Program-made: the position numbers and the translations under genes
In this document: positions 1 to 64,000 of the stretch, piece by piece
How the letters are laid out: each line of letters starts with the position of its first letter
How positions within the stretch are numbered: the stretch's first letter is position 1
From: an uncultured Flavobacteriales bacterium
Lineage (GTDB): Bacteria > Bacteroidota > Bacteroidia > Flavobacteriales > Crocinitomicaceae
DNA: 64,000 nucleotides
Direction of reading: 5' to 3'
NCBI GenBank assembly: GCA_946480085.1
Contig: CAMLHZ010000001.1
Span: 124,001 to 188,000, forward strand
Notes under the pieces: generated by a model
Told to the model about the DNA's origin: nothing
The model's input: only the letters and a program-made list of their open reading frames with translations
Database searches by the model: none

Positions 1-1655
1 GCAGAACCCATGTGTCCCCAAACCTTATAATGCCACGTTTGACTTTCAGCTACTTTAGAAGCTACAGCATCAATTGCCGCATTGATCTCTGCTTGACTCC
101 AAATGGTTCTTCTGAAATCTTCGTAACGGCATCTGACCAAATTGGCAAAGGTTGTATCCTGAAGTAAACGAATATACCAACCTGGTGCATTCACGTCCTG
201 ATCAACTTCACCGTACATGAATTGACTTCCATCTTCGGAGTCGCCCCACATGTCTTTTTGCGACCAATCGAAATCCCAAACTGGACCAGCTTTCAACTTG
301 CGAACTGTTCCATCAGTTTTGTCTTTATCTTTTGAGAAGAAACGGCTTTTCTTGAATCCGTCCACGTTTCTAGTTAATTCATTTACCAACAGATAATCTG
401 CGAAACTTTCGTCTCCGATATAAGCGTTATAACCTAATAAAGCATCGTCGAAGTCTACTCCATAAAGTGCATTTTCAAAATCATCAATAAAACCATGAAT
501 GTAGCTTAACTGCTGTGGCATCAGATCTTCCATTTTTGGTTCTACATGCACCATGTGGATGTCTAATCCGGGAAAACCAATTGGTGAATGCGAAAGCTGC
601 CATGAATTGCTGTTATCCCAATAATCTATCTTCAAAATGTACCCACCTGAATTGTCTGGATAAGTGATTTCTGTTGGTTCCAATTTATCAATGTCAATTC
701 GTCCACCATCGCGCTTGATTTTCTCGCAGAACAAATAAATTCCGTGATATTCACCGTTCATTACCACATCTACCAATTGCGAGCGAACGGCATAATGTCC
801 TAAACTATCGAACCATGAAAACGGTAAAATGTTTCTTGCAAATGATTTGTCATTGTAATTGGCAAGCAGCACCCAATCATTATCTCTCGACATTCCAAAA
901 AATGAAGTGTCGATTGCATTTCCATTGACATCCCAGGTTTCAAATCCGTAAGGTTTTTGTGGCAAACTAGCAGAATAATTTCCTCGGTATTCAATTCCAA
1001 TTTTTCCATCGTATTCGGGAGTATCGGTCAAATGATTTCTAATACCTGTACCATTATTGATGATACGCATATCCGCCATTACCTTTGGATCATTCGAAAT
1101 GATGTTCCCGTTGGTATTGATATCTACAATTGGTAACCAAGATTCCGTAAAAGAAAAATAACTCGCTGGATTATTCCCAAAAGTAATACTGAAAGAATTC
1201 ACGGTTCCTTCATCAGCTCCATAATTGTCGTTTACTCGTAAATGCCATGTTCCGTTTGGATTTTGGTTATTATTCACCAATCCCATTTGTCCAGTTGGCT
1301 TGAATGTTCCGGTAAAAGGAGCATTGCTGGCGCCAAATGTCAATGAACCATTGTCGTTTACACAGGTATTGGTGAAATTTTGTCCGCCACCACCAACATT
1401 TGCGAATAACACTCCTGCAGTTCCGTCGGGTGCAACGATCCAAACGGTTACATCAGCATCGTAAGTATGCGTGATATTTACACAAACCGTTTCCAAGCCA
1501 AAATTGGCAGTATCAATAGCATTCGGTAAGCCGCTAACCACAATAGGAATATCAATGGTTTGATTGTCATAAATGTTTCCGGTACCGCCGTTAAAAGTTT
1601 GGGCATTTACAAAACCCGTTGCGCAAAGCAAAATAGAGAGTAGCGTTTTTTTCAT
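1..1655 (-). CDS. Secreted P-domain / CotH kinase-family protein (partial, C-terminus beyond window)
   Basis: The reading frame is open from an ATG at 1655 to the left edge (about 551 codons, no stop), so the C-terminus is missing. Residues 1-19 form a signal peptide ending FVNAQ. Residues about 30-165 match a proprotein-convertase P (Homo B) domain: paired beta strands, DADVTVWIVAPDGT, and NPNGTWHLRVNDNYG near its end. Residues about 190-520 match the CotH kinase fold: GKIGIEYRGN, then NGEYHGIYLFCEKI (about 300-313), then GPVWDFDWSQ (about 457-466), the acidic motif expected to bind metal and nucleotide. CotH proteins are atypical secreted kinases; in Bacteroidota they are usually T9SS cargo, so a sorting tail probably follows outside the window. 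The domain calls are made by eye from motifs; the substrate is unknown. Confidence 0.85.
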   Translation of the reverse strand, partial: MKKTLLSILLCATGFVNAQTFNGGTGNIYDNQTIDIPIVVSGLPNAIDTANFGLETVCVNITHTYDADVTVWIVAPDGTAGVLFANVGGGGQNFTNTCVNDNGSLTFGASNAPFTGTFKPTGQMGLVNNNQNPNGTWHLRVNDNYGADEGTVNSFSITFGNNPASYFSFTESWLPIVDINTNGNIISNDPKVMADMRIINNGTGIRNHLTDTPEYDGKIGIEYRGNYSASLPQKPYGFETWDVNGNAIDTSFFGMSRDNDWVLLANYNDKSFARNILPFSWFDSLGHYAVRSQLVDVVMNGEYHGIYLFCEKIKRDGGRIDIDKLEPTEITYPDNSGGYILKIDYWDNSNSWQLSHSPIGFPGLDIHMVHVEPKMEDLMPQQLSYIHGFIDDFENALYGVDFDDALLGYNAYIGDESFADYLLVNELTRNVDGFKKSRFFSKDKDKTDGTVRKLKAGPVWDFDWSQKDMWGDSEDGSQFMYGEVDQDVNAPGWYIRLLQDTTFANLVRCRYEDFRRTIWSQAEINAAIDAVASKVAESQTWHYKVWGHMGS

Positions 1656-1850
1656 GGGAGAGTAACAGTATAATTTAACCTAGTTAAACGAATTTAGTTA
1701 ATCTTACCTTAATATTTGCTTAACAGTGAAATATAAAAATCGAAGGTTAATTCCGGAAGGTTATTTAATCGTAAATCGTAGGTTCAGGAGCTACCAACAA
1801 ATCTATCTGTTCCACGCAGCGAACGAATTTATTAGCTGAAAATAAGCAGA

Positions 1851-1883
1851 TTCAAGACCAATTCAGTAAAATCTATACATTTG
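1851..1883 (+). promoter_or_regulatory. Bacteroidota-type promoter for the DUF3592-like gene
   Basis: A perfect -7 box TACATTTG lies at 1876-1883, 13 bases before the ATG at 1897. A weak -33 candidate (TTCA, 1851-1854) sits 21 bases upstream. The family consensus is TTTG-N19..21-TAnnTTTG; only the -7 half is convincing here. Confidence 0.5.
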
Positions 1884-1896
1884 AGCTTGTTCAAAC

Positions 1897-2565
1897 ATGT
1901 TTCTGATGACTTCCAACTTTCTACATTTCTGCTCATTACATCCTTTTTTAATCTTACCATGTTCAATCATCGCTATGTTACTGATTTACCGTTTCGGCAA
2001 AAAGCGGTATCCCAGAGCGTCGAATCTAGCGTTATTGCTACCCTTTTTCGGAGTGATTAATTTGATTTATGGTGGCGACTGGAATAGAGAATATGTGAAC
2101 AACCACGGGGTGAAAGGAACAGGCGTTATAGTGCGCATTGAGAACACCAATAACTATGTAAATCGCGTTCAGGTGGTTAATTATCATTGTTTGATCAAAA
2201 CCAAGGATAACAAAACTGTAAAAACGTATTTCGAAAATAGTGGAGATGCCTTTTATCCGTCAAATGAATTAGAAATAGCTCCTCAAATCGGTGAATCTTT
2301 TTCAGTAAAATACATTCCGGGAGATGAAGAGAATTTTATTATTCTAACCAATGATATCAAGAGTAATTTCTCCAATAAAATCAATTGTACGAAGTTGTTA
2401 GAAGAACTGGTTTCGGCACAGGCGGCATATAATTTCGATAAAAACGATGTTAGCAACAAAAAAGCATTCAAACGATCCGTTGAAAAATTCCTGCAAACAC
2501 CGTGCGACACCAACCTACAGCGCGTTTACCGAATGCAATTGGAAGAATTGAAAAGGAATCGTTGA
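1897..2565 (+). CDS. DUF3592-like membrane protein
   Basis: This is a 222-residue protein. Two hydrophobic stretches near the N-terminus (about 9-30 and 40-55) suggest membrane anchoring. Residues about 70-150 resemble the DUF3592 beta domain: GVKGTGVIVRIENT, then HCLIKTKDNKTVKTYFE, then IGESFSVKYIPGDEEN. DUF3592 proteins are small membrane proteins of unknown function. The C-terminal 60 residues look helical and charged, with two cysteines (INCTK and TPCDTN). Start choice: M1 and M4 are both possible; M1 is kept because it sits 13 bases after a good -7 box. It stands alone between a minus-strand CotH gene and hutI. Confidence 0.7.
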   Translation: MFLMTSNFLHFCSLHPFLILPCSIIAMLLIYRFGKKRYPRASNLALLLPFFGVINLIYGGDWNREYVNNHGVKGTGVIVRIENTNNYVNRVQVVNYHCLIKTKDNKTVKTYFENSGDAFYPSNELEIAPQIGESFSVKYIPGDEENFIILTNDIKSNFSNKINCTKLLEELVSAQAAYNFDKNDVSNKKAFKRSVEKFLQTPCDTNLQRVYRMQLEELKRNR

Positions 2566-2659
2566 TTGGATGCATTTTTCTGCGGACCATCAGATATTTT
2601 TAAGTCAAAAGCATTCATCCAAACAGGCGTAAACAGATATTCCGTAAAATTGCACTGTC

Positions 2660-3895
2660 ATGGCGAAAATCTTAATAAAAAACATCAAGTCCTTACTACA
2701 AGTAGGTGAGGATTTCCCTGCTTATGTAGCCGGTTCTGCAATGAAGACGGTTCCAACAATTGAAAATGCTTTTTTGGCATTGGAAGATGGAGTAATTGTG
2801 GCGTACGGAAAGATGGAAGATTGGGAAGGAATTACGGATTGGCGCGGTGTTGAAGTAATTGATGCAGAAGATGGATCTGTAATGCCAGCATTTTGCGACT
2901 CACACACACATACCGTTTTCGCCAGAACACGCGAAGAAGAATTTGTGGACAGAATCAAGGGATTGACTTATGAAGAAATCGCTGCAAAAGGGGGTGGAAT
3001 TCTAAATTCAGCCCGTCGATTAGGAGAATTGACAGAAGAAGAACTGTTTCAGGAAGCAATGAAGCGCGTAAATAAGATGAAAGCAAACGGAACCGGAGCT
3101 TTGGAAATTAAATCTGGTTATGGATTATCCGTTGAAGCCGAATTGAAGATTCTTCGTGTGATTAAACGTCTGAAAGCCGAAAGCGGAATTGCCATAAAAG
3201 CCACTTTTTTAGGCGCTCATGCGTTTCCAAAGGAATACAAGGAAAATCATAGAGGCTATATTGACCTCATCATCAACGAAATGCTGCCCGCAATTGGAGA
3301 AGAACAACTTGCAGATTATATTGATGTTTTCTGTGAGCGCAATTATTTCAACGTTGCGGAAATGACTGAAATTCTTGAAGCCGGAAAAAAATACGGCTTG
3401 ATCCCCAAAGTTCATGTCAATCAGTTTTCAATTATGGGCGGCGTAAAAGCTGCAGTTGATATGGGAGCGTTGAGTGTTGATCATTTGGAAGAATCGAGCG
3501 ATGAAGATATTTCAGCATTGAAAGGAAGTAAATGTATGCCTGTTTTCCTTCCGGGTTGCTCACACTTTATCTCTATTCCTTACGGAAATGCGAGAAAGTT
3601 CATCGATGAAGGATTGCCTATTGCCCTTGCTACAGATTACAATCCGGGAACTACGCCATGTGATAACATGCAGGTGATTTTCTCGCTGGCTTGTGTGAAA
3701 ATGAAGTTGACTCCGGAAGAAGCATTGAACGCTATGACTATTAACGGCGCTTACGCCATGGGACTTTCAGAAAGTCACGGAACGATTTCACTTGGAAAAA
3801 GAACGCCAGTCATACTTACCAAACCAATGGAGAAACTGTCTTATATTCCGTATGCGTTTGGGGAAAATCATGTCCTAAAATTAATTAGCAATTAG
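2660..3895 (+). CDS. hutI: Imidazolonepropionase (HutI)
   Basis: HutI hydrolyses 4-imidazolone-5-propanoate to N-formimidoyl-L-glutamate, the third step of histidine degradation, in the cytoplasm. The protein has 411 residues, normal for the family. It has the amidohydrolase metal motif CDSHTHTVFA (about residues 77-86), the substrate-loop signature EIKSGYGLS, a second metal region LGAHAFP, VHVNQF, and the C-terminal ATDYNPGTTPC motif that carries the last metal-binding Asp. HutH, HutU and the formiminoglutamate enzymes are not in the window, so the pathway would have to be scattered. A 12-bp-stem hairpin follows the stop codon. Confidence 0.95.
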   Translation: MAKILIKNIKSLLQVGEDFPAYVAGSAMKTVPTIENAFLALEDGVIVAYGKMEDWEGITDWRGVEVIDAEDGSVMPAFCDSHTHTVFARTREEEFVDRIKGLTYEEIAAKGGGILNSARRLGELTEEELFQEAMKRVNKMKANGTGALEIKSGYGLSVEAELKILRVIKRLKAESGIAIKATFLGAHAFPKEYKENHRGYIDLIINEMLPAIGEEQLADYIDVFCERNYFNVAEMTEILEAGKKYGLIPKVHVNQFSIMGGVKAAVDMGALSVDHLEESSDEDISALKGSKCMPVFLPGCSHFISIPYGNARKFIDEGLPIALATDYNPGTTPCDNMQVIFSLACVKMKLTPEEALNAMTINGAYAMGLSESHGTISLGKRTPVILTKPMEKLSYIPYAFGENHVLKLISN

Positions 3896-3901
3896 CAATG
3901 A

Positions 3902-3938
3902 ATTAATTATCAATCATGCTGCGCCCTTGATAATTAAT
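3902..3938. terminator. Hairpin after hutI
   Basis: A perfect 12-bp inverted repeat (3902-3913 and 3927-3938) closes a 13-base loop six bases after the hutI stop. There is no strong T-run behind it. Surrounding words (TTAGCAATTAGCAATG and, later, CATTGTTAATT) extend the symmetry imperfectly to about 3880-3958. Confidence 0.55.
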
Positions 3939-4015
3939 CATTCTTTCATTGTTAATTTAGCACCCCGCTTCATTTTGGAATTTTACAATTGGCTGTAACC
4001 TTTTGCGAAAAAATC

Positions 4016-4023
4016 TATATTTG
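4016..4023 (+). promoter_or_regulatory. -7 promoter box TATATTTG
   Basis: A perfect TAnnTTTG lies 18 bases before the ATG at 4042. No clear -33 TTTG is found at 19-21 bases upstream, so the call rests on the -7 box and its position. Confidence 0.45.
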
Positions 4024-4041
4024 TTTACTACACCTACGTAA

Positions 4042-6405
4042 ATGAAAATTTTCACCTTCATCGTATTGTTACTTCCTTTTTCGCTTTTTTCACAGGGCAG
4101 TTTATCTGGGAAAGTCACTGATATTTCAGATCAACCTTTTGGCTATTGCAAGTTGATTTTGTTGCGTGATTCTGTTGCTATACAAACTGTCGATACAGAT
4201 ACCCTTGGAAACTACTCCATGAAAAACATTGCTGAAGGAACGTATCAGTTGCATGTCAAAGTCCCGTTCAAAAAGATCGACACACTTATTACTTTAAGTG
4301 GTTCAACTGTCTTTAATTTGAAAATAGACGATGGGAATACATTGAAGGACGTAGAAATTACTGCCAAAAAACCAATGATCATCAGAAAGGCAGATCGTAC
4401 CATTTTCAATCCGGCCGATATTCCCGCACTGGTTGGCGGTGACGCTTCAGATGTCATCGAATTTGCACCGGGAGTATACATCAATGGCAATACCATTGAA
4501 GTTGCTGGTGGAGGACCCGCTCAGGTAATGCTCAACGACAAGCTGATCCAGTTGAGCGGCTCTGCTTTGGTTTCGTTCATTCAGTCTATTTCAACAGAAG
4601 ATATTCAGTACATCGAGATCATTCCAATTCCACCAGTGAAATACGCAGCGACCATTACAGGAAGTTTGATTAACATAAAATTGGTGGCGGGAGCAAAAAG
4701 CAGGTTGAGTAAAGGAAGTATAACGGCAGATATTGGACAACGGTTTTATTTGCAGAAATCCATTTCAGGCAACTACGCTTACCGAAAAAACAAGTTTAGT
4801 TTGTATTCGAACATGAGCCTCGATGATAGTAGATTTCGTCCTGCAGGAACCAAAATCATTGGCTTTGACACATTGCAATGGAACGAACGAAGCACCAGTC
4901 TGAACCACTATTTGGGATTATCCGGCTCACTAGGATTGAACTATGAAATTAATCCGACTACGGAAATTGGAATTTTATGTTTTTCAAGTCGCTACAACGA
5001 TGATATGACCAGTTCCAACTTCATTCGTAAAACGAATTACGGCGATTTGCTTTATGGCACTATAAATAACGAAAGCAAAGAATTTAACGAGAGCTGGAGA
5101 AATTCGGCAACGCTCAGTCTCTCGAAAAGACTAGATACGATTGGCAAAAAATTGGATTTCAACGTTGATTATACCCATTACGACAAAACGAAAAACATCA
5201 ATTACATCACTGAAATAAACACTACTAACATTGATTCTACAAGCAAGGCAAGAAACAAGGTGTTGACCATCGCCAACTTTCTCTCAGGAGGAATTGATTA
5301 CGTTCACCCAATTAAAAATGCAACTCTAAGCCTTGGTGGAAGATATTCTTATACTGAAAACACGAATGATCTATCTGTATTTAGTGATATGAACAATCCA
5401 GATGTTATTGACACCTCTAAAAGCAACGTCTTTAACTATTACGAACACATACAAGCCGCATATTTGAGCCTAGACTGGAAATTCAAACGTTGGTCTTTTC
5501 AGGCCGGATTACGGGGCGAGAACACGATCTACACCGGAGATTCGCCCACAACCAGTTTTACAACCGAGAACAATTACTTTCAGTTAGTTCCCAAACTATT
5601 TGCTTTATACGAATCCAAAAACGGAACGACATGGAATTTCTCTTATTCCAGAGATTTTTACCGCCCGGATTATTCCGAATTGAATCCATTTAAGTACTAT
5701 ACTTCTCAATACAGTTATACCATTGGTAATCCGGGATTAAAACCATCCGTTGATCATTCCATTTCCATTTCAACAACTATCAAAGATTTCCAGTTGAATT
5801 TATTGTTTCACCAAAGCGTTAAAGGAAGCAGCACCGTTACTATTTTCGATAATGCAACGCAACTTCAGCAAAGCACTTACGCTAATTTATATTCCGCTCA
5901 ATCCATTTCCTTTTATACCACTTACTTTAAACTCATCAACAAACGCATTTCAATTGATGCAACGCTGATGACCGACTACTCTATGACAAGAGTAACAGAA
6001 GCAATTGCAGCTCAGCAGCTCAATAATTTTATGGCAATGGTAAGTGCTAATTTCATTTTTGTCCTCGACAAACGTGAAAGCCTTTCCTTAAAAGGAGGTG
6101 GTTTCTACATGACACCTTTTTATCAGCAAATCACACACAAAACGGAATACCCATACATGTTCCTTTCCATGAAAAAGAACCTATTGAAAAATAGAATATC
6201 ACTGGAACTCTACGCATCTGATCCTTTTCGATTAATGCGGACAAAATCCATTACACGAAGTAATCAAAACATCATTAGTGAGAATTATTACTACGATATG
6301 CAGATGGTTCGTTTTTCCTTCACGTATAAGTTGGGTAATAATAAAGTGAACGTAAACCAACACAGCACCAATTCCACAGGAGAAGCAGGAAGAGCAGGAA
6401 ATTAA
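4042..6405 (+). CDS. Outer-membrane beta-barrel protein, TonB-receptor-like (OMP_b-brl_3 type)
   Basis: This 787-residue protein begins with a signal peptide (MKIFTFIVLLLPFSLFSQ). Residues about 19-95 are a carboxypeptidase-regulatory-like beta sandwich (GSLSGKVTDISDQPFGYCKL). Residues about 100-215 resemble a TonB receptor plug (DVIEFAPGVYINGNTIEVAGG, then IQYIEIIPIPPVKY). The remainder alternates aromatic and polar residues as in a large outer-membrane barrel (for example SLYSNMSLDDSRF and TWNFSYSRDFYRPDYSELNP). This layout is typical of Bacteroidota outer-membrane beta-barrel family proteins. No SusD partner adjoins it, and the cargo is unknown. The last residues after the barrel are a short polar tail (EAGRAGN), an unusual end for a barrel, which normally closes on an aromatic residue. 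Confidence 0.85.
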   Translation: MKIFTFIVLLLPFSLFSQGSLSGKVTDISDQPFGYCKLILLRDSVAIQTVDTDTLGNYSMKNIAEGTYQLHVKVPFKKIDTLITLSGSTVFNLKIDDGNTLKDVEITAKKPMIIRKADRTIFNPADIPALVGGDASDVIEFAPGVYINGNTIEVAGGGPAQVMLNDKLIQLSGSALVSFIQSISTEDIQYIEIIPIPPVKYAATITGSLINIKLVAGAKSRLSKGSITADIGQRFYLQKSISGNYAYRKNKFSLYSNMSLDDSRFRPAGTKIIGFDTLQWNERSTSLNHYLGLSGSLGLNYEINPTTEIGILCFSSRYNDDMTSSNFIRKTNYGDLLYGTINNESKEFNESWRNSATLSLSKRLDTIGKKLDFNVDYTHYDKTKNINYITEINTTNIDSTSKARNKVLTIANFLSGGIDYVHPIKNATLSLGGRYSYTENTNDLSVFSDMNNPDVIDTSKSNVFNYYEHIQAAYLSLDWKFKRWSFQAGLRGENTIYTGDSPTTSFTTENNYFQLVPKLFALYESKNGTTWNFSYSRDFYRPDYSELNPFKYYTSQYSYTIGNPGLKPSVDHSISISTTIKDFQLNLLFHQSVKGSSTVTIFDNATQLQQSTYANLYSAQSISFYTTYFKLINKRISIDATLMTDYSMTRVTEAIAAQQLNNFMAMVSANFIFVLDKRESLSLKGGGFYMTPFYQQITHKTEYPYMFLSMKKNLLKNRISLELYASDPFRLMRTKSITRSNQNIISENYYYDMQMVRFSFTYKLGNNKVNVNQHSTNSTGEAGRAGN

Positions 6406-6533
6406 TTGAAAAATCAAAATTGAAAATGTAGAAGAATGTGGCGTGTTAGACAATAATTGACAGTTGATTATTCTCCATCACATTTATATCAAGTAAGTTC
6501 CGGGCTTTTCAATTCGCCATTTTCAATTTTCAA
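6404..6533. repeat. Imperfect inverted repeat built of TTGAAAATT words
   Basis: Just after the barrel gene, AATTGAAAAATCAAAATTGAAAAT on the left is mirrored by TTTTCAATTCGCCATTTTCAATTTTCAATT on the right. The arms can pair imperfectly over about 25 bases with a loop of about 75 bases. It is probably part of the 3' end of the upstream transcript. Confidence 0.4.
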
Positions 6534-6555
6534 TTACTGTTAAAACATTCCAATA

Positions 6556-6588
6556 TTTATGCTGAATGGCTGATTTTCCGTACGTTCG
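6556..6588 (+). promoter_or_regulatory. Probable promoter for the TraB-family gene
   Basis: TTTA (6556-6559), 21 bases, then TACGTTCG (6581-6588), one mismatch from each half of the TTTG / TAnnTTTG consensus. It lies 14 bases before the ATG at 6603. Confidence 0.4.
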
Positions 6589-6602
6589 CAGCAGATATCG
6601 AC

Positions 6603-7808
6603 ATGAAAAAATTCTTAAGCATATTTATCTTGCTGCTCATTGGTTCAATTACTCGCGTTTTTGGACAAATTGACACAACTAAATACCAGCTGTTATGGGA
6701 GATAAAAGCAAAGAATAGTACACATGTCAGCTACCTTTTTGGAAGCATGCATTCCAACGATTCCAGAATGTTCAATTTTCCAGATACGCTTTATCACGGA
6801 TTCATAAATGCACAAACAGTTGTTGTAGAAACAGATGTAGCCGCTTTGTTTGAAACCTATGACGTTCGTTTAGATCCGTACAAGCTAGATATCATTGAAA
6901 AACTGAATCAAACCGACGGTACAAGAACCGCTTATGGATCAGAAGATGGTCGACCGCAATTTTTAGATGCTTATTTTCAGGAATGTGCTTATGCTGCAGG
7001 AAAGAAAGTGGTTACTCTGGAAACATTCGAAGAGCAATTAGCCGCATCAGAAAAAGTAAGTTCTTCTGCAACTGCGTTTAACTTTGGAGCCACCCGTTAC
7101 AGCGAAGAAATGTTCGTGAACGCCTATTTGAAAGGTGATATTGTTTCTCTAACTAAAATGCTGAAGGCGCAACTGAATGGAAGTCCGGAAACGTATGATA
7201 ATTTCATCAGTAAACGCAATAAAGTAATGGCGAACGGACTCGACACCTTGATGAAAAAATCAAACGTGTTCTGTGTTATTGGAAGCGGACACTTATATGG
7301 AAGCGACGGCGTAGTTCAATTACTGAGAAACAAAGGTTATTCTGTACGCAGAGTTGATCCGGTAACAAGAGCCAATTGTGAAGCCAAAAAAGCAATGCAG
7401 GCTTTCAATTCTTATACGCATAAGAACACCAATTATCATTTCGAAGTAAAACTGACAGGAAAACCACTGGAGTCAAAAGACAATGGTTTTTACAAAGCGT
7501 TATACGTTGAATTAGGTCAGGGAAATACTTACGAAGTAAACGTTTCACCAGGAGAAAGTGATTTGGAAGGTTGTAAAATGGAATTCATTGTGAATCAACA
7601 TTACCGTCCGGTTGAAATGACATTACCCGATGGAACTTATGCCATTGAAGGAATTGTGAAATCCCGGATCAAAGGTTATCAATGGAAGCGCATTTTTGTG
7701 AAAGACGGATTTACTTATGAGCTCATTTGCTACGGTGGAAATAAGTTCATGCATTCCAATCGACCGCAAACCTATTTTGATCGTTTTCAGATACTTCCGA
7801 AAAAATAG
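6603..7808 (+). CDS. TraB/GumN (Tiki-like) family protein
   Basis: This is a 401-residue secreted protein with signal peptide MKKFLSIFILLLIGSITRVFG. Residues about 27-255 match the TraB/PrgY/GumN superfamily, whose eukaryotic Tiki members are metalloproteases. Visible motifs are LLWEIKAKNSTHVSYLFGSMHSN (first GxxH, about 29-51), VVVETD, and FCVIGSGHLYGSDGVVQLLRNKG (second GxxH). These are the two conserved metal-site segments. The C-terminal 120 residues are an extra beta-rich domain not typical of the core family. It is preceded by its own promoter, and a separate gene follows 57 bases later. The substrate is unknown. Confidence 0.8.
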   Translation: MKKFLSIFILLLIGSITRVFGQIDTTKYQLLWEIKAKNSTHVSYLFGSMHSNDSRMFNFPDTLYHGFINAQTVVVETDVAALFETYDVRLDPYKLDIIEKLNQTDGTRTAYGSEDGRPQFLDAYFQECAYAAGKKVVTLETFEEQLAASEKVSSSATAFNFGATRYSEEMFVNAYLKGDIVSLTKMLKAQLNGSPETYDNFISKRNKVMANGLDTLMKKSNVFCVIGSGHLYGSDGVVQLLRNKGYSVRRVDPVTRANCEAKKAMQAFNSYTHKNTNYHFEVKLTGKPLESKDNGFYKALYVELGQGNTYEVNVSPGESDLEGCKMEFIVNQHYRPVEMTLPDGTYAIEGIVKSRIKGYQWKRIFVKDGFTYELICYGGNKFMHSNRPQTYFDRFQILPKK

Positions 7809-7865
7809 TATAAAAACCCACCAATTCCGATTCATTTTTGCGGAAATTCTGCTTTTTTTGCGTTC

Positions 7866-9008
7866 ATGATTCAACGCAAAGCACTTCAGGAATTAAAAAA
7901 CGGATTAAGTAAAAACAAAGTAGTTGTGGTTCGTGGACCTCGACAAACTGGTAAATTGACGATCGTTCAACAGGTTTTTAGTCCTGAACATTCTGACGTA
8001 CTTTACATAGATTGCTCTGTAAAAAGCCAAAGAGCACACTTCCTGGATCAAGCTGAATTTGCAAAAATCACCAACAACAAATTGATTCTGGTTATTCAGA
8101 ATTCTCAGTTCTTAAACAACGTAAATGACGTTATCGACTGGTGTTTTGATGCTGAGAAGCTGGAAAACATTGTACTGATCTGTTCTTATGAACCGGAAAT
8201 GGACAACGCCTTTTGGGAAGTTTTCAGAACCAGCGATGCTGAAATCATCGTAAACCCGCTTTCATATGAAGAATGCGCAGAGCATTTTGGTTTGTCGAAT
8301 GAAGACAAAGTGCTTGACGAACGTTTGGTCTTTGGCTATTATCCTGAAGTTGTATCAGCTGATGCTGATGTTTCAGCTAAAGAAGAAACCTTGCTTGCCG
8401 TTTTAGAAAAAGCCATTATTCGCCATTTTGCAGGTGAGCGCATCAACAAAAAAGAGCAGTTGATCAAACTACTCAGAAAACTGGCTTATCAGATTGGTGA
8501 AGTGATCAGTTACAATGAACTGGGTAACGATTGCGATTTGGATAACGAAACCGTTGAACGCTATATTTTACTTTTCGAAAAAGCTGGAATTTTGTTCAAA
8601 CTTCCAAGTTATTTCACCACGCACAAATACGAATTGAAGAAAAGCTTCATGGTTTATTTCTGTGATAACGGAATCCGAAATGCGTTGATAAGAGCTTTCC
8701 AGCCTATGGAATTCCGGAACGATGTCGAACAACTTTGGAAAAACTGGGCTTTAAGCGAACGCAGAAAAATGTTAAGCGCAAGTACATCATTGGTAACCGA
8801 GCGTAGTCGAGGTTATTTCTGGCTGACACATACTAAACAAAGAGTTGATTATCTGGAACTTTCAGATACTTCCGGAAGTGCATTCCAACTCCAGCTGTCA
8901 AAAAAAGCAAAACTGAAAATCCCGAAGAGCTTTGTTGAAACGTACCCGGAGTATAAAGTGACTGCTGTAAACAGAGGAACGTTCATTGGGTTTCTCAAAA
9001 AAAAATAA
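7866..9008 (+). CDS. AAA/DUF4143-type ATPase-like protein with degenerate nucleotide site
   Basis: The 380-residue protein follows the layout of DUF4143 ATPases: N-terminal P-loop domain (about 1-150), winged-helix region (about 195-245) and C-terminal nuclease-like DUF4143 domain (about 250-380). The key motifs are altered. Walker A reads GPRQTGKLT (residues 24-32), with Leu31 where Thr/Ser normally contacts Mg. The Walker B region reads LILVIQNSQFL, where family members have a DE pair before the glutamine. The sensor GS motif is CSY. The C-terminal EVD motif is RVDYLEL. The frame is intact and the codons look normal, so this is not obvious decay. It probably binds nucleotide weakly or not at all. 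The ATG lies five bases after TTTTTTTG. Confidence 0.75.
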   Translation: MIQRKALQELKNGLSKNKVVVVRGPRQTGKLTIVQQVFSPEHSDVLYIDCSVKSQRAHFLDQAEFAKITNNKLILVIQNSQFLNNVNDVIDWCFDAEKLENIVLICSYEPEMDNAFWEVFRTSDAEIIVNPLSYEECAEHFGLSNEDKVLDERLVFGYYPEVVSADADVSAKEETLLAVLEKAIIRHFAGERINKKEQLIKLLRKLAYQIGEVISYNELGNDCDLDNETVERYILLFEKAGILFKLPSYFTTHKYELKKSFMVYFCDNGIRNALIRAFQPMEFRNDVEQLWKNWALSERRKMLSASTSLVTERSRGYFWLTHTKQRVDYLELSDTSGSAFQLQLSKKAKLKIPKSFVETYPEYKVTAVNRGTFIGFLKKK

Positions 9009-9131
9009 ACACATAGTCACATAGCAAAAACATAGGTAGCATAGTTATAAAGGTCCTTAATTAGATTTGATTAAAACTCAATCAAATTAGCTATGTTTCT
9101 ATGTGAACCAACTATGTTCTCTATGTGTTTA
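9006..9131. repeat. Inverted repeat of CATAG words with inner hairpin
   Basis: The left arm (about 9006-9044) carries four ACATAG/GCATAG words and the right arm (about 9089-9131) carries their complements; the outermost eight bases ACACATAG / CTATGTGT match perfectly. An inner hairpin pairs ATTTGATT with AATCAAAT around AAAACTC. It lies entirely between the DUF4143-like gene and AMP nucleosidase. Confidence 0.55.
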
Positions 9132-9218
9132 ATCCAAAAACGATTTAGCAATTCTTTTCTCATTTTTTAATACAATTATTGCCGGAAGGTGTGTATTTTC
9201 ACATGAATCGAATGTGAT

Positions 9219-9989
9219 ATGAAAACCAAGGAGGAAATAGTCAACAACTGGCTGCCACGCTATACAGGACAAGCTTTAGAGAATTTTGGAGAGTACATTT
9301 TGCTTTGCAATTTCCATAATTACGTGGAGAAATTTGCGGAAACTTACGGAGTAGAAGTTATTGGTAAAAATAAACCGATGCAATGCGCAACAGCTGATGG
9401 AATTACCATTATCAACTTCGGAATGGGTTCCGCTTCGGCAGCTACTTGTATGGATCTTCTTTCCGCAATCAAACCAAAAGCAGTTTTGTTTTTAGGTAAA
9501 TGTGGTGGTTTGAAATCAAAAAGTCAGGTTGGTGATTTCCTTTTACCGATTGCTGCCATTCGCGGTGAAGGAACAAGTAACGATTATTTCCCTGCAGAAG
9601 TTCCGGCACTTCCCGCCTTCGCCCTTCAAAAAGCAATTTCTACAACTATTCGTGATGCCGGTTTTGATTATTGGACAGGAACGTGTTATACGACCAACCG
9701 CAGGGTTTGGGAACACGATGAAGAATTCAAAACATATCTGAGCAGAATTCGTGCAATGGCTATTGATATGGAAACCGCAACCATTTTTACAGTTGGTTTC
9801 GCGAATAAAATTCCAACCGGAGCTTTACTTTTGGTCAGTGATCAGCCCATGACACCCGACGGCGTAAAAACCAGCGAAAGCGATTCAAAAGTAACTTCGA
9901 ATTATGTCGATGCACATTTGACAATAGGAATTGATTCTTTACATCAATTGATCAACAACGGGAATACGGTTAGGCATTTGAGATTTTAA
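9219..9989 (+). CDS. amn: AMP nucleosidase
   Basis: This enzyme hydrolyses AMP to adenine and ribose 5-phosphate in the cytoplasm, linking purine salvage and energy charge. The 256-residue protein is the short Bacteroidota form, without the N-terminal regulatory domain of E. coli Amn. The nucleoside phosphorylase fold is visible: INFGMGSASAATCMDLL (phosphate/ribose loop, about 68-84), AVLFLGKCGGLK (about 88-99), GTCYTTNRRVWEHD, AMAIDMETATIF (about 180-191, with the base-binding acidic residue) and LLLVSDQPMTPDGVK. It stands alone, preceded by the CATAG inverted repeat and followed by a purine-rich inverted repeat. Confidence 0.9.
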   Translation: MKTKEEIVNNWLPRYTGQALENFGEYILLCNFHNYVEKFAETYGVEVIGKNKPMQCATADGITIINFGMGSASAATCMDLLSAIKPKAVLFLGKCGGLKSKSQVGDFLLPIAAIRGEGTSNDYFPAEVPALPAFALQKAISTTIRDAGFDYWTGTCYTTNRRVWEHDEEFKTYLSRIRAMAIDMETATIFTVGFANKIPTGALLLVSDQPMTPDGVKTSESDSKVTSNYVDAHLTIGIDSLHQLINNGNTVRHLRF

Positions 9990-9995
9990 AAAAGA

Positions 9996-10081
9996 GGAAG
10001 GACAAAAGAGGAAAATGGAAAGACAAGACCCAAAGAATTGAGAATATCTCATTCTTTCCTCCAATAACTTTCTTCTTTCCT
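9996..10081. repeat. Inverted repeat of AGGAAAG words
   Basis: The left side (9994-10030) is purine-rich with GAGGAAGGA, GAGGAAAAT and GGAAAGA. The right side (10050-10081) has CTTTCCTCC twice. The arms can pair imperfectly. Position right after the AMP nucleosidase stop suggests a 3'-end structure. Confidence 0.4.
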
Positions 10082-10121
10082 CCCGAATTTGATATCTTGT
10101 TGCCTCTTAACAAGATTCTAA

Positions 10122-12443
10122 ATGCGTATTTCCCTTCTCTCACTTCTTCTTCTTACTTCGGTTCAATTGTTTTCTCAAACAATGGTCACGGACAAGAGGT
10201 ATATCATTCGAGTTCCAAATTCTTCGTATGTAAATCCCCTAATTGGAACTTCCAAAATGGGACATACGTTTCCAGGTGCTACAGTTCCTTTTGGAATGGT
10301 GCAATTGAGTCCGGATACGGATACCATTCCCTACGCAACCGATGGAAAATACAATCCGGATGTTTACAAATATTGCGCGGGTTATCAGTATGAAGATCCA
10401 ACCATTGTTGGTTTTAGTCACACACATTTTAGTGGAACAGGTCATTCTGATCTAGGTGATATACTTGTTGCTCCAACTTCGGGAAAAATTCAATTGAATC
10501 CGGGAACAGAAGATCATCCTGAAAAAGGTTTTCGTTCGCGCTATTCACATAATACGGAATATGCTGCTCCTAATACCTATGGCGTAACATTGGAAGACCA
10601 TAACATCAGAGCTGAACTCACCACCACTACTCGTGTTGGAATCCACAAATACACCTATTCTCAAAAAGATTCAGCAAACATTATTTTGGATCTGGTTTCC
10701 GGAATCTATAATTATGAAGGGAAGAACGTAAATACTTACGTTCGTATAGTTGACAGTGTTACCTTGATTGGTTTTAGGCAAACCAATGGCTGGGCAAGAA
10801 ACAGAACCGTTTATTTCGCTATTAAATTTTCAGAACCCATCAAAGGCTACGGATACAACGATTTTCAAAACAAAAAGGTTTACAATGGTTTTTGGCGAAA
10901 ATTCAATCTCAAAGAGAATTTCCCTGAGATGTCGGCCAGTCAGTTACGTGCTTATTTCCAGTTTGATCTGCCAGAAAGCAACGAATTGATGATGAAAGTA
11001 GCACTATCAAGTGTAAGCATGGAAGGTGCATTATTAAACATGGAAACGGAAGCTCCTCATTGGGATTTTTATGAATATAAGATAACAGGACAACAACAAT
11101 GGAATAGAGAATTCGACAAATACGACATTAATGCTACGAATCCAGATGTTCTAAAAACATTTTACACCGCAGTTTATCATACTTGTTTGGGTCCAACGGT
11201 TTATCAAGACGTAGATGGAAAGTACCGCGGATTGGATTTGGAAATTCATCAGAACGAAGAAGGTCGAACCAATTATACGACCTTTTCACTTTGGGACACT
11301 TATCGGGCTTTACATCCTCTTTTCAATCTGACACAACACGATAGAAATGCGGATATGGTAAATTCCATGCTTCAGCACCAGGAACAAAGTGCGGAACATA
11401 TGCTTCCTATTTGGTCGCATTATGCGAACGAAAACTGGTGCATGATCGGTTACCACGCCGTTTCAGTAATTGCCGATGCTTACGCAAAAGGAGTGGAAGG
11501 AATAGACTACAAAAAAGCACTAGATGCTTGTGTCACAACCGCGCGGACACGTTATTTTGAGGGTGTTGGGGATTACATGAAACTTGGATATGTTCCCGAA
11601 GACAAGAGCGGAGCATCCGTTTCAAAAACCCTGGAATATGCATATGACGATTGGTGTATCGCACAACTAGCTCTAAAACTAGGAGAAACAGCGATTTATA
11701 ATGAATTCTCCAAAAGAGCATTGTCCTACAAAAAGGTTTATGATGCTAAGAGTGGATTTATGCGTGCAAAAACATCGAATGGTGAATTCATTAAGGAATT
11801 TGATCCCTTGAGTACACATCAAGCCGGTTATATTGAAGGAAACGCATGGAATTACAGTTTGTACGTTCCACATCACATTGATTCATTGGTGAAACTGATG
11901 GGCGGACAGAAAAAATTTGCTCAACACTTGGATTCCTTATTCACTATGCAATTGGCCGATAAATACTTTGAACATACGGAAGATATCACAAGAGAAGGAA
12001 TTATGGGTTCTTATGTTCACGGAAATGAGCCATCACATCACGTGATCTATATGTTCAACAATGTTGGCCGACCAGATTTGACGCAGAAATATATTCGACA
12101 AGTGTTAGACACAAAATACCTTCCGCAAGTTGATGGATTAAGTGGAAATGATGATTGCGGACAAATGAGCGCGTGGTACATTTTCAGTTCACTCGGTTTT
12201 TATCCCGTTTGTCCTGGTTCAGATGTTTATTCTATTGGAAGTCCAATTGTAAACTATGCGCGGGTAAATCTTTCATCAACAGAATTCCTTGTCATTAAAG
12301 TAAAAAATCAAAGTGAGAAAAACTGCTACGTAAAATCAGTGACTTTCAATGGTAAAAAAATAACGAACTGGCAATTAAAGCATAGTGAGTTAATGGCAGG
12401 TGGAATCTTGGAATTCCAAATGACATCAAAACCCGTAAGATAA
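10122..12443 (+). CDS. GH92 family glycosyl hydrolase (exo-alpha-mannosidase)
   Basis: GH92 enzymes are Ca-dependent inverting exo-mannosidases that trim alpha-mannose from N-glycans or mannans. The protein has 773 residues with a signal peptide (MRISLLSLLLLTSVQLFSQ). Family motifs are seen in order: YVNPLIGTSKMGHTFPGATVPFGMVQLSPDT (about 37-67), CAGYQYEDPTIVGFSHTHFSGTG, TTFSLWDTYRALHPL, HGNEPSHH with Glu636 as the expected catalytic acid, and GNDDCGQMSAWY with Asp677/Asp678 as the expected base and Ca ligand. It lacks a T9SS tail, so periplasmic or surface placement is likely. The T9SS metalloprotease follows 60 bases downstream, suggesting co-use on glycoproteins. The exact linkage cannot be read from sequence. 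Confidence 0.93.
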   Translation: MRISLLSLLLLTSVQLFSQTMVTDKRYIIRVPNSSYVNPLIGTSKMGHTFPGATVPFGMVQLSPDTDTIPYATDGKYNPDVYKYCAGYQYEDPTIVGFSHTHFSGTGHSDLGDILVAPTSGKIQLNPGTEDHPEKGFRSRYSHNTEYAAPNTYGVTLEDHNIRAELTTTTRVGIHKYTYSQKDSANIILDLVSGIYNYEGKNVNTYVRIVDSVTLIGFRQTNGWARNRTVYFAIKFSEPIKGYGYNDFQNKKVYNGFWRKFNLKENFPEMSASQLRAYFQFDLPESNELMMKVALSSVSMEGALLNMETEAPHWDFYEYKITGQQQWNREFDKYDINATNPDVLKTFYTAVYHTCLGPTVYQDVDGKYRGLDLEIHQNEEGRTNYTTFSLWDTYRALHPLFNLTQHDRNADMVNSMLQHQEQSAEHMLPIWSHYANENWCMIGYHAVSVIADAYAKGVEGIDYKKALDACVTTARTRYFEGVGDYMKLGYVPEDKSGASVSKTLEYAYDDWCIAQLALKLGETAIYNEFSKRALSYKKVYDAKSGFMRAKTSNGEFIKEFDPLSTHQAGYIEGNAWNYSLYVPHHIDSLVKLMGGQKKFAQHLDSLFTMQLADKYFEHTEDITREGIMGSYVHGNEPSHHVIYMFNNVGRPDLTQKYIRQVLDTKYLPQVDGLSGNDDCGQMSAWYIFSSLGFYPVCPGSDVYSIGSPIVNYARVNLSSTEFLVIKVKNQSEKNCYVKSVTFNGKKITNWQLKHSELMAGGILEFQMTSKPVR

Positions 12444-12502
12444 CCAACCAGGCATTGTTCTGTTAAATAAAAAACGTAAATTGTCGCCAAACTATGTTAC
12501 TT

Positions 12503-15500
12503 ATGAAACAGAAAATTCGCTTTGCCGCTGTCTTCTGTCTTTCAATGATTTATGCTTCAGGCTCGTACGCTCAGGAAGCTAAAACATCAAAAGGACCTTG
12601 GAGACGCATTGATGAATCGTCGTTTACCGCTAGTGGTACGCGCTACATTCAACCAACAGAGTACTTAACATTTTCTCTAGATGTTGAAGCACTCAGAACA
12701 ACACTCTCGACAGCAAAACGCTTGACAGATCCCAATTATGTTCCGGTTTTCATTGATCTTCCAAAACCAGATGGTTCTGTTGGAACTTATAAGGTTTGCG
12801 AAAATGAAACCATGGCTCCGGAATTAGCAGCTGCTTTCCCTGAAATCAGAAGCTATGATGGAACTGCCACAGATAACAGTGGCGAAGTAGTGAAATTTGA
12901 CTTGACTCCACAAGGATTTCACGCAATGACCCTGATTCCAGGGAAGAAAACAACTTATATTGATCCATATGCCTTTGGTGGTGGAGACATTACACATTAC
13001 ATTGTCTATTCGCGCGAACATTTGACAAGAACTGAATCGTTCATTTGTCATTTGGATGAAGAACAATTGGCTACTGAGCACATTGAGGATGTACTTGATC
13101 CTGTAAAAAGCTTCGGAAACTGTACAAAACGCACTTACCGTTTAGCTTTATCAGCAACGGGAGAATACACTGCATTTCACGGTGGAACCGTTGCTCAGGC
13201 ACAAGCTGCTCAAGTTACAACTATCAACCGTGTAAATGGTGTTTACATGCGCGATTTGGCTGTTACGCTTACGATCATTGGCAACAACAACATTTTGATC
13301 TTTACAAGTGCGGGATCGGATCCATTCACTAATGGAAATCCCGGTACAATGATTAACCAAAATCAAACGTACACAAATACCAACATTGGAGCTGCTAACT
13401 ATGACGTAGGTCACGTTTTCGGAACAAACTCTGGTGGTTTGGCTGGATTAGGAGTTGTTTGTAACAACAGTCAAAAAGCAAGCGGTGTTACAGGAAGTGG
13501 TGCTCCAATCGGAGATCCTTTCGATATTGATTACGTAGCTCATGAGTTAGGACATCAGTTTTCAGGGAATCACAGTTTCCGCGGAAATGCTGGTTCTTGT
13601 TCAGGAAATGCAAATAATGGAACGGCAATGGAACCAGGTTCCGGAAGCAGTATCATGGCTTATGCGGGAATTTGTTCTCCACAAGATGTTCAACCAAATT
13701 CTGATGACTATTTCCACGGGGTAAACCTCAACGAAATGCATATTTTCATTAATGGTTCAGGAAACAGCTGTGCAGTTGCATCAGCAATTCCATCACAATC
13801 TTCTCCTACCATTACCGGAACTACAACTTCGGCTTTAACGATCCCGGCAAACACACCATTCGCATTAACAGCAATGGCAACTGATCCTGACGGTGATGTA
13901 ATTACCTATTGTTGGGAACAAATGAACAATCAAAGTTCAACTCAGCCTCCGGTTGCTACAGCTACAGGTGGACCAAACTTTCGTTCATTGGATCCAAGTT
14001 TAAGCGGAACGCGTTATTTCCCTTCAATTGCATCATTAATGTCTAATGGACCTTTTACTTGGGAAGTACTTCCTTCTGTAAGCAGAACTATGAATTTCCG
14101 TTGTGTTGTTCGTGATAATGAAGTAAACGGAGGTTGTAATGATCATGAGGATATTACGATTTCGACAACTACATCTGCTGGACCTTTCATTGTAAACAAT
14201 CCTACAAATACAGGAATTACCTGGCCTGGAAACAGCTCTCAAACGGTTACCTGGGCTGTAGCAAATACAGCTTCTGCTCCTGTTTCTTGTGCAAACGTAG
14301 ATATCTATTTATCAATTAACGGTGGAACAACTTTTACCTTGATTGCGGACAACGTTCCGAACGATGGTTCACAAGCAGTGAATGTTCCAAACACGGCTTC
14401 AACAACAGCAATTATCATGGTGATGTGTGAGAATGGAACGTTCTTCGATGTTTCGAATAACGTTTTCACTATCACTGCTGCAACTAACGATTACTCGTTG
14501 TCATTGCAAAACACTAACATTTCTGCTTGTCAGGGGAATGATGCGGTTTATACTGTAGTTGTCACTGAAATTGGAACGGATAACAATCCTGTAACTCTTG
14601 GAACAACAGGAATGCCGGGTGGAGTAACTGTTAACTTCTCTCCTAACCCTGTATTGCCTGGAAACAGTTCTACAATGACGGTTTCAAACACGTCAGGAGC
14701 TGCAACAGGAACGTATAACTTTACAGTAAACGGAACTTCTGCAACAGGAACGCATAATACAACTGGAACACTCTTAATTTCGAGTTCAACTATTGCGAAT
14801 TCTGTACTAACATTACCAGTGAACACAGAGCCTTCTGCACCAATTTCTACAGTATTTAACTGGACGAATGCAGGATCTGGATTGATGTATGACATTCAAA
14901 TTGCAAGCGACCCGGGTTTAACAACAATCGTAGAATCTCAAACTGGGTTAACAACAAATTCTTACACAGCAACAACACTTGATCCGGCAACAACTTATTA
15001 CTGGGTGGTTTATACCTACAATTCTTGTGCAACGGCTGTCCAGTCAAACATCTTCTCATTTACAACGGCAAGCTGTGGAAACTACGTTTCAACGAACGTT
15101 CCTGTAACAATTTCTGCTTCAGGAACACCAACTGTAACATCAACATTGAACGTATCCACGTTTGGAACTATTGATGATTTGAACGTAACTGATCTGGTTG
15201 GAACACATTCATGGATCAATGATTTGACAATTGAATTAACAAGTCCAACAGGAACAACAGCAATTTTGTTCTCAGGAATTTGTGATGACGAGGACAACTT
15301 TGATGTAAACTTCGACGACGAAGCTGCAGCTGGAGCATTACCTTGTCCACCAGTTGGAGGAAACTCTTACCAGCCTCAAGACGCACTTTCTGCATTTGAT
15401 GGTGAGCAAATGAACGGAACATGGACATTAACCATTACAGATGGCGCAAACCAGGATGGTGGTACCCTTACAGGTTGGTCGCTTGACATTTGTTTCACAC

Positions 15501-16225
15501 CAACAGTTCCTTGTACAAACCCAACGGTTCCAACAATTTCAGGAACAACTTCGTTCTGTGCAGGAACTTCAACAACACTTTCAATTGCAACTGGTAACTT
15601 GAATGACGCTTCAAACTGGCAATGGTATTCTGGTTCTTGCGGTGGAACAAATGTTGGTTCAGGAACTTCATTGGTTGTTTCTTCTCCGGGAACTTACTTT
15701 GTAAGAGGTGAAGGAGGATGTGTAACTGGTGGAACTTGTCAATCGGTTACGGTTACGCAAACAACAGTTACTGCTGTAGCTTCAGTTGTTGGCAATACTT
15801 CAATGACGGCTTCTCCATCAGGCGGAACGTACAAATGGTTGGATTGTAATAACGGAATGGCAGTAGTAGCAACTACACAAAACTATACACCAACGGTTAA
15901 CGGATCTTACGCTGTAGCAGTTACGCAAAACGGATGTACAGATACAAGCGCATGTGTACCTTACAACTTTGTAGGTTTAGAAGAATCTGCTTTAGTTGAT
16001 GTTTCGGTATTCCCGAATCCAACAACCGGAGAATTCACAGTAAACTTCGCTTCAACGAAAGCTGCTGAATTGACGGTAACTGATGTAACGGGAAGATTGA
16101 TTCGCGTGATTCCGGAATGTCAATCAGGAGTTTCAGTGAACCTGCTTCACGAGGCGAAAGGAGTTTACTTCTTAAACCTTCAGGTTGGAAATCAAATTCA
16201 AACAATAAAGGTTTCGAAACAGTAA
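12503..16225 (+). CDS. T9SS-secreted reprolysin-like metalloprotease with P domain
   Basis: The 1240-residue protein starts at the ATG at 12503 (MKQKIRF..., a clean signal peptide ending SYAQ); an ATG three codons earlier is also in frame. The catalytic domain covers about 200-420: zinc motif HELGHQFSGNH at residues 347-357 and Met-turn SIMAYAGIC about 45 residues later. Several beta-sandwich domains follow (about 425-860), including a fibronectin-like one near 770-850. Residues about 866-998 form a proprotein-convertase P domain (NDLTIELTSPTGT through GTLTGWSLDICF). An Ig-like repeat follows, then a T9SS type A sorting tail (about 1165-1240, VFPNPTTGEF through KGVYFLNLQVG). It should be exported and anchored or released at the cell surface, and it ends in a strong terminator. 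Confidence 0.92.
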   Translation: MKQKIRFAAVFCLSMIYASGSYAQEAKTSKGPWRRIDESSFTASGTRYIQPTEYLTFSLDVEALRTTLSTAKRLTDPNYVPVFIDLPKPDGSVGTYKVCENETMAPELAAAFPEIRSYDGTATDNSGEVVKFDLTPQGFHAMTLIPGKKTTYIDPYAFGGGDITHYIVYSREHLTRTESFICHLDEEQLATEHIEDVLDPVKSFGNCTKRTYRLALSATGEYTAFHGGTVAQAQAAQVTTINRVNGVYMRDLAVTLTIIGNNNILIFTSAGSDPFTNGNPGTMINQNQTYTNTNIGAANYDVGHVFGTNSGGLAGLGVVCNNSQKASGVTGSGAPIGDPFDIDYVAHELGHQFSGNHSFRGNAGSCSGNANNGTAMEPGSGSSIMAYAGICSPQDVQPNSDDYFHGVNLNEMHIFINGSGNSCAVASAIPSQSSPTITGTTTSALTIPANTPFALTAMATDPDGDVITYCWEQMNNQSSTQPPVATATGGPNFRSLDPSLSGTRYFPSIASLMSNGPFTWEVLPSVSRTMNFRCVVRDNEVNGGCNDHEDITISTTTSAGPFIVNNPTNTGITWPGNSSQTVTWAVANTASAPVSCANVDIYLSINGGTTFTLIADNVPNDGSQAVNVPNTASTTAIIMVMCENGTFFDVSNNVFTITAATNDYSLSLQNTNISACQGNDAVYTVVVTEIGTDNNPVTLGTTGMPGGVTVNFSPNPVLPGNSSTMTVSNTSGAATGTYNFTVNGTSATGTHNTTGTLLISSSTIANSVLTLPVNTEPSAPISTVFNWTNAGSGLMYDIQIASDPGLTTIVESQTGLTTNSYTATTLDPATTYYWVVYTYNSCATAVQSNIFSFTTASCGNYVSTNVPVTISASGTPTVTSTLNVSTFGTIDDLNVTDLVGTHSWINDLTIELTSPTGTTAILFSGICDDEDNFDVNFDDEAAAGALPCPPVGGNSYQPQDALSAFDGEQMNGTWTLTITDGANQDGGTLTGWSLDICFTPTVPCTNPTVPTISGTTSFCAGTSTTLSIATGNLNDASNWQWYSGSCGGTNVGSGTSLVVSSPGTYFVRGEGGCVTGGTCQSVTVTQTTVTAVASVVGNTSMTASPSGGTYKWLDCNNGMAVVATTQNYTPTVNGSYAVAVTQNGCTDTSACVPYNFVGLEESALVDVSVFPNPTTGEFTVNFASTKAAELTVTDVTGRLIRVIPECQSGVSVNLLHEAKGVYFLNLQVGNQIQTIKVSKQ

Positions 16226-16247
16226 TTTGAAACGATTGAAATAGAAG

Positions 16248-16274
16248 ACGGCGGAGTAATATCCGCCGTTTTTG
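16248..16274 (+). terminator. Rho-independent terminator of the metalloprotease gene
   Basis: A perfect 8-bp stem ACGGCGGA / TCCGCCGT (16248-16255, 16262-16269) has a 6-base loop and is followed by TTTTTG. It starts 23 bases after the stop codon. Confidence 0.85.
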
Positions 16275-16300
16275 TTTAAAAAATTTTGATTTTTGCATAC

Positions 16301-16332
16301 TTCATGATTTCACAAATTCGTAAAATCATGAA
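16301..16332. repeat. 10-bp inverted repeat with TTCATGATTT arms
   Basis: TTCATGATTT (16301-16310) and AAATCATGAA (16323-16332) pair perfectly around a 12-base loop. It lies between the terminator of the protease gene and the 3' end of cutC on the other strand, so it may end transcription coming from cutC, though no U-run is seen in that direction. No gene is seen in 16226-16421. Confidence 0.45.
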
Positions 16333-16421
16333 TTCATGAAAACCTCCAGAAATCCGAAACGTTTTTATAAAAACATAAAATTGTGTTTAAGACGCGGAAT
16401 ACATCAAAAAACAAATGACCA

Positions 16422-17108
16422 TCATTTCATCATACCTGACAATATAATCTCCGAAGGCATCATCAATTCTTCTGCGAACTTTGAACCTTCACTATGTTTT
16501 GTTGCTACACTTGCCGAAAAATGAACTGCCGACAAACCGTTCTCCATCATTACCGGAATATCTTCTGATTTCAATCCGCCGCCGGCCATAATTTCAATTC
16601 TTCCAGCTGCGTGCAATACCATTTCGTAAAGTGTTTCGGTTCCTTCCTTTACATTTTTGGCCTGACCGTTTGTCAAAATGCGTGTGAAACCCAACTTGAT
16701 CAATTGATCCATTGCAATTCGCCAATCTTTCACCTCATCAAAAGCACGATGAAAAGTCAGGGTTAAACCGCCAGCTGCACGTTTCCAGTTTTCAAGCGCT
16801 GCCAAATCCAATTCCATGTTTTCTGTTAACGCACCAATAACAACACCAGCAACCTTTAGTTGTTTCATGCTCAAAATCTGGTCACGCATCACCAACACCT
16901 CATCGTAATTGTAATGAAATCCTCCTGCTCTTTGACGTATCAAAACGTGCTGTTCCAGGTCGAATGTTTGATCTATCCACTTCACCATTGCTTCAGAAGG
17001 TGTCAATCCTCCTTGTTCCAAGGCAATACAGGTTTCAATTCTATCAACTTCGTATTTAGCAGCTAGTCGCGCGCCCTCAAGGGTTGCAACGCACATTTCT
17101 TTTTTCAT
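16422..17108 (-). CDS. cutC: CutC family protein
   Basis: The 228-residue TIM-barrel protein has family motifs throughout: MCVATLEGARLAA at the N-terminus, DRIETCIALEQGGLTPS (about 21-37), RAGGFHYNYDE, GVVIGALTEN, LTFHRAFDEVKD and EIMAGGGLKSEDI. CutC is named for copper homeostasis in E. coli, but its biochemical role is unsettled. The ATG overlaps the stop of the upstream GH20 gene by four bases (ATGA), so the two are translationally coupled; this link to a hexosaminidase hints at a carbohydrate-related rather than copper role, which is inference only. Confidence 0.92.
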   Translation of the reverse strand: MKKEMCVATLEGARLAAKYEVDRIETCIALEQGGLTPSEAMVKWIDQTFDLEQHVLIRQRAGGFHYNYDEVLVMRDQILSMKQLKVAGVVIGALTENMELDLAALENWKRAAGGLTLTFHRAFDEVKDWRIAMDQLIKLGFTRILTNGQAKNVKEGTETLYEMVLHAAGRIEIMAGGGLKSEDIPVMMENGLSAVHFSASVATKHSEGSKFAEELMMPSEIILSGMMK

Positions 17109-19375
17109 TTCGTAATTATAAGTTCGTCAAGGAAAGTCCATGGAGTGAATCCTGCTCCGGGGAAACCAGCAGGAATTTTTTCATCATTTATTACTGTAAA
17201 TTTCAGGTAGCGCACTTTCATTTTCTTCGAAAACACAAAATGATCGCCTTCCAAAACTGCTTCTGTTTTTGTCCACTTTTTGCCATTGGAGCTATATTCA
17301 ATTTCTACCTTTTTCGGTCGATAGATCCAGCTGCCGGGGTCATCCAATGTACCAAGACTGATAGTGCTTACTTTCCGAGTCTTTCCAAAACCGTTATTAA
17401 AATCAAGCATGAATTGTACGGTATCGTTTTCGAATCCTAACCACTGATTTCCTTTCCATGGTTTCGATCCAACAACACCATCTGTTAAACCTAAATCTCC
17501 ATGAACATTGTATTTTCCACTTGGTGGTGTTACAAACTGGAGCTCAATTCCAAGAGCCAAATGAGAATGAATTTTCACTGGCGTTTTTCCAACGAGCTGG
17601 TTATCCAAATAAACAACAGCATCATAGGTATGAACTTGTTCTGTCTCAGTTGGTCGAATATTCAATCTATACTGCATCAAACCAACATTTTCATTCAATT
17701 CCCACTCTCTCGTTCGCTCAAAACCAACGTTCGCTTCTTGCAAAGGGTAATCAACCGTTAGAACAACTCCTTGATATTCCGCATAATTCTCCCAGTTCAC
17801 TTTCGGTTCAAATGCTGCCCTCGAATAATTGATCCCTTTTTTTGTGTAATACGGAAAAACTTCATTGTTCAAGCCAACAACAAACTCATTGTATGATTTT
17901 CGATTTTTACTTTCAGTCCAAAGCACTTCCGACATTGCCACTAGACGTGGGAAAAGCATATATTGAACAGCACTGAAGCTTTGCAAATACTCTGTCCACA
18001 AATTGGCCTGTCCGCCCAAAATGTATTTCTGTTCTTCAACAGTTAATTCTTCAGGAATAGGATTAAAATTGTACACCTTTTCCAATGGCAGATACCCACC
18101 GATCGCCAAAGGTTCGCCTGGGCTTCCACTTTGGTAATAATCGAAATAACAATAAGACGTTGGCGTCATTACCACATTGTGTTTTGCCTTTGCAGCTGCA
18201 ATTCCTCCTTCGGTTCCCCGCCACGACATCACCTGTGCATTTTCAACCAAACCACCTTCCAGAATTTCGTCCCAGCCCATAAGTGTTTTTCCCTTTGACT
18301 GAAGGAACTTACCCATTTCACCTATTACAAAACTCTGCAATTCATGTTCGTTATGCAATCCATGTTTATGAATCTGCGCCTGACATTTCTCACAAACTTC
18401 CCAACGCACTTTTGGTGTTTCATCACCACCAACATGAATTGTTTTAGAAGGGAATATTTCCACTACTTCTGCCAGTACATCTTTCAGGAAATTCAGTGTT
18501 TCATCTTTCGTACAAAACACATCGTCAAAAACACCCCAGGTTCCTGAAACTCCTAAATTCTTGCCAGTACAACCCAATTGAGGATAAGCTGCTAAAGCTG
18601 CCATTGCATGACCAGGAAGTTCAATTTCAGGAATCACATCAATTCCTCTGTGTTTTGCATAAGCAACAATTTCCTTTGCTTGTTCCTGGGTATAGAACCC
18701 ACCATATTTTACATGGTCGTATTCTATTGGTGTTTTGCTAAAATGACCAATCAACGTGCTATCGCGCCAAGCCCCAACCGAAGTCAGTTTTGGGTATTTC
18801 TTAATCTCGATTCGCCAGCCCTGATCATCTGTTAAATGCCAATGAAACGTATTGAATTTCAATCGTGCCAATTCATCAATAAGTCCTTTTATTTCAGAAA
18901 TAGTAAAGAAGTGGCGGGCACAATCCAAATGAACTCCACGATAGTTGAAGGTTGGATAATCCTCAATGATAACGCCTTGAACCGTTTCTACATTGGTCAA
19001 TTGAAGCAGCGATTGCATGGCGTAGGTCAGCCCTTCGAAATCATTATAACTGACTTCCACTCCATGTTCGTTTACGGTAATTTTATAAAATCCTCTTTTC
19101 TGAGCAACTCCTTTAAAGAACAAAACATTCGACAAGGAAGTTGTTTTCAATTCAATGCCATAAAGCGACATAAACTGCGGAGCAAACACATTTATGATGG
19201 TTTTTGTATCTTCTGTTTCTGGCAAAGTTAAAACCCCGTTGTGCTTAAAAGAATGTTCATTATTGATCATGTATTGGGGTTGCGGAAAAATAACAGAATG
19301 TTGTCCGAATGAAAGATTTTCACTTGTTGAGACCAGTAAAATTCCGAAAGCAAAAAAGTTAAAAATCCTTCTCAT
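17105..19375 (-). CDS. GH20 beta-N-acetylhexosaminidase
   Basis: This enzyme removes terminal GlcNAc/GalNAc from glycans and chito-oligosaccharides through substrate-assisted catalysis. The 756-residue form starting at 19375 (MRRIFNFF...) has a clean signal peptide ending SFGQ; an in-frame ATG nine codons upstream (19402) puts polar residues before it. An N-terminal GH20b domain (about 25-140) precedes the catalytic barrel (about 145-490) with YRGVHLDCARHF, FHWHLTDDQGWRIEI, PEIELPGHAMA and IHVGGDETPK, in which Asp318-Glu319 are the catalytic pair. The C-terminal part has a beta-sandwich and an F5/8-type-like carbohydrate-binding region (WIYRPKKVEIEYSSNG). It overlaps cutC by four bases. Confidence 0.93.
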   Translation of the reverse strand: MRRIFNFFAFGILLVSTSENLSFGQHSVIFPQPQYMINNEHSFKHNGVLTLPETEDTKTIINVFAPQFMSLYGIELKTTSLSNVLFFKGVAQKRGFYKITVNEHGVEVSYNDFEGLTYAMQSLLQLTNVETVQGVIIEDYPTFNYRGVHLDCARHFFTISEIKGLIDELARLKFNTFHWHLTDDQGWRIEIKKYPKLTSVGAWRDSTLIGHFSKTPIEYDHVKYGGFYTQEQAKEIVAYAKHRGIDVIPEIELPGHAMAALAAYPQLGCTGKNLGVSGTWGVFDDVFCTKDETLNFLKDVLAEVVEIFPSKTIHVGGDETPKVRWEVCEKCQAQIHKHGLHNEHELQSFVIGEMGKFLQSKGKTLMGWDEILEGGLVENAQVMSWRGTEGGIAAAKAKHNVVMTPTSYCYFDYYQSGSPGEPLAIGGYLPLEKVYNFNPIPEELTVEEQKYILGGQANLWTEYLQSFSAVQYMLFPRLVAMSEVLWTESKNRKSYNEFVVGLNNEVFPYYTKKGINYSRAAFEPKVNWENYAEYQGVVLTVDYPLQEANVGFERTREWELNENVGLMQYRLNIRPTETEQVHTYDAVVYLDNQLVGKTPVKIHSHLALGIELQFVTPPSGKYNVHGDLGLTDGVVGSKPWKGNQWLGFENDTVQFMLDFNNGFGKTRKVSTISLGTLDDPGSWIYRPKKVEIEYSSNGKKWTKTEAVLEGDHFVFSKKMKVRYLKFTVINDEKIPAGFPGAGFTPWTFLDELIITK

Positions 19376-19447
19376 GATATTGTCAGCTGTTTCAAAAGGC
19401 AAGTTTACACTTTTAAAACAGTATTTTTATCCTAGAATTCGAAGAAT

Positions 19448-22351
19448 ATGCTGCAGAAAATTACCCTTTTAACCGTACTTATTGTATTCACAACTTTCCA
19501 AACTTTCGCACAGAAAAAAGTAATCGATCACACGGCTTACAACGATTGGAACAGAATTTCAGAATCAAGTATTTCCCCTGATGGAAATTATACGGCTTTC
19601 ACTTCTCTTCCATACAAAGGCGATGGATACTTGTATTTAGTAAATAACATCACTGGTGTAAAAGATTCTGTGGCACGTGGAAAAGGGATTCGTTTTTCAG
19701 CAGATGGAAAATACCTGGTTTTCAGAATAACGCCTCAGGCTGAAAAATTGCATAAGGCAGAATTGGATCTGGTAAAGAAGGACAAATGGCCAAAGGACAC
19801 GCTTGCGATTTGGAATATTGCCAACGATTCTATGACGAAAGTGCCAAATATCATGAATTTTCAGCTTTCTGAAGACGGAAATACCTTAGCTTATTTGTCG
19901 AACAAAAACATCGAGATCAATCCGAAAGATATTATCAAAAAAAGCGTTGTTTTCAGTTCTTACTATCCTACTTTCAATGCTAAAAAGTCATTAAATAAGA
20001 AGGAAATGATTCTTTACCTGAAGAAAATGGCTTTTCTTCCTAAAGGAACAACCTTCACTTCAAGCGGAACAGGATTAATTATTCTCAATTTGAACAACAA
20101 CGTAAGAGCAGAATTTTTGAATGTGAAGTCGTATGAAATGAATGAAGCCGGTTCGCTTGTAGCATTTACTGAACAACGACACCTGGAGTACTACAAATCA
20201 AAGAAAGATTATCCGGATTCAATGCGTTTGTTCCTTTACAATACTGCTGAAAACAAATCATGGTTAGACCGTAGTTCTTATATCGAAATTGACAACATTG
20301 CTTTTTCAAAAAAGAACGACAAAATCCTTGCAATGGCCACTAACGACTCGTTGTCGGAGCGCAAATGGATGTTGATGGAATACGATGTGAAAACTGGTTC
20401 AAAATCGTTCATTATTGACACAAATAGAACCTTTGACAACTTTACTGTACTTTCTCAGCACAGAACCCCGGAATACATCAATAACGACCAGGACATCATT
20501 TTCGGAGTTTGCGAAGAAGCAAAAATTCCGGTTACCGATTCGCTCATAGAAAGCGAAAAAGCGAACGTGGATGTTTGGAGCTGGCAAGACGAGCGTATTC
20601 AGCCAGAGCAATTGGTTTCTATGAAAAGTGATGAAACAAAGAGCAATCCATACGCCTACCACAAATCATCCAACTCATTTACGCAACTTGGAACCGACGA
20701 ATTGCGAATCCTATTTTCAGATGAAGATCAGTATACGAAAATACTAGCGTTTAATGAAGAAAAATACCGTAGAAATAACTGGGAAAGTCCGAATGCGAAC
20801 GATGTTTATATTGTTGACTTAGCGACAGGAAATGCAACGTTAATGGTTGAAAAAAACTATTATGATGTGCAGCTTTCACCTAGTGGAAACTATTTCACAT
20901 ACTTCGACAATAAAATCATGGAATACAAATTCCGCGACCTAAGAACAAACGCCGAATCGTGTATTACTTGTGAAAGTCCAATGAACATTTATAGTGATAT
21001 CAATGGTATGCCAATTATTGACGGACCCATGGGTGCAATTGGCTGGACCGCTAAAGAAACGGGAATCCTTATTCAGGCCGATCACGACATTTTGTACTAC
21101 GATATTGCAAAGAACAAAACGAGTTCTATTACCCAATTCTTCAGAACGGAAGAAAAAGACACCAACTTCAACTATAACATTTACAATCTGAAAGAAGACA
21201 GCGTTTTAATTTCACCTGAACATTGTGTGATGACACGTTTTGATGAAAAAACAAAGGCGATGTCGGTTTACAGAATTGAAGGCAATTTCCCTATGCTTTC
21301 TTTTGTACCATTAGATGCATCAAACCACAACTATTTAGGGTTCCGACAAGGAAAAAACAGTAAGGCGGTATTGTATCAAAAACATTCCAATACAGATTAT
21401 CCGGACTTGTACGTTTCAAATGCAAAAGGAGAAACTTCCCGAAAATTATCGTTCTTGAATCCACAACAGAGTGAATACAATTGGTCGACAGTAGAATTAA
21501 TCAACTGGAAATCATACTCAGGTATTCCTTTGGAGGGATTGTTATACAAACCGGAAGATTTTGATGTAAACAAGAAATATCCCTTAATGGTTTATTTCTA
21601 TGAAATGTATTCAGATGAAATTCATAACCATTACGCACCAAAACCAACGGCTTCAATCATTCATCCAACAGAATACGCATCGGCGGGTTACATTGTTCTT
21701 ATTCCGGACATTCGTTATACGCCAGGGCATCCTGCCCAAGGAGCATACGATTGTATCATGAGTGGAACAGACGCTGTTTTGAAACTACTTCCAAACGTGG
21801 ATTCTACACGAATGGGATTACAAGGTCAAAGCTGGGGAGGTTACCAAACCGCACAACTTATTACAATGACCAACCGCTACAAAGCTGCAATGGCTGGTGC
21901 TCCGGTTTCAAATATGTTCTCTGCCTATGGCGGAATTCGATGGGGAAGTGGATTTAGCCGCCAATTCCAGTATGAGCACACACAAAGCCGCATCGGAAAA
22001 ACCATTTGGGAAGCACCTGAATTGTACGTTGAGAACAGTCCTTTATTTCATTTGCCGAAAGTGACAACACCACTTCTGGTAATGGCGAACGATAAAGACG
22101 GTGCAGTTCCATGGTATCAGGGAATTGAATTGTACATGGGATTAAGAAGATTGAACAAACCGGTTTGGATGTTGAATTATGTTGGTGATGATCATAACCT
22201 GATGAAACCAGCAAACAGAATGGATTTGAGTATCAGAATGCGTCAATTCTTCGATTACTATTTGCAAGGAAAAGAAGCTCCGGTTTGGTTATTGGAAGGA
22301 ATCCCTGCAATTGAAAAGGGTTCTGGAATTCAGTACGACATTACGAAGTAA
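19448..22351 (+). CDS. S9 family (prolyl oligopeptidase-like) secreted peptidase
   Basis: The 967-residue serine peptidase has signal peptide MLQKITLLTVLIVFTTFQTFA. Residues about 25-680 carry the beta-propeller-type region (repeats such as ISPDGNYTAFTS and LSPSGNYFTYFDN). The C-terminal alpha/beta-hydrolase has the catalytic triad: Ser795 in GQSWGGYQ, Asp884 in NDKDGAVPW and His916 in DDHNLMKP. Such enzymes are exo- or oligopeptidases that process peptides in the periplasm or at the surface. It is divergently placed from the GH20 gene (72 bases between the starts), so the two may share a control region. OsmC follows eight bases after its stop. Confidence 0.92.
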   Translation: MLQKITLLTVLIVFTTFQTFAQKKVIDHTAYNDWNRISESSISPDGNYTAFTSLPYKGDGYLYLVNNITGVKDSVARGKGIRFSADGKYLVFRITPQAEKLHKAELDLVKKDKWPKDTLAIWNIANDSMTKVPNIMNFQLSEDGNTLAYLSNKNIEINPKDIIKKSVVFSSYYPTFNAKKSLNKKEMILYLKKMAFLPKGTTFTSSGTGLIILNLNNNVRAEFLNVKSYEMNEAGSLVAFTEQRHLEYYKSKKDYPDSMRLFLYNTAENKSWLDRSSYIEIDNIAFSKKNDKILAMATNDSLSERKWMLMEYDVKTGSKSFIIDTNRTFDNFTVLSQHRTPEYINNDQDIIFGVCEEAKIPVTDSLIESEKANVDVWSWQDERIQPEQLVSMKSDETKSNPYAYHKSSNSFTQLGTDELRILFSDEDQYTKILAFNEEKYRRNNWESPNANDVYIVDLATGNATLMVEKNYYDVQLSPSGNYFTYFDNKIMEYKFRDLRTNAESCITCESPMNIYSDINGMPIIDGPMGAIGWTAKETGILIQADHDILYYDIAKNKTSSITQFFRTEEKDTNFNYNIYNLKEDSVLISPEHCVMTRFDEKTKAMSVYRIEGNFPMLSFVPLDASNHNYLGFRQGKNSKAVLYQKHSNTDYPDLYVSNAKGETSRKLSFLNPQQSEYNWSTVELINWKSYSGIPLEGLLYKPEDFDVNKKYPLMVYFYEMYSDEIHNHYAPKPTASIIHPTEYASAGYIVLIPDIRYTPGHPAQGAYDCIMSGTDAVLKLLPNVDSTRMGLQGQSWGGYQTAQLITMTNRYKAAMAGAPVSNMFSAYGGIRWGSGFSRQFQYEHTQSRIGKTIWEAPELYVENSPLFHLPKVTTPLLVMANDKDGAVPWYQGIELYMGLRRLNKPVWMLNYVGDDHNLMKPANRMDLSIRMRQFFDYYLQGKEAPVWLLEGIPAIEKGSGIQYDITK

Positions 22352-22359
22352 TCGCTGTT

Positions 22360-22824
22360 ATGGGTAAAGAACATTTTTACAAATCGGATTTACGCTGGAC
22401 CGGGAATACAGGTGAAGGAACACGTTCTTACACTTCCTACGGCAGAGATTTTGAAGTAGAAATTCCAAACAAGCCAACATTTCATGGTTCATCTGACGCT
22501 ACGTTTAGTGGCGACCCCACACGTTATAATCCAGAAGATCTTTTGGTTATTTCTTTGTCTTCTTGTCACATGCTTTGGTATTTGCATTTATGCGCTGTAA
22601 ATGGCATTATCGTTCTCAATTATGAAGACAAAGCAAGTGGAACAATGATAGAAGATGAAAATGGAGGTCGGTTTTCTGAAGTAACATTACATCCAAATGT
22701 AACGGTCAAAGAAGAAGGAATGATTCAGCTTTCAATAGAGCTGCATCATGAGGCTCATGAAAAGTGTTTTATTGCGAATTCGGTGAATTTTCTTGTGAAG
22801 GTGGAGGGAAGGTCCAAAATTTAA
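22360..22824 (+). CDS. OsmC family peroxiredoxin-like protein
   Basis: OsmC/Ohr proteins reduce organic hydroperoxides with a cysteine pair. The 154-residue protein has the first reactive cysteine at Cys69 in SLSSCHMLWY and the second near residue 138 in HEKCFIANS, matching the family positions. The N-terminal part (DLRWTGNTGEGTRSYTSYGR) is typical of the YhfA/OsmC-like branch rather than classical Ohr. It begins eight bases after the S9 peptidase stop and is probably cotranscribed. A terminator-like hairpin carrying an interspersed repeat follows. Confidence 0.88.
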   Translation: MGKEHFYKSDLRWTGNTGEGTRSYTSYGRDFEVEIPNKPTFHGSSDATFSGDPTRYNPEDLLVISLSSCHMLWYLHLCAVNGIIVLNYEDKASGTMIEDENGGRFSEVTLHPNVTVKEEGMIQLSIELHHEAHEKCFIANSVNFLVKVEGRSKI

Positions 22825-22880
22825 AATCTCCCGCAGAAGTGCGCAAAGAGCGCAGAAGTGGTGAAATTTTTAGACATAAA

Positions 22881-22921
22881 AAACCCTTGGTCACTGAGCG
22901 GAGTCGAAGTGCCAAGGGTTT
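22881..22921. terminator. Bidirectional terminator hairpin containing a GAGCGGAGTCGA repeat
   Basis: A perfect 10-bp stem AAACCCTTGG / CCAAGGGTTT (22881-22890, 22912-22921) encloses TGAGCGGAGTCGAAGTG, a word shared with the hairpins at 52.6 and 54.6 kb. A-runs and T-runs flank the stem. It separates convergent genes (OsmC on +, lipoprotein on -). Just before it, 22828-22855 has the words CCGCAGAAGTGCGCAAAG and GCGCAGAAG, related to the hairpin at 38.6 kb. Confidence 0.65.
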
Positions 22922-22943
22922 CAATATTAATTAAAAGCTTCGC

Positions 22944-23336
22944 TTAGATAAACACAGTCTCTTCAGACGTTGTTTCTTGCTCTACTTTAATAATTCCGTT
23001 TCCAGTTTGTCCGTTCTTCGTTGCTTTAATGTTCAACACCGCAACACCAGCCTGACCTTTTTGGTAAACATCGTTGAAGTTGAAGATCGCTTCTCCAGAA
23101 CCATTTGTTGTAGTTGTATCCATCAAAGAAACCGGGTTTTGAGATCCCGAGTTTGGTGGATTTGTATTTTCTCCGTAAACAACTACCTCAGCAGCAACCA
23201 CCGGATTGTTATTTGAATCGCGCACATATACTTTGGCGATAGTATCTTTTTTCTTGTTACATCCTGTAGATGAGAAAAGAATTCCACCAGCAACAACTGC
23301 CAGACTCAAAAAAGTTGATGAAAAAATCGTTTTCAT
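22944..23336 (-). CDS. Small lipoprotein with Ig-like/carboxypeptidase-regulatory-like fold
   Basis: The 130-residue protein has a lipoprotein signal (lipobox FSSTGC, cysteine near residue 26). The mature part looks like one beta-sandwich of the transthyretin/CNA-B kind: AKVYVRDSNNNPVVAAEVVVYGE, then TTNGSGEAIFNFND, ending SEETVFI. It lies 14 bases downstream of a similar lipoprotein gene (23351-23722), with which it shares plan and ending, so they are likely ancient tandem duplicates in one operon. No function can be assigned. Confidence 0.75.
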   Translation of the reverse strand: MKTIFSSTFLSLAVVAGGILFSSTGCNKKKDTIAKVYVRDSNNNPVVAAEVVVYGENTNPPNSGSQNPVSLMDTTTTNGSGEAIFNFNDVYQKGQAGVAVLNIKATKNGQTGNGIIKVEQETTSEETVFI

Positions 23337-23350
23337 ATTCTTCTAAATTT

Positions 23351-23722
23351 CTATTGTTCGATATAAACTGTTTCAACATTCACAATGTGAGCACGAGCAC
23401 GCATGTATCCTGTTCCTTCCTCCAAATCTTTCTTTACCAGAATGTCGAAATAACCTGTAGTTTGGTCTTTTCCCATTGCATCAAAAAATTCATCCATTTC
23501 GAAATATGCGAAACCTGAACTATTTGTAAGGATTGTATCTACGTATGGAGGTGTTTCCGGATCTGAATTCACATCAGCAATGATGACTACACGAGCATTT
23601 GCCTGCAACGAATTTTCTCCCATCTTGCGAACAAAGATTTTGATTACAGATGGATCATCATTTTTACATGCGTTTAAAGCAAAGAACATTGCAGCGAGCG
23701 CAATGAAACCAAGTTTCTTCAT
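23351..23722 (-). CDS. Small lipoprotein, paralogue of the downstream gene
   Basis: The 123-residue protein has signal peptide and lipobox FALNAC (cysteine near residue 19). The mature domain follows the same order as its neighbour: KIFVRKMGENSLQANARVVII (first strands), TNSSGFAYFEMDEFF (turn and strand) and C-terminal NVETVYIEQ. Sequence identity is low, but the plan and the ETV(Y/F)I ending are shared. It is first in the two-gene minus-strand unit and is divergent from pheS. The role is unknown; surface-exposed or periplasmic beta-sandwich is the most that can be said. Confidence 0.75.
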   Translation of the reverse strand: MKKLGFIALAAMFFALNACKNDDPSVIKIFVRKMGENSLQANARVVIIADVNSDPETPPYVDTILTNSSGFAYFEMDEFFDAMGKDQTTGYFDILVKKDLEEGTGYMRARAHIVNVETVYIEQ

Positions 23723-23904
23723 AGTTAGTGCCTTGTAATGTTAATTAACAATCTGTAAATATAATCTTTTTTGTCTTTACAGAAAACAGTACTTTAATTC
23801 GTAATTTCGCGCTACGAGCGTGAGCTTACACGACTCATAAACGTAAAATGTCAACGAAAAGTTACAACATTTGATGTTTGCAAGCAAAAAACCAAAGTAA
23901 AAAA

Positions 23905-24936
23905 ATGAGCATACACGATAAAATTGCTGCAGTAAAGGCCGAATTAACTGGTGTTGAGATCAAAGATTCTTCAGCATTGGAAGCATTTAGAATTCAGTAT
24001 TTAGGAAGTAAAGGTGTTGTAAAACAGTTGTTTACAGACTTAAAAGAAGTTCCGAATGAAGAGAAACGAGCCGTTGGACAATTGCTTAATGATCTGAGAA
24101 TTACTGCAGAAACAATTTTTGAAGAGAAAAAAGGAAATCTGGAGACCGCTGAAGAAAGCAATTCAGATATTGATCTTACACGAACTCCTGAACCAAGTAA
24201 AATCGGATCTCGTCACCCACTTTCTTTAGTGAGAAGTGAGATAATTAACATATTTGAGCGCATCGGTTATAGTGTTTCGGAAGGACCGGAGATTGAAGAC
24301 GATTGGCACAACTTCTCAGCACTGAATTTTGCTCCTGAACATCCGGCGCGCGATATGCAGGATACATTCTTCATTGAAAAAGGTGAGAATGAAATGGCAT
24401 TGAGAACACATACCTCATCAGTACAGGTTCGGGTGATGGAGAATTCAACACCGCCAATTCGCACCATTTCACCGGGAAGAGTTTACAGAAACGAAGCTAT
24501 TTCGGCTCGTGCTCATTGCTTTTTCCACCAAATTGAAGGTTTGTACATCGACACTGACGTTTCCTTCGCAGATTTGAAACAAACGTTGGACTATTTCGCG
24601 AAATCTTTGTTTGGAGAGAAGGCCAAAATTCGTTTGCGTCCGTCTTACTTCCCGTTCACGGAGCCAAGCGCTGAAGTCGACGTTTCATGTACTATCTGTA
24701 ATTCGAAAGGATGCAATGTATGTAAATATACAGGTTGGCTAGAAATTCTAGGTTGCGGAATGGTTGATCCAAACGTACTTGCTGCTTCTGGTATTGATCC
24801 GGAAAAGTACACCGGCTTTGCATTTGGAATGGGAATAGAACGCATTGCTCAGTTGAAATTTAAGGTCAACGATCTGCGTTTGTATTCTGAGAATGATGTT
24901 CGTTTCTTAGAGCAATTCAAAGGCGTTAATTTCTAA
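23905..24936 (+). CDS. pheS: Phenylalanine-tRNA ligase alpha subunit
   Basis: PheS pairs with PheT to charge tRNA-Phe. The 343-residue protein starts at ATG 23905 (MSIHDKIAAVKAEL); an upstream TTG at 23878 would add nine unsupported residues. The N-terminal coiled-coil (about 1-90) precedes the class II core: SRHPLSLVRSEI, motif 2 region GRVYRNEAISARAHCFFHQIEG, and motif 3 GMGIERIAQLKF. A Cys cluster (CTICNSKGCNVCKYTG, about 254-269) is usual in this phylum's PheS. pheT is not nearby. It starts a tight operon with ytxJ, glutaminyl cyclase and tadA. Confidence 0.96.
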   Translation: MSIHDKIAAVKAELTGVEIKDSSALEAFRIQYLGSKGVVKQLFTDLKEVPNEEKRAVGQLLNDLRITAETIFEEKKGNLETAEESNSDIDLTRTPEPSKIGSRHPLSLVRSEIINIFERIGYSVSEGPEIEDDWHNFSALNFAPEHPARDMQDTFFIEKGENEMALRTHTSSVQVRVMENSTPPIRTISPGRVYRNEAISARAHCFFHQIEGLYIDTDVSFADLKQTLDYFAKSLFGEKAKIRLRPSYFPFTEPSAEVDVSCTICNSKGCNVCKYTGWLEILGCGMVDPNVLAASGIDPEKYTGFAFGMGIERIAQLKFKVNDLRLYSENDVRFLEQFKGVNF

Positions 24937-24937
24937 G

Positions 24938-25297
24938 ATGGGATTGTTTACAAACTCAACAAAGAAAGTCAACTGGCTTCAACTTACCGAAGAAGCTCAG
25001 CTGGAGCAAATCCTTACTGAATCGGAAGAAAAGCCCGTTCTTATTTTCAAACACAGTACGCGTTGTTCTATCTCCCGTTTTGCATTAAACGATTTTGAAT
25101 ACGACTGGAAAGAAGATTTCAATTGCAACTGCTATTTCCTCGACTTATTGGAGTACAGGAATATTTCCAACTTAATTGCGGAAAAATTTCATGTTATGCA
25201 TCAAAGTCCACAAGTCATATTAATCATAAACCGAGAAGTTGTTTATCACGCATCTCATCAGAGTATTAGCGCTGAAAAAATTTCTTCCTACTTTTAA
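24938..25297 (+). CDS. ytxJ: Bacillithiol system redox-active protein YtxJ
   Basis: The 119-residue thioredoxin-fold protein has the YtxJ/BrxC signature HSTRCSIS with Cys43 as the only active-site cysteine of that motif, and the downstream cis-Pro region HQSPQVILI. Such monothiol bacilliredoxins remove bacillithiol from oxidised proteins. It implies that this organism makes bacillithiol, though no bshABC genes are in the window. It starts one base after the pheS stop, and the next gene starts four bases after its own stop, so it belongs to the operon. Confidence 0.9.
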   Translation: MGLFTNSTKKVNWLQLTEEAQLEQILTESEEKPVLIFKHSTRCSISRFALNDFEYDWKEDFNCNCYFLDLLEYRNISNLIAEKFHVMHQSPQVILIINREVVYHASHQSISAEKISSYF

Positions 25298-25301
25298 AGC
25301 T

Positions 25302-26366
25302 ATGAAAGCAAAATCACTTGTCATACTCTTTATTACTGCTCTTGTTGGAGTAACATTTTTCATTTCTTGCGGCGGCGATGAAGAAATGGTGGAAGGTGCA
25401 ACATTCAAACTTCCTGGCGATTTAAAAATCACATACGGTAAGGTTGCTCCACTGAAAATAAATATTCCAGACGGATTGAAAAAGGTGGAATTGTATTACA
25501 ACGATTCTTTAGTGCAAACCTTTCCAGGAAAAAAAGGTGTGCAAACTTGTAATTTGGTGGCTTACTATTACGGGGTTGGTGCACGAAATGCTATTCTTCG
25601 CTCCTATTTTGCCGATGGAACACAACAAGAGGAATCCATTATCATTAAAGTCGTAAGCGACAAAATGCCTATTGACTATAAAATGGCTATTGTAAACACC
25701 TTTCCGCACGACAATACAAATTATACGCAAGGATTAGAATTTTCAGACGGTCAGTTATATGAAGGAACGGGAGATCCGGGTCAACAAGGAAAAACCTTAC
25801 TTGCTAAAGTAGATTTGAAAAGCGGAACACTTGGAACAAAGATCGGTTTAGATGATCCAAAATACTTTGGTGAAGGGATTACCATACTAGGAAACAAAAT
25901 CTACCAATTGACATGGCAGAATGGTGAATGTTTCATTTACGACAAAAACACACTTCAACTGCAGCAGAAGTCATTCCGTTACAACGGACAAGGCTGGGGA
26001 TTGTGTAATGATGGGAAACAACTGATCATGAGTGACGGATCTGAACGAATTTACTTCCGCGATCCTAAAACCTTTGAGATTCTAAGAACGATTGAAGTTT
26101 ACGACAACGTAGATGCTGTCCCGTATTTAAACGAATTGGAGTACATCGACGGTAAAATTTATGCCAACATATATCAGTCTACCACAGTTGTAGTTATCGA
26201 TCCGAACTCAGGTAAAGTTCTGGAGCAAATTGACTGTCGTGATTTGGAAATTCAAGGTAAAAATGGTGGAGATGTGCTGAACGGAATTGCTTACAACCAA
26301 GGAAAACTCTACATGACAGGGAAATACTGGACCAAGCTTTTCGAAGTTAAAAAAGTTCCTCAATAA
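25302..26366 (+). CDS. Glutaminyl-peptide cyclotransferase (plant-type QC), lipoprotein
   Basis: This enzyme converts N-terminal glutamine of proteins or peptides to pyroglutamate. The start at 25302 (MKAKSLVIL...) gives a lipoprotein signal with lipobox FFISC; a longer in-frame start at 25239 would overlap ytxJ and spoil the signal. After an about 100-residue beta domain comes the five-bladed propeller of the papaya-QC family: NTFPHDNTNYTQGLEF (about 144-159), LYEGTGDPGQQGKTLLAKVD, ITILGNKIYQLTWQNGECF, GWGLCNDGKQLIMSDGSERIYF, LNELEYIDGKIYANIYQS and NGIAYNQGKLYMTGKYW. The stop and the tadA start overlap (TAATG). Pyroglutamate formation is known to occur on many Bacteroidota exported proteins after signal peptide removal, which fits its envelope location. 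Confidence 0.9.
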   Translation: MKAKSLVILFITALVGVTFFISCGGDEEMVEGATFKLPGDLKITYGKVAPLKINIPDGLKKVELYYNDSLVQTFPGKKGVQTCNLVAYYYGVGARNAILRSYFADGTQQEESIIIKVVSDKMPIDYKMAIVNTFPHDNTNYTQGLEFSDGQLYEGTGDPGQQGKTLLAKVDLKSGTLGTKIGLDDPKYFGEGITILGNKIYQLTWQNGECFIYDKNTLQLQQKSFRYNGQGWGLCNDGKQLIMSDGSERIYFRDPKTFEILRTIEVYDNVDAVPYLNELEYIDGKIYANIYQSTTVVVIDPNSGKVLEQIDCRDLEIQGKNGGDVLNGIAYNQGKLYMTGKYWTKLFEVKKVPQ

Positions 26367-26809
26367 TGATTTCTCCGTACAACGACGAATACTTCATGAA
26401 GCAAGCCTATCTTGAAGCTGTAAAAGCTCGGGATTTGGGTGAAATTCCTGTTGGAGCCGTTGTAGTTGTGAATCAACAAATCATTGCACGTGCTCACAAT
26501 CTAACCGAACGATTAACGGATGTAACCGCACATGCAGAAATGCAAGCCATTACCGCAGCATCTGAATATCTTGGTGGGAAATACCTGAAAGGCTGCACAC
26601 TTTATGTTACGCTTGAGCCTTGTGTGATGTGCGCAGGAGCACTATTCTGGTCGCAAATAGACAAAATTATTTTTGCTGCACGTGATGAGAAACGTGGTGC
26701 CGGACGTTTCCAGCAAGAGCTTTATCATCCAAAAACAGTGGTTTCCAAAGGACCAATGGAACAGGAATGTTCTGAGTTGATGACTTCATTCTTTGCTGCT
26801 AAACGATAA
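26366..26809 (+). CDS. tadA: tRNA-adenosine deaminase TadA / nucleoside deaminase
   Basis: TadA converts A34 to inosine in tRNA-Arg(ACG). The 147-residue protein has the cytidine-deaminase-fold zinc site: HAEMQAI (about 53-59, with the proton-shuttling Glu) and PCVMCAGALFWSQI (about 85-98). The C-terminus keeps the RFQQELYHPKTVVSKG segment seen in TadA homologues. The start overlaps the previous stop by one base. A palindromic repeat follows at 26831. A guanine or cytosine deaminase cannot be fully excluded, but length and motifs favour TadA. Confidence 0.92.
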   Translation: MISPYNDEYFMKQAYLEAVKARDLGEIPVGAVVVVNQQIIARAHNLTERLTDVTAHAEMQAITAASEYLGGKYLKGCTLYVTLEPCVMCAGALFWSQIDKIIFAARDEKRGAGRFQQELYHPKTVVSKGPMEQECSELMTSFFAAKR

Positions 26810-26830
26810 TTTAGAGAGGGTATACTGGTA

Positions 26831-26849
26831 AGACGTGATGCATCGCGTC
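26831..26849. repeat. Palindromic repeat, GATGCATC family (copy 1)
   Basis: GACGTGATG / CATCGCGTC (26832-26840, 26841-26849) is palindromic apart from one G-T pair. Related copies lie at 48280-48307 and 57671-57702, all in intergenic DNA. Confidence 0.6.
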
Positions 26850-26910
26850 GCGACTTTTCTAATCTCCTAAGAAATGAATTCCTATTTTAGTAATCAAATC
26901 ACTGTAAAAT

Positions 26911-27807
26911 ATGTCGGATACAATACTCAGAGTAAACGGACTAGAGAAGAAATACAAATCGGTTCATGCGCTTAAAGGTGTTTCTTTTGAAGTAAAGCGT
27001 GGAATGGTGTTCGGTCTTCTTGGTCCGAATGGAAGTGGAAAAACCACCACTTTAGCTATGCTTCTTGGAATTTTGCATCCCACAAAAGGCAATTTTGAAT
27101 GGTTTGAAAACGGAAACGACACTGCGAACAGAAAACGCATTGGTGCGCTTCTTGAAACACCCAATTTCTATCCGTACCTCAATGCTTTCGATAATCTGAA
27201 AGTGGTTGCAACCATTAAAGAAATGGAAAATCCGAACCAACGGATCCAGGAAGTTCTTGAGCGAGTTGATTTGGTTGAACGTGGCAAAAGACCTTTCCGT
27301 TCCTATTCTCTTGGAATGAAGCAACGTCTGGCAGTTGCAGCAGCATTATTGTCCGACCCAGAAGTTTTAGTACTCGACGAACCCACAAACGGATTGGACC
27401 CGAAAGGAATCATCGAAATGCGGGAACTGATCATTGATATTGCAAAGGCTGGTAAGACCATAATTATTGCTTCACATATCCTTGATGAAATTGAAAAGAT
27501 CTGTACACATGTTGCGATCTTGAAAGAAGGAAATCTGCTTGCAAATGAATCGTTGGATGGATTCTTAAAACAGCGTAACACGTATATCCTTGCTGCAGCA
27601 GATATGAGCGCAATACGTTCAATAGTAGAATCCAATCTTGATTTCAAAGTGGTTGAAAACAGTGAAAATCATTTTGTTATTGAAGCCACGGATGCTTATG
27701 ACGGAAGCTCCATAAATAAGGCATTTGTAGAAAAAGGAATCTACCTATCTACATTACAGCCTTACCAAAAAAGTCTTGAAACCTTATTCCTGGAAACTGT
27801 ATCATGA
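26911..27807 (+). CDS. ABC transporter ATP-binding protein
   Basis: The 298-residue ATPase has Walker A GLLGPNGSGKTTT (about 36-48), Q-loop region, signature YSLGMKQRLAVA (about 132-143), Walker B VLVLDEPTNGLDP (about 153-165) and the switch histidine in IIIASHILDE. The about 80-residue C-terminal extension is typical of ABC-2 exporters (NatA/BcrA type). The permease gene overlaps its end by four bases (ATGA). The substrate is unknown; antibiotic, lipid or ion export are family possibilities. Confidence 0.93.
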   Translation: MSDTILRVNGLEKKYKSVHALKGVSFEVKRGMVFGLLGPNGSGKTTTLAMLLGILHPTKGNFEWFENGNDTANRKRIGALLETPNFYPYLNAFDNLKVVATIKEMENPNQRIQEVLERVDLVERGKRPFRSYSLGMKQRLAVAAALLSDPEVLVLDEPTNGLDPKGIIEMRELIIDIAKAGKTIIIASHILDEIEKICTHVAILKEGNLLANESLDGFLKQRNTYILAAADMSAIRSIVESNLDFKVVENSENHFVIEATDAYDGSSINKAFVEKGIYLSTLQPYQKSLETLFLETVS

Positions 27808-28589
27808 GAAAGATAATCAGCGTAGAATACGCCAAACTAAAGAAGTTTCATCTGTTAAAGATCTTATTTGCTGTCTACCTGGTAATTATACCTTGCTGGA
27901 TGTTTTTTATGGACTACTTTTTCAGGCTTGAACCAGGATTAAAACCCCTATTTACGCAGCATAGCTTTTTTGAATTTCCATACATCTGGGAATTCACAAC
28001 TTTTAGTGCAAGTTTCTTTAATATTCTGCTCTGTGTAATCATAGTGGTAATTACCTGCAATGAAATTCAGAGTAAAACCATGCGCCAAAATATCATTGAT
28101 GGATTATCCAAACAACAGGTTATTCTGGGCAAGTTTGTACTAGTCATCTTTTTCAGTTTATTAGCAACACTTATAACATTTCTCACCGGACTGATTATCG
28201 GTTGCGCAGCCAATGGTATGGATAAGGCATTCGAGAATATCCACCTCATTGGGCTGTATTTTATTCAAACACTCGGATACTTCGGTTTTGCATTTCTTTT
28301 TGCCTTGGTTGTAAAGCGACCAGCCATTGCAATTATTACATTCATTCTATACTTTCCTGTTGAAACAATCATTGGTCAATTGATTAGCAAAATGGCGAAT
28401 GCCAACATCTATCAATTTTTTCCACTTAAGGTTTATGCAGATTTGACTCCAAACCCATTTTTCAAACAATTACTTAAAAAAGATGGGGTGTGGGTTATGA
28501 ATATGAACTATAAAATAATCCTGGCATGCGCGTTCATTGTTTTCTTCTTTGTCCTCACTTATACCATTCTGAAGCGACGAGATCTGTAA
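27804..28589 (+). CDS. ABC-2 type transporter permease
   Basis: The 261-residue membrane protein has about six transmembrane segments (near 19-38, 62-80, 108-132, 148-168, 175-195, 235-253) and the CNEIQSKTMRQNIIDGLSKQQ cytoplasmic segment common in ABC-2 permeases that contact the ATPase. It overlaps the ATPase gene by four bases and would form the export pore with it. Confidence 0.88.
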   Translation: MRKIISVEYAKLKKFHLLKILFAVYLVIIPCWMFFMDYFFRLEPGLKPLFTQHSFFEFPYIWEFTTFSASFFNILLCVIIVVITCNEIQSKTMRQNIIDGLSKQQVILGKFVLVIFFSLLATLITFLTGLIIGCAANGMDKAFENIHLIGLYFIQTLGYFGFAFLFALVVKRPAIAIITFILYFPVETIIGQLISKMANANIYQFFPLKVYADLTPNPFFKQLLKKDGVWVMNMNYKIILACAFIVFFFVLTYTILKRRDL

Positions 28590-28638
28590 GTTCCTTATGC
28601 ACGCCTATTGATTGAGTGTTTTTCGTTACCAAAAATTT

Positions 28639-28659
28639 GGAGTTAACATGCATAACTCC
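28639..28659. repeat. Inverted repeat GGAGTTA-N7-TAACTCC
   Basis: A perfect 7-bp inverted repeat (28639-28645 and 28653-28659) lies just upstream of the presumed promoter of the secreted protein gene at 28688. It could be an operator or the end of the ABC permease transcript. Confidence 0.35.
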
Positions 28660-28665
28660 TAAATT

Positions 28666-28679
28666 GTCAGCGAAATACA
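28666..28679 (+). promoter_or_regulatory. 5' leader motif shared with the gene at 34522
   Basis: The 14-base word GTCAGCGAAATACA lies eight bases before the ATG at 28688 and overlaps a -7-like TAAATTGT. The identical word lies at 34533-34546 on the other strand, ten bases before another T9SS gene. Confidence 0.4.
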
Positions 28680-28687
28680 CTACTTCT

Positions 28688-30124
28688 ATGAAAAAACTAT
28701 TACTACTAGTGGGCGCTTTGGCGTCTGTTCAATGCTATTCTCAGGTTACCATTTTCAGCGACAATTTTGAAAGCGGTTCAGCAAGCTGGACGTTAAACTC
28801 AGGAGGTTCGGGGAACAACCAATGGGTTGTCAATACTGAATATGTGGACAACTCAGGATTTGATCTTGTGGATCCAACGCCTGACCAACCAGTGGGAACG
28901 ACTAACGGACCGAACTCTACCTATCTGCACATTTACAACACTCAGGCATGCGGATTCGGTATTTGTAACGCTTCTTTCGATACGGGTTCTTCATCCAACA
29001 GAAATGCAATGCAAGCCGCATCAATCAACACAACAGGATTTACGAATGTTACGCTTGAATTCATTTATTTATGTGACGGGGCATCCGGTTCTGCTTATGG
29101 AGTTGTTGAATACAGTTTAGACAACGGTGGAACCTGGACGGACGCAGACGGTCAATATTCAGGCGTATCTACCTGGACAAATGCTTCCATCACTTTACCA
29201 GCGTTCAATAATCAAGCATCACTCAAGTTTCGTTTCAGATGGGTAAACGGTGGATCAGGAAACGATCCTGCTTTTGCTGTAGATGAAGTTTCAATTACCG
29301 GAGACCAAGGAAACTTTGTAAATATCTCAACTGGATTAATGGGCTCAAACAGTTTTTGTACAAATAACTCAGCTGCCTTGACAGTTCCTTTTACAGCTAC
29401 AGGTGTAGTAAATGCTGGAAACCAATACATCGCTCAATTGTCTAACAATGTTGGAAGTTTTGCTTCACCAACTGTCATTGGTTCTTTAACATCAACGTCA
29501 ACAGGATCTTTAAGCATCAACGCAACTATTCCTTCAGGACTAGCAGCTGGAACAGGATATTTGGTTCGCGTGGTTGCTACTGATCCATCAAGTACAGGAA
29601 CAAACTCCTCAACAACTTTAACTATTAATACTGCTCCATCAGCAAGTGTTATCAGTTTACCATCCAATCCGGTTATTTGTGAAGGTGAATCAATCACATT
29701 ACAAGGAAACGGTGGTGCTACCTATTCTTGGTCGCCAAGTGGTTCGGTTGACAATCCGAACTTACAAACTGTAAGTGCTACACCAGCTGTAACAACAGTT
29801 TACACAGTAACTGTTACAGGACAAAACGGGTGTGCTTCAACAGCTTCCATTTCCGTAACAGTAGATGATTGTGCAGCAATCGCAGATCAAACCCTTTCAA
29901 CTTTTGAGGTTTATCCAAATCCAGCAAAGGAAACGTTGTTTATTACCAATAAAGGTTTAGTCAACATTTCCAATGTAGAGATCGTTGATTTGGCAGGACG
30001 AACAGTTCGATCGTTCAATTCACTTCCGGAGAGTATCTCTGTTCAGGAATTACCTCAAGGAAGTTTTATTCTTAAAATTCAGCATCAGAATGGCGTTTCT
30101 GCAGTTCCATTCGTGAAGAATTGA
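28688..30124 (+). CDS. T9SS-sorted secreted protein with jelly-roll (MAM/LamG-like) domain
   Basis: The 478-residue protein starts at ATG 28688 (MKKLLLLVGALASVQCYSQ, clean signal peptide); in-frame upstream starts add a polar stretch. Residues about 24-205 look like a jelly-roll module (FSDNFESGSASWTLN, then ALKFRFRWVNGGSGNDPAFAVDEVSI-type ending). Two Ig-like/PKD-like segments follow (about 210-395; CEGESITLQGNGGATYSWSP). The last about 75 residues are a T9SS type A sorting domain (FEVYPNPAKETLFI through LPQGSFILKIQ). It is probably a surface adhesin or binding protein; no catalytic motif is seen. It ends in a strong terminator. Confidence 0.85.
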   Translation: MKKLLLLVGALASVQCYSQVTIFSDNFESGSASWTLNSGGSGNNQWVVNTEYVDNSGFDLVDPTPDQPVGTTNGPNSTYLHIYNTQACGFGICNASFDTGSSSNRNAMQAASINTTGFTNVTLEFIYLCDGASGSAYGVVEYSLDNGGTWTDADGQYSGVSTWTNASITLPAFNNQASLKFRFRWVNGGSGNDPAFAVDEVSITGDQGNFVNISTGLMGSNSFCTNNSAALTVPFTATGVVNAGNQYIAQLSNNVGSFASPTVIGSLTSTSTGSLSINATIPSGLAAGTGYLVRVVATDPSSTGTNSSTTLTINTAPSASVISLPSNPVICEGESITLQGNGGATYSWSPSGSVDNPNLQTVSATPAVTTVYTVTVTGQNGCASTASISVTVDDCAAIADQTLSTFEVYPNPAKETLFITNKGLVNISNVEIVDLAGRTVRSFNSLPESISVQELPQGSFILKIQHQNGVSAVPFVKN

Positions 30125-30150
30125 TTTATACAACCAATAACAATGAAAGA

Positions 30151-30182
30151 GCTCGTTCGGTATCCCGGACGGGCTTTTTTTT
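30151..30182 (+). terminator. Rho-independent terminator
   Basis: A 10-bp stem GCTCGTTCGG / CCGGACGGGC with two G-T pairs and loop TATC is followed by eight T. It lies 27 bases after the secreted protein's stop. Confidence 0.85.
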
Positions 30183-30261
30183 GGATTAATATTTCTTCGA
30201 AACCACAAATATTCGATCGAAATCGATAAATTTTCATCAGAAAGCAACAAATTTTCGATGA

Positions 30262-30307
30262 AAAGGTGTAACTATTCAAAAAAAATGTGTTTATTGCTTA
30301 CACCTTT
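30262..30307 (+). promoter_or_regulatory. Long-loop hairpin in the leader of the small barrel gene
   Basis: AAAGGTGTAA (30262-30271) and TTACACCTTT (30298-30307) pair perfectly and end nine bases before the ATG at 30317. A second inverted pair TTTTCATC / GATGAAAA (30231-30238, 30257-30264) touches the first by three bases. It could be an operator or an mRNA leader structure. Confidence 0.35.
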
Positions 30308-30316
30308 AGACCCGTT

Positions 30317-30823
30317 ATGAAAGAATTGATCCTCACCCTCAGCATGTTGTTCGCAACCCTTTCTGCATTTTCCCAAAACAATGCATATTATCGTTTTGCC
30401 ATTGGTGCCCGCGCAGGTTCCTCAAAATACACCTGCGGAATTACAGCAAAAACTTTTCTTGGAGAACAAAGCGCTGCCGAAGTGGTGGTGGCTCCTTACA
30501 AAAATGGATTGTCAGCTGCAGCCTTCTATGAATATCACGTTCCGCTTTTTGGGAAAAAAGAATTTCAACTTTATTTCGGGGGTGGAGCACATTACACCAA
30601 AAACGAGGAATATCAGAACTGGACTACTTTAAGAACGGGAACTATCAGTTATTTACAAGTTCGTCGCAGTGCGGGATTTGATGCAATTGTTGGTATCGAA
30701 TACAAATTTTTGGCATTGCCTCTGGCTGTGAGCATAGATCTACGTCCGTTGGTTGATTTCTCTAAAAACAGCACCTATTCTTTTGGATTTGACCAGGGAT
30801 TAGGAATCAAATTGGCCCTCTAA
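30317..30823 (+). CDS. Small outer-membrane beta-barrel-like protein
   Basis: The 168-residue protein begins at ATG 30317 (MKELILTLSMLFATLSAFSQ, signal peptide); a GTG at 30287 would read through the leader hairpin. The mature part shows alternating strands with aromatic residues (AYYRFAIGARAGSSKYTCG, then QLYFGGGAHYTKN, FDAIVGIEYKFLALPLAVSIDLRPLVDF) and ends FGFDQGLGIKLAL, consistent with an eight-stranded barrel. Its 3' end overlaps the convergent regulator gene by 24 bases. No specific function. Confidence 0.72.
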   Translation: MKELILTLSMLFATLSAFSQNNAYYRFAIGARAGSSKYTCGITAKTFLGEQSAAEVVVAPYKNGLSAAAFYEYHVPLFGKKEFQLYFGGGAHYTKNEEYQNWTTLRTGTISYLQVRRSAGFDAIVGIEYKFLALPLAVSIDLRPLVDFSKNSTYSFGFDQGLGIKLAL

Positions 30824-32521
30824 AATGGCAATTGATTTCAGATAATCGTTTAAAGATTCTGTAGCCGAAACGTTCAATTTACGCTTCAATCGATTCTTAA
30901 AAATCTTGATGCTCTCTGGTGTAACGTTCCGGATTAATGCAATTTCTTTATTACTTAATTCCAAGCGAATCAGATTGCACAATTGCACTTCTGATTTATT
31001 GAGATTAGGATGATTTTTAAGTAAGGTATGATAAAATTGCCCCAAGACATCTTCAGACGTTCTAATCAGTTCATCTGCTCTCTTGTCAATCAGAAACTTC
31101 TGTCTAAGTTCGGCAACAAGTGAGCGTAATTCTGGTAAAACAGCGCTTTCACTGTTTCCAGCAATCTGCTGAAGACGATTGATTACATTTCGTTCATACT
31201 CTAGATTTTTTGTGAAATCGAGTGCATATTCGGTAATGTGATTTTCTTGCGTTTTTATTTTTAATGCCTTCAAATTATTTTGAAGTCCCAGTTTTTCATT
31301 CTTCAATAGATACGCCTTTCTTCTGTTCTTCCAGATCTGATTCCAAACAATCACAACCATCACCAACAAACCAAGTCCGATTAAAAGCAGCACAATAATG
31401 GTTGACTTACTGGTTTTCTCCATTCTCAACATACTTATTTCGTGCGCCTTTGAACGTTTCTCATTCCTTATAACAGTCTTTGTTTCGTTCAATAAATACA
31501 CCGATATGAGTTGACTGGTTTTGTAACTATTCAAGCTCTTTTCCCGAAAATACAATTCTTGTGATTGCATAAATTTATTCAACCAAAACTTGACATTACT
31601 TGCGCTTGTTTCCACCGAAAAAACAAGGTTAATCCTATACCATAAATAACATTGACCATTGTTACCAAGGTCAAGAAGTTTGCTCAAATCCTTCAGTAAA
31701 GCTATTGCTTTCTGTGGTTGAGAAGACTTCAAATAAGCCAAAAGCAATGCCTCATCGTTCTTGGTAATGGATTTGAACTGGAGATTATTTCTCGCATTTT
31801 CTAAGAAGAAAGCGGCACGAGGATAATCACCTGTTTTTAGATAACAGCGTCCGAGATTTTCCTCAATGATGTGCACAAATTCCTTTTTCTCGCCTTCGAA
31901 AGAATGACTTCTCCTATGCAGATTATGCAGCATTTGGCTTCTTGCTTTGTTTAAAAAGACAAGGGCTTTGGAATATTCACCAACGTCTAGAAACGTTAAT
32001 CCTTTATTGTTCAGGGCAGATGCTATGGCAACATAGTCATCCAGTTTCTTTGCAGCATTCAGTTGATAATCAAAATAAAATTGGGCACTATCTGATTTAT
32101 TTAACAGTTTGAAAAAAATCGCAATTGAAGAAGCCGAATAGTATTTATCTAACTGACTCTTTCGGTTGAAATAAATGCGTTTTTCATACTGAATAGCAGC
32201 ATCATAAGCTCCAATTTCTGCAAACAACTGTCCGAAAGCCGTATAATAAACACCCCATTTCGGATTGTCGCTTGGGTTTAGATTCTTTGCCTTTAACAAG
32301 TAAATCAATGCCGAACGGTATTTCTTAGCATGAAGGTATGATTTCCCAATATCACTAAGTACAGTGATGCGTTGCTCTAAAAACTGCTCGCCTTCAGGCA
32401 GTTTCTCTAATTTCTGCTGAAAAAAAGTTAGTTTCTCGTCAAGTGACAAGGTACCATTTGGATCAACCTGGGCGTACGAAACACCAAATAGCATAAAGAG
32501 TGCAACTAATACTATTCTCAT
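30800..32521 (-). CDS. TPR-containing regulator with C-terminal LuxR-type helix-turn-helix
   Basis: The 573-residue protein has a signal peptide (MRIVLVALFMLFGVSYA), tetratricopeptide-type helical repeats (about 40-330; for example ASALNNKGLTFLDVGEYSKAL and LGRCYLKTGDYPRA), one transmembrane segment (about 375-393, IIVLLLIGLGLLVMVVIVW), a coiled-coil linker and a C-terminal DNA-binding helix-turn-helix (LNKSEVQLCNLIRLELSNKEIALI, then ESIKIFKNRLKRKL). This periplasmic-sensor plus cytoplasmic-HTH plan is common in Bacteroidota. It lies 27 bases downstream of the T9SS gene 32549-34522 and is likely cotranscribed, so it may control that protein. Confidence 0.85.
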   Translation of the reverse strand: MRIVLVALFMLFGVSYAQVDPNGTLSLDEKLTFFQQKLEKLPEGEQFLEQRITVLSDIGKSYLHAKKYRSALIYLLKAKNLNPSDNPKWGVYYTAFGQLFAEIGAYDAAIQYEKRIYFNRKSQLDKYYSASSIAIFFKLLNKSDSAQFYFDYQLNAAKKLDDYVAIASALNNKGLTFLDVGEYSKALVFLNKARSQMLHNLHRRSHSFEGEKKEFVHIIEENLGRCYLKTGDYPRAAFFLENARNNLQFKSITKNDEALLLAYLKSSQPQKAIALLKDLSKLLDLGNNGQCYLWYRINLVFSVETSASNVKFWLNKFMQSQELYFREKSLNSYKTSQLISVYLLNETKTVIRNEKRSKAHEISMLRMEKTSKSTIIVLLLIGLGLLVMVVIVWNQIWKNRRKAYLLKNEKLGLQNNLKALKIKTQENHITEYALDFTKNLEYERNVINRLQQIAGNSESAVLPELRSLVAELRQKFLIDKRADELIRTSEDVLGQFYHTLLKNHPNLNKSEVQLCNLIRLELSNKEIALIRNVTPESIKIFKNRLKRKLNVSATESLNDYLKSIAILEGQFDS

Positions 32522-32548
32522 TTTAAAATCGAATCAAGGTTTCGTCTT

Positions 32549-34522
32549 CTAACGAATATAGTTCAATCTTACCGATTTAAAATTATTCCCACTGAGCAAC
32601 TGTATGGTATACAAACCTTGAGATAATGAGGTGAAATCCAATGTAAACATCTGCAAATCATTGGTTACTATTGGTACATTGACCAATCGCCCCCAATTGT
32701 CGAAAACCTTCAATTCAGTTTCTGCTTTATGTTTCAAGGAGATATTTACAACACCTGTAGTTGGGTTCGGATAAACCAAAACATCTTCAGACTGAGCAAT
32801 GTTTATCGGTCGAACAGCTTCATAGGTTTTACTTCCGTCCAAATCAAACTCCTTCAATCGATAATAACTAGTTCCCAAAGTTGGTTGATCATCAGCCGTT
32901 GAATACGTCAGTGTTTGAACTGAATTTCCTGCTGCTGAAACATTTTCTAGAAACCTCCAGTTCGTCATATCTGAAGAAACCTCGGTTGTAAAATAGTCAG
33001 AGTTGTGCTCCGAAATCGTTTTCCAACTCAAATCAACCAGATTTCTATCTTCATCATAAACAGCGATATAATCAACCACTTCAACAGGCAACGGAGTTAC
33101 AGGATTTATACTCGCTATGGTAATGAATCGGAAAGCATTGTTTGGTATATGTGTAGTACTAATTCCAGTGACAGTGACCAATGGATTTGCATATGAAAAT
33201 GTCAACCCTGTTCCGTCGCCATTGTAGTAACAAGACGTTCCACCATTCGAAAAATTACCATCGTCATCAACCAATAAACGTAAATCATTCACATTCACAC
33301 TTCCAGGAAGGGCGCACGAATTGAGTTTCAGATTCCAATTAAAACTTTCTATGCTATTCGTGCGTTGCACCCTCCATTCTCTCTCCAAACGCGAATAAAG
33401 ATTACAGCTTGTCAATCCTGTTGGCATTTCGCCAGAAGAAGCAGTAGTTGCACATATTTTTCCGGTGTTATTTCCAAAAACAACAAACGAATTATCTGCA
33501 CCGAAAGAAGCGAGATTTAGTACGTTGGTGGCCGATAGCGTACCGAGATAAATCCGTGAAGTATCGTCATCTGTATGAGATTGCCTTTGACTTAATCCTG
33601 AATTGTCATCTCTACCAATTGCGATTACTGAATTGTGATAAGCAGGAACTGAATTCCAGATGGTTGTATTGGAAGAGGAAACGTAATTGGTAGTTGAACC
33701 ATTTCCGCCGAGTGTAATGCCATATTTGATTCCTAGAAAAGTGTTGACCATCAACATCTCGGCCAAGGTCAAGTTTCTGTTGAAGATGATGACTTCGGCA
33801 ATATCGGTTTGAGAAAACTCTCCTGTGTTTACATTACAACCAACGTTCGTGCGGTCGGCGTTGACACCTGAAGGATTATTATTTGCGGCCAATGTAGGAA
33901 CGGAAATGTGGTTGTATCCACTGAATCCGTTTGGTCCAGCCGTATTTACTAACAATCCATTATCGAAGCCAATCATATGTTGAATCCTAGGAACGGTATT
34001 ATTGGGCACGTTATACTGATTGTTTGTTCCGAAAGAACCTGAACCGTTGGTTAAACACTGCGGTCCGTCTGATTTACATTTTATCATTGCATTCGGGCCA
34101 TTCCACTCAAAATAAACGATACCAGCCGTATTATTGGGGTGAACAACCGCCAATTGTGTGATTCCAGTTCCCGCACTTGCGGATGAACCAAAATTGTAGC
34201 TTGTGGTGGATGCCAAATTATCATTGGTACCATCAAAAAACAAATACGGATTGTAATTGAAAACATTCTGAGAAGCAGTATAAGGCAATGCCGCTCCTGA
34301 ACCATCTCTAAATAATGGTCGATTGGCAGCCGTTCCCTGAGTAACACTGGAAACAATTGATCCTCCAGATGTCCAAGTTGTATTAGCAGTACCATTTACG
34401 GTTGTAGTCGTCCCAGCTGTACCACGTAACCAAAATGTTGGTGCGCCAACCCCTCCAGGAGATTGTGCAAAATTGGCGTTAATGAAAAATAAAAATAGTA
34501 AAGTGTGTGTAGCTTTTTTCAT
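32549..34522 (-). CDS. T9SS-sorted secreted protein with LamG-like domain
   Basis: The 657-residue protein has a signal peptide (MKKATHTLLFLFFINANFAQ). Residues about 25-265 resemble the concanavalin/LamG-like module widespread in Bacteroidota surface proteins (APTFWLRGT at the start; IAEVIIFNRNLTLAEMLMVNTFLGIKYGITL at the end). A beta region follows (to about 470), then a fibronectin-like part (PVEVVDYIAVYDEDRNLVDLSWKT) and a T9SS type A tail (about 580-657, VLVYPNPTTGVVNISL through LSQGLYTIQLLSG). It is predicted to be a surface adhesin. It precedes the TPR/LuxR regulator on the same strand. Confidence 0.86.
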   Translation of the reverse strand: MKKATHTLLFLFFINANFAQSPGGVGAPTFWLRGTAGTTTTVNGTANTTWTSGGSIVSSVTQGTAANRPLFRDGSGAALPYTASQNVFNYNPYLFFDGTNDNLASTTSYNFGSSASAGTGITQLAVVHPNNTAGIVYFEWNGPNAMIKCKSDGPQCLTNGSGSFGTNNQYNVPNNTVPRIQHMIGFDNGLLVNTAGPNGFSGYNHISVPTLAANNNPSGVNADRTNVGCNVNTGEFSQTDIAEVIIFNRNLTLAEMLMVNTFLGIKYGITLGGNGSTTNYVSSSNTTIWNSVPAYHNSVIAIGRDDNSGLSQRQSHTDDDTSRIYLGTLSATNVLNLASFGADNSFVVFGNNTGKICATTASSGEMPTGLTSCNLYSRLEREWRVQRTNSIESFNWNLKLNSCALPGSVNVNDLRLLVDDDGNFSNGGTSCYYNGDGTGLTFSYANPLVTVTGISTTHIPNNAFRFITIASINPVTPLPVEVVDYIAVYDEDRNLVDLSWKTISEHNSDYFTTEVSSDMTNWRFLENVSAAGNSVQTLTYSTADDQPTLGTSYYRLKEFDLDGSKTYEAVRPINIAQSEDVLVYPNPTTGVVNISLKHKAETELKVFDNWGRLVNVPIVTNDLQMFTLDFTSLSQGLYTIQLLSGNNFKSVRLNYIR

Positions 34523-34532
34523 TTGATAGTGT

Positions 34533-34546
34533 TGTATTTCGCTGAC
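34533..34546 (-). promoter_or_regulatory. 5' leader motif shared with the gene at 28688
   Basis: The word GTCAGCGAAATACA (minus strand) lies ten bases before the ATG at 34522. Immediately upstream is TACATTCG, a near-consensus -7 box. See the matching site at 28666-28679. Confidence 0.4.
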
Positions 34547-34687
34547 GAATGTATTACAGCTTTTAGGCTGAGCTCAAATAAACCGGGGTAACAAATGGTT
34601 AACATTTTTCAGTAAAGCCTATAAATCGTCACTTAAAGCTCAAACACATGAATTCTTCGATGACACGCTCAGATGCTTCTAAATCTT

Positions 34688-34695
34688 TAACTTTG
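34688..34695 (+). promoter_or_regulatory. -7 box TAACTTTG four bases before mnmE
   Basis: A perfect TAnnTTTG ends four bases before the ATG at 34700. Transcription starting at the usual distance would begin at or inside the start codon, implying a leaderless mRNA. No clear -33 box. Confidence 0.5.
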
Positions 34696-34699
34696 CGGT

Positions 34700-36100
34700 A
34701 TGATAAATTCAACCATTTGTGCATTGTCAACAGCACCTGGAATGGGAGCCATTGCTTTGGTTCGTATGTCGGGGAAAGACGCTATTTCCATTTTATCTAA
34801 AGTTGCAGGAAAATCCTACGAAAGCGCTGAAAGTCACAGTGTACATTTTTTGCGTTTAAAACGTGAAGACCATTCTATTCTTGACGAAGTAGTTGTTACC
34901 ATATTTCACGAAGGCAAAAGCTTTACCGGTGAACATACGGTTGAAATTGCTTGTCACGGCTCGGTTTATATTCAGCAGGAAATTATACAACTGTTACTAA
35001 AAGCGGGATGCATTTTGGCGCAACCAGGTGAATTTACCATGCGCGCTTTTTTGAACGGGAAAATGGACCTTTCTCAAGCAGAAGCTGTTTCGGACCTCAT
35101 TTCATCGGAATCTGCGCGGGCACATGAAGTAGCCATGAACCAGATGCGCGGAAATTTCTCAACAGAACTGCGCGATTTAAGAGAAAAACTCATTCATTTC
35201 GCTTCTTTGGTAGAATTGGAATTGGACTTTGCTGAAGAAGATGTAGAATTTGCGGATAGAACAGAATTACTCGCATTGGTAACCGAGGTTCTGGCCTATG
35301 TTAACCGATTGATTTCCTCTTTCGAATTAGGGAATGTGCTGAAAAAAGGCGTTCCTGTTGCTATTGTTGGCGCACCAAATACGGGAAAAAGCACGCTGCT
35401 TAACCAATTACTTGGTGAGGAAAGAGCGATTGTGAGCAACATTGCAGGAACAACGCGTGATGTTATCGAAGAAACATTGAACATTGATGGAATCCTTTTT
35501 CGTTTGATCGATACCGCCGGGATTCGTGAAAATGCCGCTGAAGAAATTGAGGCTATGGGAATTAGTCGTTCACTTGAAAAAATATCCCAGGCCAAAATTG
35601 TTTTAATGCTGAGCGACTTCAGTGAATCCAAATCAGCAAGCGAAGGACATCTTTCCATGAATGCTGAAGACACCGGAGTCTGGGCCGATGAGCTTTCCAA
35701 ACAGTATCCCGAGAAACATTTCATTGTACTTGGAAACAAAAGTGACTTACGTTCCAGTTCCGATTTGAATGAGTGGAATCACCAAACACAACTTCTTCCT
35801 TTAAGCGCAAAAAGCGGAATTGGTGTGGAAGAATTGAAAACCTGGTTGTCGAAACAAGTACTTGGCAATTTCAATACGCAAAGCGACATTATTGTATCGA
35901 ACGCACGACATGTTGATGCTTTGCAAAAAACGAAAGAATCACTTGAAAAAGCCCTTTACGGATTGGAAACAAACATAACCGGTGACTTTGTTGCAATGGA
36001 CATTCGTCAGGCCATGTTTTGGCTTGGAAGTATCACCGGACAAATCTCGGAAGATGATCTTTTGGCGAATATCTTTAGTAAGTTTTGTATTGGAAAGTAA
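34700..36100 (+). CDS. mnmE: tRNA modification GTPase MnmE
   Basis: MnmE with MnmG makes the cmnm5 modification on U34 of certain tRNAs, using folate and GTP. The 466-residue protein has the N-terminal folate-binding domain (STAPGMGAIALVRMSG, EFTMRAFLNGKMDLSQAEAV), a G domain (about 215-385) with GAPNTGKSTLLN, TTRD, DTAGIRE and GNKSD, and the C-terminal CIGK with the conserved cysteine. All parts are intact. mnmG is not in the window. The gene stands alone with its -7 box almost touching the ATG. Confidence 0.97.
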   Translation: MINSTICALSTAPGMGAIALVRMSGKDAISILSKVAGKSYESAESHSVHFLRLKREDHSILDEVVVTIFHEGKSFTGEHTVEIACHGSVYIQQEIIQLLLKAGCILAQPGEFTMRAFLNGKMDLSQAEAVSDLISSESARAHEVAMNQMRGNFSTELRDLREKLIHFASLVELELDFAEEDVEFADRTELLALVTEVLAYVNRLISSFELGNVLKKGVPVAIVGAPNTGKSTLLNQLLGEERAIVSNIAGTTRDVIEETLNIDGILFRLIDTAGIRENAAEEIEAMGISRSLEKISQAKIVLMLSDFSESKSASEGHLSMNAEDTGVWADELSKQYPEKHFIVLGNKSDLRSSSDLNEWNHQTQLLPLSAKSGIGVEELKTWLSKQVLGNFNTQSDIIVSNARHVDALQKTKESLEKALYGLETNITGDFVAMDIRQAMFWLGSITGQISEDDLLANIFSKFCIGK

Positions 36101-36213
36101 ACCCGCAATCACTGCTTAGATTCTCAATTCACAACGGTTAAATCCTCACAGTTCCACTAAATCGATTTTCAATATACCTTTTTTAGGGTATACATCTTTC
36201 CGAATTGGAACGT

Positions 36214-36221
36214 TATTTTTG
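36214..36221 (+). promoter_or_regulatory. -7 box TATTTTTG upstream of the DUF4856 gene
   Basis: A perfect TAnnTTTG lies 34 bases before the ATG at 36256. No good -33 element at standard spacing. Confidence 0.4.
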
Positions 36222-36255
36222 CCCTTAATTTTAATGATTCTAAATAAAAATAGAG

Positions 36256-37389
36256 ATGAGAAAACAAATTGCTTTATTTAGCTTCTCGATTGCTGCAACT
36301 GCTATTCTTTTTGTTTCTTGTAAAAAAGAAACTACTGCAGGAGATGCGCCAACGTATGAGGTTCCAACATCGTACAACTTTGCAAATGCTGACACTATAG
36401 AAGGAAAGCAGCACATTGCAATGCTTGGCGAGTTGACTACATATATCCGAACGACACACTCGAACACTGTAGCGCCAGTTTTAGATGCACAGAAATTGAA
36501 AGACATGTTGGCAAACGTGAACAACTACTATTCTACACAAACGTTGAACAGTGCTGCAAGCTTGAAAAGCAAAATGTACTTTAATACAATTGCAGATCTT
36601 GAAGCTAATTTTGATGATGCTGCTCCTGCAAGTGTGAACGCCGGAAGTAATGCTACTGGAACAACAGCTTACAACGGACATGCCGGAAAATTGATCAATG
36701 GAACACGTTACATTCTTGTTGACGAAAACGGTGTTGAATTCAAAGAGTTTGCAGAAAAAGGAATTATGGGTGCGGTATTTTACTACCAGGCAGCTACGAT
36801 CTTAAACAATCTTGCATCTTTCGACAACACAACAGAAACAAACGGTCTAACAGATCAGGAACGTGCCTGGGATAAGGCTTTTGCTTTGTTCGGAGTACCA
36901 ACTACATTCCCGCAAACTACAACTGGCTTGAAAAACTGGGGAAGCTACTGTAATGCAGTAAGTAATGGTTTGGCAGGAAATACAAACAATGGTCCTTACG
37001 CTTTGAACTCTCAGATCATGGATGCATGGATTGCAGGAAGAGCGGCAGTTTCAAACGGAGACAATGCACGTCGTAATATGAATGCAGAGAAAGTTCTTCA
37101 ATTATGGGAAAAAGTAATTGCAGGTCGCTTTATTACATACACAAAGGGTGCTATCAACAACATCTCTGAACCAGCAACTTTTCACCACAATTTATCAGAA
37201 GCGGTTGGATTTATTACTGCGTTCAAATACAATTCAGCTAAGTCAATTTCAGATAGCAATATCGAAAACCTGCTGAACAACTTCAAAACAGGAAATGAAG
37301 TTAATCTTTACAATGTAAGTGTTTCAGACTTGAATAATGCAATTAACCAAATGGCTGCATTGTTCAACCTTGACGCTTCGAAACTATAA
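36256..37389 (+). CDS. DUF4856 domain lipoprotein
   Basis: The 377-residue protein has a lipoprotein signal (lipobox LFVSC, cysteine near residue 22). The mature part matches DUF4856: YEVPTSYNFANADTIEGKQHIAMLGEL at the start, GKLINGTRYILVDENG, EFAEKGIMGAVFYYQA, RAWDKAFALFGVP and FHHNLSEAVGFITAFKY. In Bacteroidota this domain usually sits beside imelysins and iron-related receptors, as here: an imelysin follows 66 bases after its stop. It is probably an outer-membrane or periplasmic part of an iron uptake system. The hairpin between the two genes may lower expression of the second. Confidence 0.88.
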   Translation: MRKQIALFSFSIAATAILFVSCKKETTAGDAPTYEVPTSYNFANADTIEGKQHIAMLGELTTYIRTTHSNTVAPVLDAQKLKDMLANVNNYYSTQTLNSAASLKSKMYFNTIADLEANFDDAAPASVNAGSNATGTTAYNGHAGKLINGTRYILVDENGVEFKEFAEKGIMGAVFYYQAATILNNLASFDNTTETNGLTDQERAWDKAFALFGVPTTFPQTTTGLKNWGSYCNAVSNGLAGNTNNGPYALNSQIMDAWIAGRAAVSNGDNARRNMNAEKVLQLWEKVIAGRFITYTKGAINNISEPATFHHNLSEAVGFITAFKYNSAKSISDSNIENLLNNFKTGNEVNLYNVSVSDLNNAINQMAALFNLDASKL

Positions 37390-37412
37390 TCTCTCCAGAT
37401 TTCCATAATTTT

Positions 37413-37449
37413 GGTTAGCCATCTTCGCGTGGCTAACCTTATTGTTTTT
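37413..37449 (+). terminator. Hairpin between DUF4856 and imelysin genes (partial terminator or attenuator)
   Basis: A perfect 8-bp stem GGTTAGCC / GGCTAACC (37413-37420, 37431-37438) with a 10-base loop is followed by TTATTGTTTTT. It lies 24 bases after one stop and 18 bases before the next ATG. Confidence 0.65.
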
Positions 37450-37455
37450 AAAGGC

Positions 37456-38535
37456 ATGAAAAAATTCAAAAGATTCGCATCACTTATTCTGGCGTTCGGG
37501 TTCTTATCATTATTGGCGTTCTCTTGTAAAAAAGAAACGGATGATGCCGTTGAGGACAACTTCCAAAAGGGAACATTGATGGAAAATGTAGCGAATAACA
37601 TCATCCTCGTTGAATACAATTCACTTGATCAAAAATTAGCAGCGTTTCAAACTGCTTATCAAACGTTTATTGCCAATCAGAATCAAAGCAATTTTGATCT
37701 TACCAAACAAACATGGTTCGATGCTTATCTGCAATGGGAAAAGTCACTGATGTTTGAATTTGGTCCGGCAATGAGCGAAGTGTTGAAATCATCTTTGGGA
37801 ACCTTTCCTACCGATTCAGCAACCATTGTTAACAATATCAATTCAGGATCTTTTGACCTGGATGCAGTAAGTAATTTCAAAGCACAGGGACTTCCTGCCT
37901 TCGATTTCCTTCTTCATCGTGCAAACGCCATGTCGTATTTCAGCAACAATGCCTATGCAGAATATGGAACCACATTGATTACTAAACTTAGAGCACATCT
38001 CACATCTGTAATCTCTCAATGGAATTCGGGTTACGCCTCAACGTTTAAAACCTCAACCGGAACTGAAACAACAGCTGCGTTCTCACTTTACGTTAATCAG
38101 TTTTGTAAATCATATGAAGAGTTAAAGTGGACAAAAATTGGAATTCCAATAGGAAATCAGATTGGAACGCCTCAACCGGATTACATTGAAGCGAAACACG
38201 CCAAGCAAGCTTTCCCATTGATGATAGAAAACATGAAGGCATTGCACCGTTTATTTAAAGGTGATAAAGGAACAGGTGAAACCGGAGTTGGTTTTGATGA
38301 TTACCTGATTGCTCTTGAAAAACAAGAATTAGTGGATCAGATCAATGGCTCATTTACATCCATCATTACAGATATGGAGGCCTTTGAGAACGACTTCGAA
38401 ACAGAATTGAACAATAATCCTGAAGCACTTCAAAATCTGTTCAATAAAATTCAGGCGCTTACGGTTTATCTGAAAACGGATATGACCTCTGCATTCTCGG
38501 TACTTATTTCTTATCAGGACAACGACGGGGATTAA
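37456..38535 (+). CDS. Imelysin family lipoprotein (peptidase M75-like)
   Basis: The 359-residue protein starts at ATG 37456, giving a lipoprotein signal with lipobox LLAFSC; an in-frame start at 37411 would span the hairpin. The imelysin core is visible: a long helical domain from about residue 40, LQWEKSLMFEFGPA (the usual W..s..f..GP), GLPAFDFLLHRAN (matching G.pa.e.lL) and VNQFCKSYEELKWTKIGIPIGNQIG. The classical GxHxxE motif of imelysin-like EfeO/M75 proteins is not present. It probably works with the preceding DUF4856 protein in iron acquisition. Confidence 0.88.
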   Translation: MKKFKRFASLILAFGFLSLLAFSCKKETDDAVEDNFQKGTLMENVANNIILVEYNSLDQKLAAFQTAYQTFIANQNQSNFDLTKQTWFDAYLQWEKSLMFEFGPAMSEVLKSSLGTFPTDSATIVNNINSGSFDLDAVSNFKAQGLPAFDFLLHRANAMSYFSNNAYAEYGTTLITKLRAHLTSVISQWNSGYASTFKTSTGTETTAAFSLYVNQFCKSYEELKWTKIGIPIGNQIGTPQPDYIEAKHAKQAFPLMIENMKALHRLFKGDKGTGETGVGFDDYLIALEKQELVDQINGSFTSIITDMEAFENDFETELNNNPEALQNLFNKIQALTVYLKTDMTSAFSVLISYQDNDGD

Positions 38536-38574
38536 GCCACGAAACACACGAATGCCGATTCGCGATGAAAAATA

Positions 38575-38638
38575 TCCCGCGAAGTGCGCAAAGGTCGCAT
38601 GGCAATATCTTTTGCGTTCTTCAGCGTCCTCTGCGGGA
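38575..38638. repeat. Hairpin-forming repeat of GCGCAAAG / CTTTTGCG words between convergent genes
   Basis: TCCCGC (38575-38580) and GCGGGA (38633-38638) are complementary ends; inside, GTGCGCAAAGG on the left faces CTTTTGCGTTC on the right. It can fold into one imperfect hairpin between the imelysin and Lrp genes and resembles the half-site at 22828-22855. It probably serves as a two-way terminator. Confidence 0.5.
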
Positions 38639-38644
38639 AATTAT

Positions 38645-39100
38645 CTATTTCAGTTCGCGCATCACGAAGTTACTATTGATCTGCCCAATATTTGGAATCA
38701 ACGTAAGCTTTGTTCTAAGGAACTGGTGATAATGGTCAATGTCTTCTATCTCGATATGCAGCAGATAATCCGTTGTCCCGGTAATGTGGTAAGAAGCTGT
38801 TACTTCCTTTAGTTTAATAACACCCGTTTCAAAAGCCAAAACAGAATCGATATGGTGATTGGTAAGTGAAACCTGACAAAAGATCTGCAGTGCCTTCCCT
38901 AAACTTTTTCGATCTACCAAAGCAGTGTAACCCGTAATTACACCCTGACGTTCCATACGCTTTATGCGCTCATAAGTCGGTGTAACAGAAAGTCCGATAA
39001 TAGAAGCAATTTCTTTATAGTTCATCTTTCCATCAGCACGTAATAAGTCAATTATCTGCTTATCAATGGCGTCGAGGACAAGCTCAACTTTGTTTTCCAT
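38645..39100 (-). CDS. Lrp/AsnC family transcriptional regulator
   Basis: The 151-residue protein has an N-terminal winged helix-turn-helix (LDAIDKQIIDLLRADGKMNYKEIASIIGLSVTPTYERIKRMERQGVI split over about 10-58) and a C-terminal RAM ligand-binding domain (about 65-148; VKEVTASYHITGTTDYLLHI-type strand with the usual GxxD). Lrp-type proteins sense amino acids and act as dimers or octamers. Target genes are unknown; no amino-acid gene lies directly beside it. It ends seven bases from the hairpin repeat. Confidence 0.93.
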   Translation of the reverse strand: MENKVELVLDAIDKQIIDLLRADGKMNYKEIASIIGLSVTPTYERIKRMERQGVITGYTALVDRKSLGKALQIFCQVSLTNHHIDSVLAFETGVIKLKEVTASYHITGTTDYLLHIEIEDIDHYHQFLRTKLTLIPNIGQINSNFVMRELK

Positions 39101-39444
39101 AGCGAGTTTTTTTCTGTTGAGACAAACTTAATCAAAGCATTTCAGAAAAGACATCTTTATTTTAACCAATATGAAGAATCATATTCTAAGAAACAACCTT
39201 GAAGTAAATTTTACGTTTACTTAGATGTAAGAATTAAAGAATATTAGTGGTACCCCTTCACTAATTGTGATTTGATTCGGTTTTAACATTTTAGACTAAG
39301 TAATCGAAATTCAAGAAGCGCCAGAAAAAATCCGCTGCGGCGGAACCGTGCAGATGTTAGATAATAGAGTTTATTGGCGCACTGCACGCACAAACTAAAT
39401 TACTACTATAATCCTGACTCTACTAACCAGTTAAGTCAGGATTT
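39101..39444. other. 344-base intergenic region with candidate structured RNA
   Basis: No ORF of note on either strand. 39101-39300 is AT-rich and without clear repeats. 39318-39447 holds the complementary segments described in the separate ncRNA entry and two terminator-like hairpins in opposite directions. Confidence 0.6.
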
Positions 39445-39447
39445 TTA
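39318..39447 (+). ncRNA. Candidate structured small RNA with pseudoknot-like pairing and a terminator
   Basis: Four pairings are visible: GCGCCA (39318-39323) with TGGCGC (39375-39380); TCCGC with GCGGA (39331-39335, 39340-39344, loop TGCG); CGTGCAG (39347-39353) with CTGCACG (39382-39388); and a terminator stem ATCCTGACT / AGTCAGGAT (39411-39419, 39434-39442) followed by TTTTT on the plus strand. The first and third pairings cross, as in a pseudoknot. No plus-strand gene lies upstream to use this terminator. No convincing promoter was found and I do not recognise a known family. Confidence 0.35.
39325..39344 (-). terminator. Terminator reading on the minus strand
   Basis: On the minus strand TCCGC-CGCA-GCGGA is followed by six T. 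It lies about 100 bases downstream of the stop of the 39445-39960 gene and would end its transcript. It overlaps the candidate RNA. Confidence 0.5.
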
Positions 39448-39960
39448 TTCTTCATCAATTTTTTCTTGCAGCGGATTTTCCTCCAGTTCAATACCATTTT
39501 TCGCAGCAAAAGCAACCTGAGCTGTCTCAAACTTCTCATCAAAAGGAGCTTCCTTCTCAGAAACCACTTGTACCAATAAAGCTAACTGATCAGAGTCTGC
39601 TTCTGTAAAATCTTCTTTGTAGAGGATCTCGACCATTTGAGCATATTCGTTGGTTAAGATATTCTCATAAAAGCGGAACAAATTCAAAGCAGCTTTACGC
39701 ATAGCATCATCGCCATTGTAAGCACCCATTTTCTCCAATTCGCTCACCGCCTTTTTTGCAGCTTTAAGTGCAGAATCGCGTAAAAGATTGGCTCCTTCCT
39801 TTGTAGTTTCTTCTTCAGAGCCAACATACTCGCCGATAGCCAGCATCTTATATCCAATATCGTTTTGGCAATTAACGATTTTATCGTTGTACTCCACAGC
39901 CGTCATTTTTTGAGCAAATGCTCCAAGTGGGAGAAGGAAGATGAAAAACAATGCTTTCAT
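39445..39960 (-). CDS. Secreted helical protein of unknown function (possibly LIC11966-like surface protein)
   Basis: The 171-residue protein starts at 39960 (MKALFFIFLLPLGAFAQ, signal peptide); an upstream in-frame start adds 14 residues and no benefit. The mature part is entirely helical: AVEYNDKIVNCQNDIGYKML, LRDSALKAAKKAVSELEKM, AALNLFRFYENILTNEYA and APFDEKFETAQVAFAAKNGI, ending acidic. The YN-IV-Q start and FDEKF-xx-Q-FA end resemble LIC11966-type surface proteins, but I am not sure. No motif suggests catalysis. Confidence 0.65.
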   Translation of the reverse strand: MKALFFIFLLPLGAFAQKMTAVEYNDKIVNCQNDIGYKMLAIGEYVGSEEETTKEGANLLRDSALKAAKKAVSELEKMGAYNGDDAMRKAALNLFRFYENILTNEYAQMVEILYKEDFTEADSDQLALLVQVVSEKEAPFDEKFETAQVAFAAKNGIELEENPLQEKIDEE

Positions 39961-40070
39961 ATTTACAGGTTTTCTTGAAAGATATAAAAAGATAAGAAAC
40001 AATTAGAACTTATGTTGAAAATCCCTTTGTCCCAAATTCTCCCTATCTTCGCTCTTCTTTAATTAATAGC

Positions 40071-41540
40071 ATGGAATCAGCTCAAAAACTGAGTATTTAC
40101 AATAGCCTTTCAGGTAAAAAAGAAGTTTTTAAACCCATTATTGATGGAAAAGTGGGAATGTACGTTTGTGGACCAACGCTATACAGCGAACCACATATGG
40201 GAAACATGCGCACGTTCATCAATTTCGATATGATTTACCGCTTCCTTCTCAAATTGGGATATCAGGTGAAATACGTTCGTAATATTACCGACGCCGGACA
40301 TATCACCAACTCACTTGGTGATGCCGTTGACAGCATTGGTCGCGCGGCACGTTTAGAGCAGGTGCAATCGCTCGAAATTGTTTACAAATACAACGTGAAA
40401 TTTCAGGATTTGCAGCGTGTTTACAACATGCTTCCACCATCCATAGAACCAACGGCAACCGGGCATATCCAGGAACAAATCGAGATCATTGAAAAGATCA
40501 TCGAAAATGGATTTGCTTACGTTGTAAATGGTTCCGTTTATTTCGATGTTCGTGCTTATAGTGAAAAACACGAATACGGAATTTTGAGCGGTCGTAAGAT
40601 TGATGAACTCGCTGAAGAAACACGCGATTTGAATGCACAAGACGAAAAACGATTCTTTGCAGATTTCGCACTGTGGAAAAAAGCGAACCCAGACGACATG
40701 CAAATATGGCGTTCGCCTTGGGGTGATGGAAATCCAGGCTGGCATATCGAATGTACAGCAATGAGTACAAAATATTTGGGCGATCAATTCGATATTCACG
40801 GGGGTGGAATGGATTTGAAATTCCCGCATCACGAAGACGAAATTGCACAAAGCTGTGGATCCGTTGGATGCAATCCCTCCAATTACTGGATGCACGCAAA
40901 TATGCTTAACGTAAACGGACAAAAAATGTCAAAGTCGATTGGAAACTACTTCCTGCCAATGGAAATTGTGGAAGGGACGACTTCTGTTTTTGATAAACCG
41001 TATGCACCAACTGTTATTCGTTTTTGCATGATGCAGGCACATTACAGAAGTACTTTGGACTTTACTCCAGATTCATTGAACGCAGCTGAAAAAGGATTTT
41101 CGCGTCTTGCCGAAGCAATGGAAACGTTGGATAAATTGACGGTTTCAGAAACCTCATCATCGGATGTGAAGGCTTTAGTGGAATCGTTTTACAATGCAAT
41201 GAACGACGATTTCAACGGACCAATTCTAATTGCAAACTTGTTCGAAGCCGTTACTTACATCAACACTGTTGCCAGTGGAAATGCACAAATATCGGCTTCT
41301 GATTTAGAGTTACTTAAAACAGAAATGCGCTCGTTTACCACCGATGTTCTTGGACTCTCTTTTGAGAAAGCAGAAAATTCTTCGGCACTGGATGGAGCTA
41401 TGAATCTGGTAATGGAATTGCGTTTACAAGCTCGTGAAAACAAAGATTGGTCAACTTCTGATAAAATTCGCGACAGACTAGCTGAGGCTGGAATTATAGT
41501 GAAAGACGGTAAAGACGGGACTAGTTGGTCGGTAAAATAG
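40071..41540 (+). CDS. cysS: Cysteine-tRNA ligase
   Basis: The 489-residue class I synthetase charges tRNA-Cys. It has the zinc-cysteine CGPTLYSEPHMGNMRT with the HIGH-type motif HMGN (about 30-46), GDGNPGWHIECTAMS, GGGMDLKFPHHEDEIAQS (zinc ligands) and GQKMSKSIGN, the KMSKS loop at residues 285-289. The C-terminal anticodon-binding helices are present. Length is normal. A low-complexity inverted repeat follows its stop. Confidence 0.97.
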   Translation: MESAQKLSIYNSLSGKKEVFKPIIDGKVGMYVCGPTLYSEPHMGNMRTFINFDMIYRFLLKLGYQVKYVRNITDAGHITNSLGDAVDSIGRAARLEQVQSLEIVYKYNVKFQDLQRVYNMLPPSIEPTATGHIQEQIEIIEKIIENGFAYVVNGSVYFDVRAYSEKHEYGILSGRKIDELAEETRDLNAQDEKRFFADFALWKKANPDDMQIWRSPWGDGNPGWHIECTAMSTKYLGDQFDIHGGGMDLKFPHHEDEIAQSCGSVGCNPSNYWMHANMLNVNGQKMSKSIGNYFLPMEIVEGTTSVFDKPYAPTVIRFCMMQAHYRSTLDFTPDSLNAAEKGFSRLAEAMETLDKLTVSETSSSDVKALVESFYNAMNDDFNGPILIANLFEAVTYINTVASGNAQISASDLELLKTEMRSFTTDVLGLSFEKAENSSALDGAMNLVMELRLQARENKDWSTSDKIRDRLAEAGIIVKDGKDGTSWSVK

Positions 41541-41712
41541 ACCGAAGACTAGAGACTAAAGACAATAGACTTAAGCCTATTTTAAAAATGGAAGTTTCCT
41601 TCAATACGAATAACTAAAGATTGAAATACAATAAATAGACTGAAGAAGAACGATTTAGGACGACGAACTACTTGTTGTGTCTTAAGTCTTGTGTCTTAAG
41701 TCTTGTGTCTAT
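41541..41712. repeat. Inverted word repeat between cysS and rnpA
   Basis: The left part (41541-41576) repeats AGACT words ending in GACTTAAG; the right part (41678-41710) has CTTAAGTCTTGTGT almost twice in tandem. The arms are complementary in words rather than perfectly. The right arm abuts the rnpA start codon. Confidence 0.5.
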
Positions 41713-41713
41713 A

Positions 41714-42100
41714 ATGGAATCATTCAGTAGAAAATACAAACTAAAGAGCAGAAAGACGATTGATCTGCTGTTCAAGGAAGGTGAGCAACTGCGCTCCTTT
41801 CCGTTTATGGTGTATTTGAAAGCTGTTGAATTGACTGAAGATGTTCCGTTCCAGGTGGTGATTTCCGCTCCCAAACGACAATTTAAGAAAGCACATGATC
41901 GAAATCGGGTAAAACGACTCATGACTGAGTGTTTTCGCAAAAAGAAGTTAATTTTCGAAGAACAGTTGCAGAAAGAGCAGAAACAATTCGCTTTATTTGT
42001 AATATATACTCAAAAAGACATTCCGGTATATGCTGATTTGCTTCAAAGTACCGAGAAATTAATGCACAAAATAAATACGCTCATTTCACATGAAAAATAG
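41714..42100 (+). CDS. rnpA: Ribonuclease P protein component
   Basis: RnpA binds the RNase P RNA that matures tRNA 5' ends. The 128-residue protein starts at ATG 41714 (MESFSRKYKLKSRKTID), the usual SRxxRLKxxxxF-type beginning; longer starts would read the repeat. The RNR signature is present: KAHDRNRVKRLMTECFR (about 57-73). Unlike many bacteria, no rpmH precedes it. It overlaps the S41 peptidase gene by 11 bases. Confidence 0.95.
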   Translation: MESFSRKYKLKSRKTIDLLFKEGEQLRSFPFMVYLKAVELTEDVPFQVVISAPKRQFKKAHDRNRVKRLMTECFRKKKLIFEEQLQKEQKQFALFVIYTQKDIPVYADLLQSTEKLMHKINTLISHEK

Positions 42101-43739
42101 CATTCGCACTATAAAATCATCTGCTTTAGTTTTACTGATCGGACTTACATTCAGTCTTAGAAGTCAAGCGCAAAGCAACGGTTTTGAAGTTTTGAAATCA
42201 ATGGAGTTGATGGATCTGATCTTTCAACAATTGGAGACTTCATATGTTGACGATATTCAACCGGGCGAAATGACCAAAACCGCTATCGACGCTATGTTGA
42301 AGCAATTGGATCCGTACACCGTTTACTATCACGAAGCAAATATTGAAGATTACCGTTTGATGACCACTGGACAGTACGGTGGTGTTGGAGCGTTGATTCG
42401 TAAAATGGGCGAATTCACCTATTTCGCTGAACCTTACGAGGGAAATCCAGCACAAAAAGCCGGAGTAAAAGCCGGAGATAAAATTTTGAGTATAGATGGA
42501 AAAACAATGGTTGGTGTTAAATCCGACGATGTTTCGTCCTCGTTGAAAGGCCCAAAAGGGACAACAATTGCCGTAAAAGTGGAACGTCAGGGGAAAGAGA
42601 TTAATCTTGAAATTACACGCGACGAAATTAAACTTCCGGATGTGCCCTATTTCGGAATGATGCAATCTGGAGTCGGCTACATTAAGTTAAATGGATTTAC
42701 CCAAACGGCTTCTACTGATGTGAAGTCGGCCTTTGAAAAGTTGAAAGCTGACGGAGCAACATCAATGATCTTAGATCTTCGTGGAAATGGTGGTGGATTG
42801 CTAATGGAAGCTGTAAACATTGTAAACATTTTCGTGAAAAAAGGACAAACTGTTGTTACTACTAAAGGACGAATCCCTGAAGAAAACAGAGAGTATAAAA
42901 CTCCAAACGAACCTATGGATCTGAAAATTCCATTGGTGGTTTTAGTGGATGGTGGTTCCGCTTCAGCATCAGAAATTGTTGCAGGAAGTTTACAAGATTT
43001 AGACAGAGCTGTAATTATCGGGACAAATTCCTACGGAAAAGGCTTAGTTCAACGGACATATGATTTGAAGTACGGTTCAAAGATCAAAGTAACCATTTCC
43101 AAGTATTACACACCATCCGGACGTTGCGTTCAGCGTTTGGAGTACTATGACAAAGAAGCTGGTGAAAAACCAAAAGCAATTGCAGATTCATTGTTGAAGA
43201 CCTTTACTACTGCCAACGGAAGAAAAGTAATCGACGGACGTGGAATTGAGCCCGAATTTACCACTGAAAAAGAGGAATTGAGCCGCTTATTAGCGCAATT
43301 GGTGGTAAGTAACATCATTTTCAACTACGCAACCGATTATTACGTAAAGCATGAAAAAATTGGTGATGCAGCAACTTTCAAATTAACACCGGAAGAGTAC
43401 AATCAGTTCAAAGAGTATGCATTGAAACAGGAGTTTACCTACAATACAGCTTCAGAAGAGCAATTGGAAAAAATGAAGAAAATTGCTGAGGAAGAAGGTT
43501 ATTACGAAGATGTGAAAGCGGAATATGATTTGCTTTTGGCAAAAGTAACGCCTTCAAAAGAACGCGATCTGGAGAAATTCAAAGAACAGATCAACCAATA
43601 CCTCTCAAACGAAATAGTATCACGCTATTACTATCAAAAAGGGAGGTCACAGCAAGCATTCCAGGGTGATAAGGACGTGGAGAAGGCAATGGAAATTTTG
43701 AAAGATTTAAAGCAGTACAATACTATTCTAGGAAACTAA
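42090..43739 (+). CDS. S41 family carboxyl-terminal processing peptidase (CtpA-like)
   Basis: The 549-residue protein has a signal peptide (ends SLRSQAQ), an N-terminal helical part, a PDZ domain (about 80-180; YGGVGALIRKMGE, AQKAGVKAGDKILSIDG) and the protease core with LDLRGNGGGLL. The catalytic serine is Ser292 in GGSASASEIV and the lysine Lys317 in NSYGKGLVQRT, 25 residues apart as expected. The C-terminal about 150 residues are helical and specific to this phylum's longer Ctp proteins. Substrates would be periplasmic proteins. It overlaps rnpA by 11 bases and is followed 31 bases later by the ligase-like gene. Confidence 0.94.
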   Translation: MKNSIRTIKSSALVLLIGLTFSLRSQAQSNGFEVLKSMELMDLIFQQLETSYVDDIQPGEMTKTAIDAMLKQLDPYTVYYHEANIEDYRLMTTGQYGGVGALIRKMGEFTYFAEPYEGNPAQKAGVKAGDKILSIDGKTMVGVKSDDVSSSLKGPKGTTIAVKVERQGKEINLEITRDEIKLPDVPYFGMMQSGVGYIKLNGFTQTASTDVKSAFEKLKADGATSMILDLRGNGGGLLMEAVNIVNIFVKKGQTVVTTKGRIPEENREYKTPNEPMDLKIPLVVLVDGGSASASEIVAGSLQDLDRAVIIGTNSYGKGLVQRTYDLKYGSKIKVTISKYYTPSGRCVQRLEYYDKEAGEKPKAIADSLLKTFTTANGRKVIDGRGIEPEFTTEKEELSRLLAQLVVSNIIFNYATDYYVKHEKIGDAATFKLTPEEYNQFKEYALKQEFTYNTASEEQLEKMKKIAEEEGYYEDVKAEYDLLLAKVTPSKERDLEKFKEQINQYLSNEIVSRYYYQKGRSQQAFQGDKDVEKAMEILKDLKQYNTILGN

Positions 43740-43770
43740 TCGTTAGAAAGGAAGGAACTACTTCGAACTA

Positions 43771-45345
43771 ATGCTAGATAGAATTACTGGAAAACCAGTG
43801 CATGCGTATATCCAATTTATTGGATGCTTGGGAATTGCAGCAGGGTTACCCTGGAGTAAAGTCCCACTTTCATTATCGGTTGTTTTACTAGCAATCAATT
43901 TTCTTCTTCGAGGCGATTTTGCTGATGTTTATCAAAACTGGAAACGTAAAAAAGCGCTCTGGTTCTTTTTGATTTTCATTGCAATCGAGTTGATTTCCAT
44001 CCTTTGGACCGAGAATAAAGCACAAGCTCTATCCGACTTAAACGTTAGAGCGCCATTCTATGCACTCCCCATCTTACTTACTGCAAAACCTTTGTCAAAT
44101 AGAAAGCAAATTCAATGGATTGGTTTGACATTCATTCTGGCATGTTTCATTACTTCGTTCGTCAATATTGGTTTCTATCTGCATTGGTGGGGAAATAAAG
44201 TTTACGACGATTTTAGAGGGCTGTCACTTTTCGTTTCACATGTTCGCTACGCATTGATTATTGTTTTGGCAACCGTTTTCTGCTTTGCCTGGTTCATTTA
44301 CAAACTTCCTTCTCGTTGGCTTTCAGTACCACTTTTTTGCTGGTTTGTTTTCTACACCTATTTCGCGCAAATCATTTCCGGATATCTTGCGTTTACTGCA
44401 TGTTTATTTGTCATCGCTATTCTATTTTTAACCAGCATCAAAAAACGAACGATTAGAATTGCAATAAGCGCAACTTTTACAACACTTGTTGTTGCCGCTT
44501 CAGTTTGGGTTTATAAAGTCATTCAACCTGTGCCACATCGCGTAAAAATTGAAGATCTTCCAACACATTCGGCAAACGGTACACTCTATTGTGAAACTGT
44601 CGCCGACTTTTGGGAGAATGGTTATCCCATTTACGGTTGGTATTCTCCTGAGGAGTTAAGCGTAGAATGGAACAAAAAAAGTAAGATCGATTATGAAACC
44701 GGAATTGCTCCAACCGGTGATCACATTTACAATACCTTGATTCGTTACATGACCTCAAAAGGGCTCACAAAAGATTCTTTAGGGATGAGTAAAATGTCGG
44801 AAGAAGATATCAGAAACGTTGAAAAAGGAGTCAATTCAGTTCGCGTTTTGGAAGGTGGTTTGCGTTCCCGATTGTATACCATAAGTTATCAGTTACAACA
44901 CAAAGAAAATCCAAACGGACATTCTTTATTGGAACGTCTGGAATATTGGAAAGCAGCCTCACATTTGATCAGGGACAACTGGTTCATTGGTGTTGGAACG
45001 GGTGATGTACAAGACGAATTCAACCGACACTACGAAAAAACAAACTCAATGCTTCTGCCTGAAAATCGTCACAGGGCGCATCAGATGTATTTAACCGTTA
45101 TCATCAGTTCCGGAGTTATTGCCTTCGTGTTTTTCCTGCTTTGGTGGATTGCCCAAATCAAGGTAGCATGGCGCTTAAAGAGTCTTTCATGGTTGTGTTT
45201 TATAGCCATTGTAATGACGTCGTTCCTTATTGAAGACACACTGGAAACTCAATTAGGCGGAATGTTCGTTTCCTTCTTCTTCGGGCTGTTCATTGCTCAT
45301 CCAAGATGGTTCCTCAACAAGTCAAAAATCAAAAGTGAAAAGTGA
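43771..45345 (+). CDS. O-antigen ligase family membrane protein
   Basis: The 524-residue protein has about 10-12 hydrophobic segments and one large loop (about 255-430). The Wzy_C / O-antigen ligase pattern is seen: SILWTENKAQALSDL in the N-terminal half and, after the loop, WFIGVGTGDVQDEF followed by NRHRAHQMYLTVIISSGVIAF, the usual H-N/Q-xx-L motif. Family members polymerise or transfer glycans to lipid carriers or proteins at the periplasmic face. No polysaccharide cluster surrounds it, so a general glycosylation or lipopolysaccharide role is likely but unproven. Confidence 0.85.
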   Translation: MLDRITGKPVHAYIQFIGCLGIAAGLPWSKVPLSLSVVLLAINFLLRGDFADVYQNWKRKKALWFFLIFIAIELISILWTENKAQALSDLNVRAPFYALPILLTAKPLSNRKQIQWIGLTFILACFITSFVNIGFYLHWWGNKVYDDFRGLSLFVSHVRYALIIVLATVFCFAWFIYKLPSRWLSVPLFCWFVFYTYFAQIISGYLAFTACLFVIAILFLTSIKKRTIRIAISATFTTLVVAASVWVYKVIQPVPHRVKIEDLPTHSANGTLYCETVADFWENGYPIYGWYSPEELSVEWNKKSKIDYETGIAPTGDHIYNTLIRYMTSKGLTKDSLGMSKMSEEDIRNVEKGVNSVRVLEGGLRSRLYTISYQLQHKENPNGHSLLERLEYWKAASHLIRDNWFIGVGTGDVQDEFNRHYEKTNSMLLPENRHRAHQMYLTVIISSGVIAFVFFLLWWIAQIKVAWRLKSLSWLCFIAIVMTSFLIEDTLETQLGGMFVSFFFGLFIAHPRWFLNKSKIKSEK

Positions 45346-45408
45346 AAACGATAGATCACACACTGGTTTAAATTTTGACTTTTGCTTTTTAACTTTTCAC
45401 TTTCTAAG
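45338..45408. repeat. Inverted repeat of AAAAGTGAAAAG / CTTTTCACTTT words
   Basis: AAAAGTGAAAAGTGAAAA at the end of the ligase gene (its last codons are part of it) is mirrored by TTTTGACTTTTGC and AACTTTTCACTTT at 45375-45405. A similar half-site lies at 59460-59486 (AAAAAGCAAAAGTCAAAAG). Confidence 0.45.
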
Positions 45409-45473
45409 GTAACCAAATCCCAGATTTAACGTACGCTTAGCATAGAAGTACTCTGGCTTTGAGCTTAAAACCG

Positions 45474-45481
45474 TACTTTTG
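45474..45481 (+). promoter_or_regulatory. -7 box TACTTTTG upstream of mgtE
   Basis: A perfect TAnnTTTG ends 15 bases before the ATG at 45497. No -33 TTTG at standard spacing. Confidence 0.45.
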
Positions 45482-45496
45482 CAAAAATAATCGGCA

Positions 45497-46846
45497 ATGC
45501 GTTTTGAATTAACCAAAGAATTTCTTGAAGAAATCCGTTTAGCAATAGATGGAAATGATCTTCTTTGGATCAAGGAGCACGTTCTGCATTTGCACGTTGC
45601 CGATATTGCGGAAATTCTGGACGAACTTTCGAATGAACAAGCCAAATTCATTTATTACTTACTCGAAGAAGAAGAGCAGGCTGATGTTTTAATGAGTCTG
45701 GAGGAAGACGTTCGCGACCGTTTTCTTGCTTCACTTTCCGCAAAAGATTTAGCCGATCAATTAGAGAATCTGGACTCAGATGATGCGGCAGACATCTTGA
45801 TGGAATTACCAAACGAACGTATTCAGGAGGTAATTTCTCAAATGGAAGACGATGATGCCGCAGAGGACATTGTTGACCTATTGAACTACGACGAAGACAC
45901 CGCCGGAGGTTTGATGCAGAAAGAATTTATTCAGGCAAAACTGGATTGGCCGGTAAACAGGGCTTTGGTAGAATTGCGTCGTCAGGCTGAAGATGTAGAA
46001 CAAGTTTATACGATTTACGTTGTTGACGAACTATCAAAACTCGTTGGTGTTCTTTCCCTGAAACGCTTACTTTTTGCTAGTCCGAAAACGCCTATTAGAG
46101 ACCTATACAGCGCCAAGAATCTTATCTTCGTAAAGACCTCTGATTCTTCTGAGAAAGTTGCGAAAGTGATGGATAAGTACGACTTGGTTTCCGTTCCAGT
46201 AGTCGATTTACAAAACAAGTTAGTGGGTCGAATTACCATTGACGACGTTGTCGACATCATCAAGGAAGAGGCAGAGAAAGATTTCCAGTTAGCATCAGGT
46301 ATCTCCGAAAAAGTAGAGTCGAACTCGAGTGTTTGGCGACTTTCCCGTGCACGTTTGCCCTGGTTAATTATTGGAATGGTTGGTGGACTCTTCAGCGCTT
46401 TGGTGATTTCCAAGTTCGAAGGAAACATTTCCACTATTCCGGCATTGGCATTTTTCATTCCGCTTATTACGGCGATGGGAGGAAATGTTGGAGTACAATC
46501 TTCGGCAATCGTTGTACAATCCTTAGCACGCGGCGATGATCCTTTTGACAGTATTGTTTCGAAAGTGAGTAAAGAAGCGCTGGTTGGAATTTTGAATGGT
46601 CTCATATGCTCCGTTCTAATCTTTACGGTTGCAACTTTCATCAATAATTTTGAGTTGGCAATGGTAGTGAGTTTCTCGCTTTTGACAGTAATCATTTTCG
46701 CGGCCATTTTCGGAACCATGATTCCATTGATTTTGAATCGATATAAAATTGATCCAGCTTTGGCAACCGGGCCATTCGTCACCACGTTGAATGACGTATT
46801 AGGGTTATTCATCTACTTTACTATAGGACTTATTATCTTACTTTAA
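45497..46846 (+). CDS. mgtE: Magnesium transporter MgtE
   Basis: MgtE is a homodimeric Mg channel gated by cytoplasmic Mg. The 449-residue protein has the N-domain (about 1-130; HLHVADIAEILDEL, LDSDDAADILMELPNERI), paired CBS domains (about 135-255; YDLVSVPVVDLQNKLVGRITIDDVVDI), a plug helix and five transmembrane segments (about 285-449) with the pore motif MGGNVGVQSSAIVVQSLARG. Length and motif order are normal. A riboswitch-like Mg sensor was not seen in the short leader. A CREST-type membrane protein gene follows 10 bases later. Confidence 0.96.
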   Translation: MRFELTKEFLEEIRLAIDGNDLLWIKEHVLHLHVADIAEILDELSNEQAKFIYYLLEEEEQADVLMSLEEDVRDRFLASLSAKDLADQLENLDSDDAADILMELPNERIQEVISQMEDDDAAEDIVDLLNYDEDTAGGLMQKEFIQAKLDWPVNRALVELRRQAEDVEQVYTIYVVDELSKLVGVLSLKRLLFASPKTPIRDLYSAKNLIFVKTSDSSEKVAKVMDKYDLVSVPVVDLQNKLVGRITIDDVVDIIKEEAEKDFQLASGISEKVESNSSVWRLSRARLPWLIIGMVGGLFSALVISKFEGNISTIPALAFFIPLITAMGGNVGVQSSAIVVQSLARGDDPFDSIVSKVSKEALVGILNGLICSVLIFTVATFINNFELAMVVSFSLLTVIIFAAIFGTMIPLILNRYKIDPALATGPFVTTLNDVLGLFIYFTIGLIILL

Positions 46847-46856
46847 TCCTAAAGTT

Positions 46857-47531
46857 GTGAGATTGGAATTGCCAGACGACCACGGCCAATACTATAAAGA
46901 AACGGATCTTTCCCACTTCATTGTAGAACCCTGGAATGCCTGGTCATCACTTACCTTCCTAATTCCTGCAATCTACTTCATTTGGCAAATTAAACGCTCA
47001 GGCAATAGTCATCCGTTTATGTTTTGGTTTGCATGTCCACTTCTAATTATTGGTGGCTTAGGAAGCACCTTTTATCATGCTTTCAGAGCTTCATTCTGGC
47101 TAATTCTCGCAGATGTACTTCCTATTTTAATTCTTGTTTTAGCCGTATCGATAAGAACATGGATGAAGGTGCTAAAACCAAAATGGCTTGTTATTCCAAT
47201 TACAGTTCTTTTTTTCGTCCTGAGTTTTGGCATCATGAAGTTCTTTAGCAATCAAGACCGGGTAACGGCAAGTTATGTTGTACGCGGAACAATGTTGCTG
47301 CTTCCATTTATTCTATATCTCAGAAAACCGGAAACTAAAGTAAAAACATACATTCTTTATGCAGCTATTGCTCTCGGTTTGGCGTTAACTTTCCGATTTC
47401 TGGATGAAAAGTTATTCATTTCATGGATGCCTTGGGGAACGCACTGGCTTTGGCATGTTTCAACAGCTGTAGCCGCCTGGTTCTTGGGTGAGTTCATTAT
47501 TCGCAATGATCAGACTGTTGAAGAACTATAA
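46857..47531 (+). CDS. Ceramidase-like CREST superfamily membrane protein
   Basis: The 224-residue protein has about seven transmembrane segments. Motifs typical of the CREST (alkaline ceramidase, PAQR, TMEM) metallo-hydrolase superfamily are placed as expected: EPWNAWSSLTFLIPA near the start, GLGSTFYHAF (Ser and His) in TM2-3, LADVLPILILV (Asp), and GTHWLWHVSTA (two His) in the last helix. These residues would hold a zinc ion in the membrane. It starts with GTG ten bases after the mgtE stop, so it is probably cotranscribed. The substrate (a ceramide-like lipid is possible) is inference. Confidence 0.75.
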   Translation: MRLELPDDHGQYYKETDLSHFIVEPWNAWSSLTFLIPAIYFIWQIKRSGNSHPFMFWFACPLLIIGGLGSTFYHAFRASFWLILADVLPILILVLAVSIRTWMKVLKPKWLVIPITVLFFVLSFGIMKFFSNQDRVTASYVVRGTMLLLPFILYLRKPETKVKTYILYAAIALGLALTFRFLDEKLFISWMPWGTHWLWHVSTAVAAWFLGEFIIRNDQTVEEL

Positions 47532-47650
47532 GGCGAATACGATTCTGCTCGGGTGAACCTGAATTCAGAAAAAAATCAAAAAAATTTTCACCTTCGAAAT
47601 CCAAAAAAGAAAACTGCGCGTAACTCACTTGAAACTTAAAAACAAGGATT

Positions 47651-48205
47651 ATGAAAAAGGCAGTTTTAACACTAGCATTAGCAGTTGCATCAGCAACATT
47701 TACATTCGCACAAACAAACACAGTTACCGTAGGTGGCGAAGCAATGTACCCTAAAAAAGACATCGTTGACAACGCTGTAAATTCAAAAGATCACACAACT
47801 TTAGTGGCGGCAGTAAAAGCAGCAGGGCTAGTTGAGACTCTGAAAACAGCTGGACCTTTCACAGTATTTGCTCCGGTAAACGATGCATTCGAAAATCTTC
47901 CGGCAGGAACAGTAGAAACGTTATTGAAGCCAGAAAACAAAGGAACGCTAACAAAGGTGTTAACATACCATGTTGTTGCTGGTAAAATGGACTTCAATAC
48001 CATTGCAGCAGCAATCAAAAAAGGAAAAGGAATGGCAGAAATGACAACTGTTTCAGGCGGAAAATTATGGGCTATGATGAACGGTGAACACAATATCATC
48101 ATCAAAGACGAAATGGGAAATATCGCAAACATTACTACATACGATGTATACCAAAGCAACGGTGTGATTCACGTGATTGACAAAGTGGTTATGCCAAAGA
48201 TGTAA
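47651..48205 (+). CDS. Secreted fasciclin (FAS1) domain protein
   Basis: The 184-residue protein has signal peptide MKKAVLTLALAVASATFTFA and one FAS1 adhesion domain (about 40-183): VNSKDHTTLVAAVKAAGLVETLK, GPFTVFAPVNDAFENLP (the H1 signature), LTKVLTYHVVAGKMD and GVIHVIDKVVMP (the second signature). FAS1 proteins mediate adhesion or bind ligands in the envelope. It stands alone with a strong terminator after it. Confidence 0.93.
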   Translation: MKKAVLTLALAVASATFTFAQTNTVTVGGEAMYPKKDIVDNAVNSKDHTTLVAAVKAAGLVETLKTAGPFTVFAPVNDAFENLPAGTVETLLKPENKGTLTKVLTYHVVAGKMDFNTIAAAIKKGKGMAEMTTVSGGKLWAMMNGEHNIIIKDEMGNIANITTYDVYQSNGVIHVIDKVVMPKM

Positions 48206-48233
48206 TCCAGAATCATCACTTTATTTCAAAGAG

Positions 48234-48266
48234 AGGTCGTACGCCAAAGGCGCACGACCTTTTTTG
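48234..48266 (+). terminator. Rho-independent terminator of the fasciclin gene
   Basis: AGGTCGT (48234-48240) pairs with ACGACCT (48254-48260), extended by CGCC/GGCG inside, and is followed by TTTTTT. It starts 29 bases after the stop. Confidence 0.85.
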
Positions 48267-48279
48267 TTTAAATGCCTTT

Positions 48280-48307
48280 GTAAAGAGGTCATGCATCACG
48301 TCTCTAC
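48280..48307. repeat. Palindromic repeat, GATGCATC family (copy 2)
   Basis: A 28-base imperfect palindrome centred on ATGCAT, with GTAAAGAGG on the left and CGTCTCTAC on the right; three of the 14 pairs are mismatched or wobble. It lies 40 bases before the sigma factor gene. Confidence 0.55.
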
Positions 48308-48347
48308 TTAAACCTTTGCAATAAAAAACTATCTTCATCTCAATAAG

Positions 48348-48842
48348 ATGGAACTGCAGGCTATTTATGAAAAAATGGGAAACAAGGTATTTAACCTTGC
48401 TCTGCAGTATGTACAAAACAAAGAAGACGCTGAGGAAATTACTCAAGACGTATTCGTAACTATTCACCAAAAGCAAGATCAGTTCAAAGGGGATTCTTTA
48501 CTTGAAACCTGGATTTACAGAATCACCGTAAACAAAAGCCTGGATTTTCTGAAGTACAAGAAACGAAAGCGCAGATGGATGCAACTAATGCGCATCGTCT
48601 TCACCGATGCTGACGTTTCAGATTTCAACCATCCCGGAATAGAAATCGAAAATAAAGAAGCCCTTGAATCACTGTTTTCAAAAATAAACTCGCTTTCCGA
48701 ACAACAGAAAACGGTAATTATTCTTTCAAAAATTGAGCATCTCAATCATACGGAAATAGCAGGAATCATGCAGGTTTCCACAAAAGCAGTTGAATCATTA
48801 CTCGCCCGGGCAAAAGAAAATTTGAAAAAAAAATTGGGGTAA
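48348..48842 (+). CDS. ECF RNA polymerase sigma factor
   Basis: The 164-residue sigma-70 family protein has region 2 (about 1-70; NLALQYVQNKEDAEEITQDVFVTIHQK, WIYRITVNKSLDFLKYKKRKRR) and region 4 (about 105-160; LSEQQKTVIILSKIEHLNHTEIA, STKAVESLLARAKENLKK). It would redirect RNA polymerase to a small regulon. It heads an operon of six genes: small membrane protein (42 bases later), Spy-like protein (4-base overlap), MbnP (4-base overlap), MbnH-like (4-base overlap) and YHYH protein (6-base gap). The next gene is the likely partner that holds it in check. Confidence 0.95.
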   Translation: MELQAIYEKMGNKVFNLALQYVQNKEDAEEITQDVFVTIHQKQDQFKGDSLLETWIYRITVNKSLDFLKYKKRKRRWMQLMRIVFTDADVSDFNHPGIEIENKEALESLFSKINSLSEQQKTVIILSKIEHLNHTEIAGIMQVSTKAVESLLARAKENLKKKLG

Positions 48843-48884
48843 GCGAGGGATAGAAATAAAAACGTCGTCAAAACAATTAGTGCA

Positions 48885-49139
48885 ATGGAAAAAGAACTGG
48901 AAATATTAAAGACAATTAAGCAAGTGGATGCTCCACCATTTCTGTTCACCAGAATTGAGGAGAAGATTCGCGTACATGCCAGTGAATATCTGAACACAAA
49001 GAAAACCGTTCTTTACCTCACCGGAATTGTAAGTGTGGTTGTTCTGAACGTTTGGATCATTTATGGGCAAAAACAAGAATCCAAACAAAATATTGCAGCA
49101 GAAATGCAATTGGTAGAATCAAATCAACTTTACGAATGA
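48885..49139 (+). CDS. Small single-pass membrane protein, possible anti-sigma factor
   Basis: The 84-residue protein has an N-terminal cytoplasmic-looking segment (LEILKTIKQVDAPPFLFTRIEEKI), one transmembrane helix (about 45-62, VLYLTGIVSVVVLNVWII) and a short outer tail. The PPFLFTRI-type segment is common in short Bacteroidota proteins that follow ECF sigma genes. It has no zinc-binding anti-sigma motif (HxxxCxxC). Position makes anti-sigma or sensing function likely; sequence alone does not prove it. Its stop overlaps the next ATG (ATGA). Confidence 0.7.
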   Translation: MEKELEILKTIKQVDAPPFLFTRIEEKIRVHASEYLNTKKTVLYLTGIVSVVVLNVWIIYGQKQESKQNIAAEMQLVESNQLYE

Positions 49140-49567
49140 AACGTTCTACCATAAAAAATATCTTTCTAATTGTGTTGTTGATTTCCAACTCGATATTGCT
49201 GTTTATGTGGATCAACGCTCCTCAGCACAGACGGCATGGACCAAGAAATCAGATTATTGAAAAACTGGATCTTTCTGAGAAACAAGTTGTTCAATACGAT
49301 GTTTACATTACAGAACACCGTAAATCGATACGTACTCTTGAAGATAAACTTTCACAGAAGAAAAAAGCGCTTTTTCATAACGTAGACAAACCTTTCAATG
49401 ATTCCATCGCAGAAGATATTTCAGAGATAGAGAAAGATATTCTGAAAGTTCACTACAAGCACATTCAGGAAATTAAAAGTCTTTGTAAAGGTGATCAACT
49501 CGAGAAATTTGAAAAATTGAACAAAGAGATCAGTCAACTGTTTAATGCCGGAAGACCAAAAAAATGA
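49136..49567 (+). CDS. Spy/CpxP-like periplasmic protein
   Basis: The 143-residue protein starts at ATG 49136, overlapping the previous stop by four bases; a longer in-frame start at 49052 would run inside the upstream gene. An N-terminal anchor (IFLIVLLISNSILLFMWI) is followed by HRRHGPRNQIIEKLDLSEKQVVQYDVY, the arrangement of Spy/CpxP/ZraP LTxxQ proteins, and long amphipathic helices to the end. These proteins are periplasmic chaperones or metal sensors that respond to metal and envelope stress. The RRHG cluster could bind metal. In this operon it likely senses or buffers the same metal as MbnP. Confidence 0.75.
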   Translation: MKRSTIKNIFLIVLLISNSILLFMWINAPQHRRHGPRNQIIEKLDLSEKQVVQYDVYITEHRKSIRTLEDKLSQKKKALFHNVDKPFNDSIAEDISEIEKDILKVHYKHIQEIKSLCKGDQLEKFEKLNKEISQLFNAGRPKK

Positions 49568-50226
49568 GTAGGTATTTCTTCATACTATTTCTGGTTCTTA
49601 CCCATTCCATTTGTGCACAAATGCATTTGGAAGTGAAAGTAATGGCCAATAACGAAGAAGTGATTTTGGGTCAACCGTTCGTTGTGGGTAATCAAACCTA
49701 TGAACTTAACCTCATCAAATTTTACATTACCAACTTAACATTCCTCAACAAGGGTGAAGTGGTTGCAGATTTTTCGAATAGTCCTAACCTCGTTAACCTG
49801 GAAGACGATTCCAGTACCGTTATTCCCGTTGCCGTTCCAACCAATTTCGATGAGATCAAATTTACGTTTGGCGTAGACAGTTCCACCAATGTGAATGGAA
49901 TTATGACGGGTGCGCTGGATCCAATTAATGGAATGTACTGGACATGGCAAAGCGGTTACATCAACTGCAAGATAGAAGGTCAAACTGTTGAAGAAAGCAG
50001 AAAAAACATTGAATACCACTTAGGGGGTTATCTACCGAACCAATTGGCTGCTCAAAACATCCGTCTCGCCGTTGACTCAAAAGCAGATCTTGTACTTGAA
50101 TTTCATATTGATGCAATTTTGTCTGGCTTGAACGATAAACGTTTGTTTCAAATCATGTCGCCCGGAGAAAACGCCATGTTAGCTTCAGGCTTGCTTTATA
50201 CGAACATAAAAATACACGGTAAATGA
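49564..50226 (+). CDS. MbnP family copper-binding protein
   Basis: The 220-residue secreted protein (signal peptide ends SICAQ) matches the MbnP family: LEVKVMANNEEVILGQPF at the start, YELNLIKFYITNL, NFDEIKFTFGVDS, GMYWTWQSGYINCKIEG (residues 123-139) and LEFHIDAIL. In characterised MbnP, a conserved Trp is oxidised to kynurenine by its di-haem partner MbnH, creating a Cu(I) site; Trp126 or Trp128 in the WTW motif is the candidate here. It overlaps its neighbours on both sides by four bases, and the next gene is an MbnH-like di-haem protein, which supports the assignment. Original MbnP sits in methanobactin clusters; none is seen here. Confidence 0.85.
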   Translation: MSRYFFILFLVLTHSICAQMHLEVKVMANNEEVILGQPFVVGNQTYELNLIKFYITNLTFLNKGEVVADFSNSPNLVNLEDDSSTVIPVAVPTNFDEIKFTFGVDSSTNVNGIMTGALDPINGMYWTWQSGYINCKIEGQTVEESRKNIEYHLGGYLPNQLAAQNIRLAVDSKADLVLEFHIDAILSGLNDKRLFQIMSPGENAMLASGLLYTNIKIHGK

Positions 50227-51242
50227 GAAGAATAGAACTGTTTTTTCTTCTTGGATTTATCGTCCTGATGTCGTTTACATACGGCAGTAAATTGCTATGG
50301 AAAACACCAACGGCTTGGCCAGAACCAACGTATAATTTCGCTAAAAACGAGCTGGATTCTAATGTTGTTCAGCTAGGACGAATTCTTTTCTATGACCCTA
50401 TTCTTTCTTCAGATAGCACCATTTCTTGTGCCAGTTGTCATTCTCCATACAATGCATTTACACATGTTGATCACGCATTAAGTCATGGTATTCGTGATCA
50501 GATTGGAAAACGCAATTCGCCTGTTCTGTTCAATTTAGCATGGAACAAAAGTTTCATGTGGGATGGAGCCATCAATCATTTAGATGTTCAGGCCCTTGCT
50601 CCTATTGAAAATCATCAGGAAATGGATGAGAAACTACCGAATGTCATCAAAAAACTATCTCGAAATAAACGCTATCAGGAATTCTTTTTAAAAGCCTATG
50701 GAACAAACAAGATTACGAGCGAACGCTTACTGAAATCCATCTCACAATTCATGCTTACACTGGTAAGTTCCAATTCAAAATACGATAAAATTATACGCAA
50801 CGAATCAGGTGTCCAGTTCACTACCAACGAACAAAAGGGTTATGAACTATTCAAACAACATTGCGCAAGTTGTCATACAGAACCCTTGTTTACCAACAAC
50901 ACCTTTCAAAACAACGGATTGGCACCTGATTCTATATTGAATGATCCCGGACGAATGGGAATTACTGGAAAAGAGGAAGACAACTTGAAATTTAAAGTTC
51001 CTACCCTTCGAAACATTGAGCGCTCAGCTCCTTACATGCACGACGGTAGATATAAAAACCTGCAAATGGTTATGTTTCATTATTCCAGCAACATTCATAA
51101 CAGCGGAACCCTTGCCCCAGCATTGAAGGGTGGAATAGCATTATCGGAAGAAGATAAAAAGAACATTATTGCTTTTTTGAAAACGCTGACAGACAATGAA
51201 TTTTTAAACAATAAATCATATCAATATCCACGAAAACAATAA
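50223..51242 (+). CDS. Di-haem cytochrome c peroxidase family protein, MbnH-like
   Basis: The 339-residue protein has an N-terminal membrane-type signal and two c-type haem sites: CASCH at residues 69-73 and CASCH at residues 214-218. Family landmarks are RNSPVLFNLAWNKSFMWDG, LDVQALAPIENHQEM, GYELFKQHCASCHTEPLF, KFKVPTLRNIERSAPYMHDG and IAFLKTLTD. This is the bacterial cytochrome c peroxidase/MauG/MbnH superfamily. Adjacent MbnP makes an MbnH role (oxidising a partner Trp) more likely than peroxide detoxification. The four-base overlap with MbnP implies coupled translation. Confidence 0.88.
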   Translation: MRRIELFFLLGFIVLMSFTYGSKLLWKTPTAWPEPTYNFAKNELDSNVVQLGRILFYDPILSSDSTISCASCHSPYNAFTHVDHALSHGIRDQIGKRNSPVLFNLAWNKSFMWDGAINHLDVQALAPIENHQEMDEKLPNVIKKLSRNKRYQEFFLKAYGTNKITSERLLKSISQFMLTLVSSNSKYDKIIRNESGVQFTTNEQKGYELFKQHCASCHTEPLFTNNTFQNNGLAPDSILNDPGRMGITGKEEDNLKFKVPTLRNIERSAPYMHDGRYKNLQMVMFHYSSNIHNSGTLAPALKGGIALSEEDKKNIIAFLKTLTDNEFLNNKSYQYPRKQ

Positions 51243-51248
51243 CAGAAA

Positions 51249-52598
51249 ATGAAAAATAAACTTCTCCTATTAGGACTAATAACAACTAACCTGGCTGCAA
51301 ATGCTCAAGGTCCGGCAATTACTTCTTGGTTGCAAAACAACACCATTTACGGCAGACATTATGTAAGCGGGAATTCCACCGCCATTCAAGACAATGTGCT
51401 CTCCAACACACAATTGATTGAATATTCAACAAGCTGGGTATATGTCCACACACATGGAATACCAACTTACGTTACGGGTCCATATTTGGACGGAAATCCA
51501 TCCTTGGCAAGCGATCAAAACGCCATTTTCAAATTTCCATTAACACCCACTCAAAACACCGGAACCTTAACCGCGACAACTGGTGGTAACATTGGCGTCT
51601 TCATCAATGGTGTTGCACTGTTCGACTACAGAGACGGCGTTTCATGGAAAAGTTCCAACAGCACACTTGCTGGTGGCCCTTATGGAGGAATGGGAGATGG
51701 TGTTTGGAATAGAGACGCTGTAGTTGGCGAATTGGGTGGTTTCGACTGTTCAAAAGGACATCCTGCAATGGGGAATTACCATCATCACCAAAACCCAAGC
51801 GCATTTGATTTGGATTTGGATGTGATTTCTACCGTTTGTAACCTGTACGATGCAGATGGGCTTTACGCTATTGACAGTACAGAACATTCGCCATTGATTG
51901 GGTTTGCTTACGACGGATTTCCAATCTACGGAGCATACGCTTATGAAAACGCGAATGGAACAGGGAATATCGTTCGTATGAAATCAAGTTATACTTTACG
52001 AAACATCACTGTTCGAAACACCTATTCCAACGGAAGTTCGGTAACTGCGGGACCCAATGTGAGCACAACTTATCCGCTTGGATACTTTAGAGAAGATTAC
52101 GAATATACCGCTCCAGCATCTGACGATTATTTGGACGCACACAATGGACGTTTTTGTGTAACACCTGAATATCCCGCTGGAATTTACTGCTATTTTGCAA
52201 CGGTTGACGAAAACTGGAATTCGGCTTACCCATACGCAGTTGGACCAACATTCTACGGAAATAAAGTGGCTGCGAAAGTGACAAGCGTTTCAGAAACGAC
52301 AACTGTTTACGAAAGCACAGCAGGAATTACACAACAAGAATTGGAAAACCTACAGATAGAAGTTTTCCCGAATCCTGCCACAAACCTGGTAGCAGTTCAA
52401 ATCAATGGATTAGTAGAAGAAAACCTTACTGTTCGTTTAGTTGATATGGCAGGAAGAGAGATCAGCTCATCAATGATAGCAGCCGGAAGCACTATTTCTT
52501 ACTTCAATACTGAAGGATTGAAATCGGGTGAATATCTACTACTGATTAGCAGTTCAGCTGGAACAACAAACAAAAAATTGAGCGTAATCAACGATTAA
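51249..52598 (+). CDS. YHYH domain protein with T9SS sorting tail
   Basis: The 449-residue secreted protein (signal peptide MKNKLLLLGLITTNLAANAQ) contains a YHYH domain (about 60-335): YVHTHGIPTYVTGPY, GVFINGVALFDYRDGVSW, GHPAMGNYHHHQNPSAF (about 172-187, the eponymous histidine motif, here YHHH), LIGFAYDGFPIYGAY and the C-terminal FCVTPEYPAGIYCYFAT. The last about 80 residues are a T9SS type A tail (VFPNPATNLVAVQI through KSGEYLLLISS). It lies six bases after the MbnH-like gene. The function of YHYH proteins is not established; the His-rich motif suggests metal. It is the only T9SS cargo in the operon. Confidence 0.88.
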   Translation: MKNKLLLLGLITTNLAANAQGPAITSWLQNNTIYGRHYVSGNSTAIQDNVLSNTQLIEYSTSWVYVHTHGIPTYVTGPYLDGNPSLASDQNAIFKFPLTPTQNTGTLTATTGGNIGVFINGVALFDYRDGVSWKSSNSTLAGGPYGGMGDGVWNRDAVVGELGGFDCSKGHPAMGNYHHHQNPSAFDLDLDVISTVCNLYDADGLYAIDSTEHSPLIGFAYDGFPIYGAYAYENANGTGNIVRMKSSYTLRNITVRNTYSNGSSVTAGPNVSTTYPLGYFREDYEYTAPASDDYLDAHNGRFCVTPEYPAGIYCYFATVDENWNSAYPYAVGPTFYGNKVAAKVTSVSETTTVYESTAGITQQELENLQIEVFPNPATNLVAVQINGLVEENLTVRLVDMAGREISSSMIAAGSTISYFNTEGLKSGEYLLLISSSAGTTNKKLSVIND

Positions 52599-52614
52599 GC
52601 ATTGTTTTCAAAAG

Positions 52615-52673
52615 AAAAACCCGGCACTTCGGCATCTCGACTCCGCTCGATGACCTTGTGACTGGGTTTTTTT
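52615..52673. terminator. Two-way terminator hairpin carrying a 40-bp repeat (copy A)
   Basis: AAAAACCC and GGGTTTTTTT close a hairpin between two convergent genes. Positions 52625-52664 are identical, as reverse complement, to 54576-54615. Includes the CGACTCCGCTC word also found in the 22.9 kb hairpin. Confidence 0.7.
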
Positions 52674-52695
52674 ATGACTTTATGATGTTGTCTTT

Positions 52696-54540
52696 CTATT
52701 CGAGTTTCCGCTTTTCCCAAGCGTTCTTAAATGCCACTTTGTTCTTTCTGAACTTTTCGCTGCTTATTATATTCCACGTAAACTTTCGACTTTCAGGATC
52801 CATTACTTCTGCTTCCACTTTTGAATACCATACCAGTTTATTGTAGTTCGGGTCATGAACAAAAGCGAATTCAGAATATGAAGGAATCCCTGATTCATCA
52901 GAATAATCATCGATATTGTAATTCACGCGTATTTCCAACGTATCGTTCTTCACTTTAAATCCAACCGTGAAATAGTTGTTCAAAACCAAATTATCGTTTG
53001 TAACTAAACCGTGAAATTCTCCCTTGGTGTTTCCGTATGCCACGCCTATAATGGTTTTCATAGGAGTATCATAATCGTCATTTTCATCACGACTTTCATC
53101 CATCAGAAATACAGCGTCGGTAAAACCGTCATTGTTCAGATCTGCGAAAGTGGCATGATTAAATTGATATGTAGAAAGCGAATCTGTGAGAAAAGCCCTC
53201 AATCTAGAATCCCTGGTTTCTATTTCCACCAAGGTATCGCCGTTAAACTTCAATTCGTGATAATAATAAGTGAAAAGGCAAGCAGGAGATTCCGTACAAC
53301 TTGCTGCATCACCACCGTAGTATTCGTAACTCGTTTCATGAATCACTTTGTCTTTTAATCCACCCATTTCATTCGGGAAAATGTACCCATGATTCTCAGA
53401 ATATCCACCATCACCAACACTGAAATCGTTTGCAAAGTGTAACATTTTATTCCCATCCCAGAGATACAGGTTATCTCCTCCAGCCTCGCCACAAGAGTTT
53501 GCCGAATAACAAATTCCCAGAAACTGATAATTCGAATTTAACCCTCTGTTTCCGAACTGAATGAAATCATTTTTATACATTTCATCATATTCATCACTTT
53601 CATGATAGTAATAGAAGTCTATCGGCAAGCGGAATTTCACGTTCAATCCATCAAAAACATAAATCGCGTTATTCGTATAGAGGAAAGATTCATCTTCCAC
53701 CTTATTGCTCTTGACATAACGTTGCGGAATATCTATAAAATCGGACCACACATATCCTTTTTTTCCGTTTCGCTTTACAGCGTACCAATATCCGGGTATT
53801 TCATTCACCGTATCAGCCCTGGGTTTTTCTTTCAAAAGCTCTACTTTTTCCTGTATGTTTAGAAATTCAAGAAAAGTTGATTTTGCTGAAGGTTTTGCCC
53901 GAAGATTAACCCTATTTGCGTTGATCAACGCTTCTTCGAACTTGAAATACTTTCTTGTAATGAACGAATCATCCTGTAGTTTGATGTTCGAAGTTTTAAT
54001 CACAGATCCATCCCATTCAAACAATTGGTAAGTTGAATCTAGACTTACGGCAATGATTTCCTTTCCATTACTGTTAAATGTAGTTCCAAAAGAAGTGGAA
54101 CCATAAACCTCCTTGTGACTCTTATCTCCGAAGAATTGCGTTAAGATGACCTTATCACTTCGAAACACCTTAAATTCCAATCCTTTGTTCGCAGTGAAAT
54201 TGAGTAAGAACTGAACATCTAGATCCAATTCACTTTTAAAAACCCCATCGGCCAGATTTGGTCGCCAGATATATCCGTTCTGACCTTGAAAAACAATAGG
54301 TTCCCAGTAATCTTCAACAGCTCCAACTTTTCCTTTCACCGATTCTGAAGACAAGCATATCTCTAGAGTTGTATTGTGATTTATTTTCCCAATAATCTTT
54401 CCATCAATCGACGGACTATCGCGTACATTCGTACTATCGACAAACACAATATCGTTGTATGCACTGTTCAGATGAATCTGACCAAAAGACAAAACGGAGA
54501 TGGTCAAAAAGTAAAGAAAGATAAAGTGGTGTTTTTTCAT
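52696..54540 (-). CDS. Secreted protein with two SH3b domains and FG-GAP-like segment
   Basis: The 614-residue protein starts at 54540 (MKKHHFIFLYFLTISVLSFG, signal peptide); an in-frame start at 54582 lies inside the repeat. SH3b domain 1 (about 30-95) has STNVRDSPSIDGKIIGKI and GQNGYIWRPN; SH3b domain 2 (about 195-265) has NRVNLRAKPSAKSTFLEFL and GKKGYVWSDFI. Further on, NHATFADLNNDGFTDAVFLMD (about 475-495) resembles an FG-GAP/VCBS calcium-binding repeat. SH3b pairs often bind cell wall or surface polymers. No enzyme motif is seen. The gene lies alone between two inverted 40-bp repeat copies. Confidence 0.78.
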   Translation of the reverse strand: MKKHHFIFLYFLTISVLSFGQIHLNSAYNDIVFVDSTNVRDSPSIDGKIIGKINHNTTLEICLSSESVKGKVGAVEDYWEPIVFQGQNGYIWRPNLADGVFKSELDLDVQFLLNFTANKGLEFKVFRSDKVILTQFFGDKSHKEVYGSTSFGTTFNSNGKEIIAVSLDSTYQLFEWDGSVIKTSNIKLQDDSFITRKYFKFEEALINANRVNLRAKPSAKSTFLEFLNIQEKVELLKEKPRADTVNEIPGYWYAVKRNGKKGYVWSDFIDIPQRYVKSNKVEDESFLYTNNAIYVFDGLNVKFRLPIDFYYYHESDEYDEMYKNDFIQFGNRGLNSNYQFLGICYSANSCGEAGGDNLYLWDGNKMLHFANDFSVGDGGYSENHGYIFPNEMGGLKDKVIHETSYEYYGGDAASCTESPACLFTYYYHELKFNGDTLVEIETRDSRLRAFLTDSLSTYQFNHATFADLNNDGFTDAVFLMDESRDENDDYDTPMKTIIGVAYGNTKGEFHGLVTNDNLVLNNYFTVGFKVKNDTLEIRVNYNIDDYSDESGIPSYSEFAFVHDPNYNKLVWYSKVEAEVMDPESRKFTWNIISSEKFRKNKVAFKNAWEKRKLE

Positions 54541-54567
54541 TATTGGTAACAATGAACTAAATGTAGG

Positions 54568-54625
54568 AAAAAAACCAGTCACAAGGTCATCGAGCGGAGT
54601 CGAGATGCCGAAGTGTCGGGGTTTT
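54568..54625. terminator. Hairpin carrying the 40-bp repeat in opposite orientation (copy B)
   Basis: AAAAAAACC and GGGGTTTT close a hairpin just downstream of the minus-strand lipoprotein gene at 54661. Positions 54576-54615 match copy A at 52625-52664 exactly, in inverted orientation. Confidence 0.65.
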
Positions 54626-54660
54626 ATTGCGAAATAGTTCGCTTTGATTGGTTGTGGGAT

Positions 54661-55074
54661 TTATTCGTATACAATTCGTCTTCTGAAACTATTTCTACCC
54701 TTCTTGTTCGTCCATGAAAGCAGGAATTTAATCTTCCCCACTTCGCTTGAGGGCGTATAATCTTCAGCATAAACTTTCACAGTAAAATTGGAGTTTGCGG
54801 CCTGATCCTCGAAGTAAACCAATGAACTAAACAAGGTATGCGCAATCATTTTGTTCGATGTATCCTTAATTGTCATCAACAAGTCTGGTTTCACCAAAGG
54901 GTAATCGCTTTTATTCTTGAACGACACATAGAAAAAGTTAGAATCATTATCGTTGCCGTCACCAGAAAGATAATAACCATCATATTTTACCTTATGACTG
55001 CCTTTTCCTTTGGCAATACAAGCCGAAAGCGCAAGTAATAAAAGAAATGGTGCAAACCAGTATTTCATTTTCAT
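54661..55074 (-). CDS. Small lipoprotein of unknown function
   Basis: The 137-residue protein starts at 55074 (MKMKYWFAPFLLLLALSAC; another ATG two codons later is equally possible). Lipobox LALSAC. The mature part looks like a single beta sandwich: FFYVSFKNKSDYPLVKPDLLMTI, IAHTLFSSLVYFED and FTVKVYAEDY, ending with a basic tail KKGRNSFRRRIVYE. The repeat hairpin follows its stop. No recognised family. Confidence 0.7.
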   Translation of the reverse strand: MKMKYWFAPFLLLLALSACIAKGKGSHKVKYDGYYLSGDGNDNDSNFFYVSFKNKSDYPLVKPDLLMTIKDTSNKMIAHTLFSSLVYFEDQAANSNFTVKVYAEDYTPSSEVGKIKFLLSWTNKKGRNSFRRRIVYE

Positions 55075-55141
55075 TTTTTTCAATGTCACAATATTACAGA
55101 CTTATTGTGGAAATCGAAATACTGCAAGTGCGTGATTTCAA

Positions 55142-56917
55142 CTAGTCAAATTTCAATTCAAACAAGGTTATGTTATCGATTCCAATTTCTTTTTGAATGT
55201 AAGCATTCCACTTTTCCATGGTCTTTTTGACTGTTCCTCTATCGACTTCCTTCAGAAACAATTCCCTTTCTTTTTGAGCAGCCAGCATGAAATTATCATA
55301 CGCAGCATTCAACGATTCGACAGAATGATCTTTGAGTACATTCAGTTCCTTTACCAATTTTCTACGCTGAAGTTCGCACAAATCAAAATACATATTGATG
55401 AAACAATTGGCGTAAACATCAATTGGTAGATAGTAGAATGTTTCGTAAGGATCAAAAACCGTTTCGGTAAGAATATCCAGGGAATCAGCGTATGAATTTA
55501 CATCCATAAACGTTTGAACATTCAAATTGTACATCAATGATTTCTCTGTTTGTAAATTGAATTTCAGCGTACTGTCCGGAAGCATTTCTCTCAAAAACAC
55601 ACGGTTGGTTGACCAATGAATGTAAGGGTGTTCAAAGTAGTTCCTGTTTTTCTCTTTTGGGTTTCGTATTTTCCAATCGGAATTGTAAGATTTAAAAAAC
55701 AACGCATTTGTCATTGATCTTGGATGGTCAAAAAACGCCTGATTTCGGTTATTTTGTTCATTTACATCGAATTCATTGTTGTTCTTCCAGAAGAAATCGT
55801 TGTAAGGAAACGCATTGATTTTTCTATAGTCATTGACACCTTCTTTAAATTCGAACTTTGGGAGCGCAAATTTTTCTTCGGTATCAAAAGCATACAAAAC
55901 TGCTTTTGTTCGGATTGAAAAACGTGCTTCTTCCTGCTTTCCCGGTCGACTAACATAATCAACCTTGTACTCAAAATCAACGTGATTAAAAAGTGGATTT
56001 CCGTCCTCAGCAGAAAAGGTTTTCGTGATATTCAAATCTACCTGCTTAATACTATCCGTTGGAAAAAGCGGCAGAAAAGGATGATTCTCACAAGCAATGC
56101 AGCGCATCGTAATTTTCTCAATATTAGAAGTCCTTAGGTTATACCAAATTTTCCCTTCAAAATTCTTCGCGCTATTGCTCTTTGGACGATAATGTATCAC
56201 ATAAATCGAATCCATTTTGTCGTCACGATAAGCTGCACTTTGCTCCAATCGAAATAACTTTTTTGCCTCACGGAAGTTAAGGTTCAAAGGAGTTTGCGGA
56301 AAGAACTCATTTTCATCATACATCTTTAGCTGACTGATTGTATAAGATCCCGCCTGAGAGGTGAAATAACGGTCATCAAAGGTTTGCAATGCCAATCGAC
56401 CAGCTTTTAGTTCCAACGATTGAATATCGTAACCTTTCATATTCAAATTGTAATACGCTTCCACCAATTCAATTTGAGTGGTATCATAAAAACTGGTGAG
56501 CATGCAATAACTCTTAGCCGTTTCTGTCGTTTTCTTGTGCTTCGCGCTTTTCTGCAGCAGATCAAAGAGATAATCATCGCTTACAGGTTTCACTTCCACT
56601 TCAGCCAGATCTTTCGCATTTGGTTCCAGATCTACGCTATAAAAGGCTTGCTGCAAATTGAGCTTCAAAATCAACGGTCTGTAGCCAATGCATTTTATTT
56701 CGACAGAATCGTAAACAGAAGAAATAGCGATTCGGAAATATCCTGTTTCAGACGTTATAGTTCCTTGCTTTAAGGTTTTATTGTAAACACGAACAAATGG
56801 AATGGATTGTTTAGAAACTTCGTCTTGTAAACGTCCTTCTATGATTCTCACAGAATCCTGTTGTGCAAAGCCAGAGCAGAACACGAAGAAAAAAACCAGA
56901 AGTAGAGTAAGTTTCAT
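55142..56917 (-). CDS. Secreted carboxypeptidase-regulatory-like domain protein
   Basis: The 591-residue protein has signal peptide MKLTLLLVFFFVFCSGFAQ and an N-terminal CarboxypepD_reg-like beta sandwich (about 22-105; IIEGRLQDEVSKQSIPFVRVY, TITSETGYFRIAI). The rest is a long domain of mixed strands (for example NIEKITMRCIACENHPFLP and YKVDYVSRPGKQEEARFSI) and C-terminal helices. This plan is common in Bacteroidota exported proteins of unknown function; it is not a TonB receptor (no plug or barrel pattern). It stands alone, 52 bases upstream of the small lipoprotein gene on the same strand. Confidence 0.75.
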   Translation of the reverse strand: MKLTLLLVFFFVFCSGFAQQDSVRIIEGRLQDEVSKQSIPFVRVYNKTLKQGTITSETGYFRIAISSVYDSVEIKCIGYRPLILKLNLQQAFYSVDLEPNAKDLAEVEVKPVSDDYLFDLLQKSAKHKKTTETAKSYCMLTSFYDTTQIELVEAYYNLNMKGYDIQSLELKAGRLALQTFDDRYFTSQAGSYTISQLKMYDENEFFPQTPLNLNFREAKKLFRLEQSAAYRDDKMDSIYVIHYRPKSNSAKNFEGKIWYNLRTSNIEKITMRCIACENHPFLPLFPTDSIKQVDLNITKTFSAEDGNPLFNHVDFEYKVDYVSRPGKQEEARFSIRTKAVLYAFDTEEKFALPKFEFKEGVNDYRKINAFPYNDFFWKNNNEFDVNEQNNRNQAFFDHPRSMTNALFFKSYNSDWKIRNPKEKNRNYFEHPYIHWSTNRVFLREMLPDSTLKFNLQTEKSLMYNLNVQTFMDVNSYADSLDILTETVFDPYETFYYLPIDVYANCFINMYFDLCELQRRKLVKELNVLKDHSVESLNAAYDNFMLAAQKERELFLKEVDRGTVKKTMEKWNAYIQKEIGIDNITLFELKFD

Positions 56918-57005
56918 GAAACTTAAAGTACGAAATTCTTACGCGGCTATTCTTCACTTTTCTCAACTTTTGATTAGTAACCGAAAATCATTTATTAAAC
57001 CGTTA

Positions 57006-57611
57006 TCACTTTGATTTAATCTCTTGTAAACGTTTCCAATCGAAATCATATTCTAGTTCAATTAAACGATACTTTTCGCTATTGCGCGTATATTCAGCTA
57101 CAGCGTATTTCTTTTCATACCAGCGATGAAGTAATACTTTCAGCTGTTGTAATTCCTTTTCTGTTCGAAGCAAAACTTTATAAGATTGACTCCCGTTAAT
57201 AACAATCTCGCTTATACCACTGTGCAAATTGTCTCGAGAAGCAAAATGAAAACCTTCTCCCCGCAAGGCATTAAATAGCAATTCAAGTTGTACTTTTTCT
57301 AGATCAATCCTTTCTATCTCTTCAGTCTGATGAATCTCCAATTGATTTTCATGAAGCTCAACAAATCCAATAGAAAGATAATCGTGATGAAAGAAAAATT
57401 TTACCCTGTAAATAGCAAATGAAACTAAAGCAAATCCACAAACGGTTATCACATATGGGAAGATCCAATAAGTATAACCGGACCCTTTTAAAAAAGGCAA
57501 AACAAAGAAAGTTGGAACGCATAAGAACAAAAACATCAGACCAAGAATCTTTCCATGAGTGAAATGATTTAGGACTGTTTTCCTTTCTTCTACCAATTCC
57601 AGTTTAAGCAT
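57006..57611 (-). CDS. Two-helix membrane protein of unknown function
   Basis: The 201-residue protein has two adjacent transmembrane segments (about 25-43, ILGLMFLFLCVPTFFVLPF; about 50-68, YWIFPYVITVCGFALVSFA) followed by a cytoplasmic-type beta/alpha domain resembling a bacterial PH-like fold (DYLSIGFVELHENQLEIHQ, LRTEKELQQLKVLLHRW). No specific family recognised. The ATG is four bases after TAAATTTA, a weak -7 box. Confidence 0.65.
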   Translation of the reverse strand: MLKLELVEERKTVLNHFTHGKILGLMFLFLCVPTFFVLPFLKGSGYTYWIFPYVITVCGFALVSFAIYRVKFFFHHDYLSIGFVELHENQLEIHQTEEIERIDLEKVQLELLFNALRGEGFHFASRDNLHSGISEIVINGSQSYKVLLRTEKELQQLKVLLHRWYEKKYAVAEYTRNSEKYRLIELEYDFDWKRLQEIKSK

Positions 57612-57670
57612 GAAATAAATTTAGTTCTTTTCTGGAGAAAGTTTCCAATATACAAAAAGCACGAGAATTT

Positions 57671-57702
57671 GTAAAGACGCGATGCATCGCGTCTGTGCTT
57701 TA
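57671..57702. repeat. Palindromic repeat, GATGCATC family (copy 3)
   Basis: A perfect 20-base palindrome at 57675-57694 (AGACGCGATG and its complement) is flanked by GTAAAG and CTTTAC. It lies between the membrane protein gene and tRNA-Asn. Confidence 0.65.
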
Positions 57703-57732
57703 CTAAATCTACAAACGAAGACGTGATTAAAT

Positions 57733-57760
57733 AAAAAAAGGTTACCATTTCTGATAACCC
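57733..57760 (-). terminator. Terminator of tRNA-Asn (minus strand)
   Basis: On the minus strand GGTTATCAGAAATGGTAACC forms a hairpin and is followed by seven T. It begins a few bases downstream of the tRNA 3' end. Confidence 0.75.
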
Positions 57761-57765
57761 TTTTG

Positions 57766-57839
57766 CTCCCCCTTCAGGACTTGAACCTGAGACCCTCTGA
57801 TTAACAGTCAGATGCTCTAACCAACTGAGCTAAGGAGGA
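57766..57839 (-). tRNA. tRNA-Asn (anticodon GTT)
   Basis: A 74-base cloverleaf: acceptor TCCTCCT pairs with AGGGGGA (one G-T), D-arm TTAGCTCAGTTGGTTAGAGC, anticodon stem TCTGA/TCAGA around CTGTTAA (anticodon GTT), T-arm TCAGG-TTCAAGT-CCTGA and discriminator G. The 3' CCA is not encoded and must be added. It is followed by its own terminator. Confidence 0.97.
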
Positions 57840-57951
57840 ATTTCCTCATTTGAGGTTGCAAATATAAGCAAAGAATATATTACTCAACTAATTTTTAGCG
57901 AAAAAATTCAGTAAAAATCCGTGTTAACGTACTATTTGCCTGAATTTCAGC

Positions 57952-58404
57952 CTAAAAATCTTCTTCGGTAAGCGTAAAATCTTCGATTCCTGTATCCAAT
58001 CCGTCTTCATCCATTCCGCTTTCAACGTCATCAACCATATCGAATGGCATATCGCCTTCGCCTCTTGCTGGACGCAGAATGTTTGTTTTGGAAACGTTCA
58101 GGCGAATTTCAGATCGGTAAGAGCCGTCTTCCTGAACATACGTTTTAGCGAAAGGCGCTCCAATGACTTCAACCATTGCTCCTTTTTTAAGGAAATCCAA
58201 AATTCGCATGTTAGCACCTTCTTTTTTCCAGATAGTGCAGTTAACCCATGTTGTTTTAGTTCTGGCCTCGCCGGTTCTTTTATCTCTCCAATTTTTATTA
58301 TGCGCAACCGGAAAATTAATTGCAACAACCCCTCTCTCCATGCGCTTTACAGTCGCATCCTTCCCTAAATTTCCAATTAATCTTGTTTCAAAAATTGTTG
58401 CCAT
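57952..58404 (-). CDS. ssb: Single-stranded DNA-binding protein
   Basis: The 150-residue protein starts at 58404 (MATIFETRLIGNLGKDAT); six extra codons upstream are not needed. The OB fold is clear: KRMERGVVAINFPVAHN, RTKTTWVNCTIWKKEG, LKKGAMVEVIGAPF and SEIRLNVSKTNIL. The tail is acidic but ends in LTEEDF instead of the usual DDDIPF-type tip that recruits partner proteins. Such shorter SSB forms can be paralogues; whether this is the main replication SSB cannot be decided here. Confidence 0.92.
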   Translation of the reverse strand: MATIFETRLIGNLGKDATVKRMERGVVAINFPVAHNKNWRDKRTGEARTKTTWVNCTIWKKEGANMRILDFLKKGAMVEVIGAPFAKTYVQEDGSYRSEIRLNVSKTNILRPARGEGDMPFDMVDDVESGMDEDGLDTGIEDFTLTEEDF

Positions 58405-58442
58405 GAATAGCTTGTTTATCAATAGTAGCTTGAGTCTTCAAA

Positions 58443-58450
58443 CAAATATA
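58443..58450 (-). promoter_or_regulatory. -7 box TATATTTG of ssb
   Basis: A perfect TAnnTTTG (minus strand) lies 38 bases before the ssb ATG at 58404, giving a leader of about 30 bases. Confidence 0.5.
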
Positions 58451-58467
58451 CAATAATAACAGCTTGT

Positions 58468-59382
58468 TTACTTCTTTATTATAATTGCATCCGGAAAACC
58501 TGCATTTCGTACTTCTTTCTGATATTTCTCAGCATCCTCCTTAGTTGTAAAGGATCCGGATGTGTATCTGTATTTATAACCTGATTGCGCAACTTGTTCT
58601 CTAGCAACTGATTTAGTAAGTTTGGTAAATGGACTTTTTTCCGTATCCATCCACTCTTTTGAACTCATTATCTGAACCGTATAACTTGAAGTTCCTGATG
58701 ATGAACTCGCAGACGAAGAATTTGTTGTAGATTTTTCAAATTTGATTCCCGGATGTGATTCTTTTAAAAACGCACGCATACCACGAAACAAAGCTGAAGC
58801 AATCAAATCACGCCCGTTTTCCGTATTCAAAAAATTCGCCTCACCCACATTTGTAAGAAAACCACATTCTACCAAAACGCTGGTCATTTCCGTAAATTTC
58901 AACACCTGAAGCGTATGTTCTCTATCGTCTGAATCTTTTACGCCTCGAGAAGTTCTACCGGCCTTTGTCTTAAATTCTGTTTCAAATGTCTTGGCAAGTT
59001 TCACGCTTTTCTTCGCCGACATGGTATGCACATGTGTTTCAGTTCCTTTAATGCTCTTATTCGAACTTGAATTGCAATGTATACTAATAAAATAATCTAC
59101 TTTTTGCTTATTGGCCATTTCAACTCTCGAATCTAAACTCGGATAAGTATCATCTGTTCTGGTATAAACCACTTTTACATTGCTCAATTTTGTGGAAAGG
59201 TATTCTCCAAATTTTTTAGCGATGAGTAAATTGAGGTCTTTTTCCTTTAAATGACTTGCGTTTGCTGAAAGATGTCCGGGATCCGAACCACCATGACCAG
59301 GATCGATCATAATCGTAATTATTTGAGCTGAGCCTAAGGAGCTCAACATCAAGAATAAACCTAAAAGCAATCGTTTCAACAT
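58468..59382 (-). CDS. N-acetylmuramoyl-L-alanine amidase with SPOR domain
   Basis: The 304-residue protein has a signal peptide (ends SSLGSAQ) and an Amidase_3 domain (about 22-215): MIDPGHGGSDPGH with the first zinc His, LKEKDLNL with the Glu ligand, FISIHCNSSSN with the second His, and VLVECGFLTN with the catalytic Glu. The C-terminal about 75 residues form a SPOR domain (SSYTVQIMSSKEW, then YKYRYTSGSFTTKEDA), which binds denuded glycan strands at the septum. It cleaves the peptide from muramic acid during cell separation. The ATG lies four bases after TAATTTTG. Confidence 0.95.
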   Translation of the reverse strand: MLKRLLLGLFLMLSSLGSAQIITIMIDPGHGGSDPGHLSANASHLKEKDLNLLIAKKFGEYLSTKLSNVKVVYTRTDDTYPSLDSRVEMANKQKVDYFISIHCNSSSNKSIKGTETHVHTMSAKKSVKLAKTFETEFKTKAGRTSRGVKDSDDREHTLQVLKFTEMTSVLVECGFLTNVGEANFLNTENGRDLIASALFRGMRAFLKESHPGIKFEKSTTNSSSASSSSGTSSYTVQIMSSKEWMDTEKSPFTKLTKSVAREQVAQSGYKYRYTSGSFTTKEDAEKYQKEVRNAGFPDAIIIKK

Positions 59383-59386
59383 GCTG

Positions 59387-59394
59387 CAAAATTA
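59387..59394 (-). promoter_or_regulatory. -7 box TAATTTTG four bases before the amidase gene
   Basis: A perfect TAnnTTTG (minus strand) ends four bases before the ATG at 59382, predicting a leaderless mRNA. Confidence 0.5.
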
Positions 59395-59520
59395 TTGCAT
59401 GATCGAATACATGAGAATTGCTTCTAAAAAGGTTACCAAAAGTGAAATGTTAAATAAATTCAAAAAGCAAAAGTCAAAAGTTAAAAGCGTCCTTCCTAAA
59501 ATATTTCTCACTTTTGTTCC

Positions 59521-60588
59521 ATGCAACAAACACGGGTAGCTTTAATAGAAATTGCGCATTCACATGATGAATGTATGTTTGCCCAGATCAATGCGCTGCG
59601 TTCCGCTAATGCAGAAATCTATCTTGTTTGTCATGAGGAAGTGAAAAAACGACTTACTGCTTTATACACTTTTAAAGAGATCCTAGGGGTGCAAACCACC
59701 AATTCAGCAATCGGAGATTTTATGAAAATGCGAGAAGTCGCGAAGTTTCTCAAGCGGAATAAAATTGAAAAAGCGGTTTTCAACACTGCTCAGGGCGGAC
59801 ATATCCGTAACTTGCGTTTTTTAGTTTCCAGAAAAATTGAGTGCTATGGAATTGTTCACACCATTCGAAAATTCAATGAAAGTGGAACTCAAAAGATCAT
59901 CCATAAATTCATAAGATCTTATGCTGTTCTCAGCGATATTCTAAAAGACGGCATTCAATCGGAATACAAACACAAAGTAACCACGTTTTATCCTATTGAA
60001 TTTCCTGATTACGGGAAATCGGAGCTAAAAAAAGAAAGAGAAATCTGGATAACAATCCCAGGTGGAGTTGAAACACGACGGAAAGACCTGAGTGGAATTG
60101 TTTCTATGCTTCAGCAAACTCCCGATCATATAAAATTCGTTTTTGCAGGAAAATCAGATTTCACTAAACCTGAATTACACGAACTTTTAAAGGAAATTAG
60201 AGAGAATCACCTTGAAAGTCGATTGATTTACTTCGAAGAATACATTTCAAACGAAACATTTTATCAATTGATTCAATCCTCGGATTTCTTAATGCCTTTA
60301 ATTCATCCCGACACTCCGAGCGCAATAGAATATCCTTTCAACCAGATTTCAGGGAGTTTTAATTTGGCCTTTGGTTTCCGTATTCCACTGTTAATGCACA
60401 ACGCTTATTCAAATGTAGAGGATCTTCGAAATTCAGCAACATTTTACACCGTTGACACTTTTGGAAAGGACGTAGAATTCGCAACGGAAAACTCAACTAA
60501 CAAAATAGCTGAAATAGCTTCAAATGAAAAATGGAATTATACAGTTCAGCAGAATGTATATCTGGATTTCATAAACCTAATTAGATAG
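59521..60588 (+). CDS. Glycosyltransferase-like (GT4/GT-B) protein
   Basis: The 355-residue protein looks like a two-domain GT-B enzyme. N-terminal Rossmann part: RVALIEIAHSHDECMFAQINAL, IYLVCHEEV, KAVFNTAQGGHIRNL. C-terminal part: EIWITIPGGVETRRKDLSGI, IKFVFAGKSDF, LIYFEEYISNETFYQLIQSSDFLMPLI (the usual position of the donor-binding Glu region is PSAIEYPFNQISG) and GFRIPLLMHNAYS. The motif match is general; donor and acceptor are unknown. Its 3' end overlaps hemW (opposite strand) by 12 bases. The ATG is four bases after CACTTTTG. Confidence 0.68.
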   Translation: MQQTRVALIEIAHSHDECMFAQINALRSANAEIYLVCHEEVKKRLTALYTFKEILGVQTTNSAIGDFMKMREVAKFLKRNKIEKAVFNTAQGGHIRNLRFLVSRKIECYGIVHTIRKFNESGTQKIIHKFIRSYAVLSDILKDGIQSEYKHKVTTFYPIEFPDYGKSELKKEREIWITIPGGVETRRKDLSGIVSMLQQTPDHIKFVFAGKSDFTKPELHELLKEIRENHLESRLIYFEEYISNETFYQLIQSSDFLMPLIHPDTPSAIEYPFNQISGSFNLAFGFRIPLLMHNAYSNVEDLRNSATFYTVDTFGKDVEFATENSTNKIAEIASNEKWNYTVQQNVYLDFINLIR

Positions 60589-61707
60589 TTTAAACAGATC
60601 GGCTGCAATTGCATCTGCACGCAATTTTCCTTCTTCAGTCAGCATTAAATGATCACCTGAAACAATTAACAACTTCTCATTCTGATATTCTTGCACCTGA
60701 TTCAACCATTCAGAATCCAGCTCTAAATACGTTTTTAATTCCGACAGCGAAACACCCCATTTTGTGCGTAAGCCAACCATAATTCGCTCATTGAATTTGT
60801 CATGATTGGTTAAACATTCTTCTTCTTGGGGTAATTCTCCAGCTTCAATAGATTTCATATAAGCCTGATTATTGGCAATATTCCAATAACGCTTTTCACC
60901 GTCAAAACCATGCGCTGAAGGTCCGATTCCCAAATAGTTCTTGTTCTGCCAGTAGGCCGTATTGTGTCTGGAATATGAATTGTTTCGAGCAAAATTTGAA
61001 ATTTCATATTGCTCAAACCCCAATTGTTTCAGGGTTTCAACAAGAATCACAAATTGTTCAGATTGATTATCGTTTGTTGCTGGTCGAATTTTTCCGGACT
61101 TCACCCAAGAGGCAAGCGTGGTTTTTTCTTCAACCGTTAAGCAGTAGGCAGAAATATGGTTTATCGGAAGTTCAGCAACCAATCGAATGGTTTCCTCCCA
61201 GCGCTTATTCGTTAAATTCGGCAAGCCGTAAATTAAGTCGATCGTAATATTCCTAAATCCTGCTTCATGAGCGCGTTTTACAGCTTCAATAGATTCATTG
61301 GAATTGTGCGCTCTGTTCATCCAATCCAATTGATCTTCTTCCAAAGATTGAATCCCGATACTCAATCGGTTGATTCCAATTTCTTTCCATGAGAGCAAAT
61401 TTTCAAGGGAGCAATCGTCAGGATTACATTCCATCGTAAGTTCCAGATCAGTCGATAAATCATAGTTTTCCGTAACAGTCGAAATAATCTTATGAAGCTC
61501 CATGTCATTTAAAATACTAGGAGTTCCTCCACCTAAATAAACAGTTTCAACTGTTTCATTAATTTGTTCCTTAGCTCGAATCACAACCTCATCACAAATT
61601 GCATTCACCATTCGTTCGCGATACACTTCGAACGTTGTTGAAAAGTGAAAATCGCAGTAAGTGCATTTCATTTTACAAAAGGGAATATGAATGTAAATTC
61701 CAGCCAT
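60577..61707 (-). CDS. hemW: Radical SAM haem chaperone HemW
   Basis: HemW is a radical SAM protein related to HemN that acts as a haem chaperone rather than coproporphyrinogen dehydrogenase. The 376-residue protein has IYIHIPFCKMKCTYCDFHF with the CxxxCxxC cluster (Cys11, Cys15, Cys18), VYLGGGTPSIL, TMECNPDD, RLSIGIQSLE, NITIDLIYGLP and HISAYCLTVEE, and the C-terminal HemN_C part (ERIMVGLRTKWGV). The additional fourth N-terminal cysteine of HemN is absent, which favours HemW. The ATG is four bases after TATCTTCG. Confidence 0.94.
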   Translation of the reverse strand: MAGIYIHIPFCKMKCTYCDFHFSTTFEVYRERMVNAICDEVVIRAKEQINETVETVYLGGGTPSILNDMELHKIISTVTENYDLSTDLELTMECNPDDCSLENLLSWKEIGINRLSIGIQSLEEDQLDWMNRAHNSNESIEAVKRAHEAGFRNITIDLIYGLPNLTNKRWEETIRLVAELPINHISAYCLTVEEKTTLASWVKSGKIRPATNDNQSEQFVILVETLKQLGFEQYEISNFARNNSYSRHNTAYWQNKNYLGIGPSAHGFDGEKRYWNIANNQAYMKSIEAGELPQEEECLTNHDKFNERIMVGLRTKWGVSLSELKTYLELDSEWLNQVQEYQNEKLLIVSGDHLMLTEEGKLRADAIAADLFKLSN

Positions 61708-61711
61708 AATG

Positions 61712-61719
61712 CGAAGATA
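61712..61719 (-). promoter_or_regulatory. -7 box TATCTTCG four bases before hemW
   Basis: TATCTTCG (one mismatch to TAnnTTTG) on the minus strand ends four bases before the ATG at 61707. Confidence 0.4.
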
Positions 61720-61808
61720 GTTTAAGCATTCATTTATCTACCCAGGAACAGAATGTTAAAAAGAAAAAATTTACGTGCATTAAATAAAAAAGATTGTACA
61801 TTTCCTTC

Positions 61809-62159
61809 ATGGGTTACAAAGAACAGCAAGCAGCAATTCAGAAGGAACTAGATCGGTTTGTAGATCTTCTGGAAGTTCTATTGCCCAGATACAACAAACT
61901 ACTTTCCAAGAAGCAACTTGATCCCGATGAGCTGAGCGAACTTGGTGAATTGGAACACTTTTTAATAGGCGTTAGCGGAAGAATAACTGCGATAAAACAA
62001 TTGCTTGAACAAGATGTTTTTGGTCACAGTCTGCAACAATATTATAAGGAGAAATCAAAGGCTAAAGCCGGAGATTTTCATGCCATTGAAAAATTCGAAA
62101 AACTGCGGCAAACGTATACCGATGCTTTAGACAACGGTGAAATCATTAATTGGAATTAA
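61809..62159 (+). CDS. Small coiled-coil protein of unknown function
   Basis: The 116-residue cytoplasmic protein is helical throughout: EQQAAIQKELDRFVDLLEVLLP, PDELSELGELEHFL and AIEKFEKLRQTYTDAL. No signal peptide or known motif. The start at ATG 61809 is four bases after TACATTTC. A TTG 15 bases upstream would add five residues and include the box itself, so it is rejected. Its stop region overlaps the convergent membrane protein gene by four bases. Confidence 0.7.
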   Translation: MGYKEQQAAIQKELDRFVDLLEVLLPRYNKLLSKKQLDPDELSELGELEHFLIGVSGRITAIKQLLEQDVFGHSLQQYYKEKSKAKAGDFHAIEKFEKLRQTYTDALDNGEIINWN

Positions 62160-62482
62160 GCCGCGATCCAAACCATTACCAATAATCGAAGTAATCCCCA
62201 AATACTTACTCCAATTATTCCACAAATAAATCCAGCACGCACTTTTGCTAATGAAGACTCTGTATAATCATTAGGATAATCTTTAAACAAACTGATGGCC
62301 TGTTTTCCTTTTACGATGGCGTAAATTCCAACGATAAGCGGACCGAAACTCAGAATTCCACCCCAAAGAATTATTGAAAGAACCACGGAAATAATTCCGC
62401 ACACAAGAACTTCGGTTGAAGTGTTCAGATTTTCTTTAGGTTTCGAAGAAGGCATTCCTTTGTCGAGTAGATCGTTATTCAT
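62156..62482 (-). CDS. Small membrane protein (DUF4190 / CCC-motif type)
   Basis: The 108-residue protein starts at 62482 (MNNDLLDKGMPSSKPKEN); a longer in-frame start at 62509 lies in the palindromic repeat. Two hydrophobic regions (about 28-52, VLVCGIISVVLSIILWGGILSFG; about 84-105, FICGIIGVSIWGLLRLLVMVW) flank a short loop (KGKQAISLFKDYP). The layout and cysteine positions match the CCC-motif/DUF4190 group of small Bacteroidota membrane proteins. Function unknown. Confidence 0.72.
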   Translation of the reverse strand: MNNDLLDKGMPSSKPKENLNTSTEVLVCGIISVVLSIILWGGILSFGPLIVGIYAIVKGKQAISLFKDYPNDYTESSLAKVRAGFICGIIGVSIWGLLRLLVMVWIAA

Positions 62483-62509
62483 ATTGGTTAAATTGATTTT
62501 TGAAAACAA

Positions 62510-62537
62510 GTAGGGGCGAATAATTATTCGCCCCTAC
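62510..62537. repeat. Perfect 28-base palindrome (GTAGGGGCGAATAA family)
   Basis: GTAGGGGCGAATAA (62510-62523) is followed directly by its complement. It lies between the stop of the acyl-CoA dehydrogenase gene and the next gene on the same strand, and may act as a terminator or processing hairpin. Confidence 0.75.
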
Positions 62538-62557
62538 CGCTATATAATCCTTTATTT

Positions 62558-63757
62558 CTATTTCAAATTTGGCATTTCACGAGTGAAAGCTGGAATTCCT
62601 GTAACATCCATTCCAGTTATCAATAAGTGAATGTCATGTGTTCCTTCGTAAGTTACAACCGATTCCAGGTTCGCCATGTGACGCATCATAGAATATTCGC
62701 TTGTAATACCCATTCCACCGTGGATCTGACGAGCCTCACGTGCAATGTTCAATGCGATTTCAACGTTGTTACGTTTAATCATGGAAATCATTGCTGATGT
62801 GGCACGACCTTCATTGCGCAACTGTCCGACACGCAATGTAATGAACTGAGCTTTCGTGATTTCAGTGATCATTTCAGCCAATTTCTTTTGAATTAACTGG
62901 AATGCACCAATTGGAACGTTAAACTGAGTTCTTTCTTTAGAGTAACGCAATGCTTGATCATAACAATCCATAGCAGCACCAAGAGCACCCCATGCAATAC
63001 CGTAACGAGCAGAATCCAAACAACTCAAAGGTGCACCTAAACCAGAGCGACCAGGAAGCAAGTTTTCCTTCGGAACTTTAACATTTACAAAAATCAATTC
63101 ACCAGTTGCAGAAGCTCTCAAAGAAAGCTTACCGTGCATTTCAGGAGTTGAAAACCCTTCCATTCCACGTTCAACAACCAATCCGTGAATACGACCTTCC
63201 TCGTTCTTAGCCCAAACAACCGCGATATCAGCGAATGGAGCATTAGAAATCCACATTTTTGCGCCGTTCAACAAGTAATGATCACCTTTATCCTTGAAGT
63301 TTGTAATCATTCCTCCCGGATCAGAACCATAATCTGGTTCAGTCAAGCCGAAACAGCCCATCATTTCACCAGTAGCCAATTTTGGCAAATACTTTTGTTT
63401 CTGTTCCTCCGTTCCGTATTTCCAAATAGGATACATTACTAAAGAAGACTGAACTGAAGCCGTTGATCTCAAACCAGAATCACATCTCTCCAATTCTTGC
63501 ATGATCAAACCGTAAGAAATCTGATCAAGTCCAGGTCCACCATATTCCTCTGGAATGTATGGTCCAAAAGCACCTATTTCACCAAGCCCTTGCAATAAAT
63601 GCATTGGGAATGTTGCTTTTTCGTAGTGTTCATCAATAATTGGTGATACTTCTTTCTTAACCCAAGCACGAGCTGAATCACGAACAAGTTTTTGCTCATC
63701 CGTTAACAATTCGTCCATTAACAAGTAATCAGGATGTGTATATAAGTCTGTTGCCAT
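62558..63757 (-). CDS. Acyl-CoA dehydrogenase, glutaryl-CoA dehydrogenase type
   Basis: The 399-residue FAD enzyme starts at 63757 (MATDLYTHPDYLLMDELL); an in-frame ATG 33 codons upstream lies before the promoter. It matches glutaryl-CoA dehydrogenase closely: SGLRSTASVQSSLVM, GCFGLTEPDYGSDPGG, LNGAKMWISNAPFADI, LSLRASATGEL, SARYGIAWGALGAA, QLIQKKLAEMITEIT and NLESVVTYEGTHDIH with the catalytic Glu in YEGT. It would oxidise and decarboxylate glutaryl-CoA to crotonyl-CoA in lysine/tryptophan breakdown. A different short-chain acyl-CoA substrate remains possible. Confidence 0.9.
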   Translation of the reverse strand: MATDLYTHPDYLLMDELLTDEQKLVRDSARAWVKKEVSPIIDEHYEKATFPMHLLQGLGEIGAFGPYIPEEYGGPGLDQISYGLIMQELERCDSGLRSTASVQSSLVMYPIWKYGTEEQKQKYLPKLATGEMMGCFGLTEPDYGSDPGGMITNFKDKGDHYLLNGAKMWISNAPFADIAVVWAKNEEGRIHGLVVERGMEGFSTPEMHGKLSLRASATGELIFVNVKVPKENLLPGRSGLGAPLSCLDSARYGIAWGALGAAMDCYDQALRYSKERTQFNVPIGAFQLIQKKLAEMITEITKAQFITLRVGQLRNEGRATSAMISMIKRNNVEIALNIAREARQIHGGMGITSEYSMMRHMANLESVVTYEGTHDIHLLITGMDVTGIPAFTREMPNLK

Positions 63758-63782
63758 TACGACTGTTTTAATTTTAACACTG

Positions 63783-63813
63783 CAAATGTAGTGAAATGAA
63801 TCAATCAGAGAAA
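63783..63813 (-). promoter_or_regulatory. Promoter of the acyl-CoA dehydrogenase gene
   Basis: On the minus strand TTTC (63810-63813), 19 bases, then TACATTTG (63783-63790): the -7 box is perfect, spacing is ideal and the -33 box has one mismatch. Leader about 20 bases. This is the best promoter in the window. Confidence 0.65.
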
Positions 63814-63945
63814 GGTTCAACTCCTCAAAGGGATCAAAGAGTTCAAAATGTTCCATATTAAGGAGTCATTAAAAGAATAGCAACAAAAGGTTTTTGAACT
63901 TTTCAACCTTTTAAACACTTTGAACTTTTAACTAAAGTAGAATCA

Positions 63946-63953
63946 TACCTTTG
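63946..63953 (+). promoter_or_regulatory. -7 box TACCTTTG near the right edge
   Basis: A perfect TAnnTTTG with TTTG 23 bases upstream (63919-63922, slightly wide spacing). It points at a gene that starts at or beyond the right edge. Confidence 0.4.
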
Positions 63954-63972
63954 TAACTATAAGAATCTTGAA

Positions 63973-64000
63973 GTGAATTTTTTCTTAGCACAATCGGAGC
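63973..64000 (+). CDS. Possible start of a gene cut by the right edge
   Basis: A GTG at 63973, 19 bases after the -7 box, opens a frame (VNFFLAQSE) that runs off the window. Only nine codons are visible, so identity is unknown and a later start outside the window is equally possible. Confidence 0.25.

Follow-up and report, generated by a model that had tools for sequence, protein, structure and literature searches.

The closest described relative of the locus reported here is the MbnP–MbnH 'metallo-mystery pair' (TIGR04052/TIGR04039) of methanotrophs and other bacteria, with which it shares the gene order, the MbnP fold, a W-x-W motif with a His (and a Met), and a di-haem enzyme with an axial Tyr. 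The pair is already known outside methanobactin operons, according to the sections of PMC3621798 consulted. In the CorA/CorB and MopE/SACCP systems of methanotrophs, as the consulted sections of PMC3912023 describe them, a surface-associated Cu(I) protein that contains a kynurenine derived from Trp adjoins a di-haem protein. On the regulatory side, the nearest characterised switch is CnrYXH of Cupriavidus metallidurans pMOL28, in which an ECF sigma factor, a small membrane anti-sigma factor and a membrane-anchored, helical periplasmic metal sensor adjoin the genes that they control, followed by an RND pump; this switch senses Co/Ni (PMC7689651, in the part consulted).

We analysed a 64,000-nucleotide stretch of DNA from an uncultured Flavobacteriales bacterium, called the window throughout. 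Judged from its sequence, an operon within it joins a known pair of copper protein and maturase to a metal-sensor-like regulator and a protein tagged for surface export. This sets it apart from the metallo-mystery pair, as do MbnP and MbnH scores under both NCBIfam equivalog cut-offs and the lack of methanobactin genes in the window ORFs that were run against Pfam. The papers listed for YHYH, for MbnP/MbnH and for T9SS and copper gave no description of this operon, a search for the sigma-Spy trio gave no paper, and none of the listed papers covered both YHYH and MbnP.

A six-gene unit and its recurrence in relatives

The preliminary description had listed six packed genes, and all six lie on one strand in the order that it named (Table 1). 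Three of the five junctions are 4-base overlaps, and the other two are gaps of 42 and 6 bases. Its small membrane protein and Spy-like protein are present as genes, but neither rises above any Pfam cut-off. The unit is flanked by two terminator-like hairpins, neither of which was picked up by a simple consensus terminator scan.

Table 1. Genes and flanking hairpins of the operon, with positions in the window
Feature	Position	Strand	Evidence
Terminator-like hairpin and T-run, between fasciclin gene and operon	48226..48270	+	-22.4 kcal/mol, z -5.63, 0/200 shuffles as good
ECF sigma factor, 164 aa, CnrH-like role	48348..48842	+	Sigma70_r2 2.6e-13, Sigma70_r4_2 3.4e-12 (Pfam)
Small protein, 84 aa, one TM stretch (by eye), probable anti-sigma factor, CnrY-like role	48885..49139	+	Position; order kept in relatives
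Sensor-like protein, 143 aa, membrane anchor by eye, Spy/CnrX superfamily	49136..49567	+	Family alignment, CnrX collinearity
MbnP, 220 aa, signal peptide by eye	49564..50226	+	PF20243 2.7e-33
MbnH/MauG-type di-haem enzyme, 339 aa	50223..51242	+	CCP_MauG PF03150 3e-54
YHYH protein, 449 aa, signal peptide by eye, T9SS sorting tail	51249..52598	+	YHYH PF14240 5.3e-57; Por_Secre_tail PF18962 2.9e-10
Terminator-like hairpin and T-run, 3′ of operon	52608..52678	+	-24.7 kcal/mol, z -4.36, 0/200 shuffles as good

The survey of gene order in relatives that the preliminary description had proposed found the order in many loci; culturable carriers include Fluviicola chungangensis (L004) and Chryseobacterium formosus (L050). 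Among the 80 closest loci, MbnH directly follows MbnP in 79, YHYH comes next in 60 of the 72 with room, the sigma/anti-sigma/sensor trio stands upstream in 33 of the 69 with room, and the complete six-gene set is found in 26 of the 61 with room on both sides. YHYH also sits beside MbnP–MbnH where the switch is absent (25/32 loci with room on both sides). These YHYH counts come from a domain-only profile; an early profile gave inflated counts because it caught the T9SS tails of other proteins too. Since the order recurs in so many loci, it reflects more than chance, and the six genes form a real gene unit.

In a survey of 120 genomes of the order, YHYH is present in all 33 genomes with the window's MbnH type (MbnH-I), lies within 6 kb of MbnH-I in 31 of them, and is tied to MbnH-I about as closely as MbnP is. 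Among the other 87 genomes, at least 3 hold a YHYH protein at the same score level and at least 13 at lower scores (77–455 bits), and absences in this survey are less certain than presences because the profile was scored on no more than 14 candidates per genome, many of them taken by T9SS tails, and because the matches listed are incomplete.

Related genomes also carry a second, lipoprotein-type pair (L081–L084), in which MbnP is again followed by MbnH and the W-x-W is kept. Unlike the window pair it has a lipobox-like Cys (by eye), and in these four regions neither a YHYH domain gene nor the sigma trio stands alongside. One of them, L082, gives two weak YHYH matches with the early profile.

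The preliminary description had also called the operon free of methanobactin genes, which holds for the thirteen other window ORFs checked by Pfam and claims more than those ORFs cover, and independent of methanobactin. Such independence is not new, because the pair was already known outside methanobactin operons (PMC3621798, sections consulted).

MbnP and its di-haem partner

The window MbnP scores 115.9 bits against PF20243 (gathering score 27) and has the fold of solved MbnP. Against TIGR04052 (MbnP_like_WxW) it reaches 35.7 bits and is not filed as an equivalog, since this is under the cut-off of 140. Searching the PDB by sequence gave no match for the single protein (E<=1) or for A1 (E<=10), and the alignment to 7l6g, whose 299-aa chain is longer than the window protein, matches the W and H at a weak E of 0.085 and leaves the Met outside. 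Trp126 and Trp128, which the preliminary description had placed correctly, are kept together with H152 and M198 in 41/41 MbnP sequences. We take the set of W-x-W, His and Met to be the Cu(I) site of MbnP, as reportedly described in Manesis 2021. The fold and this residue set support a real MbnP, in which W126, H152 and M198, with W128, are a candidate Cu(I) site. The site differs from that of CorA (Kyn62, His64, His114) in that a second Trp, rather than a His, stands two residues past the first.

The di-haem enzyme combines a CCP_MauG domain with two CXXCH sites, the CASCH motifs correctly noted earlier (residues 69–73 and 214–218). It scores 204.2 bits against TIGR04039 (MbnH), under the equivalog cut-off of 362.85. 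Its single sequence matches a peroxidase better than MbnH (152.5 versus 113 bits), with the peroxidases 1iqc and 3o5c both ranking above MbnH, whereas with the family profile 1iqc is level with MbnH. At the axial position Tyr287 is found in 32/32 sequences, aligned on the Tyr of 6e1c and the Met of 1iqc; a Tyr here instead of the peroxidase Met is, we assume, the mark of MbnH/MauG. The data support a di-haem enzyme with an MbnH-type axial Tyr position.

A metal-switch-like trio upstream of the pair

The ECF sigma factor is 25% identical to CnrH (37/147). The small protein matches no Pfam or NCBIfam family, and for the CnrY family in particular (PF17524) it goes unmatched whereas real CnrY matches at 2.2e-51. 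The sensor of the window reaches the cut-off of no Pfam family, PF13801 Metal_resist included. Among 35 members of its family, 17 match Metal_resist at E<=0.1 (best 1.5e-6) versus 4 for LTXXQ, and NCBIfam naming is inconsistent, with no family found in more than 2 of the 35. H61 is invariant in this family and H109 and C117 are near-invariant. The sensor is collinear with CnrX, so aligned that H109 falls on CnrX His119, in a weak profile comparison (probability 11.5%, E 0.0026).

Because the CnrX His119 position is kept, along with a further conserved His and a Cys, the first three genes stand nearer to a CnrYXH-like switch, and resemble CnrH/CnrY/CnrX, more than they do a plain Spy stress system. 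The window order is sigma, anti-sigma, sensor rather than Y-X-H, and the trio is followed by MbnP–MbnH–YHYH rather than by an RND pump. Of the CnrX ligands only the His119 position is retained; Met123 is not kept, nor are His42, His46 and Glu63, which we take to be further Ni/Co ligand positions, and for this reason we describe the sensor as probably working like CnrX, not as a CnrX.

The same trio stands elsewhere before other cargo (CotH, Lcl_C, MscS), and in 3/33 cases, counted after the first had been seen, it adjoins T9SS-tailed multicopper oxidases, which favours copper. The operon might instead sense nickel, cobalt, zinc or metals in general, with MbnP–MbnH–YHYH handling that metal. We consider this unlikely: the nearest characterised switch does sense Co/Ni, the H61/H109/C117 set would suit Zn too and the cargo varies, but Met123 and the other Ni/Co ligands of CnrX beyond His119 are missing, MbnP retains the Trp, His and Met that we take to form its Cu(I) site, and there are the adjoining multicopper oxidases.

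About as improbable is a periplasmic stress operon, in which the Spy-like protein would act as a chaperone or would sense misfolding or oxidation, the di-haem protein would be an ordinary peroxidase, and MbnP and YHYH would be protective. By sequence, the sensor family finds its best PDB relative in Spy (3oeo, E 0.0019), MsrB-like and thioredoxin-like proteins (families assigned by eye) are encoded nearby in some loci, and the peroxidase matches point the same way. Against this stand the invariant axial Tyr, the near-constant adjacency of MbnP and MbnH, and the excess of Metal_resist over LTXXQ matches.

The preliminary description had further called the operon self-regulated, a claim that found no backing in its promoter region. 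In a spaced-dyad search of 33 de-duplicated upstream regions no promoter-like dyad stood out, the top count being 4 against maxima of 4–6 in 20 shuffle sets. When spacings were pooled, the count of one AT-rich dyad rose to 11 versus maxima of 7–10 (10 shuffle sets); this dyad does not resemble an ECF site. Self-regulation through an ECF promoter was set aside on both grounds.

The YHYH protein and its T9SS tail

The last gene encodes, as first described, a YHYH protein with a T9SS tail: it scores 193.4 bits against PF14240 (gathering score 25), and its type A sorting domain scores 40.8 bits against PF18962 (27) and 35.3 against TIGR04183 (23). The modelled tail matches solved T9SS tails. For the YHYH domain we found no relative of solved structure; in the VIA search with the protein modelled with its tail, all among the 50 matches listed fall on the tail (residues 358–449). 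In this operon the export tail is on YHYH, unlike CorA/CorB and MopE/SACCP, where the MbnP-like protein is at the surface.

H171, H180, H213, D166, D222 and W153 are invariant in the YHYH domain. We considered YHYH as an MbnH substrate through this Trp and rejected the idea: W153 is also invariant away from MbnH. It is kept in 15 full-domain YHYH proteins without neighbouring MbnP–MbnH (L195, L199, L201, L220–L231), as well as in L186, a weaker match, and therefore does not point to MbnH action. L200 and L202, both at contig ends, keep W153 too.

That YHYH is unrelated T9SS cargo placed under the switch by chance, the unit being MbnP–MbnH only, is the least probable alternative, for although YHYH-like genes lacking MbnP/MbnH stand behind the switch in four loci (L149, L158, L186, L195), as does other T9SS cargo elsewhere, and YHYH occurs without neighbouring MbnH in 12 regions selected for this (L220–L231), three of the four switch-only loci match YHYH weakly (48, 17/16 and 90 bits), and YHYH accompanies the pair where the switch is absent and occurs in every MbnH-I genome.

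A proposed copper-handling role at the envelope

We favour, at somewhat better than even confidence, an envelope copper-handling operon of Bacteroidota that combines a CnrYXH-like switch, MbnP–MbnH and a YHYH protein predicted to reach the surface; a copper role is likely. From the anatomy of the trio and the example of CnrYXH, metal, most likely copper, would be bound by His61, His109 and Cys117 of the periplasmic sensor; the sigma factor, then released by the small membrane protein, would switch the operon on. By analogy with the chemistry of characterised MbnP, the residues observed here would allow MbnH, via its two haems, to oxidise MbnP Trp126 to kynurenine; His152, Met198 and this kynurenine would together make up the Cu(I) site. 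The YHYH protein has a His/Asp metal-site candidate of its own and bears the tail with which it would be expected to be exported through the type IX secretion system; on the cell surface it may be an outer copper-binding or copper-dependent partner of MbnP–MbnH.

A stronger form, which we offer as tentative, is that one MbnP–MbnH lineage always requires YHYH as its third component. YHYH would then be a copper protein or enzyme of the cell surface that MbnP/MbnH mature or load in the periplasm before T9SS exports it, such that in Bacteroidota a kynurenine-dependent copper system would span the outer membrane, controlled by a sigma switch of its own that senses copper.

Copper demand at the genome level was also considered as a correlate and rejected, as neither NosZ (0/33 MbnH-I genomes versus 11/87 others) nor multicopper oxidase (13/33 versus 29/87) goes with the operon.

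MbnP–MbnH pairs are known far beyond methanotrophs, and their role there is the question that this operon addresses. That the pair has a conserved third partner bearing a tail for surface export, together with a metal-sensor-like switch, points to a testable function, surface copper handling in Bacteroidota. The uncharacterised YHYH family would gain a partner and a likely metal, and the trio is a candidate for a copper-type version of CnrYXH.

Organization of the gene unit

The six tightly packed genes of the preliminary description were borne out by the gene calls: an ECF sigma factor, a small protein (probable anti-sigma factor), a Spy/CnrX-like sensor, a protein with the MbnP fold, a di-haem MbnH-type enzyme and a YHYH protein lie on one strand, with four-base overlaps at gene pairs 2/3, 3/4 and 4/5, 42 bases between genes 1 and 2, and six between genes 5 and 6. 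The upstream gene encodes a fasciclin, and because a strong T-run hairpin separates it from the operon, the unit probably begins with the sigma gene. The unit may be read as a single transcript. Neither flanking hairpin is among those listed by a simple consensus scan. Elsewhere in the window, DUF4856 and imelysin genes stand in tandem, perhaps an iron-related pair.

Features of the window discussed in the text
Feature	Positions	Strand	Basis or remark
Six-gene unit	48348-52598	plus	gene calls
Strong hairpin with T-run, after fasciclin gene	48226-48270		0/200 shuffles fold equally well
Strong hairpin with T-run, 3′ of last operon gene	52608-52678		0/200 shuffles fold equally well
Tandem DUF4856 and imelysin genes	36256-38535
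CotH-kinase protein with P-domain	3-1655	minus	truncated by window edge

Recurrence of the gene order

A pattern search of genome contigs gave 493 matches, 474 encoding relatives, of which we took the best 80, a sample biased to close relatives because it was ranked by similarity to the window MbnP. Among these best 80 loci, MbnH comes next after MbnP in 79 and YHYH lies downstream in 64 (60 of the 72 that leave 2.6 kb or more for it). The sigma/anti-sigma/sensor trio, hereafter the switch, stands upstream in 33 of the 69 that leave 1.7 kb or more on that side. The order recurs, with the full six-gene set in 26 of the 61 loci with room on both sides; within these 61, YHYH is present in 26/29 with the switch and 25/32 without it. 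Record titles of the 80 name Flavobacteriales, Chitinophagales, Saprospiraceae, Sphingobacteriales and one Candidatus Kapaibacterium. By eye, neighbour clusters in the MbnP–MbnH vicinity resemble a thioredoxin/AhpC-type protein in nine loci and a methionine-sulfoxide-reductase-like protein in five; L010, which lacks YHYH, is among the loci concerned.

MbnP of any kind occurs in 185/199 genomes of the order. Each of four genomes inspected individually carries two copies, the second being a lipoprotein-type pair with neither YHYH nor switch adjoining. This second pair (L081-L084, e.g. L083:5732-7598) adjoins a gene for a further secreted or membrane protein, and at L083 small Cys-rich genes and an SCO-like gene were seen nearby by eye.

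Operon-type MbnH (MbnH-I; at least 430 bits, a cut-off chosen after the scores were seen) was found in 33 of 120 genomes. All 33 contain YHYH at 570 bits or more, one as two split matches, and in 31 it lies within 6 kb of MbnH-I; among the 87 genomes without MbnH-I, three reach that score and 13 more have weaker matches (77-455 bits). The association is strong (Fisher 2e-26, kinship uncorrected). Operon-type MbnP (at least 150 bits) occurs in 31 of the genomes and adjoins MbnH in 28, the exceptions being an MbnP at a contig end or a short MbnH match. The sensor occurs in 33/120 genomes, beside MbnH-I in 16 of the 33, and a phylum survey matched it in 135/296, many of these matches weak. One region, L233, has the order MbnP MbnH sigma sensor MbnP MbnH, with YHYH ~65 kb off.

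Sequence features of the sensor, enzyme and YHYH protein

In an alignment of the window sensor with 34 of 40 usable relatives, N18, H61 and Q121 are shared by all, H109 and C117 by 34/35 each. Another 53 sensors were compared, a single one from each region and mostly best matches of phylum and order searches; His61 and His109 are each found in 49 of them and Cys117 in 46. At E<=0.1, 17/35 aligned sensors match Metal_resist, the family of pMOL28 CnrX, and 4/35 match LTXXQ; the window sensor matches neither in Pfam, and no single NCBIfam family covers more than 2/35. CnrX is collinear with the sensor family over its length in a weak profile alignment (probability 11.5%, E 0.0026) that sets His119 on H109 and Met123 on Ile113; none of the remaining CnrX metal ligands, at the positions we take them to occupy, is kept in the family. 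The window sigma factor shares 25% identity with CnrH. The switch may sense a metal and regulate its own operon. CnrYXH itself is, according to a review, a membrane-located sigma switch that senses Co/Ni (PMC7689651).

Searched singly against the PDB, the window di-haem sequence matches peroxidases best (1iqc, 152.5 bits; MbnH structure 6e1c, 113 bits). A profile of it with 31 of 71 usable relatives ranks 6e1c first (3.3e-53), in a near-tie with 1iqc (5.8e-53). Judged from the alignment, the axial position is a sharper discriminator than score: Tyr287, invariant in 32/32, aligns with a Tyr of 6e1c, the haem ligand in MauG and MbnH, where 1iqc has Met. An MbnH-type enzyme would be expected to generate kynurenine and a Cu(I) site.

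The YHYH alignment (window plus 35 of 74 usable ORFs) keeps H171, H180, H213, D166, D222 and W153 in 36/36. YHYH proteins away from MbnH keep the same six, except that of L186, where residue 213 is Ala and position 161 is missing from the alignment. A jumbo-phage paper predicts a YHYH Zn site from conserved His/Asp and guesses a hydrolase (PMC7824862); structure and sequence comparisons found no solved relative of the domain. A T9SS tail, suggesting a surface role, ends 62/67 YHYH ORFs, and the five without it stop at contig ends. A related 497-580 aa protein lies beside MbnH-distant YHYH genes in 8/12 regions (L220-L224, L226, L229, L230). On pMOL28, a 40-aa protein annotated 'YHYH domain-containing' adjoins cnrYXH (L219:12905-13027); its likeness to PF14240 is unproven, since it has no Pfam match.

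Other cargo of the switch

The trio occurs widely across Bacteroidota, and the genes that come after it encode, among others, several T9SS-tailed proteins. At L149, L158, L186 and L195 the sensor precedes a YHYH-like gene without MbnP/MbnH (3/4 weak matches); elsewhere it precedes a T9SS-tailed multicopper oxidase (L192), T9SS-tailed CotH (L168, L191) or Lcl_C (L150, L159) proteins, or an MscS channel (L151). A CotH-kinase gene also lies in the window, away from the operon. At L193 a T9SS-tailed multicopper oxidase lies in convergent orientation. Within 5 kb of 33 sensors, three multicopper oxidases were observed versus 0.047 expected (p = 2e-5, tested after the first case was seen); the third is a contig-end fragment (G123), and p for two or more is 0.001. 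In another bacterial group, MbnPH-like genes are reported to share operons with copper genes (PMC9426467).

A copper-handling reading of the operon

CnrYXH, YHYH and T9SS tails are each already known, as is the MbnP–MbnH pair outside methanobactin operons (PMC3621798); the literature searched gave no description of their joining with MbnP–MbnH, nor of the tie between YHYH and one MbnH type. Several results count against a copper unit: the window MbnP and MbnH fall below equivalog cut-offs, the enzyme's score is nearly tied with peroxidase, the similarity to CnrX is weak and the switch's cargo is mixed; 33 de-duplicated upstream regions yielded no promoter motif, and the 120 genomes no genome-level link to NosZ or multicopper oxidases. 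The operon anatomy is consistent with an envelope unit for copper handling, whose sigma switch would sense a metal and control the MbnP–MbnH pair together with a surface-exported partner.
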